From NCBI RefSeq assembly GCF_003426945.1, contig NZ_QURO01000004.1, positions 1,116,001 to 1,180,000 of the forward strand: 64,000 nt of DNA, given 5' to 3'. Below are positions 1 through 64,000 of the stretch, one piece after another. This stretch comes from Thermus sediminis. Its GTDB lineage: Bacteria > Deinococcota > Deinococci > Deinococcales > Thermaceae. How positions within the stretch are numbered: position 1 is the first letter of the stretch; every line of letters starts with the position of its first letter. A program made the translations under genes and the position numbers. The notes beneath the pieces were generated by a model that had not been told where the DNA came from, did not search any database, and saw only the letters and a list, made by a program, of their open reading frames with translations.

Positions 1-366
1 CGGGCCCTCCCGCACCAGGATGGGGTTCTCCCCAGGGTCAAAGAGGAGGAGGTGCCCCCCCGCCTCGCGGAAGGGGAGGCCGTACTTGGCGAGGCGGAGC
101 CGCTCGTGGGGCAGGTTTTCCACGATGAAGACCAGCCGCCCCTCCTCCAGCCTCAGCCGGGCGAACCCCTGCCCCTCGGGCCTGGGCCGCTGCGGCCCCC
201 GCTCCAACCCCCCAGGCCCCGGCCGGAGGAGGAGAAGGGGGCCTTCCGCCGGGGCCAGAAGGGCCTCCTTCTCGGGCAAGAGCGCCTCCAGAACCAGGCC
301 CAGGGCCTGGTAGAAGCTCACCCCCTGGCCCAGGTCGGGAACGTAGACGAGAAGGGTTTCGCTCAC
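1..366 (-). CDS. VOC (glyoxalase/dioxygenase)-like protein, 3' end cut by window
   Basis: 122 codons are visible, from a GTG at 366 to the window edge; the stop lies outside. The N-terminus ([19 protein letters not shown], then ALGL) has the typical opening of the vicinal-oxygen-chelate fold: a beta strand and then F-Y-x-x-L-G-L. Later there is a hydrophobic strand (LVFIVENLP) and a second half-module ([15 protein letters not shown]). This suggests a small metal-dependent or binding protein of the glyoxalase superfamily, substrate unknown. The start overlaps the stop of the upstream LOG gene as GTGA, so the two are probably translationally coupled. The family call rests on pattern only. Confidence 0.6.
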
Positions 367-878
367 AGCGACCTCAAAAAGGCCCTTAGGTCCCCCTCGT
401 CCGCCACCACCTGGATGAGGTCCAGGTCCTCCCGGGCGATCTCCCCGAGGGGGCGGAGGAGGGAAAGCCAGTAGGGGTCCACAGCCAGGGGCCGCCCCAG
501 GCCCCGCCTCAAGTAGAGGAGGTTCCAGGCCAAGACGAGCTCCGCCAGGGTGCCCACCCCGCCCGGGAGGGCCAGGTACCCCGCCCCCAGGTCCAGAAGG
601 CGGCCGATGCGCTCGGGGAGCGTGGCGGCGGGGAGCTCCACGTCCACATGGGGGTTGGGACCTGGCCTCTCCGGAAAGAGCCTCGGGGCCGTCACCCCTA
701 CCACCAGCCCCCCCTTGGCCTTCACCCCTTGGGCCAAGGCCGCCATCCCCCCCTGGTACCCTCCCGAGGCCAGGCCAAACCCCTCCTCGGCCAGCACCTC
801 CCCGTAGCGCAAAAGCCTGGGGTAAAGGGGGTCCTCCGGGGGGAGGCGGGAGGAGACGAAGACCGAGACGAGGCGCAT
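363..878 (-). CDS. LOG family protein (putative nucleotide phosphoribohydrolase)
   Basis: 171 aa, the length of the T. thermophilus LOG protein TT1465. The family signature PGGVGTLAE is at residues 105-113, with a glycine-rich SGGYQGGM loop at 38-45. LOG proteins cleave cytokinin-type nucleoside 5'-monophosphates to base and ribose 5-phosphate; in bacteria the physiological substrate is often unclear, and older databases call them lysine decarboxylases. Probably cytosolic: no signal peptide is seen. The ATG at 878 directly abuts the stop of the universal stress gene (879-881), and the 3' end overlaps the next gene by 4 nt, so USP, LOG and the VOC-like gene form one minus-strand operon. Confidence 0.88.
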
Positions 879-1313
879 CTAACGGCAGCGCACCACCAGG
901 ACGGGGACGGAAACGCGGTGGAGGACCCCCTCCGTCACCGAACCCAGAAGGAGCTTATCCAGCCCCGTGCGCCCGTGGGTGCCCATGACCAGGAGGTCAA
1001 AGCCCTTGGCCGCCTCCACGATGGTGGGGATAGGAACCCCCTCCTTCACCTCCCCCGTGGCCTCCACCCCCTGCTCCTGAGCTAGGGCCAAGGCCTTGGC
1101 GACGGTCTCCTCCCCTGCCTTCTTCAGGTCCTCCAGGAGCTCCAGGCCGTAGGGGACGCTCTCGGGAGTGACCCAGATGGCCTGGGCGGGGTTTTCTAGG
1201 ACGTAGAGGAAGTGGACCTTGGCTGAAAGGGCCCTGGCCAGGTCTAGGCCGTGCTCTAGGGCCTGGAAGCTGCAGGGGCTCCCGTCCGTGGGTATGAGGA
1301 TGCTCTTGTACAT
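879..1313 (-). CDS. Universal stress protein (UspA family)
   Basis: 144 aa. It starts with the canonical beta strand (MYKSILIPTDGS) and ends with the ATP-binding G-box, G-x2-G-x9-G-S (GTHGRTG...LLLGS), followed by the VPVLVV strand, so it should be an ATP-binding USP. ATG 1313 is chosen because it has a good Shine-Dalgarno (AAGGAGG) and a -10 (TATGAT, 1332-1337) giving a leader of about a dozen nt; the frame remains open further upstream but without USP-like sequence. First gene of the USP-LOG-VOC operon and divergent from rlmB. Confidence 0.9.
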   Translation of the reverse strand: MYKSILIPTDGSPCSFQALEHGLDLARALSAKVHFLYVLENPAQAIWVTPESVPYGLELLEDLKKAGEETVAKALALAQEQGVEATGEVKEGVPIPTIVEAAKGFDLLVMGTHGRTGLDKLLLGSVTEGVLHRVSVPVLVVRCR

Positions 1314-1331
1314 GCCGCCTCCTTCCCCCAC

Positions 1332-1352
1332 ATCATACCAACGCCCTAGACT
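1332..1352. promoter_or_regulatory. Divergent promoters usp / rlmB
   Basis: The minus strand carries TATGAT (complement of 1332-1337), serving the usp gene with a short leader containing AAGGAGG. The plus strand carries TAGACT at 1347-1352, exactly 6 nt before the rlmB ATG, which predicts a leaderless rlmB transcript. Confidence 0.6.
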
Positions 1353-1358
1353 CGGGCC

Positions 1359-2075
1359 ATGTGGATCTACGGGCGGAACCCAGTCCTCGAGGCCCTGAAG
1401 GAAGGGCGGGCCCGGCGGGTCCTGGTGGCCAGGGGGGTAGAGGGCTGGCTCCTGAGGGAGCTGGAAAGGCTCGGGGCCCCCTACATCCCGGTCCCCCGGA
1501 TCGAGCTGGACACCCTCCTCAAGACCACCCACCATCAGGGGATCGCTGCCTTGGTGGAAGCGCCCCGCTACGCCTCCTTGGAGGAGGCCTTCCGCCTAGC
1601 CCAGTCCCGCAAAGAGCCCCCCCTCCTCGTGGCCCTGGACGGCATCACCGACCCCAGGAACTACGGGGCCATGATCCGGAGCGCCCTGGCCCTAGGGGCC
1701 CACGGGGTCCTCTCCGAGGAACGCCGGGCCGCCCCCCTCTCCCCCCTGGCCCTGAAGGCGAGCGCCGGGGCGGCCCTGAAGCTTCCCCTCGTCAAGGTGA
1801 AGAACCTGCCCCGGGCCCTCAAGGAACTCCAGGAACGGGGGGTTTGGGTCTACGGCCTGGACCCCAAGGGGGAGAAGACCCCCAAGGAGCTGGATCTCGG
1901 GAGGCCCTTGGCCCTGGTGGTGGGCTCGGAGGGGGAGGGGATGCGCAGGCTGGTGAGGGAAAGCTGCGACGAGCTCTTCCGCATCCCCATCCGGCCCGAG
2001 GCCGAGTCCCTAAACGCCTCCGTGGCCCTGGGCATCGCCCTTTACCAGGTGGCCCTGGCCCGGGGTGTAGGATAG
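1359..2075 (+). CDS. rlmB: RlmB/TrmH-family rRNA (guanosine-2'-O)-methyltransferase
   Basis: 238 aa SpoU/TrmH-type SAM-dependent 2'-O-methyltransferase. The N-terminal substrate-binding part opens with IYGRNPVLEAL, typical of RlmB (Gm2251 of 23S rRNA). The trefoil-knot motifs are in order: motif 1 DPRNYGAMIRSA (98-109), motif 2 VVGSEGEGM (about 187-195) and motif 3 SLNASVALGIA (about 217-227). The ATG lies 6 nt after a TAGACT -10, so the mRNA is probably leaderless. It leads a plus-strand operon with lysK (gap 4 nt). The exact RNA target (RlmB or TrmH-like) is inferred from the N-terminal motif. Confidence 0.88.
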   Translation: MWIYGRNPVLEALKEGRARRVLVARGVEGWLLRELERLGAPYIPVPRIELDTLLKTTHHQGIAALVEAPRYASLEEAFRLAQSRKEPPLLVALDGITDPRNYGAMIRSALALGAHGVLSEERRAAPLSPLALKASAGAALKLPLVKVKNLPRALKELQERGVWVYGLDPKGEKTPKELDLGRPLALVVGSEGEGMRRLVRESCDELFRIPIRPEAESLNASVALGIALYQVALARGVG

Positions 2076-2079
2076 GGGC

Positions 2080-3150
2080 GTGGACTGGGTCAGGCTCCTT
2101 TCCCGCCTCCTCCAGGCGGAAAGCCTCCCCGGGCAGGAGGGGGAGGCGGCGGCCCTCCTCCTGGAGGCCCTGAAGGGAATGGGCCTCGAGGCGGGGCTGG
2201 ACGAGGCGGGCAACGTGGAGGCCCTCCTCGGGGAGGAGGAGCCCGAGGTGGTCCTTGCCGGCCACCTGGACGTGGTCCCCGTGGGGGACGAGGCCCTATG
2301 GCCTCACCCCCAGGGAGCGGTGGTGGGGGGATCGGTCTTTGGCCGGGGGGCGGTGGACATGAAAGGCCCCCTGGTGGCCATGCTCTTGGCCCTGGAACAC
2401 CTGAGGGCGAGGCCCCTAAGGGGGCGGGTCCGCTTCCTGGCCACGGTGCAGGAGGAGGTGGGGGGCCTGGGAAGCCGCTACGCGGCGGAGAGGCTTTCCC
2501 CCTTGGCCTTCGTCCTGGGGGAGCCCTCGGGGCGCAGGCTCATGCGGGGGCACCAGGGCCGGGCCGAGGTCTTCGTGGACCTGGAGGGGGAGGCCCGGCA
2601 CGCCGCCCTCGCGGGCCCGGAAAACGCCCTGTACGACCTGGCGGAGTATCTCCTTTCCCTTAGGGAACTCCCCCCCCATCCCGGCCTCAGGCTCACCCCC
2701 ACCCGGGTGGACACCTTTCCCGGGGCCAGGAACCAGACCCCAGAGGTGGTCCGCCTTTACCTGGACGTGCGCTACGAGCCCGAGGCCGACCCCGAAAGGC
2801 TTTTGGAAGTCCTCAAGACCCTGGGCCCCGCCTCGGTCTACCTCCCCGAGGAAGAAAGGGCCTCGGGGGAGGTGCGGATGCGAATCCCCGCCCTCTGGCC
2901 CCCCTACCGCCTCCCCTCGGACCACCCCCTGCTCCGGGTGGCCCTGAAGGCCCTGGGGCAGGAGGAGGCCGGGGTTTGGCCCTTCACCACCGACGCCCCC
3001 TACCTGGGGGCCAAGGCCCCGGTGCTGGGTTATGGCCCCGGGGACCCCGGCCTGGCCCACACCCTACGGGAGCACATCCCCCTCGCCGAGGTGGAGGCCG
3101 CAGGCCGGGACTACGTTCGCCTAGTGGAGGCCCTATGGAACGCCGCCTGA
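2080..3150 (+). CDS. lysK: [LysW]-lysine hydrolase (M20 family)
   Basis: 356 aa with a GTG start. M20-type zinc peptidase signatures: GHLDVVP (61-67, metal ligands His62 and Asp-region), AVDMKG (91-96) and the acidic pair in VQEEVGG (123-129). The sequence closely matches LysK of the Thermus alpha-aminoadipate pathway, which releases lysine from the gamma-carboxyl end of the amino-group carrier protein LysW in the last step of lysine synthesis; related enzymes can also process LysW-ornithine. No other lys genes are in the window, so its partners are encoded elsewhere. Its 3' end overlaps the next gene by 16 nt. Confidence 0.87.
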   Translation: MDWVRLLSRLLQAESLPGQEGEAAALLLEALKGMGLEAGLDEAGNVEALLGEEEPEVVLAGHLDVVPVGDEALWPHPQGAVVGGSVFGRGAVDMKGPLVAMLLALEHLRARPLRGRVRFLATVQEEVGGLGSRYAAERLSPLAFVLGEPSGRRLMRGHQGRAEVFVDLEGEARHAALAGPENALYDLAEYLLSLRELPPHPGLRLTPTRVDTFPGARNQTPEVVRLYLDVRYEPEADPERLLEVLKTLGPASVYLPEEERASGEVRMRIPALWPPYRLPSDHPLLRVALKALGQEEAGVWPFTTDAPYLGAKAPVLGYGPGDPGLAHTLREHIPLAEVEAAGRDYVRLVEALWNAA

Positions 3151-3371
3151 TCGCCGGAACCCCCTACCGCAAGCTCCTTTCTGCCCCCCGCCCCGTGGCC
3201 GAAGGGATCAAGGCCCGCCTCGAGGCCAGGGGTCTCCCCGTGGTCCTGGAGACCCCCTTCTCCGGCCTACCCGAGGCCGCCCTGGGCACCTACATGGGGG
3301 ACGTGGCCCTCTGGGTCCCCGAGGCCCTATGGGGAGAGGCCGAGGCCCTTTTGTCGGAGGAGACCCCATGA
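3135..3371 (+). CDS. DUF2007-like small protein (putative signal-transducing protein)
   Basis: 78 aa. The layout resembles DUF2007: a short strand (RLIAGTPY), a helix over a 'sub-unit' (AEGIKARLEARGLPVVLET) and a C-terminal VALWVPEALWGEAEALL. This family is described as PII-related and often occurs as a single small domain; no function is established. The ATG lies inside the end of lysK (16-nt overlap) and the stop overlaps the glk start as ATGA, so it is embedded in the lysK-glk operon. Confidence 0.65.
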   Translation: MERRLIAGTPYRKLLSAPRPVAEGIKARLEARGLPVVLETPFSGLPEAALGTYMGDVALWVPEALWGEAEALLSEETP

Positions 3372-4276
3372 CGGTGGTGGGCCTGGACCTAGGGGGCACC
3401 AAGATCGCCGCCGGGGCCTTTGACGGGAAAAGGCTCCTCTCCCAGGTGGTCCTCCCCACCCCCAAGGAAGGGGGGATGGCGGTGGTGGCAGCCCTGGCGG
3501 AGGCGGCGAGGCGGGCGGAAGAGGAGGCCGAGGTGAGGGCCGTGGCCCTGGGCCTCGGCAGCCCGGGGCCCTTGGACTTCCGGGAGGGGAAGATCCGCTT
3601 CACCCCCAACATCCCCAACATGGAGGACTTCCCCATCCGCCGCCTCCTGGAGGAGGCCACAGCAAGGCCGGTCTTCTTGGAGAACGACGCCAACGCCGCC
3701 GCCCTGGCCGAGCACCACCTGGGGGCGGGGAAGGGGGAGAGGAGCTCCCTCTTCCTCACCGTCTCCACAGGGATCGGCGGGGGGGTGGTCCTGGAGGGGC
3801 GGGTCCTGAGGGGGGAGAGGGGGCAGGGGGGGGAGCTGGGCCACCTCACCCTCCTCCCCGGGGGGCCCGCGTGCGGGTGCGGCCTCGAGGGGTGCCTCGA
3901 GGCCCTGGCCGCGGGCCGGGCCCTGGAGCGGGAGGCGGGCTACGCCTACAGGCGGCCCGTGGACGTCCGGGAGCTCTTCCGCCTCTTCGGGGAGGGGGAT
4001 CCCAGGGCGGAGCGCATCCTTCTCCAGGGGGCCCGGTACGTGGGGATGGGCCTCGCCAGCCTGGTCAAGGCCTTTGACCCGGGGGTGGTCGTCCTGGGGG
4101 GCGGGGTGGCCCTGAACGCCCCCGAGGGGTACTGGGAGGCCCTCCTAGAGGCCTACCGCCGCTACCTCCGGGGCTGGGAGGTCCCACCCCTCAAGAAGGC
4201 CCTCTTGGGGGCTGAAGCCGGGCTTCTGGGGGCAGCCCTCACCGCTTACCTGGAGGTGCGGGATGGAGCTAGGTAA
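3368..4276 (+). CDS. glk: ROK-family glucokinase
   Basis: 302 aa. The ATP-phosphate loop GLDLGGTKIAAG is at the N-terminus, the sugar-binding ENDANAAALAEH in the middle, and the ROK zinc motif C-x-C-G-x2-G-C-x-E (CGCGLEGCLE) follows GHLTLLPGGPA. This indicates phosphorylation of glucose (possibly mannose) at C6 in the cytosol. Start ATG 3368 overlaps the previous stop by 4 nt; a longer in-frame start at 3329 lies within the upstream gene and is less likely. The 3' end overlaps the DUF2905 gene by 14 nt. Confidence 0.9.
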   Translation: MTVVGLDLGGTKIAAGAFDGKRLLSQVVLPTPKEGGMAVVAALAEAARRAEEEAEVRAVALGLGSPGPLDFREGKIRFTPNIPNMEDFPIRRLLEEATARPVFLENDANAAALAEHHLGAGKGERSSLFLTVSTGIGGGVVLEGRVLRGERGQGGELGHLTLLPGGPACGCGLEGCLEALAAGRALEREAGYAYRRPVDVRELFRLFGEGDPRAERILLQGARYVGMGLASLVKAFDPGVVVLGGGVALNAPEGYWEALLEAYRRYLRGWEVPPLKKALLGAEAGLLGAALTAYLEVRDGAR

Positions 4277-4475
4277 GGTTCTAGTCTACCTGGGCCTCTT
4301 CCTCCTGATCCTGGGGCTTCTCCTCCTCTACTTCCCCAAGCTCTTCGCCTGGTTCGGCCACCTGCCGGGGGACATCCGCCTGGAGCGGGAGGGCCTGCGG
4401 CTGTACATCCCCCTCGCCTCGGCCCTCCTCCTCTCCCTGATCCTCACCCTGCTCTTCAACCTCCTGCGCCGCTAG
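4263..4475 (+). CDS. DUF2905 small membrane protein
   Basis: 70 aa with two strongly hydrophobic helices (about residues 7-27 and 50-68) separated by the conserved DUF2905 segment [15 protein letters not shown]. This is a two-pass inner-membrane protein of unknown function. It overlaps the end of glk by 14 nt and is the last gene of the rlmB-lysK-glk operon. Its TAG stop shares a CTAG tetramer with the stop of the convergent folE gene. Confidence 0.85.
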
Positions 4476-5083
4476 AGGCGGAGGTGGCTTAAAAACTCCT
4501 CCCGGGTCTTGGCGTCCTCCCGGAAGACCCCCAGCATGGCGCTGGTGACGGTGCGGGAGTGCTGCTTCTCCACCCCCCGCATCATCATGCAGAGGTGGAC
4601 GCCGTCCACCACCACCCCCACCCCCCGGGGCTCCAGGATCTCCTGGACGGCCTCGGCGATCTGCACCGCAAGCCTCTCTTGCACCTGGAGGCGGCGGGCG
4701 AACATGTCCACGATGCGGGCGAACTTGGAAAGGCCCAGGATCTTCTCCTCAGGGATGTAGCCGACGTGCACCTGGCCGAAGAAGGGAAGCAGGTGGTGCT
4801 CGCACAGGGAGTAGAACTCAATCCCCCTCACCACCACCATCTCGCTCCCCTCGGCCTGGAAGATGGCCCCGTTGACGATCTCCTCCAGGCTCTGCCGGTA
4901 CCCGCGGGTGAGGAAGGCCCAGGCCTTGGCCACCCTTTCCGGAGTCTTCAGGAGACCTTCCCGGCTGGGGTCCTCCCCGATCACCTGGAGCCAGTCTGCG
5001 GCCAAGGCCTCGAGGCGGCCCAGGTCCACATGGGTTTCAAAGGTCAGCCCCGTTTCCTCTATCTCCACCATCTTGCACTCCAT
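4472..5083 (-). CDS. folE: GTP cyclohydrolase I
   Basis: 203 aa. It catalyses GTP to 7,8-dihydroneopterin triphosphate, the first step of tetrahydrofolate (and queuosine-type deazapurine) synthesis. Motifs seen: [10 protein letters not shown] with zinc ligands near residues 94-97, [21 protein letters not shown], and the C-terminal [11 protein letters not shown] carrying the third zinc Cys and catalytic residues. ATG 5083 has AGAGG 5 nt upstream and matches Thermus homologues as I remember them. A GTG at 5125 would overlap the preceding stop as GTGA and add 14 residues; that alternative is not excluded. The stop shares CTAG with DUF2905. Confidence 0.92.
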
Positions 5084-5121
5084 ACTGGCCTCTTTGTGCT
5101 CTTCCCAATGTGGTCCGGGGC

Positions 5122-7026
<1,905 letters not shown>

Positions 7027-7032
7027 GCCCTT

Positions 7033-7065
7033 ATCCTAAGGCCCTTCCCTGAAGAACCTTAGGAT
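7033..7065. promoter_or_regulatory. 9-bp perfect inverted repeat overlapping the DUF1028 -10
   Basis: ATCCTAAGG (7033-7041) and CCTTAGGAT (7057-7065) are separated by 15 nt. The inner arm contains the minus-strand -10 (TAGGAT, complement of 7033-7038), 6 nt before the ATG of the DUF1028 gene; the outer arm covers the TAA stop of the upstream membrane gene. It could be an operator or a hairpin ending the upstream transcript. Confidence 0.55.
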
Positions 7066-7742
7066 TGCAGGAGGGCTTCCGCCTCCAAGCGCAGCAGGAC
7101 CCGCTCCAGGCTCCCCCCCTGCCAGCGCTCCACCGCATAGGCGGAAAGGGGAAAGCGCTCCCTAAGACGCCGAAGGAGCCCCGCTGCGTCCTCGGGGCGG
7201 CCCGCCTGCAGCACCAGGAGGTAGCCGCCAGATACCTGAAAGGCCAGGTCCTCCCGCCTGAGCTCCCCCAGCAGGGTCTCCGGGGAAACGGAGGTGCCCA
7301 GGTAGACCAAGACCAGGGGCCGCCTCAGGGCCAAGCCCTCGAGGGCCCCCCCTAGGCGCCTAAGGTCCTCCCGGGTGCCCACCCGGGGCATAGGGGGGAG
7401 CAAGGGGGCCTCCCGCCCCGTGCCCAGGAGGAAGGCCACCCCTAGAGCCAGGGCCCCAAGCCCCCCGCCCAGGGCGGCGTAGGGGGGGACCTCCCCCCCC
7501 ACGAGGAGGAGAGCGCCCTCCAGGGCCAGCTGGAAGGCGAGGAGGGACAGGCCCAGGACCAGGAAAAGCTGCACGGAATAGGCCACGGGAAAACGGGAGT
7601 AGAGGCTTCCCACCCCCGAGAGGAGGAGGGCGGAGAGGAGGAGGCCCAAGCCCCGGCCCACCTCCCCCAGGGGCTCGCCCCAGGCCAGGGGGAGGAGGCC
7701 CAAAAGGAAAAGGCCCCAAGGCAGAAGGAAAAGCCCCCGCAT
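7059..7742 (-). CDS. Membrane protein with degenerate GGDEF-like C-terminus
   Basis: 227 aa. Four hydrophobic segments span roughly residues 3-22, 32-45, 57-80 and 90-115. They are followed by a soluble domain of about 100 residues. That domain looks like a worn GGDEF domain: a strand after RRPLVLVYL, the segment [18 protein letters not shown] in place of the R-x-GGDEF strand, then [11 protein letters not shown] and a final helix with LEAEALL. The acidic active-site residues are gone, so diguanylate cyclase activity is not expected. ATG 7742 lies 8 nt after an extended -10 (TAGGCT); a GTG at 7760 is an alternative. No function is known. Confidence 0.6.
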
Positions 7743-7792
7743 TCCCCCCAAGCCTACCACACCCCCCTTACACCGGCCTTAACATCAAGGAT

Positions 7793-9049
7793 GTGGAGTC
7801 CTTGGCGGAGCGCCTGAGGCCCAAGACCCTCGAGGAGGTCCTGGGCCAGCCCCACCTCACGGGGGAGAAGGGGCTCCTGAGGCGGATGCTGGAGGCGGGG
7901 AGGCTTGCCTCCATGGTCCTCTTCGGCCCCCCGGGCACGGGGAAGACCACCCTGGCCTGCCTCCTGGCCGAGGGGACGGGGAGGCCCTTCCTGAGGCTTT
8001 CCGCCGTGGAAACGGGGCTTAAGGAGGTGCGCCAGGCGGTGGAAAGGGCCAGGGAAGAAGGGGGCCTCGTCCTCTTCCTGGACGAGATCCACCGCTTTAA
8101 CAAGGCCCAGCAGGACGCCCTCTTGCCCCACCTGGAGTCGGGCCTTCTCACCCTGGTGGGGGCCACGGCGGAAAACCCCGCCTTCCTCCTCACCCCCGCC
8201 CTCCGCTCCCGCCTCCGCCTCTTCCCCCTGAGGCCCCTTTCGCAAGGGGACCTCCTCGTCCTCCTCCAGCGGGCCCTGGAGGACCCCAGGGGCCTTCCCG
8301 GGGTGGCCTACGAGGAGGAGGCCCTCCGCCTCCTGGCCCAGGCGGCGGAAGGGGACGCCCGCTTCGCCCTGAACACCCTGGAGCTCGCCGCCGCCTTCGG
8401 GCGGGTGGACCTTGGGAGCGTGCGCGAGGCCTTGGGGGCGGAAAGGCTAGGCATGGACCGGGAAGGGGATCGGTTTTACGACCTGGTCTCCGCCCTGCAC
8501 AAAAGCCTCCGGGGAGGCCACGTGGACGCCGCCCTCTACTACCTGGCGAGGCTCCTAAAGGGCGGGGCCGACCCCCGATACCTGGCCCGGAGGCTCATCC
8601 GGGTGGCCCTCGAGGACATCGGCCTGGCCGACCCTCTGGCCCTGAGGCTTTGTGTGGCCGCCAAGGAGGCCTACGAGGCCCTGGGGAGCCCGGAGGGAGA
8701 GCTCGCCCTGGTGGAGGCCGCGGTCTACCTGGCCCTGGCCCCCAAGTCCCATAGCCTCTACCGGGCCTGGAAGCGGGCGGAGGAGGCCATAGCCGCCCAC
8801 CCCGAGGCCCCTGTACCCCTGAACCTGAGGAACGCCCCCACCACCCTGGCCCAGGCCCTGGGGCACGGGGAGGGCTACGCCTACTACCACGAGGACAAGG
8901 AGGGGAGCTTTGCCCAGAGGTACCTGCCGGAAGGGCTGGAGGGCCTCACCCTCTTTGAGGCCGTGGGGGAAGGCTGGGAAGAGAGGGTGCGGGAGAGGCT
9001 AAAGGCCCTTAGGGAGCGGTTCCGAAGCGCAGCGCCGCCGAAAGGCTAA
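7793..9049 (+). CDS. rarA: Replication-associated recombination protein A (AAA+ ATPase)
   Basis: 418 aa RarA/MgsA family clamp-loader-like AAA+ protein. Features: [14 protein letters not shown], Walker [10 protein letters not shown] (45-53), Walker B with [19 protein letters not shown], sensor GATAENPAF, and the C-terminal tetramerisation region ([36 protein letters not shown]). It acts at stalled replication forks. It starts with GTG, 7 nt after TAACAT, so it may be leaderless. A 45-codon minus-strand reading frame overlaps its 3' end. Confidence 0.93.
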
Positions 9050-9143
9050 AGAGGAGGCCCCCACCAAACCCCCCATGGCCCCCACCTCCGCCACGAAGTC
9101 CGAGCAGTAGGTCCCCGAGGAAGCCGGCCAGGCCAAGGACCAA
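9009..9143 (-). other. Possible remnant of a small membrane protein gene
   Basis: On the minus strand, an open frame from a TTG at 9143 to TAA at 9011-9009 encodes about 44 residues: a hydrophobic helix (LVLGLAGFLGDLLLG), a glycine run, and [12 protein letters not shown]. It has no convincing Shine-Dalgarno and a stop shortly upstream, and it overlaps the end of rarA. It reads more like the tail of a decayed membrane gene than an active one. Confidence 0.25.
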
Positions 9144-9388
9144 GAGCCTCCACCAGAGCCTGAAACACCGATGAGGGGGAAGGGCGGTGACCGGGGTCTA
9201 CCCCGAAGAGGGGTTGTTGAGCAGGCTTCCCCCTAGCCTGGCTTCCAGGCCCCTGGCGGGCTCCGGGGGGCGGAGCATGGCCACGGGAACACAGGCGTTA
9301 GGAGCAAGACAAGCCCCCACGCCGAGGCGCGCATGGCTTTCACGCCCTTACAGAACCAGGCTAGGCCAGGGCCCAAGGGCCCATCCAG
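9050..9388. other. Gene-poor stretch between rarA and the ABC permease
   Basis: About 340 nt between two convergent genes. No reading frame with Thermus-like codon use was recognised apart from the membrane-like fragment above. There is a small GGGCCC-AA-GGGCCC palindrome near 9370 but no clear terminator T-run. It may be the residue of lost partner genes of the adjacent orphan ABC permease; that is inference. Confidence 0.4.
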
Positions 9389-10174
9389 CTACCCCTTCAA
9401 CCCCTCTTCAAAGGTGGCCACCACCCGCCTCTCAAAGGCCAGGTAGAGGAGGGCGATGGGGAGAACGCTCAGGAGGGCTGCCGCCGAGAGGAGGCCCCAG
9501 TCCGTGGGGTACTTGCGCTGCAGGTCGGTGAGCCAGGTCTGCACCGTCCAGAGGTTGGGGTCCGTGACCACCACCCGGGGGTAGAGGACCAGGTTCCAGT
9601 GGGTGGCGAAGGCCAAGACCCCAGCCGCCACCAGGGTGGGCCGCACCAAGGGGAAGAGAATCCAGAAGAGGAGGACCCTATGCCCCGCCCCGTCCAGCCT
9701 GGCCGCCTCCAGAAGCTCCTCGGGCACCGCCCGCATGGCCTGGAAGACCAGATAGATGACGAAGGGGCTGGCGGCGAAGGGCAGCAGGAGGGCAAAGACC
9801 GTGTCCAAAAGGGAAAGCCCCCTCAGGATGCCGTAAAGGGGCACCAGGAGCAGCTCAGCGGGAACGGCCATGAGGACCAGGTAGAGGGCCAGAAGGCCAA
9901 GCCCGGCTCTGAGGGCGTAGGCGGCCAGGAGGGCGGTGAAAAGCTGCAGGAGGACCACCCCCGAGGAGAGGCCTAAAGAGAAGAGGAGGCGTCCCCAAAA
10001 GCCCTCTCCTGCCAGGCCCCGCACGTTCTCCAGGCTAAAGCCCACCTGGGAGAAGAGCTCCCCGGAGTACACCGCCTCCTTGGGCATGAAGGCGGCGTAG
10101 GCCATCCAGAGGAAGGGAAGGGCCACGAAGAGGAGGACGGCGAAGACGAAGAGGTGGCGCAGCAACCGGCCCAC
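9389..10174 (-). CDS. Carbohydrate ABC transporter permease, MalG type (orphan)
   Basis: 261 aa with six predicted membrane helices. The ABC permease EAA loop is present: EELLEAARLDGAGHRVLLFW, then ILFPLVRP. The N-terminal helix, the periplasmic segment FMPKEAVYSGELF and the C-terminal tail are typical of MalG-like sugar permeases (CUT1). GTG 10174 is preferred because a TATGAT -10 (complement of 10181-10186) lies 6 nt upstream, as in other leaderless genes here; in-frame starts further upstream would fall before the promoter. No MalF-type permease, binding protein or ATPase gene adjoins it, so partners must be elsewhere or lost. Confidence 0.82.
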   Translation of the reverse strand: MGRLLRHLFVFAVLLFVALPFLWMAYAAFMPKEAVYSGELFSQVGFSLENVRGLAGEGFWGRLLFSLGLSSGVVLLQLFTALLAAYALRAGLGLLALYLVLMAVPAELLLVPLYGILRGLSLLDTVFALLLPFAASPFVIYLVFQAMRAVPEELLEAARLDGAGHRVLLFWILFPLVRPTLVAAGVLAFATHWNLVLYPRVVVTDPNLWTVQTWLTDLQRKYPTDWGLLSAAALLSVLPIALLYLAFERRVVATFEEGLKG

Positions 10175-10180
10175 GCTCCC

Positions 10181-10186
10181 ATCATA
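10181..10186 (-). promoter_or_regulatory. -10 element of the orphan ABC permease
   Basis: TATGAT on the minus strand, with six bases (GGGAGC) before the GTG start; predicts a leaderless transcript. No good -35 is visible. Confidence 0.5.
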
Positions 10187-10261
10187 CCCCTCTTCTCCGC
10201 AACCCTCGGCCCTGGGGATCCCCGGGGCCCCCATCCTGGCTGGGACCAGGGTGGGGTGGTA

Positions 10262-10267
10262 TAGGAT
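10262..10267 (+). promoter_or_regulatory. -10 element of the CaiB-family gene
   Basis: TAGGAT followed by six bases (GCCCCC) and the ATG at 10274; predicts a leaderless transcript. Confidence 0.5.
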
Positions 10268-10273
10268 GCCCCC

Positions 10274-11473
10274 ATGAAGCCCCTTTCTGGCATCAAGGTC
10301 CTAGACCTCTCCCGGGTCCTGGCAGGGCCCCTTTGCACCCTGATCCTGGCCGACCTGGGGGCCGAGGTGGTCAAGGTGGAACCCCCCTGGGGGGACGAGA
10401 CCCGGGGCTGGGGCCCCCCCTTTTTGATGGGGGAAAGCGCCTACTTCCTCGCCGTGAACCGGGGCAAGCGGAGCCTGGCCTTGGACCTGAAGCGGGAGGA
10501 GGGCCAGGCTGCGGTGCGCCGCCTGGCCCAGGAGGCCGACGTCCTGGTGGAGAACTTCAAGACGGGGGACCTGAAGCGCTACAGGCTTGATTACGAAAGC
10601 CTTAGCGGCCTCAACCCCCGGTTGGTCTACCTGTCCATCACCGGCTTCGGCCACACGGGGCCCAGGGCCCAGGAGCCTGGGTACGACGCCGCCCTCCAGG
10701 GCTACACGGGCATCATGTCCGTGACCGGGGAGCCGGAGGGCCCCCCCATGAAGGTGGGGGTGGCCTGGATTGACGTGATGACGGGGATGATGGGGGCGGT
10801 GGCGGTCCTGGCCGCCCTCCTGGAGCGGGAAAGGAGCGGCCAGGGCCAGCACATCGACCTCTCCCTTTACGACGTGGGCCTCTTCGCCCTGGCCAACCTG
10901 GGGGAAAGCTACCTCCTCACCGGGGTTCCCCCAAAAAGGCTCGGGAACGCCCACGCCCAGATCGTGCCCTACGGGGCCTTTCCTGCGGAGGACGGCTGGA
11001 TCGTCCTGGCGGTGGGCAACGACGAGCAGTTCGGCAGACTCTGCCGGGCCTTGGGCCTCCCCGGGCTAGGGGAGCGCTTTCCCCAAAACCAAAAGAGGGT
11101 GGAGAACCGGGAAGAGGTGGAAAAGGCCCTCTCCCAGGTCCTCCGCACCCGACCCCGGGCCTACTGGCTCTCCCGGCTCAAGGAGGCGGGCGTGCCCGTG
11201 GCCCCGGTGAACGACCTAAAGGAGGCCTTCGCCGACCCCCAGGCGGAGGCCAGGGGGGCCATCTGGATGCTGGAGCACCCCCTTTTGGGAAACCTCCCCA
11301 CCCTGGCCAACCCCTTGCGCTTCCTCTCCCGCACCCCCGCAGGGCCCAGCCTGCCCCCGCCCCTTTTAGGGGAGCACACGGAGGCGGTCCTCCTGGAGGC
11401 GGGCCTCACCCAGGAGGAGGTCCAAGCCCTTGTGGAAAAGGGGGTGGCCCGGAAGCGGGATGGGGTGGGCTAA
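10274..11473 (+). CDS. CaiB/BaiF-family (class III) CoA-transferase
   Basis: 399 aa. The family opening GIKVLDLSRVLAGPLCTLIL, then LADLGAEVVKVE, is present. The catalytic Asp lies near residue 167 (VAWIDVMTG), and further motifs are GQGQHIDLSLYDV and the substrate-side PYGAFPAEDGWIVLAVGND. Such enzymes move CoA between an acyl-CoA and a free carboxylic acid through an aspartyl-CoA intermediate. The acyl substrate cannot be read from the sequence and no catabolic cluster surrounds it. It is monocistronic: the downstream SRP RNA gene is on the other strand. Confidence 0.9.
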   Translation: MKPLSGIKVLDLSRVLAGPLCTLILADLGAEVVKVEPPWGDETRGWGPPFLMGESAYFLAVNRGKRSLALDLKREEGQAAVRRLAQEADVLVENFKTGDLKRYRLDYESLSGLNPRLVYLSITGFGHTGPRAQEPGYDAALQGYTGIMSVTGEPEGPPMKVGVAWIDVMTGMMGAVAVLAALLERERSGQGQHIDLSLYDVGLFALANLGESYLLTGVPPKRLGNAHAQIVPYGAFPAEDGWIVLAVGNDEQFGRLCRALGLPGLGERFPQNQKRVENREEVEKALSQVLRTRPRAYWLSRLKEAGVPVAPVNDLKEAFADPQAEARGAIWMLEHPLLGNLPTLANPLRFLSRTPAGPSLPPPLLGEHTEAVLLEAGLTQEEVQALVEKGVARKRDGVG

Positions 11474-11539
11474 GGAGAACAAATCCCGTGATCAAGGGAC
11501 TTTTTCAACCTGAGCCCGCAGGCGAAGGCCAAGGGAGCC

Positions 11540-11560
11540 TGTGGATAACCCTGTGGATAA
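11540..11560 (+). promoter_or_regulatory. Two tandem DnaA boxes
   Basis: TGTGGATAA occurs at 11540-11548 and again at 11552-11560, same orientation, 12 bp apart. Each is a perfect match to the complement of the TTATCCACA DnaA box. They lie just beyond the 3' end of the SRP RNA gene. No further boxes or AT-rich unwinding region were seen nearby, so this is not an origin; a DnaA titration or control site is possible. Confidence 0.6.
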
Positions 11561-11563
11561 GCC

Positions 11564-11663
11564 GCCCCCGGCTACCCAGCGGCGCCCGACCCAGAGCGCT
11601 TAGGGCTGCTTCCTTCCGGACCTGACCCGGTTCACGCCCGGACCGCCGCGCTGGACCGGGGGC
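11564..11663 (-). ncRNA. ffs: Signal recognition particle RNA (4.5S, small bacterial type)
   Basis: On the minus strand the universally conserved SRP apical domain is read at 11628-11603: GGTCAGGTCCGG, then AAGGAAGCAGCCC, with the GGAA loop and asymmetric internal loop that bind the Ffh M domain. The flanks pair over their length: GCCCCCGG (11663-11656) with CCGGGGGC (11571-11564), and CCAGCGCGGCG with CGCCGCTGG inside. This gives a hairpin of about 100 nt. A TATACT -10 on the same strand lies 6 nt upstream. The exact ends are approximate by a few nt. Confidence 0.93.
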
Positions 11664-11668
11664 TTGGG

Positions 11669-11675
11669 TAGTATA
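11669..11675. promoter_or_regulatory. Shared symmetric -10 for ffs and the ABC exporter
   Basis: The plus strand reads TAGTAT (11669-11674), 7 nt before the ATG of the ABC ATPase. The minus strand reads TATACT (complement of 11670-11675), 6 nt before the first paired base of the SRP RNA. The two elements overlap by five bases, so one site probably fires in both directions. Confidence 0.6.
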
Positions 11676-11681
11676 GCACCC

Positions 11682-12560
11682 ATGGAGGCCCTGAGGCTAG
11701 AGGGCATCGGCAAGCGGTACGGCCGGAAGCCCATCCTGGAAGGGGTGAGCCTTGCCGTGCGCCCGGGGGAGGTCTACGCCCTGGCGGGCCCCAACGGCTC
11801 GGGCAAGACCACCCTGATCCGCCTGGTGACCGGTCTCGCCTTCCCCACCTGGGGGCGCGCCCTCCTCCTGGGGGAGGACGTGCACAAAAGCCCCGCCGCC
11901 AAGCGCCACCTGGGGGCGGTGGTGGAGGCCCCTGCGGCCTTCTACCCCTACCTCACCGGCCGTGAGAACCTGCGCCTCCACGCCTACCTTTCCGGGGTAA
12001 AGGACGAGGCCCGGGTAGGCGAGGTCCTGGCCCGGCTAAAGCTCCTCGCCGTGGCCGACCAAAGGGTGGGAAGCTACTCCTTGGGCCAGAGGCAGCGCCT
12101 GGGTCTGGCGGCGGCCATCCTCCACCGTCCCAAGGTCCTGGTCCTGGACGAGCCCACCAGCGGCCTTGACCCCGAGGGGGTGGAGCTGGTCCACAGCCTC
12201 CTGAAGGAGGAGGCGCAAAACGGCGCGGCCGTCCTCCTCTCCACCCACCACCTCCAGGAGGTCTCCCGGTACACCCATAGGGTGGGCATCCTTGGCGGAG
12301 GGCGGCTTTTGGACGAGGTGACCCTCACGGACCAGAAGGCCTACCGCCTCGAGGCCCACCCCTTGGAGGGAGCCCTGGCCCTCCTCAGGACCCTTCCGCA
12401 GGTGACCGCCGCCCGGCTCCAGGGCGGGGCCATCCTCTTTAAGGGAGACCCGGAGGCCGCCCTAGGGGCCCTTCTGAAGGAGGGCTACCGGGTGAAGGCC
12501 CTTTCCCCCCAGGGCTTTGACCTCATGGCCTACTACCAGGAAAGGGTAAGGCATGCTTAG
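11682..12560 (+). CDS. ABC-2 type transporter ATP-binding protein
   Basis: 292 aa. It has Walker A GPNGSGKTT, signature YSLGQRQRLGLA, Walker B VLVLDEPTSGLDPEG, the H-loop STHHL, and a C-terminal regulatory stretch typical of CcmA/NatA-type exporters. With the next gene it should form a two-component efflux or export system at the inner membrane, substrate unknown. The ATG is 7 nt after a TAGTAT -10, so it is probably leaderless; a TTG start at 11664 would lie upstream of the promoter and is rejected. It overlaps the permease gene by 8 nt. Confidence 0.9.
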   Translation: MEALRLEGIGKRYGRKPILEGVSLAVRPGEVYALAGPNGSGKTTLIRLVTGLAFPTWGRALLLGEDVHKSPAAKRHLGAVVEAPAAFYPYLTGRENLRLHAYLSGVKDEARVGEVLARLKLLAVADQRVGSYSLGQRQRLGLAAAILHRPKVLVLDEPTSGLDPEGVELVHSLLKEEAQNGAAVLLSTHHLQEVSRYTHRVGILGGGRLLDEVTLTDQKAYRLEAHPLEGALALLRTLPQVTAARLQGGAILFKGDPEAALGALLKEGYRVKALSPQGFDLMAYYQERVRHA

Positions 12561-13323
12561 GCTCATCCTCTTTGAGGCCTTCAAGCTCTTCCGGCTCCGC
12601 TCCGTGCGGATTGGGCTTTTTGCCGCCTTCCTCCTCCCCTTCCTCTGGGCCCTGGCCCCCGGGCTCAAGGAGGTCTACGGCCTGGTCCTGGCCTCGGGCT
12701 GGCAGGTGGTCTCCCTGAGCCTCCTTGCGGGCATGGAGTTCCTCTTCCCCTTCCTGGTGGTCATGGCGGCGGGCGAGTCCCTGGGGAGCGAGGTGGCCCA
12801 GGGCACGCTGAAAAGCCTCCTCCTTCGCCCCCTTCCCCGGACCCCCCTCCTGCTCGCCAAGCTCCTCGCCCTCCTCCTCTACCCCTTCGTCCTCCTCGGG
12901 GCAAGCTTCCTGGGGGGGCTCCTCGCGGGCCTGCCCCACGGCCTCGGCCCCTTCTTCGGGGGCACGGGCCTGGGGGAGGGGGGGTTCGCCGGGGTAGGCC
13001 TCCTCACCCCCCAGGTGGCCCTAGAGGAACTCCTCCGGGCCCACCTCCTGGCGGGGGCGGTGCTCCTGCCCCTGGCCTCCTTGGCCCTCCTCTACGCCAC
13101 CCTCCTCCTCTCCACCACGGCGGCCGCCCTGGCGGCGGTGGCCACCCTCCTCCTCATGCGCCTCCTGGTGGCCTTTCCCGCCCTCACCCCCTTCCTCCTC
13201 ACCACCTATCTGGACCTGCACCTCAGGCCAGAGGCGGCGGGGCTGGGCCTCTCCCTCCTCCTCATCTACACCCTGGGCTTCGCCCTTTTGGCCGCTTTGG
13301 TCTTTGAGCGCCAGGACCTCTAG
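12553..13323 (+). CDS. ABC-2 type transporter permease
   Basis: 256 aa with about six hydrophobic segments (for example FLLPFLWALAPG, LSLLAGMEFLFPFLVVMA, LLLYPFVLLGASFLGGLLAG and the last helix LLLIYTLGFALLAALVF). The cytosolic loop GESLGSEVAQGTLKSLLLRP is the usual ABC-2 coupling segment. It pairs with the preceding ATPase by an 8-nt overlap. Its TAG stop shares a CTAG tetramer with the stop of the convergent aminopeptidase gene. Confidence 0.87.
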   Translation: MLRLILFEAFKLFRLRSVRIGLFAAFLLPFLWALAPGLKEVYGLVLASGWQVVSLSLLAGMEFLFPFLVVMAAGESLGSEVAQGTLKSLLLRPLPRTPLLLAKLLALLLYPFVLLGASFLGGLLAGLPHGLGPFFGGTGLGEGGFAGVGLLTPQVALEELLRAHLLAGAVLLPLASLALLYATLLLSTTAAALAAVATLLLMRLLVAFPALTPFLLTTYLDLHLRPEAAGLGLSLLLIYTLGFALLAALVFERQDL

Positions 13324-14384
13324 ACGAAGCGGCCATCCACCAGGAGGGGCTCCCCGTCCAGGAGAAGTCTTCCCTCCTTCAGGGAGAGGACCAGGTCCCA
13401 GTGCAGGGCGCTCTCGTTCCTCCCCCCGGTCTCCGGATAGCTCCGGCCCAGGGCCAGGTGGACCGTGCCCCCCATCTTCTCGTCCAGGAGGATGAGGCCC
13501 GTGGGCCGATCCAGGCCGAAGTTGGTGCCGATCCCCACCTCGCCAAGCCGCCTGGCGCCCTCGTCGGTGGCCAGGGCCTCCCTGAGGTAGCCCTCCCCCG
13601 CCTCGGCCCGGGCCTCCACCACCTCGCCTCCCCGGAAGCGGAGGTACACCCCCTCCACCCGCCTCCCCCCCACGAAGGCGGGGAGGTTGAAGCGCACCTC
13701 CCCCTCGGCGGAGTCCTCCAGGGGCCCGGTGAAGACCTCCCCCGAGGGCATGTTGCGCCGCCCGTCGGAGTTCACCCAGGTGCGCCCCGCCACGGAGAGG
13801 GTGAGGTCCGTGCCCGGGGCCAGGAGGCGGAGGGTCTTGCCCTGGGCAAGCCGCCGGGTGAGGCCTTCCTGGAAGGCGGCAAGCTCCCGCCATGCGGCCA
13901 CGGGGTCCCTTTGGTCCAGGAAGAGGGCCCTTTCCAGGTAGGCCTGGAACTCCGAGGTGCCCATCCCCGCCCCCACGGCGTAGCCCACCGTGGGGTAGAG
14001 GGTGAGGGCCCAGCGCTTCCTGAGGCGGAGCTCGCCTAAGGGCCGCCAGGCCCGCTGATGCTTTAGGGCGATGCCAGGGTCGAGGGAGGCCATCTCCAAG
14101 GGGTTCTCCGCGGAAAGGATTCTCAGGAACTTGTCCGCCTTCTCGTAAAGGGCCCACTCGGCCTCGGGGATGGCCTCCAGCCACCTCCCCCCGTGGAGGA
14201 GGAAGTCCCTGGCCTCCCCGGGGTAGCTGAGGCGGAGGAGGGGGTAGGCCCCCCGCTCCAGGAGGGCCCGCTTCAGGTGGGGAAGGAGGGGCAGGGCCGG
14301 GGCCTCCGCCTCCACCAAGACGGTCTCCCCGGGGGCGGCCTCGAGGCAGTACCCGGCGAGGAGCTCGGCGAAGCGCGCTTCCAC
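13320..14384 (-). CDS. M29-family aminopeptidase (AmpT/AmpS-like)
   Basis: 354 aa, about 50 residues shorter than T. thermophilus aminopeptidase T. The dimetal-site residues of the family are present: Glu in SGEVFTGPLE, Glu in DEGARRLGEVGIG, His in GTVHLALG, Tyr in RSYPET, and His/Asp in SALHWDLVL. It should therefore be an active cobalt/zinc metalloaminopeptidase. The start is GTG 14384, 6 nt after TATGAT; the open frame continues upstream but that sequence antisenses the next gene. The shorter N-terminus makes it a paralogue rather than AmpT itself. Confidence 0.85.
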   Translation of the reverse strand: MEARFAELLAGYCLEAAPGETVLVEAEAPALPLLPHLKRALLERGAYPLLRLSYPGEARDFLLHGGRWLEAIPEAEWALYEKADKFLRILSAENPLEMASLDPGIALKHQRAWRPLGELRLRKRWALTLYPTVGYAVGAGMGTSEFQAYLERALFLDQRDPVAAWRELAAFQEGLTRRLAQGKTLRLLAPGTDLTLSVAGRTWVNSDGRRNMPSGEVFTGPLEDSAEGEVRFNLPAFVGGRRVEGVYLRFRGGEVVEARAEAGEGYLREALATDEGARRLGEVGIGTNFGLDRPTGLILLDEKMGGTVHLALGRSYPETGGRNESALHWDLVLSLKEGRLLLDGEPLLVDGRFV

Positions 14385-14389
14385 CCTGT

Positions 14390-14396
14390 TATCATA
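14390..14396. promoter_or_regulatory. Shared symmetric -10 for aminopeptidase and E2-like genes
   Basis: The 21-nt gap between two divergent starts contains TATCATA. The minus strand reads TATGAT 6 nt before the aminopeptidase GTG. The plus strand reads TATCAT 10 nt before the E2-like ATG. One site probably serves both genes. Confidence 0.55.
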
Positions 14397-14405
14397 GGGC
14401 GGAGT

Positions 14406-15488
14406 ATGGAAGAACCCAAAATCACGCCCCTGGCCCGGCGGCTCGCCGAGGAGAACGGCATAGACTGGCGCAGGCTGAAGGGCACCGGCCCTGAGGGCAC
14501 TATCGTGGAGCGGGATATCCTGGCCTTTTTGGCCAAGGTGATGGCGGGAGAGGTGGACCTCCCCCCCGCGCCGGAGGCCCCCCCGCCCCTGCCCCCGGAG
14601 CAGGAGCTCAAGCGGGCCCAGGAGGTCCTGGGAAGGGAGGGGGTGGACCTCGCCGACCTCATCCCCGAGGCTCCCGGCCCGCAGGTGGAGGGGGTGCTGG
14701 AGGAGGAGCTGGAGCTGGACTTCCCCGAGGTGGACCTGCTGGACGAGGAAGCCCTCCTGCTCCCCGAAGAGGAAGCCCCGGAGCCCCTGGAGGCCTGGGA
14801 GGAGGAGCTCCTGAGCGCCCGAGAAGCCCTGCCCGGGGAAGGCCCGGGGGAGGCCGTCCCTGGGGAGGACGAGGTGGCCTTCACCGAGGAGGCCCTTTGG
14901 GCCGCCCCGGAGGAGGTGGAAGAGGGCCTGGCCCACGAGGCGCCGGAGGGCCTTCGGGAAGGGTCCCCCGCCGAAGACCTCCCCCTGGTGGCCGCGGTCC
15001 CCCTGGCCCAGAACCCCACCCCGGGCCCCCTCCTGGGGGCAGCCCCGGTCCCCACCCAGGCCCTGGGAGCCCTCAGGGTCTTCCGGCGGCGGGTGGACCT
15101 CGAGGCCCTGAAAAAGGCCCTAGAGCCCTTTCGCCGCCACCACGGGGTGCCGGAAACGCCCCTGCCCTTCCTCCTCAAGGCAGCAGAGAGGGCCCTTGGT
15201 GAACTGGAGCTCCCCTATGGGGCCCTCCTGGGCCGGGCCGAGGGGGAGGGGGTGAGGGGGATAAGGCCTAGCCCCTCCTTCCTGGCCCTTTTCCGGCAGG
15301 AGGAGGGGGAGGAAGGGGAGGGCCTCCTCTGCTTCTTCGGCGAGGAGGAGGTCCATACGGGCCGCCCAAGCCTTTTCCTCTTCCCCGATGGGGTCCTGGC
15401 GGCCTCCGGCCTCGAGGCCCCCCTGGCCCGGAAGCTCCTGGAGCGGGTGGCCCTCTACCTGGAAAACCCCGTCCTCCTCCTGGCCTAG
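14406..15488 (+). CDS. E2-like protein: E3-binding domain, acidic linker, degenerate acyltransferase-like domain
   Basis: 360 aa. Residues 5-42 ([34 protein letters not shown]) form a clear peripheral-subunit-binding domain as in 2-oxo acid dehydrogenase E2. There is no lipoyl domain. Residues about 45-220 are rich in Glu, Pro and Leu. Residues 222-360 resemble the E2 catalytic fold: [27 protein letters not shown], and a C-terminal [15 protein letters not shown]. The DHRxxDG catalytic motif has become AASGLEA (332-338), losing His and Asp. It may bind E1/E3 as an assembly or inhibitor protein; this is inference. Confidence 0.75.
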
Positions 15489-17482
15489 CGCCTCCTCCGC
15501 CTCCTCCTCCCCGGAATGGGTTCCGGGGGCTTCAGGCCCTGGAGGCGGGCCTCGAGGGCCCGGATCTCGTCCCGAAGCCTCGCCGCCCGCTCAAAGTCCA
15601 GCGCCTCCGCCGCCTGCCACATGGCGAGCTCCAGCTCCGCCAGGCGCGCCTTCAGGTCCTCGCCCTCCAGGGCCTCCTCGGCCAGGGGGGCCTCGTACCC
15701 CTCGGGGCGGATCACCGCCCTGACCCCCTTCTCCACCGTCTTGGGCACGATGCCGTGCTCAAGGTTGTAGGCCTCCTGGAGGGCCCTTCTCCGGTTCGTC
15801 TCCCGGATGGCCCGCTCCATGGCCTCGGAGACCTGGTCCGCGTAGAGCCAGACCTCGCCCCTCTCGTTCCGGGCCGCCCGGCCTATGGTCTGGATGAGGC
15901 TCCTTTCGCTCCTTAGGAAGCCCGTCTTGTCCGCGTCCAGGATGGCCACCAGGGAGACCTCGGGGAGGTCCAGGCCCTCGCGGAGGAGGTTGATGCCCAC
16001 CAGGCAGTCAAAGTGGCCAAGCCTCAGGTCCCGGACCAGGGCCTGGCGCTCAAAGGCGTCCAATTCGTGGTGGAGGTAGCGGGCCCGGATGCCGTGCTCC
16101 ACCAGGAAGCTCGTGAGCTCCTCCGCCATGCGCACGGTGAGGACGGTGACCAGGGTCCGCTCCCCCCGCTTGGCCCTCTCCCTTATCCCCTCCATGAGGT
16201 CCAGGATCTGGTTCTCCGTGGGCTTCACCTTGACCAGGGGGTCCAGGAGGCCCGTGGGCCGGATGATCTGCTCCACGATCCGGCCCGAGTGTTCTAGCTC
16301 AAAGGGCCCCGGGGTGGCGGAGACGAAGACCACCTGGGAAACCCGCTCCAGAAACTCCTCAAAGCGAAGGGGGCGGTTGTCCAAGGCCGAGGGGAGGCGG
16401 AAGCCATAGTCCACCAGGGTCTTCTTCCGGGCATAGTCCCCCCGGTACATCCCCTGGAGCTGGGGCACGGTCACGTGGGACTCGTCCAGGAAGACCAGAA
16501 AGTCTTCCGGGAAGTAGTCAAGAAGGGTGTAGGGGGGCTCCCCCGGGGCCTTGCCCGTGAAGTAGCGGGCGTAGTTCTCCACCCCGGGGCAGGTGCCCAT
16601 GACCCGGAGCATCTCCAGGTCGTAGAGGGTGCGCTCCTTGAGGCGGGCTGCGTAGAGGACCTCTCCCCTCTCCTCAAAGTAGCGGACCCTCTCCCAGAGC
16701 TCCTTCTCGATCTCCTTGAGGATCTCCTCCAGCCCTTCCGGGGAGAGGTAGTGGGTGGCGGGGAAGAGGACGAAGCCGGGAAGCTCCCTGAGGCGCTCCC
16801 CGGTGATGGGGTGGACCTGGAGGACCCGCTCCACCTCGTCCCCCCATAGCTCCACCCGGATGGGCTCGGTCTCGTAGGCGGGGAAGATCTCCAGGACCTC
16901 CCCCCTGGCCCGGAAGCGGCCTGGGGAGAGGTCTATCTCGTTCCGCTCGTAGCCCAGTTCCAGAAGCCTCTCCAGGAGGGCCTCCCTTGGGTAGCGCATG
17001 CCCCGTTCCACCACCAGGTTCCGAGCCCTATACTCCCTAGGGTCCCCGAGGCCATAGATGGCGGAGACCGAGGCCACCACGACCACGTCCCTGCGGGTGA
17101 GGAGGCTACGGGTGGTGGAGTGGCGGAGGCGCTCAATCTCCGGGTTGATGCTGGCGTCCTTCTCTATGTAGAGGTCCTTCCCCGGTACGTAGGCCTCGGG
17201 CTGGTAGTAGTCGTAGTAGCTGATGAAGTACTCCACGGCGTTTTCCGGGAAAAGCTCCCTAAACTCCGCCGCCAGCTGGGCCGCCAGGATCTTGTTGGGG
17301 GCGAGAACCAAGGCGGGCCTCCCCAGGGCCTCTATGACCTTGGCCATGGTCACCGTCTTCCCTGTGCCCGTGGCCCCGAGGAGGGTGACGTAGCGCTCCC
17401 CGTCCCTCAAGGCCTCCACTAGCTCCCCTATAGCCCTGGGCTGGTCCCCCTTGGGGCTTGGGCCCCGGTAGCGGAAGCTCAT
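15485..17482 (-). CDS. uvrB: UvrABC system protein B
   Basis: 665 aa, the standard length. Walker A GATGTGKT is at 36-43, the beta-hairpin region is [13 protein letters not shown], the helicase motifs include [17 protein letters not shown] and [19 protein letters not shown] is motif VI, and the C-terminal UVR domain ([20 protein letters not shown]) binds UvrC. It loads on damaged DNA in nucleotide excision repair. The ATG is 7 nt after TATACT. The stop shares CTAG with the convergent E2-like gene. Confidence 0.97.
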
Positions 17483-17489
17483 CCCTTAG

Positions 17490-17495
17490 AGTATA
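17490..17495 (-). promoter_or_regulatory. -10 element of uvrB
   Basis: TATACT on the minus strand followed by seven bases and the uvrB ATG; predicts a leaderless mRNA. Two GC-rich inverted repeats lie just upstream (GGGCCCC/GGGGCCC near 17496-17515 and TGCTGGC/GCCAGCA near 17518-17535), of unknown role. Confidence 0.55.
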
Positions 17496-17546
17496 GGGCC
17501 CCTAATGGGGGCCCCATGCTGGCTTGGGCCAGCACGGGCTTGTATG

Positions 17547-17576
17547 AAAAAGCCCCCGCCCCTTAGGGGCGGGGGC
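17547..17576 (-). terminator. Intrinsic terminator of slpA
   Basis: On the minus strand, about 15 nt after the slpA stop: a 12-bp stem (17552-17576, GCCCCCGCCCCT against its complement) followed by five T (17551-17547). It is a textbook Rho-independent terminator. Confidence 0.88.
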
Positions 17577-17591
17577 CCTTGGCCCTAAGGT

Positions 17592-20516
17592 TTAGAAGTT
17601 GGTGGTGTAGCTAATCTTGAAGGCCCGGCCGTAGGACTGTACGTTACCGGTACCGTCCAGAAGCACAGCGTCCAGGTAGGCCACGGTGAGACCGTAGTAG
17701 CCGACCTCCAGGTAGATGCCGTCCACACCGCCAGATCCAGTGCCAGCCCCAGTGGTCAGGTTCCAGGGGAATTGGACCTCACCCGGGTAAGTGAAGAGAC
17801 GGTCGGTGCCGGCGCTCAGGGAGAAGTCCCCGTAGCCGCGGGTCAGGAAGCTACCGGCGGGGTCCACCACGTTCTGGCCGCGGTAGGAGGCGTAGCCGAC
17901 CTTGGCCACCACATTGGGGGCCAGGAACTCGTTGAAGGTGAGGCCAAGGCGGTAGTAGCGCTCGGTGGCATCGGGCAGTGCCGTGTTAACACCTGTACTG
18001 TTGTTGTGCTGGGTGATGTCCGTGGTGACCCGCTGGGCGTAGACCCCCTCCAGGGCGGGCTTCAGGGGGATGTCCAAGGGATCGGTAGCCGCCTTGATGC
18101 CGAACTTAAAGGTGGTGTAGCTGTAGGTGTTGGCACCGTTATAGCCGATATAGGCGGCAGGACGGGTATTGCCCGTACCCACGAGCGCGTCGCTGAAGCT
18201 GTGGTAGCGCACGTAGGGCTGGAGGTTGAGGAAGGCCAGCTTGCCCTGGTAGGAGGCGCTGGCCAGGACATCGCTGAAGGGGTAGCTGCCCGAGCCGTCG
18301 TCAAAGAGCTGGTAGCCCAGGGTGATGGCGAGGCCGGGGATGAGTGCGTCCTTGGCCTTGGCGTCGTGGGTGAGCTTGACGCCGAAGCCGGTGGAGTAGC
18401 GGCTGTCGGGGATGTTGTAGAAGTAGGCATTGTAGTTGCCGTAGGCCCCCAGACCAGTGCTTCCGGGCTGTACATTCCCGCCCACGGTCAGGCTGTTGTA
18501 GAAGGGGTTCAGGGCGAAGCCGGCGAAGAGCTTGAGGGTGGCCCCCACGCCGTAGGCCACCTGCTGAGTGGCAGGGGTACCGGCATAGTCAGTGGAATCG
18601 TCGTAGTAGGCCCGAACCTCCAATCCACCGAGTAGATCCAGGTTGACCTTGGCGTCCACGCCAAAACCCTTGTTGTTGGCAGCAAAGGGGGCTTTGCCGT
18701 TGCCGCCGACGCCGAAGTAGAACCAGTGGTAGTTAGAGGACATCCCGGCCACGCCGTTCTCGTACTCAGGATCAATGGCCCGGTAGTTGGCGGAGAGGGA
18801 GAGGGGGCCGAGGGCCAGATCGCCCTTCACATAGTAGGCCCAGTCAGAGAGGGTAGAGTCAAACCAGTCGCTGAGGGGGCTCCCCCAGGTCCGGGAGGAG
18901 TCCCAAAGGGCGCTGAGCTTGACCGGGCCCAAGGCCAGGCTGGCGTCAAAGCCAAGGGCAGCACGGTTGCCGTCGTTGGCCCCGTAATTGACCGCCAAGG
19001 AGAAGCCTTCCAGAGGGTTGAAGGCGGTGCGAATGCCGAAGTAGGGGGCGCTGACGAAGGCCCGCTGATTGGGAGGAACCGTGGCGTTACTGTTGTCCGT
19101 GGCCTGGCCCACCACCACAGTGACCTCGGGTCTCAGGGGAAGCTTGGTACCAGAGAAGGTGGCCACGAAGCCCTGGCGGTCGGTGGCGGGGTAGTTGTCC
19201 TGGTCGTTGGCGAAGAGGTAGTCGTTGAAGCTGAAGGAGCTGGTGCTGGAGCTGTAGACGACGCTGAAGGGCTGGCCGTCCACATTACCCTTCACGGAGG
19301 CCCCATCCACGCTGACCGTGGTGGGCCCGGGGAAAGCGGTGGCGCTCAGGTCTACACTGGCTTCGGAAACGTTCACACCTTGCTGGCCGGGCTGGACCAC
19401 CTTGACCCCGAAGCTCAGGCTAGCCGAGCCCTCGGTGAAGTTCTGGTTGAAGTCGCCGCGCCGCTGGGCCACCCGGTTGCGGTAGGGCGGACCCGCACCG
19501 TAGTCCTGCTGCCCGGAGCCCGAGGAGACCTTGTTCCCGGGGAAGAGGCGGTCGATGTCAAAGTCGATGCCGGTATTGGTGGCCGTGCCGTAGGTGGCGG
19601 TGAGGGAGCCCTTGATGGAGTACTGCACCTTGGAGAGCTCGGCCACCTGGCCCTCCAGCCGGGAGACCCTCTCGGAGAGGTTCACCAGGTCGGAGCGCAG
19701 GGCGGCGGCGAACTCCTGGACGGCGGCCACGTCCTCCTTGGTGGCCAGCTCCTCCAGGTCCAACGCGGGGGCCTCCTCCCGCTCAGCCAGGGCCTTCTCT
19801 AAGGCGGTCACCCGGTCCTGAAGGGCGAGGAGGTCCTGGTTGAGGAGGACGGCGAGCTCGTTCAGGGCCTGGACAGCCTGCTCGCTGGCCTCCAGCCTGG
19901 TGGTGAGGGCGGCCACGTCCCCCTTCACCCCCTCCACGTCCTGGACCAGGGCCTCCAGCTGCTCAGCCAGCTGTTGGGCCTGGGCCAAGGCGGTGTCCGC
20001 GGCGATGGAGGCGGCCTCCACCCGGTCCACGAGGTCCTGCAGGGCGGCCTGGTCCATGCCGGGCTCCACCTCGGGCATGGGCTGGGCCCGGAGCTCCTCG
20101 ATCAGGGCCTCGAGGCGGGCGATGTCCTCCTTGGTGGCGGCGCTGTCCTCCAGGGCGGAGACCCGGACGCCCAGGGCGGCGAGCTCGGCAGCCAGCTCCT
20201 GCACGGCGTTCCTCAGGACCTCGAGGTCCTCGGGGGACAGGGCCTCCAGGGTGGGGGCTTCGCCCGCGGCCCTCAGCTCCTCCTCGATCTGCTGGAGGAG
20301 GCGGTAGATGATGAGAGCGGCCTGGTAGCGGGTGAGCCCCTCGTTGCCCCGGAAGGTGCCGTCTGGGAAGCCGATGATGATCCCCCGGGCCGCCAGGACC
20401 TCCACAGCCTCCTGGGCCCAGTGCCCCGCGGGAACATCGCTGAATTGGGCTAGACCAAACCCCATGGAGAGGATGGTCAAGAGCCCGGCCAGTAGCTTGA
20501 CGAGCCTCTTCTTCAT
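17592..20516 (-). CDS. slpA: SlpA-type S-layer / outer-envelope protein with SLH domain
   Basis: 974 aa. Signal peptide 1-23 (MKKRLVKLLAGLL... ending GLA). One SLH domain spans about 25-70 (FSDVPAGHWAQEAVEVLAAR, GFPDGTFRG, LTRYQAALIIYRLL) and should bind secondary polymer of the peptidoglycan. Residues about 75-305 are a long alanine/glutamate/leucine coiled coil. Residues about 310-974 are rich in alternating beta strands with aromatic residues and end in TTNF, as outer-membrane barrels do. This is the architecture of the major Thermus S-layer/porin-like protein. A consensus promoter, a 120-nt leader and a strong terminator fit very high expression. Confidence 0.92.
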   Translation of the reverse strand: MKKRLVKLLAGLLTILSMGFGLAQFSDVPAGHWAQEAVEVLAARGIIIGFPDGTFRGNEGLTRYQAALIIYRLLQQIEEELRAAGEAPTLEALSPEDLEVLRNAVQELAAELAALGVRVSALEDSAATKEDIARLEALIEELRAQPMPEVEPGMDQAALQDLVDRVEAASIAADTALAQAQQLAEQLEALVQDVEGVKGDVAALTTRLEASEQAVQALNELAVLLNQDLLALQDRVTALEKALAEREEAPALDLEELATKEDVAAVQEFAAALRSDLVNLSERVSRLEGQVAELSKVQYSIKGSLTATYGTATNTGIDFDIDRLFPGNKVSSGSGQQDYGAGPPYRNRVAQRRGDFNQNFTEGSASLSFGVKVVQPGQQGVNVSEASVDLSATAFPGPTTVSVDGASVKGNVDGQPFSVVYSSSTSSFSFNDYLFANDQDNYPATDRQGFVATFSGTKLPLRPEVTVVVGQATDNSNATVPPNQRAFVSAPYFGIRTAFNPLEGFSLAVNYGANDGNRAALGFDASLALGPVKLSALWDSSRTWGSPLSDWFDSTLSDWAYYVKGDLALGPLSLSANYRAIDPEYENGVAGMSSNYHWFYFGVGGNGKAPFAANNKGFGVDAKVNLDLLGGLEVRAYYDDSTDYAGTPATQQVAYGVGATLKLFAGFALNPFYNSLTVGGNVQPGSTGLGAYGNYNAYFYNIPDSRYSTGFGVKLTHDAKAKDALIPGLAITLGYQLFDDGSGSYPFSDVLASASYQGKLAFLNLQPYVRYHSFSDALVGTGNTRPAAYIGYNGANTYSYTTFKFGIKAATDPLDIPLKPALEGVYAQRVTTDITQHNNSTGVNTALPDATERYYRLGLTFNEFLAPNVVAKVGYASYRGQNVVDPAGSFLTRGYGDFSLSAGTDRLFTYPGEVQFPWNLTTGAGTGSGGVDGIYLEVGYYGLTVAYLDAVLLDGTGNVQSYGRAFKISYTTNF

Positions 20517-20526
20517 ATCTCCCTAC

Positions 20527-20541
20527 ACCTCCTTCGGAGGT
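20527..20541 (-). promoter_or_regulatory. Hairpin containing the slpA ribosome-binding site
   Basis: In the slpA leader the strong Shine-Dalgarno AAGGAGGT lies in the 3' arm of a small hairpin, ACCTCC-GAA-GGAGGT (complement of 20527-20541), ending about 10 nt before the ATG. Pairing would hide the ribosome-binding site, so translation may be regulated through this element. Confidence 0.55.
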
Positions 20542-20646
20542 TTGGGGCCTGTGCGGGCGAGTTTCCGCGTTTCCTCTCCGCTTTGGGCCCCGGGGGCAAG
20601 GCCAGTAGGCGCACTCCGCCCCAACTTTGACCTTACACCCCAAGGC

Positions 20647-20676
20647 ATCATAAAAGCCTCATCCCTGTCTTGTCAA
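20647..20676 (-). promoter_or_regulatory. slpA promoter
   Basis: On the minus strand, -35 TTGACA (complement of 20671-20676), 18-nt spacer, -10 TATGAT (complement of 20647-20652). The expected start near 20640 gives a leader of about 124 nt, close to the long leader known for T. thermophilus slpA. Best consensus promoter in the window. Confidence 0.88.
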
Positions 20677-20699
20677 GCCCCAAGGAGGCCCCCTATACT
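20670..20699 (+). promoter_or_regulatory. Probable glmS promoter sharing its -35 with slpA
   Basis: On the plus strand, TTGTCA (20670-20675), 18-nt spacer, TATACT (20694-20699). Its -35 overlaps the slpA -35 on the opposite strand by five bases (the sequence TTGTCAA is nearly self-complementary). The expected start near 20706 leaves a glmS leader of about 235 nt. Confidence 0.65.
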
Positions 20700-20728
20700 C
20701 CCCCTGGGGCTTTCGCCCCCAAGGCGGG

Positions 20729-20900
20729 AAGCGCAGGGGGCCTCTTGGCCTCACGAGGTGGCGGACCCCAAGAAGGGGATTACCGGCCAGGGCCGGGAAA
20801 GATCGAGGGATCCGCGGATGCCGCCCGGGGTGCGCCCGCCCCGCCCGCCTATAGACCCCCAAGGGAAAGCCCGCCCCGCAAGGGGGGGACAACCGCGGGG
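20729..20900 (+). promoter_or_regulatory. Candidate glmS ribozyme in the glmS leader
   Basis: The leader contains AGCGC at 20730-20734 (cleavage expected after A20730), a short GGCC-UCUU-GGCC P1-like hairpin, then ACGAGG (20753-20758). GGCGG at 20760-20764 can pair with CCGCC at 20821-20825 as P2. A 27-nt core at 20802-20828 (AUCGA..., CGCGGAUGCC, then CCCGG) matches my recollection of the B. subtilis ribozyme core at about 21 positions, and a short P3 (CGGGG/CCCCG) follows. About 35 nt of extra hairpins sit between the P2 arm and AUCGA. The 3' end is uncertain. Confidence 0.55.
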
Positions 20901-20941
20901 GAGGGCCACAGGAGGGGAATTTCCCTCCGGAAGGGGATTTT

Positions 20942-22756
<1,815 letters not shown>

Positions 22757-22803
22757 CCAAGTTGGTTTCGCAACATAGGATGTCCAGCTGGGAGCCCTAG
22801 CAA

Positions 22804-22845
22804 GGCCCCTTTGGGGCCCCCGCCGCGGCTTTCGCCGCGGCGGGG
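22804..22845. terminator. Bidirectional hairpins between glmS and the HD-GYP gene
   Basis: A perfect 12-bp stem CCCCGCCGCGGC/GCCGCGGCGGGG with a TTTC loop (22818-22845) is preceded by GGCCCC/GGGGCC. It lies between two convergent stops. There is no T-run on either side, so termination may need a factor, or the hairpin may protect the 3' ends. Confidence 0.6.
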
Positions 22846-22848
22846 TAC

Positions 22849-24414
22849 TTAAACCATCTCCAGGAAGACCTGGACCACCCTCGGGTCCAGGGTCTTCCCC
22901 GCTTGGGCCAAAAGCTCTTCCCTAGCCTTCTCCTTGGGCCAGGCCTCCTTGTAGGGCCTTGGGGAAAGAAGGGCGTCCCACACGTCCACCACGGCGAAGA
23001 TGCGGGCCTCGAGGGGGATCTCCTCCCCCTTGAGCCCCTTGGGGTAGCCGGAGCCGTCCCAGCGCTCGTGGTGGTAGAGCACCACGTTGAGGGTGGTCTT
23101 GGGGAGGAAGGGGAGGCTTTTTAGAATCTCCAGGCCCACCTCGGGATGGGTCTTCACCAGGCGCCACTCCCCCGTGGAGAGGGCGGCGGGCTTCCTCAAG
23201 ACCTCGTCGGGGAGGGCCAGCTTGCCCAGGTCGTGGAAGTAGGCCCCCAGGCGGAGGCCCTCGAGGTCGGGGAACCCCAGGGCCTGCCCCAGGCGCAAGG
23301 AGAGCTCGGCCACCCGCTCCGTGTGCCCCTGGGTCTCCAGGTCCCGGTACTCCAGGACCCGGGAGAGGGCCTTTAGGGCGGCCTCCCGGGTGCGGTGGAG
23401 GGCTTCCAGGTGGTAAAGGCGCTCCAGGACCTCCTCCAGCCGCTTGGCCACCATGCGCAAGGCCTCCTCGTCCTCCTTGCGGTAGGGGATGGTCTCCACG
23501 AAGCTTCCCAGGGCCAGGATCCCGTAGCGCCGCCCCTCGGGCTTGAGCGGGACCAGGAGGACGGAGCGGAGGCCCTTCTGGGCGTAAGGCCTTAGGGCCC
23601 CAGGGAAGCGGGCGTAGTCCTCCACGTAGACCGGCCCCTCCCAGAGCCTGGGGTGGCCCAGGAGCCCCTCCCCGAAGCGGACGGGGTGGGCCTCGTAGAG
23701 GCGGGGAAAGTCCGGGGGGTAGCGGCCCGCCAGGACCGCAGGGCGGACCACCCCCTCCTGGAAAAGGTAGAGGGCTCCCCCGTGGTAGGGAGTGAGGCGG
23801 AGGAGGGTCTCCAGGGCCTCCTGGGGCATGGCTAGGGGCTCCCGAGAGGCCTCCAGGGAAAGGGAAAGCTCCAGGAGGGCCTTATGGCGCTCCGCCTCGA
23901 GGCGGGCCTTTTCCAGGGCCTCCATGCGGGAGAGGACCATCCCCGCCGCCTCCGCCAAGGCCTGGGCTAGGAAGCGCTCCTCGGGGAGGATCTCCCCCAC
24001 ACCCCCGGCGGTGTCTAGGGAGAGCACCCCCAGGACCTCCCCTTCCGGGCTCCTCAGGGGCACCCCCAGGTAGGCCCCGGCCTGCCGCTTCCCCGAGAGG
24101 AAGACCGCCCTGGGGTCCCGGGAAACCTCGGGGAGGAAGAGGGCCTCCCCCTTTTCCAGGACCTCCCAGGAAACCCCCTGACCCCGGGGGAGGCGAAACC
24201 CCACCCGGGAGGCGGAAAGCCCCGCCGCCGCCACCAGCTCCAGCTGGTCCCCTTCCCGCCGGTAAAGCCAAAGGAGGACGGAAACCGCCCGAGTGTTCTC
24301 CTTGAGAAACTGGACAGTTTTCCTGTAGACCTCTTCCCTGTGCGTCAGAGGCGAGAGGAGGCGGAAGGCCTGGGTCAGGGCCTCGAGGCGCTTCAGCTCC
24401 AGGGCCTCCGTCAT
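22849..24414 (-). CDS. GAF-GAF-HD-GYP protein, probable c-di-GMP phosphodiesterase
   Basis: 521 aa. Two GAF-like sensor domains (about 10-165 and 180-335; LGVPLRSPEGEVLGVLSLD and VLLVPLKPEGRRYGILALG) precede an HD-GYP domain: HTERVAELSLRLG, YFHDLGKLALPD, HHERWDGSGYPKGLKGEEIP, RIFAVVDVWDAL. The HD pair, the HHE site and the GYP triad are intact, so hydrolysis of c-di-GMP is expected. Cytosolic. Last gene of the trxB-DUF4127-HD-GYP operon, 7 nt after the preceding stop. No GGDEF protein with intact residues is in the window. Confidence 0.9.
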   Translation of the reverse strand: MTEALELKRLEALTQAFRLLSPLTHREEVYRKTVQFLKENTRAVSVLLWLYRREGDQLELVAAAGLSASRVGFRLPRGQGVSWEVLEKGEALFLPEVSRDPRAVFLSGKRQAGAYLGVPLRSPEGEVLGVLSLDTAGGVGEILPEERFLAQALAEAAGMVLSRMEALEKARLEAERHKALLELSLSLEASREPLAMPQEALETLLRLTPYHGGALYLFQEGVVRPAVLAGRYPPDFPRLYEAHPVRFGEGLLGHPRLWEGPVYVEDYARFPGALRPYAQKGLRSVLLVPLKPEGRRYGILALGSFVETIPYRKEDEEALRMVAKRLEEVLERLYHLEALHRTREAALKALSRVLEYRDLETQGHTERVAELSLRLGQALGFPDLEGLRLGAYFHDLGKLALPDEVLRKPAALSTGEWRLVKTHPEVGLEILKSLPFLPKTTLNVVLYHHERWDGSGYPKGLKGEEIPLEARIFAVVDVWDALLSPRPYKEAWPKEKAREELLAQAGKTLDPRVVQVFLEMV

Positions 24415-24421
24415 AACGGGG

Positions 24422-25633
24422 CTATTCTAGCTGCTCGGTCCCCGGAAGGGGGACGAGGTCCCATTCCGGCCAGGCCTCAAAAGACCGCCTCCAAGGATAC
24501 TCCACCCCCAAGAGGACCATCCGCCTCCCGTCCAGGGCCACGCGGGGCCAAAGGGCAGCCACCTCCTGGGCCGCCTCGGGGAGGGGCTCGGAGAAACGGG
24601 CCCGCACCCAGGGCCTCCCCACCTCTCCCCACCAGTAGTGGAAGTAGGCCTCCCCCAGACGGGAAAGCCTTCCCTCCCCGTCCCCAAGGAAAAGCCCCCC
24701 CTGGGCCAGGGCGCTCCCCAGGTTGTTGCCGGGGGTGCCCCAGGCGGCGTAGGCCAAAAGGCGCCCGTAGAGGCCCAGGCCCTGGAGGTAGGCCACGAGC
24801 CTCGGGTCCCCCCGGTTCACCCGGGAAACGTCGGCCAGGGCCACGGGGTGGCGGGGCATCAGACGGAGAAGGTCCAGGACGGCCTGACGGGGGTTCCTTC
24901 CGGCGTAAACGTAGAGGACCAGGTCCGGCCCCTCTTCCAGGGCCACGGGCCTGGCGGCGGCGCTGCTTAAAAGGCGGGCCACCGTCTCCTCCAGGGGAAG
25001 GCCCTCGTAAGGGGTCACCTGCTGGGCCAGAGCGGGGGTCTCGTAGACCACGGCCACCCTTAGCCCAGGCCTTTGGGCCCTCAGGAGCAAAACTTGCCCC
25101 GCCTCATCGGCCCCGGGGCGGGAGGGGTAGGGGAGGGCGGCAGCCTCCCGAGGCGCGGGTGAGTCCCGAATGGCATCGTCCCAGACGGCCTCCAGATAGA
25201 TCCCAGGAAGCTCCGACCAGGAGGCGAGGGCCTCCAAGACCCTTAGGTTCCGTTCCCGCCTGGTGGCGTCCCAACGGGGGACCACGCCGAAGAGGTGGAC
25301 CTCTCCCCCGTAGCGGACCTTCCAGGAAAGGATGGGGCCCAGCCTCGCCAGGGCGTCCTCCGGGGCAAGGGGGAGGTGGCGGCTTTGGAGAAGCCCTCCG
25401 TAGGCCAGGGCGTCCAGGCTAGCCACGAGCCTCCTCCCGGGGGTGGCGAGGAGCCAGGCCCGAAGCGCCCCCAGATCCGCCCCCTCGGGCCCCCGGTAGG
25501 CCGCCCTGGGGGGGCAGAGGGCAAGCCCCCAGGTGCAGGGCCCGAGGTTCGGGGGGCGGTCGTCCAGGGGCAGGTAAAGGGTCTGGCCCAGGGCTAGGGC
25601 CAGGAAGGGGAAGAGAAAGAGGGGCAGCCTCAA
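24422..25633 (-). CDS. DUF4127 protein, exported
   Basis: 403 aa with an N-terminal signal sequence ([16 protein letters not shown]). DUF4127 hallmarks are present: [10 protein letters not shown] near the start, [28 protein letters not shown], and the [19 protein letters not shown] segment. The function of the family is unknown; its conserved Asp and Asn residues suggest a hydrolase or binding protein outside the cytoplasm. The TTG start overlaps the trxB stop as TTGA, so it is probably coupled to trxB; the next gene follows after 7 nt. Confidence 0.83.
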
Positions 25634-26607
25634 CCCTTGACCGCTTCCCCTTTCTCCGCTAGGTACTTCTCCGCCACCATGGCCGCCCGGGTCCCCGCCC
25701 CCACGCTGGTGGTGAGCTGGCGGTAGATGGGGTCGGCCACGTCCCCCGCGGCGAAGATGCCGGGAACGGAGGTGAAGACCTCGTCCTGCACGGCGATGTA
25801 GCCGTCGGGCCTAAGCTCCACCACCCCTTTGAGGAAGGCGGTGTTGGGCTCGTGGCCGATGAAGACGAAGACCCCGTCCGTGGGGTAGACGTACTCCTCC
25901 CCGGTCTTCAGGTTCTTGAGGCGCACCCCCGTCACCGCCTCCTCCCCCAGGATCTCCGTGACCACGTGGGAGAAGAGGAAGTGCATCCTGGGGTTCTGGA
26001 AGGCCCGGGCCTGGGCCAGCTTGTTGGCCCTGAGCTCGTCCCGGCGGTGGACCAGGGTCACCTTGCGGACAAACTTGGTGAGGAAAAGCCCCTCCTCCAC
26101 CGCGGCGTCCCCCCCGCCCACCACCACCACCTCCTTGTCCCGGTAAAAGTAGCCGTCGCAGGTGGCGCAGGTGGAGACCCCGCGGCCATAGAACCTTTCC
26201 TCCCCCGGGACCCCGAGCTTCTTGGGGTTAGCCCCGGTGGCGATGATGACCGCTTTGGCGGGGTAGCTCCGCTCAAAGCCCCGCACCAGGAAGCCCCCCT
26301 CTACCTTTTCCACCCCCAACACCTCGTCCATGACGATGCGGGCGCCGAACCGCTCCGCCTGCTGGACCATGCGGCTTGCCAGCTCCGGGCCGGAGATGCC
26401 CTCGGGGAAGCCCGGATAGTTCTCCACCTCCTCCGTCTGGGCGATCTGTCCCCCGGGGAGGCCCTTTTCCACGATCACCGTCTTCAGGCCGCCCCGGCCG
26501 GCGTAAATCCCCGCGGTGAGGCCCGCAGGACCCCCTCCGATGACGACCACATCGTACTCCTCCTCCCGAAGGCTGCCCGTTGCCAGTCCCGCCAAGTTGA
26601 ACTCCAT
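25630..26607 (-). CDS. trxB: Thioredoxin-disulfide reductase
   Basis: 325 aa. The FAD-binding motif [16 protein letters not shown] is near residue 20, the redox-active CATC is in [11 protein letters not shown], the NAD(P)H-binding segment is [17 protein letters not shown], and the C-terminal FAD motif is [11 protein letters not shown]. It passes electrons from NAD(P)H to thioredoxin. ATG 26607 has GAGGAGGTG 4 nt upstream; a TATACA -10 lies near 26627. First gene of a three-gene operon with DUF4127 and the HD-GYP protein. Confidence 0.94.
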
Positions 26608-26719
26608 GCCCACCTCCTCGGGTCCACTGTATACCCCACCCATACCGGGAGAGGGTATATGGCGAACCCAGTTTGCAGGGAAAGGGAACGGAAGTCAAGG
26701 GCAGCCCGGGCCGCCTTGG

Positions 26720-26792
26720 TGACCCCAGGGGGATTCGAACCCCCGTCTCGGCCTTGAGAGGGCCGTGTCCTAGGCCTCTAGACGATGGGGCC
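26720..26792 (-). tRNA. tRNA-Glu (CUC)
   Basis: The minus-strand cloverleaf has acceptor arms GGCCCCA/TGGGGTC, a T-arm with GTTCGAATC, and the anticodon loop CTCTCAA (anticodon CTC). The discriminator is A. CCA is not encoded. Third in the cluster Gln-Glu-Glu. Confidence 0.93.
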
Positions 26793-26815
26793 AGGTGCGG
26801 CTCGGGCTGCCTTGG

Positions 26816-26887
26816 TGACCCCAGGGGGATTCGAACCCCCGCCGCCGCCTTGAAAGGGCGGTGACCTAACCGCTAGTCGATGGGGCC
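26816..26887 (-). tRNA. tRNA-Glu (UUC)
   Basis: Minus strand. Same acceptor and T-arm as its neighbour, anticodon loop CTTTCAA (anticodon TTC), one base shorter in the D-loop. The two Glu tRNAs look like an old duplication that diverged in the D and anticodon arms. CCA is not encoded. Confidence 0.93.
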
Positions 26888-26893
26888 AAAAAC

Positions 26894-26967
26894 TGGCTGG
26901 GGTGCGTGGACTCGAACCACGACCGGCGGATCCAGAGTCCGCTGTCCTGCCGTTAGACGACACCCCA
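26894..26967 (-). tRNA. tRNA-Gln (CUG)
   Basis: The minus-strand cloverleaf has acceptor TGGGGTG/CACCCCA, discriminator G, an encoded CCA end (26896-26894), anticodon loop CTCTGGA (anticodon CTG) and T-arm GGTTCGAGTCC. First tRNA of the cluster, 6 nt before tRNA-Glu (UUC). Confidence 0.93.
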
Positions 26968-26973
26968 GCGAAG

Positions 26974-27028
26974 CCTGCCCGATCCCTCGGGCAGAGGTTA
27001 TGGTACACTCTGAGGGGCAGATTGGCAA
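26974..27028 (-). promoter_or_regulatory. Promoter and leader of the tRNA cluster
   Basis: Minus strand: TTGCCA (complement of 27023-27028), 17-nt spacer, TACCAT (complement of 27000-27005). The leader holds a hairpin CTGCCCGA/TCGGGCAG (26974-26993 region) before tRNA-Gln, probably removed during processing. It overlaps a weak plus-strand -10 (TACACT, 27004-27009) for the divergent gene. Confidence 0.6.
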
Positions 27029-27044
27029 GCCCCTAGGGTCCCTT

Positions 27045-27638
27045 ATGGAGGAAAGCCTTTTAGAGATCCTGAGCCGGTACGTTTCCCCAAGGGCAGCAGA
27101 GGGCCTCCTGAGGCGGGCTGTGGAGCAGGGGAGGCCCTCCCGGCCCGGGGACTGGGCCAGGCTGGTGGAAAGCGTCCTCTGGCCGGAGCTAAAGCGCCTC
27201 CTCCCCTTCCAGGAAATGCCCCCGGAGCTCAAGGCCTGGGTGCGGGAGCTGAAGGGCCTGGCCGCCCTGGAAGCGGGGGAGGAGGAGGACGAGGAGGAGG
27301 AGCTTCCCCTCGAGGCCGTGGGGCTGGAAGAGGCCGACCTCCGGGCCCGCCTGGCCCAGCGCCTGGCCCGCCTCGAGGGGGTGGTGGGGGTGGTGGTGGC
27401 CGGGGAAGGCGGCAGGGAGGAGCTCTTCCCCGGGGAACCGATCCCCTTGGACCCCTTCCACCTCCTCCTGCGGCGCCACGGGTACCGCACCTTTTACGCG
27501 GTGCTGGAGGAAAACCTGGTGGCCTTTAGGGCTCTAGGCAAGGGCTACGTAGGCCTCTTGGCCCGAAAGGAGACCAATGTGGGCCGCCTTCTGAACAGCC
27601 TCAGGCGGCTGGTGAGCGCAGCGGAGGTAGAGGGATGA
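27045..27638 (+). CDS. Uncharacterised protein with roadblock-like C-terminal region
   Basis: 197 aa if it starts at ATG 27045 (AGGG 6 nt upstream); an in-frame ATG at 27000 would add 15 residues. The N-terminal helical part is LLEILSRYVSPRAAEGLLRR, followed by an acidic stretch (EAGEEEDEEEELP). The last 85 residues look like a roadblock/LC7 or profilin-like fold: ARLEGVVGVVVAGEG, then FYAVLEENLVAFRALGKGYV and a final helix. This resemblance is tentative. The stop overlaps the next gene's ATG as ATGA, suggesting a common function with that membrane protein. Confidence 0.65.
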   Translation: MEESLLEILSRYVSPRAAEGLLRRAVEQGRPSRPGDWARLVESVLWPELKRLLPFQEMPPELKAWVRELKGLAALEAGEEEDEEEELPLEAVGLEEADLRARLAQRLARLEGVVGVVVAGEGGREELFPGEPIPLDPFHLLLRRHGYRTFYAVLEENLVAFRALGKGYVGLLARKETNVGRLLNSLRRLVSAAEVEG

Positions 27639-28477
27639 AGAGGTGGTTTTTCCCCTTTGTGCTTTTCGGCTTAGCTTTGGCCGCACCCCTTCCCCGGGCA
27701 TACGACCGCCTGGAAGGGATTCTGGCCCAGGTGGGGCTGGAAAACCCCACCCAGGCCTTGGCGGCCCTAGACCAGGCCCAGGGCTTCCTGCGCCAGGAGG
27801 CGGAGGGGCTACCCCCCATACTCCGGGATGCGGCCATGAGGAACCTCCAGGAGGCGCGCCAAGCGGTGCTCAGCAAAAGCCAGTGGGACCTCGAGGCCCG
27901 CCTCCTCCTGGTGCGCCACCTCCTGGGCAAAGCCCTCTACGATGGCTTTTTCACGGCTTTGCCCGAGGAGAGGGCGCTTTACCTCACCCGCCTAGCGCGG
28001 GCCACGGGCCTGGGCCAAGGGGTCGTGAACGAGATGGCGGGCCTGCCGCCCGAGGAGGCCAGAAGGCGCCTAGAGGGGCGCTACCTAGGGCTAATGGCCC
28101 AGGACCTGGCCCAGGCCCTTTCCGCCACCTCCCGCCCCCAGGCCTACCTGGCCCTGGCCCAGGCCTACGCTCGCTTCCTGGTGGTCCAGGACAGCCCCCA
28201 GAGCACCCTAAGGGCCCAGGACCTCATCCAGACCCTGGCCAAGGTATCCGGCGGAGAAGCCTTTCGCCCGGAGGTCCAGGACCTGCAGAGAAAGGTGTCC
28301 GTCTGGAGGGAGCGCCTTAGGGCCAGCGCCCCGGCCCCAGCCTCAGGCCCCGCCACCCAGGCTCCGCCCCCCCAGCCTCCCCCTCCCCCGCCCAGGTCCC
28401 TCCCCCCCGGCCCAGACAACCCCCCAGCTCCTCCCAAAGGCTCCCCAACTTCCGGAGAACCTGCTGGAAGAGGCTAG
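27635..28477 (+). CDS. Exported helical protein, N-terminal part of a frame-split membrane protein
   Basis: 280 codons. Signal sequence MKRWFFPFVLFGLALAAPLP, then about 210 residues of helical, tetratricopeptide-like sequence (for example ALDQAQGFLRQEA, YLALAQAYARFLVV), then a proline-rich tail ending at TAG 28475-28477. The +1 frame downstream continues as NLLEEASLLPLDPEVSRQLA into the 28500 gene with normal codon use. Removing one C from a C7 run (28402-28408 or 28367-28373) would fuse the two into one protein of about 558 aa. So this is probably half of a disrupted gene, a slippage site, or a sequencing error. Confidence 0.7.
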   Translation: MKRWFFPFVLFGLALAAPLPRAYDRLEGILAQVGLENPTQALAALDQAQGFLRQEAEGLPPILRDAAMRNLQEARQAVLSKSQWDLEARLLLVRHLLGKALYDGFFTALPEERALYLTRLARATGLGQGVVNEMAGLPPEEARRRLEGRYLGLMAQDLAQALSATSRPQAYLALAQAYARFLVVQDSPQSTLRAQDLIQTLAKVSGGEAFRPEVQDLQRKVSVWRERLRASAPAPASGPATQAPPPQPPPPPPRSLPPGPDNPPAPPKGSPTSGEPAGRG

Positions 28478-28499
28478 CCTCCTCCCCCTAGATCCGGAG

Positions 28500-29312
28500 G
28501 TGTCCCGCCAACTGGCTGAAGCCCTGCACCGCCTAGCCCTCCCCAGCCTTCTGGACTGGCTCGTCCTCCTGGATGAGGTTCGGGGTAGCTTGGCCCGGGC
28601 CCAGCTTTACGCGGCGAGCGGCCAGCTCAACTTCGCGCGGGAACAACTGGTCTACGCCCACTCCCGCTTCCGCCTAACCATCTACCCAGTTGTGGGGGCC
28701 TATGCCCCTGACTTGGCCCAACGCGCTGACAGGTTTTTCCTCAGGATGAAGGATGCCGCTGGGTTACGTACAGTGGACTTCACCCTACTCCTAGGAGAGA
28801 TCCAGGAGATGGAGGAGCGCCTATTTGGGGCCACCTTGGGTCCTTGGCACGCCTTACAGGTTCAGGTGGGATTGCTTCTCTTGGGGATTCCTAGAGCGAC
28901 CTTCTTCGTCTTGGCCGTTGCCCTTGCCTTCTTCCCCCTCTACCTCATCCGCCTCACCTTCGGCGGGCGCAACGTCTACTGGAACCTCCTGGGCTTGGCC
29001 TTCCTCTTCCTCTTTCTGCCCATCCTGGCAGAGGGGCTTTCCTACTTTGGCTCGGTCATGGCGGAGTACGGAGGCTTGCCCTGGATGGCTGCTCTCGCCA
29101 ACCTCTCCATCGGCCAGGGCCTCCTCCCCTACCTGGCCTGGGGGCTCTCCACCTTCCTGGTGGTGGCCTTGGCGGGAGCGGGCCTTAGGGGCATCGCCGC
29201 CCAGTTCGGCCTCCTAAGGGATCGGGGGGCGGAGGTGGCCGCCGCCGAGGCCGAAAGGCCCGAACCCAGGCTCACGAGCGAGGCCATCGTGGAGTGGGAC
29301 GAGGAGTTCTAA
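28500..29312 (+). CDS. Membrane protein, C-terminal part of the frame-split gene
   Basis: 270 codons from the first GTG; the coding frame is already open at about 28410 and reads naturally from there. A helical part (ALHRLALPSLLDWLVLLDEV, FAREQLVYAHSRF) precedes four membrane segments (about residues 130-150, 158-180, 200-215 and 220-240 of this piece) and a charged tail ending in VEWDEEF. It has no Shine-Dalgarno at 28500. It belongs with the preceding reading frame (see that entry). The family is not recognised. A few CTA, TAC and GTT codons make it slightly less G+C-rich than its neighbours. Confidence 0.65.
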   Translation: MSRQLAEALHRLALPSLLDWLVLLDEVRGSLARAQLYAASGQLNFAREQLVYAHSRFRLTIYPVVGAYAPDLAQRADRFFLRMKDAAGLRTVDFTLLLGEIQEMEERLFGATLGPWHALQVQVGLLLLGIPRATFFVLAVALAFFPLYLIRLTFGGRNVYWNLLGLAFLFLFLPILAEGLSYFGSVMAEYGGLPWMAALANLSIGQGLLPYLAWGLSTFLVVALAGAGLRGIAAQFGLLRDRGAEVAAAEAERPEPRLTSEAIVEWDEEF

Positions 29313-29319
29313 TGCCACC

Positions 29320-29342
29320 CCATCCTGGCGCAGCCAGGATGG
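29320..29342. terminator. Hairpin between convergent genes
   Basis: A perfect 10-bp stem CCATCCTGGC/GCCAGGATGG with a GCA loop lies between the end of the membrane gene (29312) and the end of fmt (29397). No T-run follows on either strand. Likely a bidirectional terminator or 3'-end stabiliser. Confidence 0.5.
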
Positions 29343-29396
29343 AACCCCGGCCAGAACCCTCCCTTGGCTTCCCTTTGCCTTGGCGGCGGTGGGGGG

Positions 29397-30311
29397 CTAG
29401 TCCAAGCGGGTTCCCGGCCCCACCCCGTAGCCCCGGGCCCAGTCGGCGGCGGGCATGGGGCGCCTGCCCTCGGGCTGGACCTCGAGGAGGCGGATGATCC
29501 CCTCCCCCGTCCCCACCAAGACCCCCTCCCGGTCCACGGCCTGGACTACGCCGGGCTCCCCTTCCCCAGGCTCGGGGCGCATCTTCAGGACCTTGACCCG
29601 CTTGCCCCCGTGGAAGAAGTGGCTGCCAGGCCAGGGCTGGACCCCCCGGTGGCGGTTATAGATGGCCTCGGCGCTCTCGGCGAAGCGGACCCTCCCCTCC
29701 TCCTTGGTGAGGAGGGGGGCGTAGCTGGCCTCCCCCTCCTGGGGGGTGGGGGTGAGGTGGGGAAGGTCCTCCAAAACCTGCAGGAGAAGCTCAACGCCCT
29801 TATCCCGGAGGCGCTCGGAGAGGGCGTGGGCGTCCTCCTCCGGCAGGATCTCCGTGCGCCAGGCGGCATAGAGCGGGCCGGTGTCCAGCCCCTCCTCCGT
29901 CTTCATGATGACCACTCCGGTCTCCTTCTCCCCCCGGATCAGGGCCCAGGGCACGGGGGCCGGGCCCCGGTACTTGGGGAGGAGGGAGGGGTGGAGGTTG
30001 AGGAAGCCCCAGGGGGGGACCTCCAGCACCTCCTTGGGCAGGACTTTGCCATAGGCGGCGGTGACGGCCACCTCTGGGCCACTGGCCCGGAAGGCCTCCA
30101 GGAACTCCCGGTTCCTCCTGAGGCGCTCAGGCTTGAGGAGGGGGAGGCCGTGCTCCAGGGCGTACTGGGCTACGGGGCTTGGCGCGGGCCTCAGGCCCCG
30201 GCCCTTCGGCTTGTCGGGCTGGGTTACCACCAAGACCACCCGGTGGTGGCGGTGGAGAGCCTCTAGAACAGGGACCGCCCAGAGGGGGGTGCCGAAGAAG
30301 GCCACCCTCAC
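29397..30311 (-). CDS. fmt: Methionyl-tRNA formyltransferase
   Basis: 304 aa. N-terminal Rossmann-like formyltransferase domain with RVAFFGTPLWAVPVL, PDKPKGRG, the catalytic GFLNLHPSLLPKYRGPAP and EGLDTGP; the C-terminal OB-like domain carries YNRHRGVQPWPGS. It formylates initiator Met-tRNA with 10-formyl-tetrahydrofolate. The GTG start overlaps the def stop as GTGA, the classic def-fmt pair. Last gene of a seven-gene minus-strand operon. Confidence 0.95.
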   Translation of the reverse strand: MRVAFFGTPLWAVPVLEALHRHHRVVLVVTQPDKPKGRGLRPAPSPVAQYALEHGLPLLKPERLRRNREFLEAFRASGPEVAVTAAYGKVLPKEVLEVPPWGFLNLHPSLLPKYRGPAPVPWALIRGEKETGVVIMKTEEGLDTGPLYAAWRTEILPEEDAHALSERLRDKGVELLLQVLEDLPHLTPTPQEGEASYAPLLTKEEGRVRFAESAEAIYNRHRGVQPWPGSHFFHGGKRVKVLKMRPEPGEGEPGVVQAVDREGVLVGTGEGIIRLLEVQPEGRRPMPAADWARGYGVGPGTRLD

Positions 30312-30880
30312 GGGGCAAGCTCCTTGAGAAGGGCCCGGGCCTCCTTTTGCAGGCGGGCCAGCTCCTCGCGGTACTCCTCCAGGAAGGCCTCCCGCTTGGG
30401 CCCAGGCAGGCGCTCAAAAAAGAAGCGGCCCTCCAGGTGGTCGATCTCGTGCTGGAAGACCCGGGCCATGTACCCCTCCAGCTCCAAGGTTCTCGGGCAC
30501 CCCTCCTCGTCTTGAAAGCTCACCCGGATGCGCTCCGCCCGGGGCACCTCCTCGGAGTAAAGGCCAGGCAGGGAGAGGCACCCCTCCAGCCCCTCTACCC
30601 AGCCCTCCCGGTGGGTGATCACCGGGTTGGCTACCACGTAGACCCGGCGCACCAGCTCCCTCAGGGGCCTCTCCTCCTCTTCAGACCCGTCGGCGTACTC
30701 CACGGCCACAAAAAGCCTCTGGGAGAGGCCGATCTGCGGGGCGGCCAGGCCCACGCCCCGGGCGGCGAACATGGTCTCCAGCATCTCCTCGGCCAGCTTT
30801 TTTAGGCCGGAAAAATCCTGGACGGGGCGGGCCTTCTTGCGCAGGACGGGGTCCCCGTAGAGGCGGATGGGGTAGATCAT
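30308..30880 (-). CDS. def: Peptide deformylase
   Basis: 190 aa. The three metalloenzyme motifs are present: GVGLAAPQIG (42-51), EGCLSLPG (metal Cys) and QHEIDHLEG (two His and the catalytic Glu). It removes N-formyl from nascent chains, complementing fmt with which it overlaps by 4 nt. ATG 30880 is 7 nt after a TAGAAT element, so an internal leaderless promoter for def-fmt is possible besides read-through from cdaR. Confidence 0.95.
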   Translation of the reverse strand: MIYPIRLYGDPVLRKKARPVQDFSGLKKLAEEMLETMFAARGVGLAAPQIGLSQRLFVAVEYADGSEEEERPLRELVRRVYVVANPVITHREGWVEGLEGCLSLPGLYSEEVPRAERIRVSFQDEEGCPRTLELEGYMARVFQHEIDHLEGRFFFERLPGPKREAFLEEYREELARLQKEARALLKELAP

Positions 30881-30885
30881 CCCGC

Positions 30886-31698
30886 CTATTCTAGCGCAAA
30901 CCGAGCCCTTCCCGAAACCTGGCCCAGGGGCCGCACCCCAGGGGGAAGGGAGAGGACGAAGGGCCCCACCACCTCTCCCGGGCGGAACCCCTCCTGGGGC
31001 CTGGCCTCCACCTCGGTAAGGCCCTCCAGGATCCCCCTCGGCCCCACCACCTCCACCTCCCTAGGGGCATAGTCCACCACCCTAAGGCCCTCGGGCGGCC
31101 TCAGGACCAGGGGCACCTCCTTGCGGAAGAGGGCCTCCTCCCGGACCACCACCCGCACCTGGGGCGGGGAAAGGACCACTCCGGGCAGGGGGCCCCGGAG
31201 GCCAAGGGCCACCAGGGGCACCTCCTCCCCCAGGTCCAGGCCCAAGGCCACCACCGCCGCCTCCACCTGGCTCCTGGGCCCTTTAGCCTCCACAAAGGCC
31301 GGCTCGGTGCGCACCCAGAAGCCCTGGGGGAGGACCTCCACCGGCAGGATGCGGGTGAGGATGGCCTCCACCTGGCCCTCCACCCGGGCCGGGCGCACCT
31401 CCAAGACCTCCACCCCCTGGGGGGCGGCCACCCGCACCTCCCGGCTGAAGACCCCCTCGGCCCCGGACAGGTCCAGGAAGGCGGAGACCGGGGGGGTGCC
31501 CTCCACCAGGGGGGCGGGGCCCCGGAGGCGCAACAGGACCTCCCGGGGCACCCCTTCCGCCACCTGGTCCCCCCCTAGGCCCACCACCTGGAGGGGGAGG
31601 TTGAGGGCCCGCTCCACCACGGGGGCCCGCTCCCTCAAGGAGTTCCAGACAGCCAAGGCCGCCAGGAGGGAGAAGAGCAGGGCAGGCCAGTCACGCAT
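30886..31698 (-). CDS. cdaR: YbbR-domain protein, CdaR-like regulator of c-di-AMP synthesis
   Basis: 270 aa. It has one N-terminal membrane helix (WPALLFSLLAALAVWNSL) and then repeated YbbR-type beta-rich units with the pattern VEVEGPRSxVEAAV..LDL (for example EAKGPRSQVEAAVVALGLDL and VEVVGPRGILEGLTEVEARP). YbbR proteins bind and modulate the diadenylate cyclase CdaA. It overlaps cdaA by 8 nt. The usual third partner glmM is not adjacent; def and fmt follow instead. Confidence 0.85.
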   Translation of the reverse strand: MRDWPALLFSLLAALAVWNSLRERAPVVERALNLPLQVVGLGGDQVAEGVPREVLLRLRGPAPLVEGTPPVSAFLDLSGAEGVFSREVRVAAPQGVEVLEVRPARVEGQVEAILTRILPVEVLPQGFWVRTEPAFVEAKGPRSQVEAAVVALGLDLGEEVPLVALGLRGPLPGVVLSPPQVRVVVREEALFRKEVPLVLRPPEGLRVVDYAPREVEVVGPRGILEGLTEVEARPQEGFRPGEVVGPFVLSLPPGVRPLGQVSGRARFALE

Positions 31699-32404
31699 GG
31701 ACCACCTCCTTGAGCTTAGCCCGCAGGGCCTCGAGGGTGAGGGGAGGGGAAAGCCTCCCCCCCTCCGCTACCCGAATGGCCCCCGTCTCCTCGCTCACCA
31801 CCAGGACCAGGGCGTCGGAGACCTCGGAAAGCCCGAGGGCGGCCCGGTGCCGGGTGCCCAGGCCCACCTGGGCCTCGGAGAGGGGAAAGACGCACCCTGC
31901 GGCGAAGAGTCGCCCATCCCGCAGGATGGCTCCCCCGTCGTGCAGGGGGGTGCCCGGGTAAAAGAGGGCCGCCAAAAGGCGGGCGGAAAGCCTAGCCTCC
32001 AGCACCTCCCCTGTAGCCGCGTACTCCCCCAAAGGGGTGCGCCTTTCCAAGGCGATCAGGGCCCCGTAGCGCCTTTCCGAGAGGCGGGAGAGGCCGAGGA
32101 GGAGCTCCTCTAGGGCCAAGGAGGAAGCCCTTTGGCCCTGGGGGCGGCCCAGGCGCTCCAAAAGCCCCCTGAGCTCCGGCTGGAAGACCACGATGAGGGC
32201 GAAGGCCCCCAGGGTGGCCGCGTTCCCCAGGAGCCAGGAGAGGGTGGAGAGCCCCAGGAGGCTGGCCAGGAACCAGACCAGAAGGTAAACCAAAACCCCC
32301 CGGACCAGGTTGAGGGCCCGGGTGCCCACGACCAGGCGCCAGAGGTAGTAAAAGAGGACGGCTACCAGGAGGATGTCCAGGAGGTCGCGCCAGGTGAAGG
32401 GCAT
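31691..32404 (-). CDS. cdaA: Diadenylate cyclase CdaA (DAC domain)
   Basis: 237 aa. About three N-terminal membrane helices (FTWRDLLDILLVAVLFYYLW; LVRGVLVYLLVWFLASLLGL; LGAFALIVVF) lead into a DisA_N/DAC domain with both catalytic motifs: DGG in TPLHDGGAIL and RHR in GLGTRHRAALG. It makes c-di-AMP from two ATP. Its partner cdaR overlaps by 8 nt. In other bacteria c-di-AMP controls potassium/osmolyte balance and cell-wall status; the target here is not visible. Confidence 0.93.
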   Translation of the reverse strand: MPFTWRDLLDILLVAVLFYYLWRLVVGTRALNLVRGVLVYLLVWFLASLLGLSTLSWLLGNAATLGAFALIVVFQPELRGLLERLGRPQGQRASSLALEELLLGLSRLSERRYGALIALERRTPLGEYAATGEVLEARLSARLLAALFYPGTPLHDGGAILRDGRLFAAGCVFPLSEAQVGLGTRHRAALGLSEVSDALVLVVSEETGAIRVAEGGRLSPPLTLEALRAKLKEVVHA

Positions 32405-32407
32405 GGC

Positions 32408-33553
32408 CTAGAGCAAGCTCTTCCCCGGCCCCTCCCAGGCAAGCCCGAAGAGCCTGGCCCAGGTGGCCCCCAGGTCGGCGAAGCTCTCCCGGGTGCCCAG
32501 GTCCCCCTTTACCCCGGGCCCCACCCAAAGGAGCATCCCGTACTCCCGGGTGTGGTCCGTGCCGAAGAAGGTGGGGTCGTTGCCGTGGTCGGAGACCAGG
32601 AAGAGGTGGTCCTCGGGGCCCAGGGCCTGGAGGAGTCGGGGGAGGAAGCGGTCCACCTCCTCTAGGGCCCTCCCGTACCCCTCGGGGTCCCGGCGGTGGC
32701 CGTACTTGGCGTCAAAGTCCACCAGGTTGGCGAAGACGAGGCCGGAAAAGGGCTCCCCCATCAGGGCGAGGGTCTTCTCCAGGCCGTCCCGGTTGTCCTT
32801 GGTCCTCACCTCCCGGGTAAAGCCCCGCCCGGCGTAGATGTCCGGGATCTTCCCCACCCCCACCACCTCAAAGCCCCCCTCCTTGAGCAGGTCCAGGACG
32901 TTCCTGGGTGGTTCCAGGGCGAAGTCCTTCCTCAGGTGCTCCAGGCGGCGGAAGGCCCCGAGCACTCCGGCAAAGGGCCGGGCGATGACCCGGGCCACCT
33001 GTTGCTCCCCCATTAGCATCTCCCGGGCCACCCGGCACCACCCGTAAAGCGTCTCCAGGGGAACCACCTCCACGTGGGCGGCCACCTGGAAGACGGAGTC
33101 CGCCGAGGTGTAGACGATGGGGTGGCCCGTCCTCAGGTGGGCTTCCCCGTAGTCCCGGATGGCCTCGGTGCCGGAGTAGGGGCGGTTCAGGAGCCACCCC
33201 CCCACGCCGATGCGCTCGGCCCAGGCGCGAAGGAGCTCCTCGGAGAAGCCCTCCGGGTAGGTGCGGAAGGGTTTTTCCAAAAAGACGCCCACGAACTCCC
33301 AGTGGCCGGTGGTGGTGTCCTTGCCCGGATTGGTCTCCCGCATGCGGCCAAAGGCCCCCCGGGGGGCCTCGGGGCGGGGCAGGGTGTGGACCCCAGGGAT
33401 CCAGCCCAGGCCCAGCCCGGCCAGATGGGGGAGGGCGATGCCCGTCTTGAGGACGGTGTGGTCCAGGGTGTCCGCCCCCTCGTCCCCGAAGAGAGGGGCG
33501 TCCGGCAGGTAGCCGAGGCCCACCGAGTCCAGGACCAAGGCCACCACCTTCAT
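32408..33553 (-). CDS. deoB: Phosphopentomutase
   Basis: 381 aa of the alkaline-phosphatase superfamily. N-terminal metal-binding [16 protein letters not shown], the phosphorylated Thr in [26 protein letters not shown], and the C-terminal metal site [19 protein letters not shown]. It interconverts (deoxy)ribose 1- and 5-phosphates in nucleoside salvage. It directly abuts the small acidic gene upstream and precedes cdaA by 3 nt; no nucleoside phosphorylase is adjacent. Confidence 0.94.
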
Positions 33554-33805
33554 CTAGGAGCGAAGCCCCCCTTCCTCCTCTTCCCCCGCCAGGGCCGCGA
33601 TCTCCTCGGGGGACATCTCGGAAAGGGCCCGGACCGCCCGGAACTCCTCCACGAGCCCCTGGATCTCCTCCATGGCCTCCTCGGGGGAGAGGTCCCCTTC
33701 CCCGTACTCCTCCAAAACCTCCTCTATGGCCTCGAGGACCCCCACCGCGGCGCTGGCCTGGGAGAGGGCCTGGGCCAGCTCGGAAAGCCTTTCTGCCAGG
33801 TCCAT
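33554..33805 (-). CDS. Small acidic protein of unknown function
   Basis: 83 aa, almost wholly helical and very acidic (VLEAIEEVLEEYGEGDLSPE, EMSPEEIAALAGEEEEGG). Probably soluble; a heptad-like spacing of Leu and Ala suggests a coiled-coil pair. I do not recognise a family. It sits between zapE (10-nt gap) and deoB (its stop abuts the deoB ATG), so it is clearly part of the operon and normal in codon use. Confidence 0.75.
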   Translation of the reverse strand: MDLAERLSELAQALSQASAAVGVLEAIEEVLEEYGEGDLSPEEAMEEIQGLVEEFRAVRALSEMSPEEIAALAGEEEEGGLRS

Positions 33806-33814
33806 GCCCCCATG

Positions 33815-34786
33815 CTACCCCAAAAGCTCCGCCAGGCGGGAAAGGGCCCGCCCGTACTTTTTGGCGAAGGCCCCATGGCGGTAGCTCTCGGGAAAGAGGG
33901 CCCTCAAGGGCACCCCCGAAACCCGCAACTCCAGGCCAAGTTTATAGAGTTGGTCCACGAAATGCACAAAGCGTAGGGCGTCGTTCTGGTCGGGGATGGG
34001 CTCCAGACCCTGGAGATAGACCACCTCCACCCCGAGGAAGAGGTAGCGGTAGCGGATGGGGTGGAGGGCGCGGAGGTGGGCGAGGAGGTCGGGGAAGGGG
34101 TCTAACGTCTTGGGCCTCGGGTCCTGGCGGAAGGCCTCCAAGAGCTCCCCGTCCATCCAAGGCCTGGGGAGGCGGGTGGGGTCCCGGTGGCGGAAGTCCT
34201 CCCCCTCTATCCGCTCCACGGCGAAGCGGCGGGCGAGGCTTTGGATCTGGTGGCGGAACCCCTCGGCGTTGAACCGCCCCTCCCCCAGGGCCCCGGGCGG
34301 GGTGTTGGAGGTGGTGGCCACCCTGAGGCCCTGCTCCATGGTGAGGGCCAGGAAGTGGGCGGCCATCTGGGCGTTGCCGGGGTCGTCCAGCTCAAACTCG
34401 TCCAGGAAGAGGTAGCGAAGCGCGGAAAAGCGCCGCGCCCCCTCCCTAAGGCCCATGAGGCCCAGGGTGTAGGTGAGCTCCTCAAAGGTGAGGAAGGCCT
34501 TGGGCCCGGGAGCCTCCCAGTAAGCGGCCACCAGGAGGTGGGTCTTGCCCACCCCAAAGCCCCCGTCCAGGTACACCCCTTGGGGCCCCGGCATCCTGGG
34601 GCGGAGGAAGCCCTTGGGCCGGTCGTGGATCCAGCTTCGCAAGCGCTCCTTGGCCAGGGTCTGGGAGGGGTAGCGGGGGTCGGGACGGTAGGTGGCGAAG
34701 GTGGCCCCCTGGAAGCGGGGGGGTGGGACGAAGCTCTCCAGAAGCCTTTCCAGGTTGACCTCGGGGTGGCGCTCCGTAAGGCGCAT
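33815..34786 (-). CDS. zapE: ZapE/AFG1-family ATPase
   Basis: 323 aa. AAA-type Walker A GGFGVGKTHLLVA near residue 75, Walker B with YLFLDEFELDDPGNAQ, the sensor ATTSNTPPGALGEGRFN, and the C-terminal RFVHFVDQLYKLGLELRVSG with SYRHGAFAKKYGRALSRL. ZapE destabilises FtsZ polymers in enterobacteria, while the mitochondrial AFG1 acts in quality control. It heads the operon zapE-acidic protein-deoB-cdaA-cdaR-def-fmt; a weak TAACCT -10 and an AAGGGG ribosome-binding site precede the ATG. Confidence 0.88.
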   Translation of the reverse strand: MRLTERHPEVNLERLLESFVPPPRFQGATFATYRPDPRYPSQTLAKERLRSWIHDRPKGFLRPRMPGPQGVYLDGGFGVGKTHLLVAAYWEAPGPKAFLTFEELTYTLGLMGLREGARRFSALRYLFLDEFELDDPGNAQMAAHFLALTMEQGLRVATTSNTPPGALGEGRFNAEGFRHQIQSLARRFAVERIEGEDFRHRDPTRLPRPWMDGELLEAFRQDPRPKTLDPFPDLLAHLRALHPIRYRYLFLGVEVVYLQGLEPIPDQNDALRFVHFVDQLYKLGLELRVSGVPLRALFPESYRHGAFAKKYGRALSRLAELLG

Positions 34787-34846
34787 CGTCCCCTTAGGTT
34801 AGCCCAGCGCCCTGGGAGGGAAGCCCTTGTGCTACCCTGAGGGGGT

Positions 34847-35098
34847 ATGGTGCGGCTTTACGGCATCCCCGGGTGCGGCCCCTGCGAGATCGTGAGGATG
34901 TTCTTGGAAAGGGAGGGCATCCCCTACGAGTTCGTCAACGCCAAGGCCGACCCTGAGGCCGCCAGGAAGATCGCCGAACTCGTGGGAAGCCCCACGGCCG
35001 GGGTGGTGCTGGAGTGGCAGGGGGGCCTCGAGGCCCTCCGCGGGGTCTCCCCGCAGGGCCTGAACGCCTGGCTCGCCCGCTACCGGGAAAGCGCCTAG
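34847..35098 (+). CDS. Glutaredoxin-like protein
   Basis: 83 aa single thioredoxin-fold domain with the redox motif C-G-P-C (Cys10-Cys13) right after the first strand and the cis-Pro region GSPTAGVVLEW. It probably reduces disulfides or serves a dedicated partner; Thermus lacks glutathione, so the electron donor is open. The ATG is 8 nt after an extended -10 (TACCCT). The TAG stop shares CTAG with the convergent DinB gene. Confidence 0.85.
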   Translation: MVRLYGIPGCGPCEIVRMFLEREGIPYEFVNAKADPEAARKIAELVGSPTAGVVLEWQGGLEALRGVSPQGLNAWLARYRESA

Positions 35099-35589
35099 CC
35101 CAAGGCCTTTAGGTGGTGGGCCTCGTGGTAGGCCGCGGCCCGGAGCCAGCCCAGGGCGGTGAGGGGGCCAAAGAAGGGGTGGGGGAAGGTGGCCGGGTTA
35201 TGGGGGTCCAGAAGCCTCGCCTCCTCCAGGAGAAAGCTCCGGGCCTTTTCCAGAAGGACTAGGACCTCCTCTAGGCTCAGGCTCCCCTTGGGCCGGACGG
35301 GCTCCGGGGCCTGGGGCTTTCCGTCCCTGAACTCCCCGGGGACGAAGGGGACGGGGGGCAGGCTCTCCCCTGCGGCTAGGCGGCGGAGCCGCCTCAGGAC
35401 CCGGGCGGTGGAGTCCTCCACCAGGGCCACGTGCTCGGCCACCAGGAGGGGGGTCCAGGCCCCGGGGCGGAGGGGGGTGGAAAGCCAGGAGGCCTCCGCC
35501 CCCCTTAGGCGGGCGAGGAGGGCCTGGCGGCTTTGGGCCAGGTGGGCCAGGGCCTCTTCCTTATCCCCGTAGGCTTCCAGGTTCACCAT
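35095..35589 (-). CDS. DinB-family four-helix protein
   Basis: 164 aa. DinB/YfiT-type helical bundle with a potential metal triad: His in TPLLVAEHVALVED and two His in YHEAHHLKAL near the C-terminus. Family members include thiol-dependent S-transferases and proteins of unknown role. It is divergent from fabI, sharing a symmetric -10, and convergent with the glutaredoxin gene with a shared CTAG stop. Confidence 0.8.
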   Translation of the reverse strand: MVNLEAYGDKEEALAHLAQSRQALLARLRGAEASWLSTPLRPGAWTPLLVAEHVALVEDSTARVLRRLRRLAAGESLPPVPFVPGEFRDGKPQAPEPVRPKGSLSLEEVLVLLEKARSFLLEEARLLDPHNPATFPHPFFGPLTALGWLRAAAYHEAHHLKALG

Positions 35590-35598
35590 GATGCCCCA

Positions 35599-35606
35599 AG
35601 TATAAT
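35599..35606. promoter_or_regulatory. Shared symmetric -10 for dinB-like and fabI genes
   Basis: AGTATAAT contains plus-strand TATAAT (35601-35606), 6 nt before the fabI ATG, and minus-strand TATACT (complement of 35599-35604), 9 nt before the DinB ATG. The overlap is four bases, so one element probably serves both directions. Confidence 0.62.
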
Positions 35607-35612
35607 CCCCCC

Positions 35613-36416
35613 ATGCTCACCGTGGACCTTACCGGCAAGAAGGCCCTGGTCATGGGGGTCACCAACCAGCGTAGCCTGGGCTATGCCATCGCCGAGAAGC
35701 TCAAAGGGGCAGGGGCGGAGGTCGCCTTGAGCTACCAAGGGGAAAGGATCCGCCCCGAGGCGGAAAAACTCGCCGAGGCCTTAGGGGGAGCCCTCCTCTT
35801 CCAGGCGGACGCCACCCGGGACGAGGAGCTGGATGCCCTCTTCCTAGGGGTCAAGGAGGCCTGGGGGCACCTGGACTACCTGGTGCACGCCATCGCCTTC
35901 GCCCCCCGGGAGGCCATGGAGGGGCGGTACCTGGACACCAAGCGGGCGGACTGGCTCCTGGCCCTGGAGGTCTCCGCCTACTCCCTGGTGGCCGCGGCCC
36001 AAAGGGCCGAGCCCCTCCTCCGGGAGGGAGGGGGGATGGTCACCCTCACCTACTACGCCAGCGAGAAGGTGGTCCCCAGGTACAACGTCATGGCCATCGC
36101 CAAGGCGGCCCTCGAGGCCAGCGTCCGCTACCTGGCCTATGAACTCGGCCCCAAGGGGGTGCGGGTGAACGCCATCTCCGCGGGGCCGGTGCGCACCGTG
36201 GCCGCCCGGAGCATCCCCGGCTTCACCAAGATGTACGACCAGGTGGCCCAGGTGGCCCCCTTGGGGCGCAACGTCACCCAGGAGGAGGTGGGGAACCTGG
36301 GGCTTTTCCTCCTCTCTCCCCTCGCAAGCGGCATCACCGGGGAGGTGGTCTACGTGGACGCCGGCTACCACATCATGGGGATGGAGCTAGAGAAAGCGGG
36401 CGAAAACCCCGGCTAG
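35613..36416 (+). CDS. fabI: Enoyl-[acyl-carrier-protein] reductase (NADH)
   Basis: 267 aa atypical short-chain dehydrogenase. N-terminal GVTNQRSLGYAIAEKL (FabI nucleotide loop), HAIAFAPREAM, the catalytic Tyr and Lys in YNVMAIAKAALE (Y-x6-K), and the C-terminal PLASGITGEVVYVDAGYHIMG. It reduces trans-2-enoyl-ACP in the last step of each fatty-acid elongation cycle. The start is 6 nt after a perfect TATAAT, so it is leaderless. Monocistronic; about 110 nt without a recognisable gene follow before ispG. Confidence 0.95.
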   Translation: MLTVDLTGKKALVMGVTNQRSLGYAIAEKLKGAGAEVALSYQGERIRPEAEKLAEALGGALLFQADATRDEELDALFLGVKEAWGHLDYLVHAIAFAPREAMEGRYLDTKRADWLLALEVSAYSLVAAAQRAEPLLREGGGMVTLTYYASEKVVPRYNVMAIAKAALEASVRYLAYELGPKGVRVNAISAGPVRTVAARSIPGFTKMYDQVAQVAPLGRNVTQEEVGNLGLFLLSPLASGITGEVVYVDAGYHIMGMELEKAGENPG

Positions 36417-36527
36417 GGCCTCGAGGTCCTGGGGCTCCACAAGGGCCAGTATAGCGGCCAGGCCCTCCCTCGGCCTCGGCCAAGAAGGTGGCCCGGCCTA
36501 AGGGCCTCCCCCCTTCCCTGGGCTACC

Positions 36528-37751
36528 ATGGAAGGGATGAGGCGCCCTACCCCCACGGTCTGGGTGGGCCGCGTCCCCCTGGGAAGCGCCCACCCCATCG
36601 CCGTCCAGTCCATGACCAACACCCCCACCCGGGAGGTGGAGGCCACCTTCCGCCAGATCCTGGAGCTCCACCGGGCGGGGAGCGAGATCGTACGGATCAC
36701 GGTGAACGACGAGGAGGCGGCCCAGGCCGTGCCCGAGATCAAGGCCCGCCTCCTGGCCGAAGGGGCCGAGGTCCCCTTGGTGGGGGACTTCCACTTCAAC
36801 GGCCACCTCCTCCTCCGGAAGCACCCAAAGATGGCCGAGGCCCTGGACAAGTTCCGCATCAACCCGGGGACCATGGGCCGGGGCACCCACAAGGACGAGA
36901 ACTTCCGGGAGATGGTGCGGATCGCCATGGACCTGGGGAAGCCCATAAGGATCGGGGCCAACTGGGGAAGCCTGGACCCCGCCCTCCTCACCGAGCTCAT
37001 GGACCAAAACGCCAGGCGCCCCGAGCCCAAGGCGGCCCAGGAGGTGGTCCTCGAGGCCCTGGTGGAAAGCGCCGTGCGCTCCTACGAGGCCGCCCTGGAG
37101 ATGGGCCTGGGGGAGGACAGGATCGTCCTCTCCGCCAAGGTGTCCAAGGCCCGGGACCTCCTCTGGGTCTACCGGGAGCTGGCCCGGCGCACCCGGGCCC
37201 CCCTCCACCTGGGCCTCACCGAGGCGGGCATGGGGGTCAAGGGGATCGTGGCCTCGGCCGCCGCCCTGGCCCCCCTGCTCCTCGAGGGCATCGGCGACAC
37301 CATCCGGGTCTCCCTCACCCCCGCCCCCCACGAGCCCCGCACCAAGGAGGTGGAGGTGGCCCAGGAGATCCTCCAGGCCCTGGGTCTTCGCACCTTCGCC
37401 CCCGAGGTGACGAGCTGCCCGGGTTGTGGCCGCACCACCAGCACCTTCTTCCAGGAGCTCGCCGAGGAGGTGAACCACCACCTCCGGGCCCGGCTCCCCG
37501 AGTGGCGGAGGCGCTACCCCGGGGTGGAAGGCCTCAAGGTGGCGGTGATGGGGTGCGTGGTCAACGGCCCCGGGGAGAGCAAGCACGCCCACATCGGCAT
37601 CTCCCTTCCAGGGGCGGGGGAAGAACCCAAGGCCCCCGTCTACGCCGACGGCAAGCTCCTCACCATCCTCAAGGGGGACGCCATTGCGGAGGACTTCCTG
37701 AGGTTGGTGGAGGAGTACGTAAAGGCCCGCTTCGCTCCCCAAGAGGCATGA
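36528..37751 (+). CDS. ispG: 4-hydroxy-3-methylbut-2-enyl diphosphate synthase (flavodoxin/ferredoxin)
   Basis: 407 aa GcpE. It converts methylerythritol cyclodiphosphate to HMBPP in the MEP isoprenoid pathway. The C-terminal [4Fe-4S] ligands are present: SCPGCGRTT and [10 protein letters not shown]; the TIM-barrel part has [12 protein letters not shown] and [13 protein letters not shown] 36528 matches the usual Thermus annotation; ATG 36537, 7 nt after TACCAT (36524-36529), would fit a leaderless transcript and is a real alternative. It overlaps tgt by 4 nt. Confidence 0.95.
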
Positions 37752-38905
37752 GCCCCTTTGGGTTTCGGGTCACGGCCCGGGCCGGCCGGGCGAGGGTGGG
37801 CCTCCTCACCACCCCCCACGGCGCCGTGGAAACCCCCCTCTTCATGCCCGTGGGCACCCAGGGCTCGGTCAAGGGCCTCATGCCCAAGGACCTGAAGGAG
37901 ATCGGGAGCCAGGTCCTCCTGGCCAACACCTACCACCTCCTCCTCCGCCCGGGGCCCGAAAGGGTGCGGGCCCTTGGGGGGCTCCACGGCTTTGCCGGCT
38001 GGAAAGGCCCCTGGCTCACGGACTCCGGGGGCTTCCAGGTCATGAGCCTGGGCCACCTGCGCCGGATAGACGAGAAGGGCGTGGTCTTCCAGAGCCACCT
38101 GAACGGGGAAGTGGTGGAGCTCACCCCCGAAAGGAGCATTGCCGTCCAGGAGGCCTTGGGGGCGGACCTCATCATGGCCTTGGACGAGTGCCCCCCCTAC
38201 CCCTCCCCCCGGGGGTACCTGAAGGCCTCCCTGGAGCGCACCCTCCGCTGGCTGGAACGGAGCCTCAAGGCCAAGACCCGCCCCGACCAGGCCCTCTTCG
38301 GCATCGCCCAGGGGGGGACGGACCCCGAGCTCAGGCGGCGCTCCACCCTGGAAACTCTCCGCTTTGACCTCCCTGGGTACGCCATCGGGGGGCTGGCCGT
38401 GGGGGAGCCTAAGGAGGAGATGTTCCCCATGGTGGAGCTCTCCACCGCCCTCCTCCCCGAGGACAAGCCCCGTTACCTCATGGGGGTGGGCCACCCCGAG
38501 GACCTGGTGGCGGCCATGGGCCTGGGGGTGGACCTCTTTGACTGCGCCTACCCCACCCGCACGGGCCGCTTTGGGAGCGCCCTCACCCCCGAGGGCCGCC
38601 TGAACCTGAAGAATGCCCGCCACCTGGAGGAGAAGGACCCCTTGGAGAAGGGGTGCGACTGCTACGCCTGCCAGCACTTCAGCCGGGCCTACCTCGCCCA
38701 CCTGGTGCGCTCGGGTGAGATGCTTGGGGGGATTCTCCTCTCCCTCCACAACCTCCGCTTCCTCCACCGCCTTACGGAAGGGGCCAGGGAGGCCGTCCGG
38801 GAAGGCCGCTACAGGGAGTTCGCCCGGGATTTTGCGGAAAGGCGCTTCGGCAAGGAGGTGCCCCCTTGGTTCCGGGAGGCCCTGGCCGCCGGGGGGCACT
38901 GGTGA
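37748..38905 (+). CDS. tgt: Queuine tRNA-ribosyltransferase (tRNA-guanine transglycosylase)
   Basis: 385 aa TIM-barrel enzyme that exchanges G34 of tRNA Asp, Asn, His and Tyr for preQ1. Motifs: [12 protein letters not shown] (catalytic Asp), [15 protein letters not shown] (nucleophile Asp), and the zinc site [11 protein letters not shown] with the distal His in [10 protein letters not shown]. The ATG overlaps the ispG stop as ATGA, so the two are coupled although their pathways are unrelated. Confidence 0.95.
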
Positions 38906-38937
38906 AGGCCCAAGGCCGCCCCGGGGGCGCGGGTCCC

Positions 38938-40035
38938 CTAGCCCTCCCGGTAAAAGCGGCTCCTCTGGTAGTAGTCCTCCACGAGCACCTTTAGAAAGGC
39001 AGCGACGGGCACCCCAAGAAGAGCCCCCCAGAGCCCGAAGAGGCTCACCCCCACCAGGATGCCGGCGATGGCCGTAACGGGGTGGAGCCGGGTGGCCCGG
39101 GCCACGATGAGGGGCCCCAGGACGCTGGCCTCCACCTGGTTGGCCAGCCAGAGGACCAGGAGGGCGAGGAGGGCCTTGAGCCAGCCCTCGGTGGCCGCTA
39201 GGAGCACAGCGGGAATCCCGGCCACGACCGGCCCCACATAGGGGATGAGGTTGAAGACCCCGGCCAAGAAGCCCAGGCTGGCCGCCAGGGGCACCCCTAC
39301 CAAGGAGAGCCCCACCCCCACCATGAGCCCCACTAGGAAGGCCACCAGGAGCTGGCTGCGGATGAAGCCGCCCACGCTGCGGTCCAGCTTGCCAAAGAGC
39401 TCGGCGGCCAGGGGCTGGTAGGGCTCGGGGAAGGCGCGGAGGACGGCCCGGCCTAGGCGGGGAAGGTCGTAAAGGAAGTAGGCGGAGACGATCAGGGCGG
39501 TGAAGAGCTGGAAAACCCCCCCCAAGAGCCCGGTGAAAAGGCTGAGAAGGCTACCCCCCTGGTCCAGAAGCCCCCGCAGCCAGCCCAGGAGGGTTTGCAG
39601 AAAACCCTGGAGGAGGTCCTCGAGGTTCTCCCCGATCTCCGCCAGGATGGGGGCCAGGTAGGGGGGTAGGGGGACCGCCTCCACCCTTTGGGGCAGCCCC
39701 GAGAGCCAGGCGATAGCCGGAGCCACGTACTGGGGCAGGTCCTGGACCAGGCGGGAGAGCTCCCGCACCGTCTGCGCGGCGAGAAAGGAGATAAGGCCCA
39801 GGAAAAGGCCAAGCCCCAGGTAGACCAGGGCCACCCCCAGGGCCCGGGGAATCCTCCAGGTTTCAAAAAGCCGCACCAGGGGATGGGCTAGGTAGGCAAA
39901 GGCGAAGGCGAAGAGGAGGATGCGCAGACCGGGCCAGGCCCTTTGCAAGAAGAGGAGGAAGGCGAAGAACAGGAGGACAAAGAGGAGGACGCGGACATAG
40001 GGGCTGGACCAGACCTGGCGGAAGGCCTCGCGCAT
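38938..40035 (-). CDS. AI-2E family transporter (PerM/YdiK type)
   Basis: 365 aa with about seven or eight membrane helices (YVRVLLFVLLFFAFLLFL; ILLFAFAFAYLAHPLV; ALGVALVYLGLGLFLGLISF and others). The family-typical region is GFIRSQLLVAFLVGLMVGVG, then NLIPYVGPVVAGIPAVLLA and a C-terminal GLWGALLGVPVAAFLKVL. Members export quorum or ion substrates; a Na+/H+ role is also reported, so the substrate is open. ATG 40035 lies 6 nt after TACAAT; that -10 overlaps the stop codon of the upstream M23 gene. Confidence 0.85.
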   Translation of the reverse strand: MREAFRQVWSSPYVRVLLFVLLFFAFLLFLQRAWPGLRILLFAFAFAYLAHPLVRLFETWRIPRALGVALVYLGLGLFLGLISFLAAQTVRELSRLVQDLPQYVAPAIAWLSGLPQRVEAVPLPPYLAPILAEIGENLEDLLQGFLQTLLGWLRGLLDQGGSLLSLFTGLLGGVFQLFTALIVSAYFLYDLPRLGRAVLRAFPEPYQPLAAELFGKLDRSVGGFIRSQLLVAFLVGLMVGVGLSLVGVPLAASLGFLAGVFNLIPYVGPVVAGIPAVLLAATEGWLKALLALLVLWLANQVEASVLGPLIVARATRLHPVTAIAGILVGVSLFGLWGALLGVPVAAFLKVLVEDYYQRSRFYREG

Positions 40036-40039
40036 GGGG

Positions 40040-40735
40040 CTATTGTAGGCCAAAGAACCCTTGGGCCTGCCGGAGCACCTCCTCCGGGCCAAGCCCCTGG
40101 AAGAGGAAGCGGCTCCGGTCGGGCTGGCCTTCCCAGACCTCAAAGAGGAGCCTGGGAGCCCCACCCTGGAGGCCGGTGTTCCCCAGGTAGCCCAAAACAT
40201 CCCCCCGGGAGACCCTAGCCCCCACCCTCAGGCCCGGGTAGGGGGCCTGGAGGTGGGCGTAGACCGAGGTGCGCCCGTCTGGGTGGCGCACCCAGACCTC
40301 GAGGCCCCTCAGGAGGTCCATCTCCTCCGGGGAAGCCCCCTCCCGCACCCGATCCAGGAGTTCCCGCCAGGCCTCGGGGCTGGGCTCTTGGTAATCGGCC
40401 TCCACCTTGACCACCTCCCCGGCCATGGCGGCCACCACCCCCATCCCCCGCACCACGGGCACGCAGGCGTCCCCGTCGCGGAAGACGAAGCCTGCGCTCA
40501 CCCCCCTGCGGTAGGGGCGGGGGGCGTTGGGAAGGTTCTCGGGGCGGATGGGGAGGCAGGCTCCGGGGAGGGGCAGGCGGTAGCCCTGGGGGGCGAGGGC
40601 CGCTCTCTCCCCCAGGAGGCGGACCTCCTGCCGCAAGGCGGCGAGCTGCCCGCCCCTCGAGGCGAAGCCCAAGGTCACCGCTAGGGCGTAGAGGAGGAGG
40701 GCCAGAAGGAGGTAGTGCCCCGGCTTCAGGCTCAT
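40040..40735 (-). CDS. M23/LytM-like protein with missing catalytic residues
   Basis: 231 aa. N-terminal membrane anchor (HYLLLALLLYALAVTLGF), a short coiled region, then a LytM-like beta domain (GVVAAMAGEVVKVEADY; SVYAHLQAPYPGLRVGARVS; GDVLGYLGNTG). The HxGxD site reads SAGFV (80-84) and the usual HLHFE reads RLLFE (195-199), so only His161 of the zinc/catalytic set remains. It is probably a non-hydrolytic regulator or wall-binding protein, like EnvC or NlpD. The ATG is 6 nt after TACACT. It is followed closely by the AI-2E gene. Confidence 0.8.
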   Translation of the reverse strand: MSLKPGHYLLLALLLYALAVTLGFASRGGQLAALRQEVRLLGERAALAPQGYRLPLPGACLPIRPENLPNAPRPYRRGVSAGFVFRDGDACVPVVRGMGVVAAMAGEVVKVEADYQEPSPEAWRELLDRVREGASPEEMDLLRGLEVWVRHPDGRTSVYAHLQAPYPGLRVGARVSRGDVLGYLGNTGLQGGAPRLLFEVWEGQPDRSRFLFQGLGPEEVLRQAQGFFGLQ

Positions 40736-40741
40736 GCCCCT

Positions 40742-40747
40742 AGTGTA
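40742..40747 (-). promoter_or_regulatory. -10 element of the M23-like gene
   Basis: TACACT on the minus strand, six bases (AGGGGC) before the ATG at 40735; predicts a leaderless mRNA. Confidence 0.5.
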
Positions 40748-40791
40748 GGGAAAGGGCCTAGGGGCTTCCCCTGGGCCCGGCCCTCCCCGCT

Positions 40792-41088
40792 CTAAAGGAG
40801 CTTCAGGAGCTCCCTTTTGATCTCCTTGGCGGAGAGGCCCTCTAGCTTGAGCCCCTTGGCCCTTTCCAGAAGCTCGTAGACCTTGGGGATGTGGCTTGCC
40901 GCCACCCGGAAGGTGATCTCCTGGCCCGCCACCCTCACCCGTACCTTCTGCAGGTTGGGGTGCTGCCGGCGCTTGGAGATGCCCGTGGTCTTCCGGCCCA
41001 CGCCCCCTTCCCGCTTGGCCTTGCCCCGCCTCTCGATGCTGTTGGCCACGATGGGCCGCTTTCCGCTCAACTCGCACACCTTGGACAT
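40792..41088 (-). CDS. rpmB: 50S ribosomal protein L28
   Basis: 98 aa, nearly identical to T. thermophilus L28. It opens [18 protein letters not shown] and then has the basic [19 protein letters not shown]; the Thermus-type C-terminal extension ([18 protein letters not shown], ending REL LKLL) is present. The single Cys near the start marks a partly lost zinc ribbon. ATG 41088 is preceded by GGGAGG and a TATACT -10 with an upstream TG (extended -10). Monocistronic. Confidence 0.96.
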
Positions 41089-41122
41089 GCCACCCTCCCG
41101 TGCCCGAAGGCAAACCCTAAGG

Positions 41123-41142
41123 AGTATAGCACAGGGTAGACT
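41123..41142. promoter_or_regulatory. Divergent promoters rpmB / lspA
   Basis: Minus strand: extended -10 TGCTATACT (TATACT is the complement of 41123-41128) for rpmB, leaving a leader with GGGAGG. Plus strand: TAGACT (41137-41142), 7 nt before the lspA ATG, predicting a leaderless lspA mRNA. Confidence 0.55.
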
Positions 41143-41149
41143 CTTGGAG

Positions 41150-41596
41150 ATGCCCACGGTGCTCATCCCCCTCCTAATCACCTTGGATCAAATCCTAAAA
41201 CTTTGGGCTCTGGAGAACCTCTCTCCCGTCCCCAGGCCCTTTTTGGGGGACCTCCTCTACCTCACCTTGGTCAAGAACACGGGGGCGGGGTTCGGCCTCC
41301 TTCAGGGCCAGGCCACCCTTCTCGGCTGGCTCAGCCTCCTGGTGGGGGGCTTCCTCCTCTACCTCCTCGCTCGCCGCCGCTACCCCCGGGCTTGGACCCT
41401 GGGCCTCTCCCTGGTGGCGGCGGGGGCCTTGGGCAACGGGATTGACCGCCTGGGCCGGGGCTGGGTGGTGGACTACCTGGACCTGGGGACCCCGATCCCC
41501 CTCATCGCCAACTTCCCCGTCTTCAACCTGGCGGACGTGTGCGTGACCCTGGGGGCGGCCCTCCTCCTTCTCTCCCCCAGGCGAAGGCGCTACTGA
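41150..41596 (+). CDS. lspA: Lipoprotein signal peptidase (signal peptidase II)
   Basis: 148 aa with four membrane helices. The family motifs are [33 protein letters not shown] (first catalytic Asp region) and [14 protein letters not shown] (second catalytic Asp in the N-x-x-D motif). It cleaves diacylglyceryl-modified prolipoproteins; one lipoprotein-like gene (broken) lies at 61.7 kb. The stop overlaps the end of aspC by 7 nt in convergent orientation. Confidence 0.95.
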
Positions 41597-42741
41597 AGGG
41601 CCAGGGCGAAGCGCTCCAGGGCCTTTTGGAGGTTCTCCTCGCCCGTGGCGTAGGAGAGGCGCACCTGGCCGTAGGCGGCGAAGTCCGTGCCCGGGACCAC
41701 CGCTACCCCGGCCGTAAGGAGCCTCTCCGCCGCCTGCACCTCGTCGGGGGCGAAGGGGGAGGTGTCCATGAGGACGTAGAAGGCCCCGCTGGGGCGCACC
41801 GCCTTTAGGCCCAGCCGGGAAAGCCCCTCTAGGAGGAGGTCCCGCCTCCTGCGGTAGGCCTCCTTGGCCCTGGCGATGAAGGCCCTCGAGGCCTCCAGGT
41901 TGGTCAGGGCCTCGAGGGTGGCCCACTGGGCGATGGTGTCGGGGCTGGTGGTGGACTGGCTGGAGACGTCGGCCATGGCCTTAACCACCGCCTTGGGGCC
42001 ACAGGCGTAGCCGATGCGCCAGCCCGTCATGGCGAAGGCCTTGGCCGCCCCGTTCACGGTGATGGTGTGCTCCGGGGCCAGGGTTCCAGGGGAGAAGTGG
42101 GCCCCTTCGTAGATCAGGTGCTCGTAGATCTCGTCGCTGACCAGGTAGAAGTCGTGCTCCACGGCCAGTTCCGCCAGGGCCCTAAGCACCTCCTCGGGGT
42201 AGACGGCCCCCGTGGGGTTGTTGGGGGAGTTTACTACCAGGGCCCTGGTCCTCCGCGTGATGGCCCGGCGTACCCGGTTGGGGTCGGGGACGAAACCCTC
42301 CTCGGGCAGGGTGGGGACCTCCACGGGCACCCCCCCGGCAAAGCGCACCATCTCCGGGTAGCTCACCCAGTAGGGGGAAAGGACGATGACCTCGTCCCCC
42401 GGGTCCAGGATGGCCTGGAAGAGGTTGAAGAGGGCCTGTTTCCCCCCCACGGTGACGAGGGTCTCCTCGGGGGTCACTCCTAGGCCATTCTCCCGGCGGA
42501 ACTTCTCCGCCAGGGCCTCCCTTAGCTCGGGGATGCCGGCGGGGGGGGCGTACTTGGTCTTGCCCTGGGCCAGGGCCCGCCTCGCCGCCTCCTTGACGTG
42601 CTCGGGGGTGTCCAAGTCGGGCTCCCCGGCGGTGAGGGCCACCAGGTCCACCCCCTTTCGCCTAAGCTCCAGGGCCCGGGCGTTCACCGCCACCGTGGCC
42701 GAGGGCTTCATGGACTTCACCCTTTGGGCGAGGCCGCGCAT
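41590..42741 (-). CDS. aspC: Aspartate aminotransferase (class I/II, Thermus AspC type)
   Basis: 383 aa PLP enzyme closely matching T. thermophilus AspC. Features: GEPDLDTPEHVKEAA, VVNSPNNPTGAVYP, SDEIYEHLIYEG, the PLP-Lys in NGAAKAFAMTGWRIGY, and the C-terminal VRLSYATGEENL with the carboxylate-binding Arg. It transaminates aspartate and, in this group, often prephenate/arogenate-type substrates. ATG 42741 is 6 nt after TATACT. The frame stays open upstream, but that region is non-coding in appearance. Confidence 0.94.
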   Translation of the reverse strand: MRGLAQRVKSMKPSATVAVNARALELRRKGVDLVALTAGEPDLDTPEHVKEAARRALAQGKTKYAPPAGIPELREALAEKFRRENGLGVTPEETLVTVGGKQALFNLFQAILDPGDEVIVLSPYWVSYPEMVRFAGGVPVEVPTLPEEGFVPDPNRVRRAITRRTRALVVNSPNNPTGAVYPEEVLRALAELAVEHDFYLVSDEIYEHLIYEGAHFSPGTLAPEHTITVNGAAKAFAMTGWRIGYACGPKAVVKAMADVSSQSTTSPDTIAQWATLEALTNLEASRAFIARAKEAYRRRRDLLLEGLSRLGLKAVRPSGAFYVLMDTSPFAPDEVQAAERLLTAGVAVVPGTDFAAYGQVRLSYATGEENLQKALERFALALQ

Positions 42742-42747
42742 GGCATG

Positions 42748-42753
42748 AGTATA
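42748..42753 (-). promoter_or_regulatory. -10 element of aspC
   Basis: TATACT on the minus strand, six bases (CATGCC) before the aspC ATG. The hexamer lies in GTATAC, so it is nearly symmetric and could also fire to the right, into the unexplained region 42754-43190. Confidence 0.55.
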
Positions 42754-43190
42754 CGCCAGGAGGCAAAATGATCCCGTAGACCCGGCGCTAGAGGAAGTGG
42801 CGCGGAGGGCAGCGCCACCTCCTCTTCGGCTCCCGGACCCGGGGGGAGCCCACCCCCTTTCTGACCGCGACCTGGCCATCTGGGCAGAGCCCCCCCTGGA
42901 CCCGGCTAAGCCGGATCCGGGAAGCTCTGGTGGAACTCCCTTGGGCACCCGGATAGAGGGGGAGGGGATTCTCCTTGGGCAGGGAGGGAAGCTTAAGGAG
43001 CGGGTGGCCCCCTTGCGCCGGGCTCCTGCCCGTCCAGCGATTGCCTTGGCCCGCCCAAGGAAGAGGTCGTCCGGGACTCGGCCATCCAAGCGCCCATGCC
43101 TGTTCCCTTCGGGACCCCAGCGGGTTAGCCTTCATTCCCTGGAGCTCCAGGGCCTTTCAGAGGCCCTAGGCCCGGCCCCCCGGGGGGCTT
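42754..43190. other. 440-nt stretch without a recognisable gene, with hairpins and a plus-strand terminator
   Basis: Open frames exist on both strands but have no Thermus-like amino-acid pattern. Visible structure: AGGAGG followed by a 3-codon frame ATG ATC CCG TAG at 42770-42781; a hairpin GAGG..GTGGCGC/GCGCCAC..CCTC at about 42791-42824; a CCGGC/GCCGG stem at about 42901-42921; AGGGCCT/AGGCCCT at 43149-43167; and GCCCCCCGGGGGGC plus four T at 43175-43192 on the plus strand. It could hold a plus-strand structured RNA, or a decayed gene. Confidence 0.45.
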
Positions 43191-43192
43191 TT
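43175..43192 (+). terminator. Terminator-like palindrome plus T-run
   Basis: GCCCCCCGGGGGGC at 43175-43188 followed by TTTT on the plus strand, just outside the convergent lipid-kinase stop. No plus-strand gene is recognised upstream of it, which is why it is notable. Confidence 0.5.
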
Positions 43193-44108
43193 AGGCTGGA
43201 ACTGGTCTCACCGCAGGCCTTTCCCCCTTGGCCCCGGCCCGGCGGGCCACCACCTTAAGCCCCAGAGGCCTCAGCTCCGCCCGGTAGGTGGTGGATTCGG
43301 GCAGAAGCTCCCCGTCGGCGTGGGCGGGGACGGGGTGGGCGAACTCCACCACCGCTTCCCGCCCAGAGAGGGCCAGGACCTGGGGGTGGCCCAGATGCCT
43401 GCCCAGGAGGAGCTTGGGCAGGATGAGGACCACCCCGGGGCGGGAGAACTCCCGGGCCAGGACCAGGGAGAGGAGGCCGTCCCTGGGGTTGGCCCCAGGG
43501 GCGATGGGGATGCCGCCGCCGTAGGTGGACCCGTTCATGGCGGCGAGGAGGAGAAGCCGTCCTCGGTGAACCTCCTCCCCGTCCAGGAGGACCCGCCCCT
43601 CGGGGAGGCGGAGGTCTTTTAGGACGCCGAAGAGGGCGTAGAGGTAGCGGGGCATGCTGCGAAGGAAGGGCGGGGCGGTAAGGGCCCTTTTGGCCACCAG
43701 GGCGTCAAACCCAATCCCCAAGGAGGCCCCGAAGGGCTCTCCGTTGACTAGGCCCAGGTCTACGGCCTCCTCAGGGGCAAAGAGGGCATGTTCCAGCGCC
43801 TCTTTCCAAGGAAGCCCCCTCAGCCCCAGCATGCGGGCGAAGTCATTCCCGCTGCCGATGGGGACCACCCCCAGGACCTTCCCCGTGCAGGCCAGGCCCC
43901 TCAAGACCTCGTGCACTGTGCCGTCCCCCCCAACGGCCACCACCCGGGCCCCCTCGGGAGCCTGGGAGGCGATCTCGGTGGCATGGCCCGGCCCCTCGGT
44001 GAGGAAGGCCCTGGCCCCCCTCTCCCGGGCCGCCTTCAGGATGGCCCCGGAGAGCCGGCCCACCTTGCCCCGACCCGCTGCGGGGTTCACGATGACCCAT
44101 CTTTCCAC
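43191..44108 (-). CDS. Diacylglycerol kinase-family lipid kinase (YegS/BmrU type)
   Basis: 305 aa. DAGK catalytic domain with VNPAAGRGK, VAVGGDGTVHEVLRGL (the GGDGT nucleotide loop), GVVPIGSGNDFARMLGL, and ASLGIGFDALVAKRA; the C-terminal beta domain contains HADGELLPES. It phosphorylates a lipid or sphingosine-like substrate at the inner face of the membrane; the exact acceptor is unknown. The GTG start is 6 nt after TAGAAT, in a -10 shared with the divergent histidine-phosphatase-like gene. Confidence 0.9.
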   Translation of the reverse strand: MERWVIVNPAAGRGKVGRLSGAILKAARERGARAFLTEGPGHATEIASQAPEGARVVAVGGDGTVHEVLRGLACTGKVLGVVPIGSGNDFARMLGLRGLPWKEALEHALFAPEEAVDLGLVNGEPFGASLGIGFDALVAKRALTAPPFLRSMPRYLYALFGVLKDLRLPEGRVLLDGEEVHRGRLLLLAAMNGSTYGGGIPIAPGANPRDGLLSLVLAREFSRPGVVLILPKLLLGRHLGHPQVLALSGREAVVEFAHPVPAHADGELLPESTTYRAELRPLGLKVVARRAGAKGERPAVRPVPA

Positions 44109-44113
44109 CCCCG

Positions 44114-44120
44114 TATTCTA
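44114..44120. promoter_or_regulatory. Shared symmetric -10 for lipid-kinase and phosphatase-like genes
   Basis: TATTCTA contains plus-strand TATTCT (44114-44119), 6 nt before ATG 44126, and minus-strand TAGAAT (complement of 44115-44120), 6 nt before GTG 44108. Both genes would be leaderless with starts only 17 bp apart. Confidence 0.65.
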
Positions 44121-44125
44121 TGGGC

Positions 44126-44776
44126 ATGGGGCTTCTTGCCCACTTTCTCAAGGGGCCCCACCCCAAGACCACCTTGCTCCTCACCCGGGCTGGGCCCGTG
44201 GAAAACCCCCACCACCTCCTCTATAGCCACCCGGGCCTGCCCCTGGCCCTAGAGGGGAAAGAGGCGCTCCTGCGCCTCGTCCCCCTCCTGCGGCGCCACC
44301 CCGTGGCCTGGGTCTACGGGGCGGACAGCCTGGCGGAGAGGGAGGCAGCTGCGCTCCTCTCGGAGGCCCTGGGCGTGCCCCACACCCTTCTGCCCGAGCT
44401 CAGGGAAAGGCGCTGGGGGGCCTGGGAGGGGAAAAGCTTCGCCAAGGTGGAGGCCCTCTTCCCGGAAGGGTTGGCCTCGTGGCTTCGGGACGAGGCGGGC
44501 TTCGCCCCGCCCGGAGGGGAGAGCGTGCAGGAAGCCTGGGAGCGGGGGAAGAGGGCGGTCATGGCCCTCCTGGAAAGGCATCGGGGCCAGGCCCTCCTGG
44601 TGATCGGTAACTGCACGGTGAACCGGGCCGCCCTAAGCCTCGCCCTCCCCCTGCCCCCCGGGGAGGGCCTGAGGCTGGAGCAGGACTACGCCCGGCTTTC
44701 CGTGGTGGACTTCTACGGGGAGGAAGGGGTGGTGAAGGCCCTCAACCTGGACGCATGCCCTGGGGTTGGGGAGTAA
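44126..44776 (+). CDS. Histidine-phosphatase-fold protein lacking both catalytic His
   Basis: 216 aa. The layout is that of the phosphoglycerate mutase/histidine phosphatase family: a first strand LLLTRAGPVEN where LVRHGET is expected (residues 21-23 R-A-G), YGADSLAEREAAALLSEAL, the conserved PELRERRWGAWEG (Glu91), GGESVQEAWERG, and LLVIGNCTVNRAAL where a THGG segment is expected (161-163 G-N-C). The phospho-accepting His and the second His are both missing, so it is probably a pseudoenzyme. Start ATG 44126 is leaderless; ATG 44120 in the same frame is the alternative. A GNAT gene follows 9 nt later. Confidence 0.78.
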   Translation: MGLLAHFLKGPHPKTTLLLTRAGPVENPHHLLYSHPGLPLALEGKEALLRLVPLLRRHPVAWVYGADSLAEREAAALLSEALGVPHTLLPELRERRWGAWEGKSFAKVEALFPEGLASWLRDEAGFAPPGGESVQEAWERGKRAVMALLERHRGQALLVIGNCTVNRAALSLALPLPPGEGLRLEQDYARLSVVDFYGEEGVVKALNLDACPGVGE

Positions 44777-44779
44777 ACT
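44774..44779 (+). promoter_or_regulatory. -10 element of the GNAT gene
   Basis: TAAACT, overlapping the stop codon of the upstream gene, then six bases (TAAGGC) and the ATG at 44786; predicts a leaderless transcript inside the gene pair. Confidence 0.55.
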
Positions 44780-44785
44780 TAAGGC

Positions 44786-45637
44786 ATGATCCGGCCCGTG
44801 GCCAGGAAGGACCTCCCGGGGCTTCTCAAGCTCCTTCGCCATATGGACGAGAGCCCCGAGCGCGGGGTTTTAGCCCCAGAGGCTCGGGACCTGGAGGGCC
44901 TGGCCGAGGAGCTGGAGGACGGCCTGGTCCTGGTGCAAGGGGAGGTGGAGGGGTACGTGGGCCTCTACCCCTTCTGGGACGGGGCGGCCCTGGAAGGGCC
45001 CCTGGCCTACCGGGAGGAGGACCTTCCCTCCCTCCTCGAGGCCGCCCAAGCCCGGGCAGAGGAGCTTGCCGTGGAGCGGCTTTACGCCTTCCCCCGGGCG
45101 GAGAACCGCGTCCTGCGGGAGGTTTTGGAAGAGGGGGGCTTCGGCCTCCTCCACACCACCTATTTCTTCGTGAAAAACCCCCAGGGGTTGGACTACCCGC
45201 CTCCCCCGGGAGTCGGGATCCGAAGGGGCTTCCCCGGGGCCGAGGTTTACCGGGAACTCTACCGGGAGAGCGATGAGGCTTGGGCCCTCAGGCTCAGGTG
45301 GACGGACGAGGAGCTTTGGGAGCACTTCGCCCATCCCCAGGTCCACCTCCTGGTGGCCTACCGGGGTGAGGAGCCCCTGGGCATGGCCGAGGTGGAGTTG
45401 GAGGGAGGGGAGGCCAGCGTGGCCTACATCGGGGTGGTTCCCAAGGCCCGGGGCCAGGGGATCGGCCGGGCCCTCCTCTCCGAGGCGGCCAAGCTGGCAG
45501 GGGAAAGGGGGGCCCGCCTCCTCCGGGTCCGGGCCCACGACCACGAGACCGAGGCCCTGGAGCTCTACCGCAACCTGGGGTTCAGCCTCGAGGAGGCCGT
45601 GGCCACCTACACGAAGGAGCTTAGGGCCAGGCGGTAG
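44786..45637 (+). CDS. Tandem GNAT-domain acetyltransferase
   Basis: 283 aa with two GNAT folds. The N-terminal half (MIRPVARKDLPGLLKLLRHM, VEGYVGLYPFWDG, YAFPRAENRVLREVLEEGGF) lacks a clear acetyl-CoA loop. The C-terminal half has motif A (VAYIGVVPKARGQGIGRALL, with R-x2-Q-G-x-G) and motif B ALELYRNLGFSLEE, so it should bind acetyl-CoA. The double arrangement resembles mycothiol-synthase-like enzymes; the substrate is not known. The 3' end overlaps the convergent HDAC-like gene by 31 nt. Confidence 0.85.
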   Translation: MIRPVARKDLPGLLKLLRHMDESPERGVLAPEARDLEGLAEELEDGLVLVQGEVEGYVGLYPFWDGAALEGPLAYREEDLPSLLEAAQARAEELAVERLYAFPRAENRVLREVLEEGGFGLLHTTYFFVKNPQGLDYPPPPGVGIRRGFPGAEVYRELYRESDEAWALRLRWTDEELWEHFAHPQVHLLVAYRGEEPLGMAEVELEGGEASVAYIGVVPKARGQGIGRALLSEAAKLAGERGARLLRVRAHDHETEALELYRNLGFSLEEAVATYTKELRARR

Positions 45638-46488
45638 GTCCCGGCGTGGGCCTCCACGGTGAGTCGGGGCTCGCGGTTGTACCCCCCGCCCATGACCACC
45701 ACCAGGGGCACCCCCAAGGCCTTGACGAAGCGGAAAACCCGCTCATCCCGCCGCCGAAGGCCCTCGAGGGAAAGGGCCAACCGCCCAAAGCGGTCCCCCT
45801 GGAGCACGTCCACCCCGGCGTTGTAGAAGACCAAGGCGGGGCGGAAGTCCCAGGCCTTCTCCAGGGCCATATCCAAGGCCCTCAGGTAGGCCTCGTCCCC
45901 CACCCCATCGGGCAGGCCCACGTCCAGGTCGCTCCTTTCCTTCTTCAGGGGGTAGTTGCGCTCCCCGTGGAGGGAGAGGGTGTAGACCGTGGGGTCATTC
46001 TGGAAGAAGACCGCCGTGCCGTTCCCCTGGTGGGCGTCCAGGTCCACTACCAGTACCCTTCCCGTGAACCCCCCCCTACGAAGCCAGGCGACGGCCACGG
46101 CCACGTCGTTGAAGAGGCTGTACCCCTCGGCCCGGTCGGGGAAGGCATGGTGGGTGCCCCCGGCCAGGTTGAGGCCGAGGCCCGTTCTCAAGGCGTCCTC
46201 CGCCGCGGCCAAGGTCCCTCCGGCCGCGTGGAGGGCCCGCCTCAGGAGGCCTGGGCTATAGGGAAGGCCGAGCCTCAGGGACTCCTCCCGGGAAAGCCCC
46301 TCCTGGAAGAGCCTTTCCAGGTAGCGGGCCTCATGGGCCAGGAAGAGGGCCTCCCTGGGCACCTCGGGGGCTGGGAGGACGGGGAGGAGCCCTTTTAGGG
46401 CCTCCGCCACCCCCCGGTACTTGTAGAGGGGAAAGGGGTGGCCTGGGGGAAGCTCAAAGGCCAGGTGGGCGGTGGAGTAGGCCCGCAT
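45607..46488 (-). CDS. Histone-deacetylase family hydrolase (AcuC/HDAC-like)
   Basis: 293 aa arginase/deacetylase fold. Active-site elements: NLAGGTHHAFPDRAEGYSLF (tandem His), VLVVDLDAHQGNGTAVFF (zinc Asp and His), VFYNAGVDVLQGDRFGRL (second zinc Asp), and VVVMGGGYN near the C-terminus. It should deacetylate acetyl-lysine or a small acetylated amine such as an acetylpolyamine. It is convergent with the tandem GNAT gene, overlapping by 31 nt, which invites the idea of an acetylation/deacetylation pair. The ATG is 6 nt after a weak CATCAT. Confidence 0.9.
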   Translation of the reverse strand: MRAYSTAHLAFELPPGHPFPLYKYRGVAEALKGLLPVLPAPEVPREALFLAHEARYLERLFQEGLSREESLRLGLPYSPGLLRRALHAAGGTLAAAEDALRTGLGLNLAGGTHHAFPDRAEGYSLFNDVAVAVAWLRRGGFTGRVLVVDLDAHQGNGTAVFFQNDPTVYTLSLHGERNYPLKKERSDLDVGLPDGVGDEAYLRALDMALEKAWDFRPALVFYNAGVDVLQGDRFGRLALSLEGLRRRDERVFRFVKALGVPLVVVMGGGYNREPRLTVEAHAGTYRLALSSFV

Positions 46489-46545
46489 GCCCCCATGATG
46501 ACCCTTGTTGGCAGAAACAGGGGTGTCTCCGCCCCCTAGTAGGGG

Positions 46546-47010
46546 TCACCTACGCCCTTGTGGGGCCTCCCTAAGCTGGCGGTAGGCCTCGTAGGCGGCC
46601 ACCCCTACGGCCACCGCCAGGTTCAGGGAGCGCACCGGCCCCGGCATGGGGATGTGGAGGCTGGGGAAGCGGGCGAGGACCTCCTGGGGAAGCCCCCGGG
46701 TCTCGGGGCCGAAGAGGAGGTAGTCCCCCTCCTGGAAGCGGGCCTCGTAGAGGCCCTTTTCTCCCCTGGCGCTGAAGGCCAGGACCCTGGCCCCCGGGGG
46801 GAGGGCCTCTAAAAAGGCCTCCCAGGTGTCGTGGACCCTGAGGTCCACATAGGGCCAGTAGTCCAGGCCTGCCCGCTTCAGCCCGGGATGGGCGAGGCGG
46901 AAACCCAAGGGGCGGACCAGGTGCAGGGGGAAGCCCAAGGCGGCGGCGGTGCGGGCGATGTTGCCCGCGTTCTGGGGGATCTCCGGCTGGTAGAGGACCA
47001 GGTGGACCAC
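46546..47010 (-). CDS. trmL: tRNA (cytidine/uridine-34-2'-O)-methyltransferase
   Basis: 154 aa, the minimal SpoU/TrmH knot methyltransferase. Motifs: LYQPEIPQNAGNIARTAAAL, LLFGPETRGLPQEVLARF and the knot segment IPMPGPVRSLNLAVAVGVAAYEA. TrmL methylates the wobble ribose of two tRNA-Leu isoacceptors in E. coli. A GTG start lies 2 nt after the upstream TAA stop, so it is translated with the preceding AlbA gene. Confidence 0.9.
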   Translation of the reverse strand: MVHLVLYQPEIPQNAGNIARTAAALGFPLHLVRPLGFRLAHPGLKRAGLDYWPYVDLRVHDTWEAFLEALPPGARVLAFSARGEKGLYEARFQEGDYLLFGPETRGLPQEVLARFPSLHIPMPGPVRSLNLAVAVGVAAYEAYRQLREAPQGRR

Positions 47011-47012
47011 CT

Positions 47013-48551
47013 TTACCCCCGCCTGCGGTACCGGGTGGCGGGGCCCCGGCCCGCCCGCTCCAGGCGGCCCTCGAGGAGAAGCCGCCTGAGGAGGGCCAAG
47101 GCCCCCTTTGGGGAAAGCCCGAGAAGCCCCTCCACCTCCCGCCGGGTCAGGGGGCGGTCCATCTCGGCGAGGAGCCTCTCCCCAAGGGGGTCCCGGCCCA
47201 TAAGGCGGTACACCCCCCCTTCCCGGCGCAGAAGCTCCATGCGCTCCATGCGGGAAAGGACCCGCCGGGCCGCCTCCTCGGGGAGCTGGAGGGCCTGGGC
47301 CAGCTCGGGGAGGGCCGCCTCCCCCACCCGCCTCAGGTGGGCCACGGCGATGAGGTGGTCCAGGCTGAAGGCCCCAAAGCGCTCCTGGGCCTTGGCCAGC
47401 TCGCGCACGAAGGCCTCGTCCAGCTCGGGGTTGTAGAGGACCAGGGTGAGGGCCTCGGGGAAGAGGCGGTACTCTGGGGGCTCCTTGCCGTACTTGAGGA
47501 GGAGGCGGTACATCTTGTCCACCCCGCTCCCCGCCCGCTCCACATAGCCCAGGCGGTAGAGGGCCTCGGCCAGGCGGGGGTTTCGCCTCTTGGGGGGGTG
47601 GCGGAGGACGTTTTCCGGCGTGATGCCCGGGGGGAAGCCCCCGGGGTTGGAGACCTCGAGGCGGTCCCGGTAGTGGTGCACCTGGATGGCGTCCTGGCTC
47701 TGCCAGTCCCGGTGGACCAGGGCGTTCAGGAGGGCCTCCCGGTAGACCTCCTGGTCGTAGTCCCAGACCTCGAGGCGGAAGAGCCCCACGGTGAGGTAGC
47801 GCACCCGGTTCCTAGCCTGGATCAGGTCGCGTAACCTCTCCAAGAGGGCCGGGATGGGCCTCAGGATGTCCTCGCGGAAGCGGTACCCCCCCTCCTCCTC
47901 GTGGTAGTAGTAGCTCACCTCCGCCTGGGGCAGGAGGCGGCGCAGGGCTAGAGGGGTTCCCGCCAGGAGAAGCCCGGCCACCGTGGGGCGATCCTCCCCC
48001 TCCACCCGCTCCAAAAGGCCCAGGGTGAAGAGGAGCTCCAGGTCGGGGAGGGCCGCCAGGTTGCTCCCCCTTTCCTCCAGGATGCGCCTGAGGCGGAGCA
48101 CCTCCAACGGGTCCAGGTCGGAGAGGCTAGCCGCGGGCAGGATTTGGGCGGTGAAGTCGGGCTCGGGCAGGGCCTGGCCCATCCTGAGCTCCCGGAGGCG
48201 CCTACCGTCCCAGAAGGGCACCCGACCCGCTCCCACGGCGATGGCCGCCGGGCTTTGGGGCACGTGGAGGGCGATGACCCGCCCCTCCGGCCCCTCCACC
48301 ACCTCCACGTAGGGCAGGAGGAGGCCCTGGGTGAGCCCGAAGAGGGCGTGGGTGATCTGCAGGGGATGGATCTCCGAGGCCCCCAACACCCTCCCCTCCC
48401 GGCTCACCCCCAGGAGGAGGGTTCCCCCTTTGTGGTTGGCCAGGCCCGCCGCATGGCGGGCCAGCTCCTCTGGGGAAAGGTCCGGGGGAAGGAAGAGGGT
48501 CCGCTCGTCCTGGCCCATAGCGAGGCGTTCCTTTAGCTCCTCCCATGTCAC
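47013..48551 (-). CDS. AlbA_2/Schlafen-type DNA-binding protein with RecG-like ATPase C-terminus
   Basis: 512 aa. The N-terminal AlbA_2 domain contains LFLPPDLSPEELARHAAGLA and ANHKGGTLLLGVSREGRVLG (here E-R-T replaces the usual E-x-E-x-K opening). The centre has the GHKL-like region EVYREALLNALVHRDW, YRDRLEVSNPGGFPPGI, NPRLAEALYRLGYVERAGSG. C-terminal winged-helix segments follow (AHLRRVGEAALPELAQAL; DRPLTRREVEGLLGLSPKGA). These proteins are usually called putative transcriptional regulators. The GTG is 7 nt after TAAACT. It heads the pair with trmL. Confidence 0.83.
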   Translation of the reverse strand: MTWEELKERLAMGQDERTLFLPPDLSPEELARHAAGLANHKGGTLLLGVSREGRVLGASEIHPLQITHALFGLTQGLLLPYVEVVEGPEGRVIALHVPQSPAAIAVGAGRVPFWDGRRLRELRMGQALPEPDFTAQILPAASLSDLDPLEVLRLRRILEERGSNLAALPDLELLFTLGLLERVEGEDRPTVAGLLLAGTPLALRRLLPQAEVSYYYHEEEGGYRFREDILRPIPALLERLRDLIQARNRVRYLTVGLFRLEVWDYDQEVYREALLNALVHRDWQSQDAIQVHHYRDRLEVSNPGGFPPGITPENVLRHPPKRRNPRLAEALYRLGYVERAGSGVDKMYRLLLKYGKEPPEYRLFPEALTLVLYNPELDEAFVRELAKAQERFGAFSLDHLIAVAHLRRVGEAALPELAQALQLPEEAARRVLSRMERMELLRREGGVYRLMGRDPLGERLLAEMDRPLTRREVEGLLGLSPKGALALLRRLLLEGRLERAGRGPATRYRRRG

Positions 48552-48558
48552 GGCCTCC

Positions 48559-48564
48559 AGTTTA
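48559..48564 (-). promoter_or_regulatory. -10 element of the AlbA-domain gene
   Basis: TAAACT on the minus strand, seven bases (GGAGGCC) before the GTG at 48551; predicts a leaderless transcript rather than use of the too-close GGAGG. Confidence 0.5.
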
Positions 48565-48766
48565 CGGAAGCTGGCGGGAGAAAGGGCGCCTGAGGTCTTG
48601 CGCTTACTGTCACTCTATGTGGTGACGTTCGCCCGCCTTGCGTTGGACGATAAGCGTATCTATGCCCTTTATAGCCCTTTACATTCTAGTAGTTTTGGCC
48701 ACTTGCCGGGAAAACAGTTGACATTATGCACCACACGCCCTACCCTGTCTTCCAAGGGGGTGGGGT
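48565..48766. promoter_or_regulatory. A+T-richer control region upstream of amtB
   Basis: This 200-nt divergent region is visibly richer in A and T than the rest of the window. It holds an inverted repeat GTCAC-N8-GTGAC at 48609-48626, several TATA-like hexamers near 48655-48690, and the amtB promoter TTGACA (48718-48723), 17-nt spacer, TACCCT (48741-48746). AAGGGGGTG then precedes the ATG. Nitrogen control could act here; no regulator is identified. Confidence 0.6.
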
Positions 48767-50104
48767 ATGCGGCATTGGAAACCCCTAAACGGCATAGCGG
48801 CAGTAGGGCTCTCCGGCATGGCTTTGGCGGAAGGGATCAACGGGGCAGACACCGCTTGGGTCCTGGTCTCCACCGCCCTCGTCTTCCTGATGACCCCAGC
48901 TGTGGCCTTCTTCTACGGGGGGCTGGTGCGGGGCAAGAACGCCTTGAACGCCATGATGATGTGCTTCGCCGCCTTGGCCTTCGTGGGGCTGGGCTGGGCC
49001 CTTTTGGGGTATAGCCTGGCCTTTGCCGAGGGGAACGCTTGGCTGGGAGGGTTGGGCTACGCCCTGCTCCGAGGGGTGGGCCTCGAGGCCCAGGGCACCA
49101 TCCCTCACCTCCTCTTCATGGCCTTCCAGGGCACCTTCGCCATCCTCACCGCCGCCCTGATCTCGGGGGCCCTGGTGGAGCGGATGCGCTTTCCCGCCTA
49201 CCTGGCCTTCCTCACCCTCTGGGGGCTTTTCGTCTACGCTCCCATCGCCCACTGGGTCTGGGGCGGAGGGTTTCTGGGGGAGCTGGGGGCCCTGGATTTC
49301 GCCGGCGGCACGGTGGTCCACATCAACGCCGGCATCGCTGCTCTGGTGGCCGCCATGGTCTTGGGCTCCAGAAAGGACTACGGCCGGCAGGCCATCCTGC
49401 CCCACAACGTCCCCTTCACCCTCTTGGGGGCCGCCCTCCTCTGGTTCGGCTGGTTTGGCTTCAACGGGGGCAGCGCCCTAGCCGCCGACGAGATCGCCGC
49501 CTTGGCCTTCGTGAACACCCTGCTGGCCCCGGGGGCCACCATGGCGGTCTGGATCCTTCTGGACCTCCTCCGCACCGGCAAGGCCACGGCGGTGGGCGCG
49601 GCCACGGCCATCATCGTAGGCCTGGTGGCCATCACCCCCGCCGCAGGCTTCGTCTCCCCGCTTTCCGCCCTGGTCCTGGGCGCCCTCAGCGCCCTCCCCA
49701 GCTACTACTTCCTCCTCTACCGCCCCAAAACCCGGTTGGACGACTCCCTGGACGTCTTCGGGGCCCACGGCCTGGCAGGGATCACCGGGGCCCTCCTCAC
49801 CGGGGTCTTGGCCCAGAAATCGTGGAACGGGGTGGCGGACGGCCTCCTCTTCGGCAACCCGGGGCAGCTCCTCGTGCAGGCGGTGGCGGTGGGCGCGGCC
49901 GTCCTCTACTCCGCCCTAGGCACCTTCCTCCTCCTCAGGCTGGTGGGGCTTTTCGCCCCCTTGCGGGCAACCCCCAAGGAGGAAGGCGCGGGGCTGGACG
50001 TGGCCCAGCACGGCGAAGAGGCTTACGCCAGCGGGGAAGGGGCCATCCTGGTGCTCTCGGAAGGCCTGCCCCCCACCCCCAAGCCTGCGGGAGGTAAGGC
50101 ATGA
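48767..50104 (+). CDS. amtB: Ammonium transporter
   Basis: 445 aa Amt/Rh channel with about eleven helices after a cleavable-looking N-terminus (AAVGLSGMALAEGINGADTA). Signature positions: FFYGGLVRGKNALNAMMM, YAPIAHWVWGGGFLGELGALDFAGGTVVHINAG (family pattern, first pore His), and DVFGAHGLAGITGALLTG (second pore His). It conducts ammonium across the inner membrane and is gated by the PII protein encoded next, with which it overlaps by 4 nt (ATGA). Confidence 0.96.
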   Translation: MRHWKPLNGIAAVGLSGMALAEGINGADTAWVLVSTALVFLMTPAVAFFYGGLVRGKNALNAMMMCFAALAFVGLGWALLGYSLAFAEGNAWLGGLGYALLRGVGLEAQGTIPHLLFMAFQGTFAILTAALISGALVERMRFPAYLAFLTLWGLFVYAPIAHWVWGGGFLGELGALDFAGGTVVHINAGIAALVAAMVLGSRKDYGRQAILPHNVPFTLLGAALLWFGWFGFNGGSALAADEIAALAFVNTLLAPGATMAVWILLDLLRTGKATAVGAATAIIVGLVAITPAAGFVSPLSALVLGALSALPSYYFLLYRPKTRLDDSLDVFGAHGLAGITGALLTGVLAQKSWNGVADGLLFGNPGQLLVQAVAVGAAVLYSALGTFLLLRLVGLFAPLRATPKEEGAGLDVAQHGEEAYASGEGAILVLSEGLPPTPKPAGGKA

Positions 50105-50451
50105 AGCTAGTGGTGGCCATCATCCGTCCGGAAAAGCTCAACGAGGTGCTGGAGGCCCTCTTCAAGGCGGAGGTGCGGGGGCTCACCCTGAGCCGGGTCC
50201 AGGGGCACGGCGGGGAGACGGAAAAGGTGGAAACCTACCGGGGCACCACGGTGAAGATGGAGCTCCACGAGAAGGTGCGCCTGGAGATCGGGGTTTCCGA
50301 GCCCTTCGTCAAGCCCACGGTGGAGGCCATCCTGAAGTCGGCCCGCACCGGGGAGGTGGGGGACGGGAAGGTCTTCGTGGTCCCGGTGGAAAAGGTCTAC
50401 CGCATCCGCACTGGGGAGGAGGACGAGGCGGCCGTGACCCCGGTACAATGA
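50101..50451 (+). CDS. glnK: PII nitrogen regulatory protein (GlnK type)
   Basis: 116 aa. PII opening KLVVAIIRPEKLNEVLEALF and the C-terminal signature SARTGEVGDGKVFVVPVEKVYRIRTGEED are intact, so ATP/ADP and 2-oxoglutarate binding is expected. The T-loop reads ETYRGTTVKMELHEK: the Tyr51 normally uridylylated (in RGAEY) is a Thr-Val segment here, so uridylylation at that site is not possible. Same T-loop as T. thermophilus PII as I remember it. Paired with amtB by a 4-nt overlap. Confidence 0.94.
   Translation: MKLVVAIIRPEKLNEVLEALFKAEVRGLTLSRVQGHGGETEKVETYRGTTVKMELHEKVRLEIGVSEPFVKPTVEAILKSARTGEVGDGKVFVVPVEKVYRIRTGEEDEAAVTPVQ
50444..50449 (+). promoter_or_regulatory. -10 element of hrcA
   Basis: TACAAT at the very end of glnK, six bases (GAGGGC) before the hrcA GTG; predicts a leaderless hrcA transcript independent of amtB-glnK. 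Confidence 0.58.
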
Positions 50452-50455
50452 GGGC

Positions 50456-51358
50456 GTGACGGCCAGGCAGCGGCGGATCCTCCACCACCTGGTGGAGGCC
50501 TACATCAGGACCAAGGCCCCGGTGCCCTCGGCGAGGCTCGCCGAGGTCCTGGGCCTTAGTCCTGCCCTGGCCCGGTACGAGCTCATCGCCCTCGAGGAGA
50601 TGGGCTACCTCACCAAGCCCCACGCCTCGGCAGGCAGGATACCCACCCGCCAGGCCTACCGCCAGTACGCCCTCTCCCTCCTCCCCCCCACCCCCCTTCC
50701 CGAGGCCACCCGGAAGAGCCTCCTCAGGGCCCTGGAGGGGGCCCGGGAGCCCGAGGCCTTCGTGGTGAAGATGGCCTCGGGGCTTTCCGGCTACCCCGCC
50801 CTCCTCCGCCTGCAGCTCCGCAGGGCCCCGAGGGTCCTCCAGGTCCACCTCTCCCCCCTGCCCGAGGGCATTCTGGCGGTCATGGTCCTGGAAGGGGGCA
50901 GGGTGCGGGAGGTGCGCCTTTCCCAGAACCTCCCCCAGGAAAAGCTCAAGGAGGCGGAGGAGGTGCTCTCCCGCCCGTTCGCCCAACTCCCCTCCGCCCC
51001 TAAGGGCCTCGAGGCCCTCTTCGCCGCCCTCTCCCGGGCCCTAGCGGGAGGGCTTGCCCTCACCTACCGGGAGGGGCTCTCCCAGGTCCTCAAGGAGCCC
51101 GAGGCCCAGGACCCGGGCTTCCTGGAGCGCCTGGTGCGCCTTTACGAAAGGGGGGACGGGGACCTCCTCACCCCCCCGGGCCGGGTGGACGTGCGGGTGG
51201 GGGAGGTGGAGGGCCTGGCCCAGGTGCAGGCGGGTCTGGAGCGGGGGGAGTGGCAGGGGGAGATCGTCCTCATAGGCCCCATGCGGATGCGCTACCTCGA
51301 GGCCCTCTCCGTAGCCTCGAGCCTCTCCCGGGTCTATACTGGGACCCATGCGGGTTGA
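50456..51358 (+). CDS. hrcA: Heat-inducible transcription repressor HrcA
   Basis: 300 aa, a little shorter than the usual 340. N-terminal winged helix (TARQRRILHHLVEAYIRTKA; LARYELIALEEMGYLTKPHASAGRIPT, the HrcA signature SAGRIP), then the GAF-like inserted domain and dimerisation region ending in GPMRMRYLEALSVASSLSRV. It represses dnaK/groE-type operons via CIRCE; no CIRCE element was found in the window. Its 3' end overlaps moaD-E by 11 nt. Confidence 0.9.
   Translation: MTARQRRILHHLVEAYIRTKAPVPSARLAEVLGLSPALARYELIALEEMGYLTKPHASAGRIPTRQAYRQYALSLLPPTPLPEATRKSLLRALEGAREPEAFVVKMASGLSGYPALLRLQLRRAPRVLQVHLSPLPEGILAVMVLEGGRVREVRLSQNLPQEKLKEAEEVLSRPFAQLPSAPKGLEALFAALSRALAGGLALTYREGLSQVLKEPEAQDPGFLERLVRLYERGDGDLLTPPGRVDVRVGEVEGLAQVQAGLERGEWQGEIVLIGPMRMRYLEALSVASSLSRVYTGTHAG
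51335..51340 (+). promoter_or_regulatory. -10 element of moaD-E
   Basis: TATACT inside the last codons of hrcA, seven bases before ATG 51348; predicts a leaderless mRNA. Confidence 0.55.
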
Positions 51359-52019
51359 GGTGCGCCTCTTCGCCCTTTACCGGGAGCAGGTGGGGAAGGA
51401 CCACCTCTTTCTGGACCTTCCCGAAGGGGCCCGGGTCCGGGACGCCAAGGAGGCTCTGGAGAAGCTCTTCCCCGGCCTCTCTCTCCAAGGGGGCATGGCC
51501 GCGGTGAACCAGGCCCTGGCCCAGGGGGACACCGCCCTTGAGGAGGGGGACGAGGTGGCCTTCCTGCCCCCGGTCTCGGGGGGGCAGGACAGCTTCGGCC
51601 TCACCCATGAGCCCCTGGACCTGGAGGCCCTGGTGGCCTGGGCCACGGCCCCCGAGTACGGGGCGGTGGTGAGCTTCCTGGGCACCACCCGAAGCCCCAA
51701 CCGGGGGGAGCAGGTGGCCTTCCTGGAGTACGAGGCCTACCCAGGGATGGCGGAGAAGGTCATGGCGGAGATCATCGGGGAGATGCGGGCCCGGTGGCCC
51801 TTAGGCCGGGTGGCCCTCTGGCACCGCCTGGGCCGGGTGGACCCGGGGGAGGCCTCCATCGCCATCGTGGTCTCGGCCCGCCACCGCAAGGAGGCCTTCG
51901 CCGCCTGCGAGTACGCCATCGACCGGGTCAAGCAGGTCCTCCCCGTCTGGAAGAAGGAGCACCGCAAGGACGGGAGCTTCTGGGTGGAGGGCTTCGCCCC
52001 GGAGGAGGGCCGCCTCTGA
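51348..52019 (+). CDS. MoaD-MoaE fusion (molybdopterin synthase, both subunits)
   Basis: 223 aa. Residues 1-79 are a ubiquitin-like MoaD ending in PPVSGG (Gly78-Gly79); residues about 82-223 are MoaE (APEYGAVVSFLGTTRSPNRG; EYEAYPGMAEKVMAEI; ALWHRLGRVDPGEASIAIVV; VWKKEHRKDGSFWVEG with catalytic Lys). MoaD must be thiocarboxylated at a free C-terminal Gly to supply sulfur for molybdopterin, so the fusion must be cleaved after GG or use another route; MoaX-type fusions elsewhere are cut. It lies directly downstream of hrcA. Confidence 0.92.
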   Translation: MRVEVRLFALYREQVGKDHLFLDLPEGARVRDAKEALEKLFPGLSLQGGMAAVNQALAQGDTALEEGDEVAFLPPVSGGQDSFGLTHEPLDLEALVAWATAPEYGAVVSFLGTTRSPNRGEQVAFLEYEAYPGMAEKVMAEIIGEMRARWPLGRVALWHRLGRVDPGEASIAIVVSARHRKEAFAACEYAIDRVKQVLPVWKKEHRKDGSFWVEGFAPEEGRL

Positions 52020-52065
52020 GACCACCCCATTCCGGCTTGCGCCAAAGCGGGGGCCCCGGGGGCCC

Positions 52066-52290
52066 ATGAACTCCTTCACCGCCATCGCCTTCCTCCTCCT
52101 CCTCGCCCTCTGGGCCCTCCCCCTCCTCCTGGGCTTCCTCTCGGGCCGGGCCTACCGGGAGGGCCGGGGCCGGGTGGCCCTAGGGCTCCTCCTCTTCGGG
52201 GCCTTCTGGGGCTTCCTGGCCCGCCCCAGGCCCCTGGGGCTTTTCTTCCTCCTCCTGGGCCTCCTTTTGGGCTACGGCCGCCTGCGATAG
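52066..52290 (+). CDS. Small two- to three-helix membrane protein
   Basis: 74 aa. Hydrophobic helices at about 5-25 (TAIAFLLLLALWALPLLLGFL), 36-50 and 55-70, with Arg/Glu-rich turns (SGRAYREGRGR). No family recognised. The ATG at 52066 lies in a GC-rich palindrome (GGGGCCCC, 52051-52058 region) with no clear ribosome-binding site. Its stop is 9 nt before rlmN, so it probably belongs to the same transcription unit. Confidence 0.65.
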   Translation: MNSFTAIAFLLLLALWALPLLLGFLSGRAYREGRGRVALGLLLFGAFWGFLARPRPLGLFFLLLGLLLGYGRLR

Positions 52291-52293
52291 AAT
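52288..52293 (+). promoter_or_regulatory. -10 element of rlmN
   Basis: TAGAAT overlapping the upstream stop codon, then six bases (GGGAGG) and ATG 52300. GGGAGG is too close to the ATG to work as a ribosome-binding site, which supports a leaderless start. Confidence 0.55.
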
Positions 52294-52299
52294 GGGAGG

Positions 52300-53364
52300 A
52301 TGACCGAACGGGCCCTGCGCCCCCTTTTGGATTTATTCCCCGAAGACTTTCCCGGCGAGGGGTACCGCAAGGCCCAGATCGCCCACTGGGTCTTCGCCCG
52401 GGGGGTCCTGGACTTCGCGGAGATGACGGACCTCCCTAAGGCCCTCAGGGAGGCCTTGGCCCGGGAGTGGCGGATCTCCGAGTTCCAGCTCGTGGAGGCC
52501 TACCCCAGCAAGGACGGGAGCGTGAAGTACCTCTTCACCCTCCTGGACGGGCAAAAGACCGAGGCCGTCTACATGCCCTACCCAAACCGCAAGACGGTCT
52601 GCCTCTCCAGCATGGTGGGCTGCCCCGCCGGGTGCACCTTCTGCGCCACCGGGGCCCTGGGCTTTGGGCGGAACCTCACCGCGGCGGAGATCCTCTCCCA
52701 GCTCCTCGCCATCGCCCACCACCAGGGCCTCTCCCCCCGGGAGATCCGCAACGTCGTCCTCATGGGCATGGGGGAGCCCCTCCTGAACCTCCATCACGTC
52801 CTCAAGGCCATCCGGATCCTGCTCCACCCCAAGGCCCTGGCCATGAGCCCAAGGCGCATCACCCTCTCCACCGTGGGCATCCCCCGGGGCATCCTACGCC
52901 TAGCCGAAGAGGACTTAGGGGTGCGCCTCGCCCTCTCCCTCCACGCCCCCGACGACGAGACCAGGCGGAGGATCATCCCCACCGCCCACCGCTACCCCAT
53001 CGCCGAGATCCTGGGGGCGGTGCGCCGCCACTACGCGAGGACCAGGAGGCGGGTCACCTTTGAGTACACCCTCCTCAAAGGCCTCAACGACCACCCCTGG
53101 CAGGCCCGGCTCCTGGCCAAGCTCCTCAAAGGGATCGGCGCCCACGTGAACCTGATCCCCTTTAACCCGTGGGAAGGGGCCCCGGTGGAGGGGACGCCCA
53201 AGGCGGGCATCCTGGCCTTCGCCGAGGAGCTTAGGCGCCTGGGGGTGCCCACCTCCATCAGGTGGAGCCGGGGCCGGGACGTGGGGGCCGCCTGCGGCCA
53301 GCTGGCCCTGAAGGCCCCCAAAGCCCTCTCCCTCACACCCCTTCTAGAAGACGCCGGGCGATGA
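52300..53364 (+). CDS. rlmN: Dual-specificity 23S rRNA/tRNA (adenine-C2)-methyltransferase RlmN
   Basis: 354 aa radical-SAM enzyme. The [4Fe-4S] Cys motif is [16 protein letters not shown] (C-x3-C-x2-C); preceding is the N-terminal accessory domain [14 protein letters not shown]; further [26 protein letters not shown] and the C-terminal Cys in GAACGQLAL. It methylates A2503 of 23S rRNA and A37 of some tRNAs. Its 3' end overlaps the acyl-CoA dehydrogenase gene by 32 nt in convergent orientation. Confidence 0.95.
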
Positions 53365-54496
53365 CCACCTTGAGGATCTCGCTGGTCCCCTCCCCGATGC
53401 GGGTGAGCCGGGCGTCCCGCCAGTAGCGCTCCACGGGGTAGTCCCTTATGTAGCCGTAGCCCCCCAGGATCTGGATGGCCTGGTCGCAGGCCTTCACCGC
53501 CACCTCGCTGGCGAAGAGCTTGGCCTGGGCGGCCTCGAGGGCATAGGGCCTTCCCCCGTCCTTGAGCTCCGCCGCCTTCAGGTAAAGGAGCTTGGCCGCT
53601 TCTAGGTCGGTGGCCATCTCCGCCAGCTTGAAGGAGACCCCTTGGAACTCGGCGATGGGCCTGCCGAAGGCTTCCCTTTCCTTGGCGTGGCGGAAGGCGA
53701 AGTCCAGGGCAGCCCGGCCGAGGCCCACGGCCATGGCGGCGATGCCAATCCTTCCCCCGTCCAGGACCTTGAGGACATCGTAAAAACCCTTCCCCCGCTC
53801 CCCCAGAAGCCCCTCCTCGGGGACGAAGAGGTCCTCCAGGAGGAGCTGGGCGGTGTCCGAGGCGCTAAGCCCCAGCTTCTCCTCCTTCCGCCCCACCCTA
53901 AGCCCCTTCTCGGGGCGGGAGAAGGCGAAGGCGGAGATGCCCAGGTGCTTCCTCTCCGGGCTTGGGGCCGGGTCGGTGCGGGCCAGGATCACGTAGACCC
54001 CGGCCACGCTCCCCTGGGTGATGAACTGCTTGGTGCCGTTGAGCCGCCATCCCCCCTCCACCTTCTCGGCCCGGGTCTTGAGGGCGGCGGCGTCCGACCC
54101 CGAGCCCGGCTCCGTGAGCCCCCAGGCCCCTAAGGCCTCCCCCGAGGCGAGCCTTGGCAGGAACTCCGCCTTCTGCGCCTCGTTCCCCGCTAGGAGGATG
54201 TGGCCCGCGGCCAGGGAGTTGTGGCTGGCCACGGTGAGGGCCAGGGCGCCGTCATGGTAGGCGATCTCCTCCACCATGCGGGCGAAAAGCCGCGTGGAAA
54301 GCCCCGCCCCCCCGTAGGCCTCGGGCACCGTGGCCCCAAAGACCCCAAACTGGGCCATCTTCCGCACCAGATCCCAGGGGAAGGCCCCCGTCCGGTCCCG
54401 TTCCGCCGCTCCCGGGGCCACCTCGGCCTTCAGGAACTCCCGAAGGGGCCCCAAGACCGCCCGCTCCTCCTTGCTCTCCTCAAACCAGAGGGCCAT
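53333..54496 (-). CDS. Acyl-CoA dehydrogenase
   Basis: 387 aa. FAD-dependent fold with [29 protein letters not shown] (signature 1), the FAD-side [41 protein letters not shown] (signature 2), and the catalytic base Glu in IGEGTSEI. Position of the base is that of short/medium/branched-chain enzymes; the acyl specificity is not readable. ATG 54496; the frame continues upstream without family sequence. Its promoter overlaps a perfect inverted repeat, so it is probably regulated by a repressor sensing acyl-CoA or a related compound. Confidence 0.92.
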
Positions 54497-54505
54497 GGTG
54501 GGGTC

Positions 54506-54534
54506 AGTATAACACTTTACCGCCGGATGGTAAA
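54506..54534 (-). promoter_or_regulatory. Acyl-CoA dehydrogenase promoter with palindromic operator
   Basis: Minus strand: -35 TTTACC (complement of 54529-54534), 17-nt spacer, -10 TATACT (complement of 54506-54511). The spacer contains the second arm of TTTACC-N7-GGTAAA (54516-54534), a 19-bp palindrome with perfect 6-bp arms placed exactly where a repressor would block RNA polymerase. Confidence 0.65.
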
Positions 54535-54572
54535 AATGCGTCAGACCACAGGGCGTGCTAAAGTCTTCCCCG

Positions 54573-55274
54573 ATGCTCCTCCTCCTGGGCCCCACGGACG
54601 TGGGCAAGACCACCCTGGCCCTAAGGCTTCTGGAGCGGGCCAAGGAAGGGTACCTCCTGGACCTGGACCCGGGGCAGGGGGCCCTGCCCGGCACCTTCGC
54701 CCTCTTCCGCTACCGGGAGGGGAACCTCACCCTGGTGCGCCGCGCCTTGGTGGGGGCCCTCTCCCCCGTGGGGGTGGAGGCCAGGGCCCTGGTGGCCGCT
54801 CTCCGCCTCGCCCGCCTCATCCCCAGGGGAAGCCCGGCCATAGGGGACACGGATGGCCTCCTGGACCCCACCTACCGCCTCCTCCAGGTGGACGCCCTAA
54901 GCCCCGCCGAGGTCCTGGTCCTGGGCTCCGAGGCCCTCTACCGGGCCCTGAGCTGGCGCAAGGACCTCAGGGTGCGCCTGGCCAGGCCCCTTCCCGAGGC
55001 CCGGAGGAAGACCGCCGCCGAAAGGAGGCGAAACCGCCTGGAGAAGCTTCTTGCCCACTTCCAGGAGGCGAGGCCCAGAATCCTTCCCCTGGGAAGCACG
55101 GGTGAGCCCGGGAGGCTCTACGGCCTCCTGGACGCCGAGGGCTTCTTCCTGGCCTACGGGAGGCTCCTGGCCTGGGAAGGGGGGGAGGGGCTCTTCCTCA
55201 CCCCCCATGCGGGGGAGGTGGCCCGCCTCGAGGCCACCCGCCTTAGCCTCCCTACCCCCGCACTACCAGGTTGA
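54573..55274 (+). CDS. Clp1/Grc3-like P-loop protein
   Basis: 233 aa. It starts with [20 protein letters not shown], a Walker A of the Clp1/Grc3 kind (G-P-x-D-x-G-K-T, residues 6-13), followed by [16 protein letters not shown], close to the family's second motif with Asp/Gln. Grc3/Clp1 proteins are polynucleotide 5'-kinases involved in RNA processing, mostly archaeal and eukaryotic. Here the protein is short and its C-terminal half ([31 protein letters not shown]) is family-typical of bacterial relatives. ATG 54573 is 8 nt after TAAAGT; a GTG at 54555 is possible. Converges on leuS with 23 nt overlap. Confidence 0.75.
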
Positions 55275-57888
55275 GGATCTTGCCGGGGACGTAGATCTCC
55301 TTGACGATCTCCTTCCCCTCCAGGTGGGCCTGGACGTTTCGCACCTTGAGGGCCTCGGCCTTGGCCACCTCTAGGGGGGCGTCCTTGGGGATCTGGATGG
55401 TCCCCCGCACCCGGCCGTTCACCTGCACCGCCACCTCCACCACGCCCCTTTCTAGGGCCTCCTCGTCCAGCTCAGGCCAGCCCGCCTGGAAGAGGCTATC
55501 GGGCCAGAACCGGTGCCAAAGCTCCTCGGCCAGGTGGGGGGCGAAGGGGAAGAGCATCTGCAGGTAGTAGCGGATGGCGGTGCGGTAGACCGGGGTCACG
55601 GGGCGGGCCTTGCGGTACTCGTAGAGGGCGTTCAGGAACTCCATGAGGGCAGCGATGGCGGTGTTGAAGCGGAGGGCCTCGAGGTCCTCCGTCACCTTCT
55701 TGAGGGTGGCGTGGAGCTTCCGGTAAAGCTCCAGGTCCGCCCCTTCCAGCTCCTCCTTCTGGAAGCGGCCCGAGGTCTGGGCCAGGGCCTCGCGGTCCTC
55801 GGCCACCCGCCTGTAAATCCGGTTCAGGAAGCGCCAGGCCCCCTGGACCCCCTCCTCCGTCCAGACCATCTCGTTCTCGGGAGGGGCGGCGAAGAGGATG
55901 GTGATGCGGGCGATGTCCGCACCCTCCTCCCTCACGAAGGGCCCCACCATGACCCCGTTGCCCTTGGACTTGCTCATCACCGCGGGCTTCCAGAGGTGGA
56001 GGGTGCCGTCCTGGTGGGGCCTAAGCTCCGCCCCCATCTTCCCCACCTCTTCCAGGGAAAGCTCCCTCTCCTGGATCTCCAGCCGGAGGCGGGTGGGCTC
56101 GGGAAGGCGCACCCTATCCCCTTCCACCTCCACCTCTCCGAAGTCCGTCCAGGCCAGGACCATGCCCTGGGTGAAGAGGCCCTGGAAAGGCTCCTCCACC
56201 CCCACCATCCCCAGGTCGTGGAGGAACTTGGTGAAAAAGCGGCTATAGAGGAGGTGAAGCACCGCGTGCTCCACCCCGCCGATGTACTGGTCCACGGGCA
56301 TCCAGAAGTCCGCCTTCTTAGGGTCAAAGGGGAGGCGGTCGTTATGGGGGTCGGCGTAGCGGAGGTAGTACCAGCTAGAGTCAAAGAAGGTGTCCATGGT
56401 GTCCGTGTCCCGCCGGGCGGGGCCTTTGCACCTGGGGCAGGGGGTCTCGTAGAACTCGGGGTGGGCCTCCAGGGGGCTTTTCCCCTTGGGGCGGATGTCC
56501 TCCACGTCCTTGAGGTCGGGGAGGAGGACGGGAAGCTCCTCCTCGGGGACGGGCACCACGCCGCAGGAGGGGCAGTGGACCATGGGGATGGGGGTGCCCC
56601 AGTAGCGCTGGCGGCTGATGAGCCAGTCCCTTAGGCGGTAGGTGACCTTGGCCTTCCCCAGGCCCCTTTCCTCTAGCCAGAGGGTGATCCGCCTCTTGGC
56701 CTCCTCGCTGGGGAGGCCATCGAAGGGCCCCGAGTTCACCAGAATGCCGGGCTCCTCGTAGGCCCCTTCCAGGGGCTCGGGGAGGGACTTGCCGGGGCGC
56801 TCAATCACCTTCCGGATGGGAAGGCCAAACCTTTGGGCGAACTCGAAGTCCCTCCCGTCATGGGCAGGCACGGCCATGATGGCCCCGGTGCCGTAGCCAT
56901 AGAGGACGTAGTCCGCGGTCCAGATGGGGATCCTCTCCCCGGTGGCGGGGTTTTGGGCGTAGACCCCCAGGAAGACCCCGGTCTTCTCCCGGCCTTCCGC
57001 CTGGCGCTCGATCTCCGTCTTGTGCTTGGCGGCCTCCAAGTAGGCCAAGACCTCCTCCCGCTTATCGGGAGAGGCGAGCTCCAGGGCGAGGGGGTGCTCC
57101 GGGGCCAGGACCAGGAAGGTGGCCCCATAGAGGGTGTCGGGGCGGGTGGTGAAAACGGGGATCCTCACCTCCTTCCCCTCCACGGGGAAGAGGATCTCCG
57201 CCCCCTCGGAGCGGCCGATCCAGGCCCTCTGCATGGCCTTCACCTTCTCGGGCCAGCGGAGGCCCTCGAGGTCCTCCAGGAGCCTATCCGCGTAGGCGGT
57301 GATGCGGAGGTACCACTGGGTGAGCTCCCGCTTCTCCACCGGGGTGTCCTCGTGCCGCCAGCAGCGGCCCTCCACCACCTGCTCGTTGGCGAGGACGGTC
57401 TGGCACTTGGGGCACCAGTTCACCAGGCCCTTCGCCCGGTAGGCCAGGCCCTTCTCCCACATCTTGAGGAAGATCCACTGGTTGAAGCGGTAGTAGTCGG
57501 GCTCGCAGGTGGTCACCTCCCGGTCCCAGTCGTAGAGGATGCCCATGAGCTCCAGGCTCTCCTTGGCCTGGCGGATGTTCTCGTAGGTCCAGTCCCGGGG
57601 GTGGAGGCCGAACTTGAGGGCGGCGTTCTCCGCGGGAAGGCCGAAGGCGTCCCAGCCCATGGGGTGGAGGACCTCGTAGCCCTGGACCCGGCGGAAGCGG
57701 GCCAGGACGTCCCCCATGGTGTAGTTCTTCAGGTGGCCCATGTGCAGGTCCCCGGAGGGGTAGGGGAACATGACCAGGACGTACTGCTTCCCCTTTTTCC
57801 CGGGGACCTCCTGGGCCCTCATGAAGCCCCTCTCCTTCCAAAAGCGCTGCCACCTGGGCTCTATGGCGTGCGGGTTGTACTTCTCCAT
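55252..57888 (-). CDS. leuS: Leucyl-tRNA synthetase
   Basis: 878 aa, the length of T. thermophilus LeuRS. Class Ia HIGH motif in [14 protein letters not shown], zinc cluster [14 protein letters not shown], the CP1 editing domain with [14 protein letters not shown] and [12 protein letters not shown], a second zinc-like module [13 protein letters not shown] with CPRCKGPA, and KMSKS as [14 protein letters not shown] 57888 has GAGGAGG upstream. The leader contains a peptide with a leucine codon and an intrinsic terminator (separate entries). Its 3' end overlaps the Clp1-like gene. Confidence 0.97.
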
Positions 57889-57901
57889 CCTCTTCCTCCT
57901 C

Positions 57902-57937
57902 AAAAAAAGCCCTTCCCCCGGGGGAAGGGACGGCCAG
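57902..57937 (-). terminator. Attenuator terminator in the leuS leader
   Basis: Minus strand: CCCTTCCCCC/GGGGGAAGGG (complement of 57910-57929) followed by seven T (57908-57902), placed between the leuS promoter and its ribosome-binding site. It is a good Rho-independent terminator, but it lies 14 nt before the leuS ATG, where only conditional termination makes sense. The upstream G7AG4 run can pair with its 5' arm as an antiterminator. Confidence 0.82.
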
Positions 57938-57949
57938 ACCCCTCCCCCC

Positions 57950-57976
57950 CTAAGGGGCTAGCCTGGCCGGGCGCAT
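57950..57976 (-). CDS. leuS leader peptide (candidate)
   Basis: An 8-codon open frame: ATG CGC CCG GCC AGG CTA GCC CCT TAG, encoding MRPARLAP. The ATG (57976-57974) is 6 nt after a TATCAT -10 (complement of 57983-57988), the same leaderless geometry as many real genes in this window. Codon 6 is CTA, a leucine codon that Thermus uses sparingly. CGGCCAG in codons 2-5 can pair with CTGGCCG (57937-57931) downstream. A ribosome stalled at CTA would cover that arm. No Shine-Dalgarno is needed. Function inferred from position and structure. Confidence 0.65.
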
Positions 57977-57982
57977 GAGACC

Positions 57983-57988
57983 ATGATA
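57983..57988 (-). promoter_or_regulatory. -10 element of the leuS leader transcript
   Basis: TATCAT on the minus strand, directly after the yihY stop codon (57992-57994) and 6 nt before the leader-peptide ATG. It makes leuS separately controllable from the proB-proA-TPR-yihY genes upstream. Confidence 0.58.
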
Positions 57989-57991
57989 CCC

Positions 57992-58774
57992 CTAGGCCTC
58001 TAGGCTTTGGGCCACCACTGCCCCCAGAAGGAGGGCGTAGAGGACCAGGTAAAGGCCCAAAAGGGCCAGGACGAAGCCCGCCAGGGGGCCGTAGAGGAGC
58101 TCGTAGGAGGAGCGGGGGAGGAGCTTGGGAAGTCCCAAGCGCACGGCCTCAAAGAGGAGGGCGGCCACCCCCGCCCCAACGCTCAAGGGGAGGAGGTCCC
58201 CAAAGCCCTTTAGCCCCCGGAAGAGGACGTAGGTGAGGAGGAAGAGGAGGAAGGCGGCGAGGAGGGGGAGGAGGGCCTCGAGGGAGCCCAGGACGGCCCG
58301 CCCCTCGGGGGGCAGAAAGCGGAGGAGAAAGCCCAAGGCAAGCCCCAGGAGGGCGAGGAGGATGAGGGAGAGGGCCAAGAGGGGGGGCATGAGGAGGCCC
58401 AAAAGGCGGTGGCGGAGGCCAAAGGGGCGCCCGAAGACGAGGCCCAGGGCGTAGCTCAGGGCGGCGAAGAAGTTGCTCCCCGACCAGAGGAGGAGGAGGC
58501 CGCTCCCCAGGGTGAGGGGGAAGGCGCCCCGGGTGAGGAAGGAGAGCAGATCCGCCGCCAGTTCGGGGCGGGCGGGAAAAAGGGCCAGGGTGAGCTCCGT
58601 GAGGCCCTCAAAGGCCTCGGCCCGGAGGGCAGGGTTCCCCGCGAGGAGGAGGCCGAAGAGGCCCGCTAGGAGGAGGAGAAGGGGCATCAGGGAAAGGAGG
58701 GCGTAGTAGGCGAGGGCGGCGGCGAAGAAGGGGACATGGGCCTCCCGGTAAACCCGAAGGAAATTCCTAAGCAA
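57992..58774 (-). CDS. YihY/BrkB-family membrane protein
   Basis: 260 aa with six or seven membrane helices. The family opening FFAAALAYYALLSLMPLLLLLAG is clear, followed by LLLWSGSNFFAALSYAL and the late PRSSYELLYGPLAGFVLALLGLYLVLYALLLGAVVAQSLE. The function is unknown; the old ribonuclease BN label is incorrect for the family. TTG start 58774 lies 8 nt inside the end of the TPR gene, so it is probably coupled. Last gene before the leuS leader promoter. Confidence 0.87.
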   Translation of the reverse strand: MLRNFLRVYREAHVPFFAAALAYYALLSLMPLLLLLAGLFGLLLAGNPALRAEAFEGLTELTLALFPARPELAADLLSFLTRGAFPLTLGSGLLLLWSGSNFFAALSYALGLVFGRPFGLRHRLLGLLMPPLLALSLILLALLGLALGFLLRFLPPEGRAVLGSLEALLPLLAAFLLFLLTYVLFRGLKGFGDLLPLSVGAGVAALLFEAVRLGLPKLLPRSSYELLYGPLAGFVLALLGLYLVLYALLLGAVVAQSLEA

Positions 58775-59327
58775 GGGCCTCCACCTCCTGGGCTCCCCGC
58801 CGGTCCCCCGCCGCCAGAAAGCCCCGTATGGCCGCCTCCTTGTGGCGCTGGGCTTCCCTGGGGGAGCCGAAGCGCAGGTGCCACTCCAGGAGGGCCCGGT
58901 GGGCGCAGGCCAGGTTCCGGGGGTCCAAAGCCCTCTCGGCCTCCCTTAGGCAGGCCTCCAGGCGTTCCCGGCTGGCCTCCTTTTCCCCCAGGAGAAGGCG
59001 CACGTGGCCCTGCTCGTACAGGTTGACGGAGCGGGCTAGGGGGTCGTTGGGGAGGAGGCGGGCTTCCTCTTCAAAGACCTCGAGGGCCTCCCTAAGCCTT
59101 CCCATCCCCTTGAGAACCATGCCCACCTGGTGGAGCGCCCGATGGCTCCCCGTCTTTTGGTAGAGGTCCCGGTAGAGGGCCAGGGCCTCCCCGTGCCGCC
59201 CGGCGAAGAAGAGGGCGTAGCCCAGGGCGAAGCGGGCCTCGGGGGAAGGGTCTTGGGCGAGGAGGGCCTCCGCCTCCCCGTAGCGCCCCTCCTCTATGAG
59301 CTCCCAGGCCTCCGCCAGGTCCTTCAC
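58767..59327 (-). CDS. TPR-repeat protein
   Basis: 186 aa made of about four to five tetratricopeptide-like helical pairs (AWELIEEGRYGEAEALLAQD; ARFALGYALFFAGRHGEALA; HQVGMVLKGMGRLREALEVF; EQGHVRLLLGEKEASRERLE). Soluble; a scaffold role is likely. The GTG start overlaps the proA stop as GTGA; an in-frame start further upstream within proA is unlikely. It overlaps yihY by 8 nt. Confidence 0.83.
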   Translation of the reverse strand: MKDLAEAWELIEEGRYGEAEALLAQDPSPEARFALGYALFFAGRHGEALALYRDLYQKTGSHRALHQVGMVLKGMGRLREALEVFEEEARLLPNDPLARSVNLYEQGHVRLLLGEKEASRERLEACLREAERALDPRNLACAHRALLEWHLRFGSPREAQRHKEAAIRGFLAAGDRRGAQEVEALA

Positions 59328-60562
59328 GCCCGCTCCTGCCCTTCCCCCAGGGCCACCCACTTGAGCGCGGTGAGCTCCAGGGGCCCCATGGGGCCGTAGG
59401 CGTGGAGCTTGGAGGTGCTGATGCCGATCTCCGCCCCCAGGCCCAGCTCAAAGCCATCGTTGAAGCGGGTGGAAGCGTTCCAGAGGACCAGGGAGGCGTC
59501 CACCCCCTCCAGGAAGCGCCAGGCGGCCTTGGGGTCCTCGGTGCAGATGGCCTCGGTGTGGCGGGAGCCAAAGCGGGCGATGTGGGCCAGGGCCTCCTCC
59601 AGCCCCGAGACCACCTTGACCCGGAGGACGAGGTCCAGGTACTCCCGGTCCCACTCCTCCTCGGAGGCGGGGACCGCCTCCTTGAGGAGGGGCAGGGCCC
59701 GGGGGCAGGCCCTGAGCTCCACCCCCCTTTCTCGCATGGCCCCCTCCAGCATGGGGAGGAAGGCCTCCGCCACCTTCTCGTGGACCAGGAGGGCCTCGAG
59801 GGCGTTGCACACCGCAGGCCGCTGGGTCTTGCCGTTTAGGGCCAAGCGCAGGGCCATGGTGAGGTCCGCCCGCTCGTCCACGTAGAGGTGGTTCACCCCC
59901 TTGGCGTGGGCCAGCACCGGCACCCGGGCCTCCCTTTGCACCAGGCGGATGAGCTCCTCCCCGCCCCGGGGAATGAGGAGGTCCAAAAGCTCCAGGCGGC
60001 ACATCTCCAGAATGGCCTCCCGGTCCGGGGTGGGAACCAGGGTCACCGCCTCCTCGGGAAGGCCCGCCGCCCTCAGGGCCTGGTGCCACAGGGCCACCAG
60101 GGCCCGGTTGGAGCGGAAGGCCTCCTTGCCCCCCCTTAGGAGCATGGCGTTTCCCGCCTTCAGGGCCACGGCCACCGCCTCCACCGTGGCCCCGGGCCTC
60201 GCCTCATAGACGAAGCCGATGAGGCCCAAGGGCACCCGCATCCTGCCCACCCTTAGGCCGTTGGGCCGCTTGGCGAGGCCCTCGATCCGGCCCAGGGGGT
60301 CGGGGAGGAGGGCGATCTGGCGGAGGCCCTCGGTGAGGCTTTTGAGGTCCTTCTCCTTCAGGGCCAGGCGGTCCAGCTTGGCCCTGGGAAGCCCCGCCTT
60401 CTCCGCCTCCCCAAGGTCCTCCCGATTGGCCTCTAGGACCTCTTCCCAACGGCTCTCCAAGAGCTCCGCCATCCCCAAAAGGGCCTGGTCCCGCCTTCCC
60501 TTGGCGATCTCGGGAAGCCTGCGCTTGGCCCTCTCCGCCAGCTCCCACAAGGTTTCCCTCAT
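59324..60562 (-). CDS. proA: Gamma-glutamyl phosphate reductase
   Basis: 412 aa aldehyde-dehydrogenase-type enzyme: GFVYEARPGATVEAVAVALK, AMLLRGGKEAFRSN, LDLLIPRGGEELIRLV, and the catalytic Cys in RPAVCNALEALLVHE. It reduces gamma-glutamyl phosphate to glutamate semialdehyde for proline synthesis. It overlaps proB by 4 nt (ATGA) upstream and the TPR gene by 4 nt downstream. Confidence 0.95.
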   Translation of the reverse strand: MRETLWELAERAKRRLPEIAKGRRDQALLGMAELLESRWEEVLEANREDLGEAEKAGLPRAKLDRLALKEKDLKSLTEGLRQIALLPDPLGRIEGLAKRPNGLRVGRMRVPLGLIGFVYEARPGATVEAVAVALKAGNAMLLRGGKEAFRSNRALVALWHQALRAAGLPEEAVTLVPTPDREAILEMCRLELLDLLIPRGGEELIRLVQREARVPVLAHAKGVNHLYVDERADLTMALRLALNGKTQRPAVCNALEALLVHEKVAEAFLPMLEGAMRERGVELRACPRALPLLKEAVPASEEEWDREYLDLVLRVKVVSGLEEALAHIARFGSRHTEAICTEDPKAAWRFLEGVDASLVLWNASTRFNDGFELGLGAEIGISTSKLHAYGPMGPLELTALKWVALGEGQERA

Positions 60563-61668
60563 GCCTCCTCCTTCAGGACCAGGTGGTCCCGGTGGACCAC
60601 CTCCTCCGTGTAGCGGTAGCCTAGGATGGCCTCAATCTCCGCGCTCCTCCTTCCCCGGATGCGGTCGATCTCTTCCGAGGCGTAGTTGGCGAGCCCCACC
60701 CCCACCTCCTCCCCGCCCTCTGAAAGGAGGCGGACCGCCTCCCCCCGGGAAAACCGCCCCCGCACCTCCTTGATCCCAGCGGGGAGGAGGCTCGCCCCCC
60801 GCTCCTTTAGGGCCCGCACCGCCCCCGCGTCCAATAAGAGCTCCCCCCTGGGGCGGAGGAGGCCGTAGAGCCAGGCCTTCTCCCCCCGGTAGCGCTTCTT
60901 GGCGTGGAAGTAGGTGCCCAGGGGGGCCCCCTCCAGGGCCTCCAGGATGGCCCCGGGCCGCCTCCCGGGGAGGAGGAGGGTGGGGATGCCCACCCGGCCC
61001 GCAAGCCTTGCGGCCAAGAGCTTGCTCCGCATCCCCCCGCTTCCCAAGGGGTTCCCGCCCCCGGCCAGGGCCAGGACCCTTTCTACGTCCTCCACCTCGA
61101 GGATGGCCCTGGCCCCAGGGTTCCGCTTGGGGTCCTCTTCATAAAGGGCATCTACGTCGGAAAGGAGGAGGAGAAGCCCCGCCTCCACCAGGGCGGCAAC
61201 CCGGGCCGAGAGCTGGTCGTTGTCCCCGAAGCGGATCTCGTGGAAGGCCACGGTGTCGTTCTCGTTGATGATGGGGACCACCCCCAGGTCCAAAAGGGCC
61301 CTCAGGGTGGCCTTGGCGTTCAGGTAGCCCTCCCGAAGGGAGAGGTCCTCGGCGGTGAGGAGGACCTGGGCCACCCGCAGGCCCGAGGGGGCGAAGGCCT
61401 CCCGCCAAAGGGCCATGAGGAGGGGCTGGCCGATGGCGGCCAGGGCCTGCTTCTTGGGCATGTCCTTGGGCCTGGGGAGGCCCATGAGGGCCATGCCCGC
61501 CGCCACCGCCCCCGAGGAGACCAGGACCACCTCCCGCCCCTCCTCCCTTAGCCAGGCCACCTGGCGGGCGATCTCCCCCATGGCCTCCCGGTCCAGACCC
61601 TCTTCCCCGGCCAGGACGGCGCTCCCCACCTTCACCACCAGGCGCCTTGCGGAAAGCCCAGGCCGCAT
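60559..61668 (-). CDS. proB: Glutamate 5-kinase
   Basis: 369 aa. Amino-acid kinase domain: RLVVKVGSAVLAGEEGLD, VLVSSGAVAAGMALMGL, PIINENDTVAFHEIRFGDND, LLLLSDVDALYEEDP, GSGGMRSKLLAARLA; the C-terminal PUA domain contains RGELLLDAGAVRALKERGAS and VGVGLANYASEEIDRI. First step of proline synthesis, normally feedback-inhibited by proline. ATG 61668 is 8 nt after an extended -10 (TGCTATCCT); a TTG or longer start further upstream would precede the promoter. It heads proB-proA-TPR-yihY. Confidence 0.95.
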   Translation of the reverse strand: MRPGLSARRLVVKVGSAVLAGEEGLDREAMGEIARQVAWLREEGREVVLVSSGAVAAGMALMGLPRPKDMPKKQALAAIGQPLLMALWREAFAPSGLRVAQVLLTAEDLSLREGYLNAKATLRALLDLGVVPIINENDTVAFHEIRFGDNDQLSARVAALVEAGLLLLLSDVDALYEEDPKRNPGARAILEVEDVERVLALAGGGNPLGSGGMRSKLLAARLAGRVGIPTLLLPGRRPGAILEALEGAPLGTYFHAKKRYRGEKAWLYGLLRPRGELLLDAGAVRALKERGASLLPAGIKEVRGRFSRGEAVRLLSEGGEEVGVGLANYASEEIDRIRGRRSAEIEAILGYRYTEEVVHRDHLVLKEEA

Positions 61669-61676
61669 TAAGGCCC

Positions 61677-61682
61677 AGGATA
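61677..61682 (-). promoter_or_regulatory. -10 element of the proB operon
   Basis: Extended -10 TGCTATCCT on the minus strand (TATCCT is the complement of 61677-61682), 8 nt before the proB ATG. Confidence 0.5.
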
Positions 61683-61733
61683 GCACCTTATCATCTCATC
61701 CAATTTCTCCCGGGCCCTGTTAGGGTCGAAGGG

Positions 61734-64000
61734 ATGAGCCTGCGAGCCAGCCTTTATCTAGCCTTGGCCTTCCTCTTGGCAGCGTGCGACGCGTCCTCCG
61801 TCAACACCCCCCCACAGGTCTCAGCTTTCCAAGCCACCCCCCCCTGAAGGGGAAGCCCCCCTCAGTGTCCGCTTCACCTGGACCGCGCAAGACCCCGATG
61901 GGGACGCGTTGCGCTGCGTCCTAAAACCGGGAGATGGGGCCACGCTCATCCTGGACCCTTGCGGCACCTCCTACACCTACACGAACCCCAACGATTACAC
62001 CGCACTTCTTCAGGTTTCCGACAGAAAGGGGGCCACAGCTCAAAAGTCGGTCCTAGTCCGGGTCCACCCCAAGAAAGACTTCACCCTCAGCCTGAACCCC
62101 ACGAGCCTCACCGTCCCGCAAGGGGCTAGCGGCGCCACCACCCTGACCCTCGCCCCGAAGGGCGGGTTCACCGGCACCGTGAGCCTAAGCCTGGTGGGGG
62201 CTCCCAGCGGCATCACCCTCTCCCCCACGAGCGTGAATGTTACCGGCTCCAGTCCTGTGATCCAGACCCTCACCCTTACCGTGGGAAGCGGGGTGGCCCC
62301 GGGGACCTACAACCTCCAGGTAAGGGCCTCCTTGGGAAGCCTCTCCAAGACGGCCAACCTGGTCCTCAACGTCACCACCCCGACCAATCCAGACTTCACC
62401 ATGGTCCTGGAAAGCAACCACCTCACCGTCACACCTGGGGGCACTGCCCAAGTGCGCTTGGCCGTGACGGGAAACGGTGGGACCCTAAGCCTTCGCCTGG
62501 TGGACAGCAACAACGCCCCCTTTGCCTCGGTCAGCCTCTCCCCTTCCACTGCCCCTATACCCTCTGCTCCCATGCTAGAGTTTTCCGCTAGCCCTTCCTT
62601 GGCCCCAGGCACCTACCCATTGAAGGTCCAGGGGACCAGCAACGGCGTCACCAAGGAGGCCCCCCTTACCCTCGAGGTCCGTACCTCTTCCACCGTCAAC
62701 CTGAGGATCCTCAAGGCGGAATGGGGGCAGACTGTTCTCAAAGAGAACCTCCGCCTGGTGGCGGGGAAGGAAGCCCTCCTTCGGGTGCACCTTTTGGCAA
62801 GCCCCTCGGCCATCTCCCTAAGCCAGCCCCTTAGCGGGGCGGTCTACCTGGGTAGCGCCTTCCAGGGGAACCTCAGCTTCACCTGCCCCAACCCCATCCC
62901 CACAAGCACCGTCCAGGGGGACCTTTCCACCACCTGCAACGCCACCTTACCCGGCAACTGGGTAGCCCCAGGCCTCAGGGTGGAACTCAGGGCTGATCCC
63001 AACAACGAGGTAGCCGAAAGCAACGAAGCCGACAATGCCCTTACCCTGAGCCCCTCCATGGGGGCGGGCACCGTCCTCCACCTCACCGTGGTGCCCGTGC
63101 TCCACCAGGGGCAAACCGCCTCCATCCCCGGCTTCGCTCAGACCCTCTGGCGCATCTGGCCTCTATAGGCCATTTCATCCTCTACCCGAGCCCCCTACAC
63201 CTTCTCGGGGACCCTAAGCCCCAACGACGGCAACTCCTGGAGCCAGCTTTTGGGAGAGTTGCGAATCCTTCGACAAGCGGACGGAAGCGGGCGCTACTAC
63301 TACGGGTTCGTGAGGGTCACCTACACCTCCGGCATCGCCGGGATAGCCTACCTCCGCCACCCCGTGGCCGCGGGGTGGGACCATGCGGGGAGCGCCCCCC
63401 TTGTCATGGCCCACGAACTCGGGCACAACTTCGGCAGAGAACACAGCCCCTGCGGCTTTCCCCCGGGAGACCCCTCCGTGGATCCCAACTACCCCTACCC
63501 CAACGGAAGAATCGGGACCTGGGGGTACGACCTAGAGAGCAAAACCTTGCGCAACCCCAACGGGCACTACGACCTCATGAGCTACTGCTCCCCTCAGTGG
63601 GTCTCTGACTACACCTACGAGGGCGCCCAAAGCTTCCTGGAGCAAAACCCTCCCAGGCCCCTATCCCTGCCCCAGGAAGGCCTCCTCTTCTCCGGACGCA
63701 TCCAGGGGGATGAGGTGGTCTTCAACCCGCCCCTCAGGCTAGCGGTGGCCCTAGAGGGGATGCCTTCTCCCTACCGCCTCAGGGCCGATGGCGTGGAGGC
63801 GGAAGTCTACGTCTTGGAGGACTCTCATGGGACCCTTCACTTCCAGGCCTGGCTTCCCTTGAGGGAGTGGGGTCGTGTTGGCCTCTGGCGGGATGGGGGC
63901 CTCCTCAAGGAGATGGTGGCCGAACCTAGGCCCCTCGCGGAGCCGGAGGTGGAGCTCCGGGAGGAAGGGGGCCTCCTCCAGGTGCGCTGGAGGGGCTATC
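61734..64000 (+). pseudogene. Metzincin-type lipoprotein protease gene, frameshifted and with an internal TAG; continues past the window
   Basis: The reading frame opens at ATG 61734 with a lipoprotein signal (lipobox LLAAC) and reads up to a C8 tract (61837-61844), where it shifts and stops at 61847. Dropping one C restores the text ATPPEGEAPLSVRFTWTAQD, a PKD/cadherin-like start (DPDGDAL). The next frame runs to 63165 through repeated Ig/CARDB-like domains and hits TAG at 63166-63168, then continues open to the edge with the zinc motif HELGHNFGREH (HExxHxxGxxH) and Met-turn YDLMSYC. So: secreted, lipid-anchored, beta-domain-rich metalloprotease, broken by two lesions. Confidence 0.75.

Follow-up and report, generated by a model that had tools for sequence, protein, structure and literature searches.

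The window analysed here, a 64,000-nucleotide stretch of Thermus sediminis DNA, carries the leucyl-tRNA synthetase gene leuS on its minus strand, preceded by a short leader with its own promoter box, a very small open reading frame and a terminator (Table 1). The earlier note described a TATCAT hexamer, a six-base gap, an eight-codon frame (MRPARLAP) with a sole CTA, a G7AG4 run, a terminator with a T7 tract, a GAGGAGG motif and the leuS ATG, and all of these are located in the minus strand. The CGGCCAG segment that it described as complementary to CTGGCCG is also present, but lies in codons 3–5 of the frame rather than codons 2–5. A gene for a BrkB/YihY-type membrane protein (PF03631; 57992–58774, minus strand) stops just short of the leuS −10 box, and its 3′ end therefore shares sequence with the part of the leuS promoter that lies further upstream. 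At the other end of leuS, a convergent ORF (54555–55274, plus strand) encodes a CLP1 P-loop domain (Pfam PF16575, E 9e-12).

Table 1. Features of leuS and its leader in the T. sediminis window.
Feature	Position	Strand	Basis
leuS promoter −10 hexamer, TATCAT	57983..57988	−	Sequence; TANNAT-N6-ATG enrichment
Leader ORF MRPARLAP, 8 codons, putatively leaderless; ATG at 57976, 6 nt past the −10 box	57950..57976	−	Sequence and orthologous leaders
Leader ORF codons ATG CGC CCG GCC AGG CTA GCC CCT TAG	57976-57950; stop 57952-57950	−	Sequence
Control codon CTA (predicted), codon 6, the only Leu codon of the leader ORF	57959..57961	−	Comparative leaders
Segment 1, predicted protector-stem 5′ arm, inside codons 3–6	57960..57969	−	RNA folding
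Segment 2, G7AG4, predicted antiterminator 5′ arm, starting at the final base of the stop codon	57939..57950	−	Pairs with CCCTTCCCCC (folding)
Protector stem, predicted 3′ arm	57931..57940	−	Folding; CCTGGCCG conserved in Thermus
CTGGCCG, in the protector 3′ arm	57937-57931	−	Sequence
Intrinsic terminator hairpin CCCTTCCCCCGGGGGAAGGG, 5′ arm = segment 3, followed by C	57910..57929	−	Terminator scan; −14.0 kcal/mol at 37 °C
Terminator T7 tract	57902..57908	−	Terminator scan and sequence
leuS Shine-Dalgarno sequence, GAGGAGG	57895..57901	−	Sequence
leuS, leucyl-tRNA synthetase, 878 aa, ATG at 57888	55252..57888	−	Pfam PF13603, PF00133, PF14795, PF08264

The single leader in the window is weak evidence on its own, because a 1-kb scan finds three terminator-like sites where shuffled sequences give 1.0 ± 1.2, and the leader fold by itself is only modestly stable (z −1.2). 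So mildly unusual a sequence would suit a reading in which the short ORF is a by-product and leuS is limited by a plain terminator, or controlled by a protein or another ligand. The comparisons below bear on this, both through the promoter and through the leaders of related genomes.

The spacing of the leader promoter suggests that the short ORF is translated from a leaderless message. The arrangement TANNAT-N6-ATG occurs seven times in the window where 0.18 are expected, and genome-wide there are 103 occurrences against 13 for a reversed control, an approximately 8-fold enrichment. Nearly all of the 102 sites examined begin long ORFs, nine have an ORF no longer than 35 codons, and, by eye and for this spacing and ATG only, leuS alone among them has a short ORF followed by a terminator. 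A TANNNT motif adjoining the ORF drives leaderless genes in Deinococcus-Thermus (PMC12340547), and the leuS leader has such a motif a few bases ahead of its start codon; the genomic enrichment together with this published role indicates that the 8-codon ORF carries the host's signal for leaderless translation. The genes described in that work share the TANNNT box a few bases before ATG with the leuS leader and differ from it in being ordinary genes, and the main text of PMC12340547 does not contain 'leader peptide', 'attenuation' or leuS. The spacer between the −10 box and the start is 6 nt in 53 of 65 leaders from the host and its relatives.

We collected leaders from Thermus, its sister genus (G049), Meiothermus, Calidithermus, a marine family (f4) and three deeper families (f2, f3 and f5); genome searches at class and phylum level gave none recognisable as Deinococcaceae. 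Leaders were picked by their −10 box, spacing and ORF length, and CTA was never a criterion. A leader ORF is present in 80 of 91 leuS upstream regions (66 unique sequences), including all 27 Thermus genomes searched (T. igniterrae, T. brockianus, T. scotoductus, T. composti and T. parvatiensis among them), the sister genus, nearly all Meiothermus and Calidithermus, and members of the marine family and of the three deeper families. The ORF is 7–10 codons long in Thermus and most Meiothermus. An in-frame CTA is found in 64 of the 66 unique leaders; the other two (L325 and L326) keep the promoter and start and otherwise look degenerate. CTA supplies 90 of the 126 Leu codons in the unique leaders, a count from sequences that share kinship and are not independent, so that a binomial value for it ignores kinship. 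Its share of Leu codons is 4.1% in 47 ORFs of the window and 4.9% in codons 2–15 of 88 leaderless genes.

More telling than the count is that CTA remains constant where the adjacent codons, the peptide length and the stems differ by lineage. The T. parvatiensis leader reads GTG CGC GCG TCC CTA CGT CCC TAG and that of Meiothermus includes CGC CTA GAA CTA CCT TAG, while the marine relatives have ACG CGC ACC GGC CTA or ACC GGC CTA CCC and the deeper families have CGA CTA or CTA CTA CTA, with CGA CTA CTA CTA in one f5 genome. It is thus the codon itself that is kept and not just leucine, which indicates selection on the decoding of CTA. The alignment of relatives proposed in the earlier note therefore bears out the leader peptide and its CTA across Thermus and beyond, with stems that vary by lineage. 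The codon before the first CTA encodes Arg in 35 of 65 leaders, and is AGG in Thermus and often CGA in f5.

The frame of these codons counts against a by-product ORF. In the 66 unique leaders, CTA trinucleotides number 90 in frame and 4 in each of the other two frames, and all three stop codons are in use (29 TAG, 18 TGA and 18 TAA in 65 leaders), which indicates that translation of the leader matters. The leader has been lost in some relatives, as a by-product might be; 11 of the 91 regions are without a candidate (two Meiothermus, M. rufus and G037, one f4 and eight f5), so the leader is dispensable. All that is left in these two Meiothermus is a promoter-like box adjoining leuS, which may give constitutive leuS expression. 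We consider it very improbable that the short ORF is a by-product. Some Meiothermus leaders (e.g. L060 and L072) have a TACAAT-like box near leuS, 3′ of the terminator, that resembles a second promoter; the box left in M. rufus and G037 is the counterpart of this one.

A T-box, in which uncharged tRNA-Leu would pair with a CUA specifier without any translation, is suggested by the general use of T-boxes at synthetase genes, including the ile and gly (but not leu) ligases listed for D. radiodurans in the same phylum (PMC2494555), and CTA can be read as a specifier. However, the leader spans only ~75 nt from ATG to T-tract, and CTA always lies within a start-to-stop frame whose stop varies and whose leaderless start is fixed; Rfam searches gave no T-box, either at gathering score across the window or at E<=1 for five leader loci. 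A T-box at leuS is hardly credible on these grounds. Nascent-chain arrest, with a leader peptide that senses a small molecule or drug and an incidental CTA, could draw on the frequent Arg before CTA, but it too is scarcely plausible, as peptide sequence and length diverge widely among lineages around a constant codon and synonymous Leu codons would be tolerated.

Attenuation by a translating ribosome predicts that the position of the ribosome decides which of two structures forms, and this can be examined by folding. We placed the leading edge of the ribosome at a single round value, 12 nt beyond the first nucleotide of the codon in the A site. For the window sequence, a stall at CTA leaves GGGGGGAGGGG free, and this pairs with the 5′ arm of the terminator at −22.8 kcal/mol compared with −14.0 kcal/mol for the terminator (37 °C); with the ribosome at the stop codon the antiterminator pairing is worth only −1.8 kcal/mol. 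At 65 °C the corresponding values are −12.7 kcal/mol for the CTA stall, −7.6 kcal/mol for the terminator and 0 kcal/mol at the stop, and in folding of the window sequence the switch is retained at 65–70 °C. With no ribosome, the protector stem folds in the window sequence, with the terminator after it.

The same behaviour is predicted throughout Thermus, where a ribosome positioned at CTA frees an antiterminator at least as stable as the terminator and one at the stop does not. Moving the ribosome from the stop to CTA raises the probability that upstream sequence holds the terminator 5′ arm by at least 0.2 in 25 of 25 Thermus-group leaders (means of 0.35 at the stop and 0.94 at CTA). Elsewhere this difference is found in 5/6 f4, 3/3 f3, 6/17 Meiothermus and Calidithermus, 5/10 f5 and 0/1 f2 leaders. 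The claim in the earlier note that a stall at CTA would favor the antiterminator and arrival at the stop the terminator is thus upheld by computed folding in Thermus and is weaker elsewhere. The energy of the antiterminator formed by the freed stretch is better than that of shuffles on average in every group (mean z of −2.4 in the Thermus group, −2.2 in f4 and −3.7 in f3), and a hairpin ending near a run of four or more T residues is present in 62 distinct CTA leaders.

Alignment of the Thermus and sister-genus leaders (23 sequences) shows 96.7% of cells paired in the protector stem, with one double change, from A-U to C-G in G049. The antiterminator is 97.8% paired in the Thermus group with no double change, and covariation is no better than in shuffles; it is weak within this group because the sequences are too alike. 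The pairing of the Thermus-group stems is consistent with the predicted structures without proving them.

Two layouts of the frame are seen, and in 39 of 65 leaders the frame ends at the third or fourth codon past CTA. Thermus, Meiothermus and f4 have the stop 3–4 codons past CTA, just ahead of or at the G-run, whereas the frame of Calidithermus, f2, f3 and f5 mostly continues for 7–12 more codons and crosses the G-run. With either layout an unstalled ribosome would finish over the 5′ arm of the antiterminator.

leuS is preceded by a short ORF with a codon for its cognate amino acid, an intrinsic terminator lies between that ORF and leuS, and in silico an exclusive antiterminator is freed only by a stall at the control codon (in all 25 Thermus-group leaders, more weakly in Meiothermus and the deeper families). 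From the sequence, its conservation and the computed folding we infer that the leuS leader is very probably a ribosome-mediated transcription attenuator that reads charged tRNA-Leu via one CTA codon, with a probability of about 0.88, and that its regulatory response would run as follows. The promoter spacing suggests that transcription begins at the leader ATG or immediately beside it, with direct loading of a ribosome on the leaderless 5′ end. When Leu-tRNA is ample, the ribosome would pass CTA, reach the stop and mask the G-run, such that the terminator forms and leuS is off. When the CTA-reading tRNA is uncharged, the ribosome would stall with CTA in its A site and cover segment 1, while the G-run 12 nt downstream would stay free; the antiterminator would then take the 5′ arm of the terminator and leuS would be made. 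In the window sequence, folding predicts termination as the default when the leader ORF is untranslated, as the protector stem would hide the G-run.

The pheST leader, a known synthetase example, has several Phe codons and is led by a Shine-Dalgarno sequence. It resembles the leuS leader in being a case of leader-peptide attenuation of a synthetase gene, and concerns another amino acid and another phylum, the gamma-proteobacteria; attenuators of leuS and trpS have been predicted in Streptomyces (PMC1262725). The earlier note regarded attenuation of a synthetase gene through one rare codon as unusual, and these examples give synthetase attenuation a precedent. In Streptomyces avermitilis and S. 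coelicolor the candidate attenuators likewise have a leader ORF with Leu codons, an antiterminator and a terminator before leuS (PMC1262725), although they belong to another phylum and the likeness is one of layout. In contrast to Streptomyces, the leaders described here have a near-invariant CTA and a presumably leaderless start, with an ORF of 7–10 codons in Thermus and most Meiothermus, and the arrangement spans several families.

A further likeness is to leuL of E. coli and Salmonella, a leucine-sensing attenuator that also has CUA as its control codon (PMC1183508); leuL controls biosynthesis, and the Salmonella leader has three CUA codons compared with the single one in Thermus. Selective-charging theory ranks CUA first among Leu control codons in E. 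coli, and changing CUA to CUG in the Salmonella leu leader lowered sensitivity (PMC1183508). In the same model one control codon is less sensitive than several (PMC1183508), and this low single-codon sensitivity counts against a reading through one CTA.

The earlier note also stated that leaderless leader peptides had been reported in Thermus; no such report was found in the open-access literature searched, which likewise yielded no description of a leader-peptide attenuator in Thermus or Deinococcus. Rfam amino-acid leader families have no match in the window or the leader loci. Within Rfam and the open-access literature searched, a clade-wide, leaderless and CTA-specific leuS attenuator, with one control codon in Thermus, appears undescribed: the mechanism is in principle known, and its leaderless, codon-specific form spanning several families would be new. 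We lean slightly towards a broader view, in which the attenuator is ancestral in the Thermus lineage and its sister families and reports charging of the CUA-reading isoacceptor by a single codon at the start of a leaderless message, so that evolution in a phylum far from E. coli reached the Leu control codon that theory ranks best.

Synonymous-codon preference and the number of control codons in attenuators have been studied mainly in enterobacteria. The leuS leader would offer a minimal natural attenuator from a distant phylum, with CTA making up most of the Leu codons amid variable surroundings, so that selective-charging theory (CTA versus CTG, CTC and TTG) and single-codon sensitivity could be tested directly. 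It bears too on the means by which ribosomes loading on a leaderless message keep up with RNA polymerase, and many genomes would gain short ORFs so far unannotated, together with regulation of a synthetase gene.

We also inspected other synthetase genes of the host, locating their regions through Pfam families. No cognate short ORF with a terminator was seen by eye at the SerS, ThrS, ProS, HisS, GlyS, ValS, IleS, MetG, TrpS, TyrS or PheS regions, and the ileS and glyS regions have no Rfam family above gathering score. Upstream of the host ileS (L175) there is GGTGGTACCGCGG, followed by a GC-rich hairpin and TTTT, which resembles a T-box antiterminator.

In some Meiothermus (M. luteus and relatives; loci L057–L059 and L203) a tRNA-Leu gene lies directly 5′ of leuS. 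The T-tract of the leuS terminator is decayed in L057 and L058, and the leader is missing in L059. Two genomes, G072 (L295 and L328) and G094 (L308 and L329), have two leuS matches each with CTA leaders at both, the paired leaders being identical within G072 and differing within G094.
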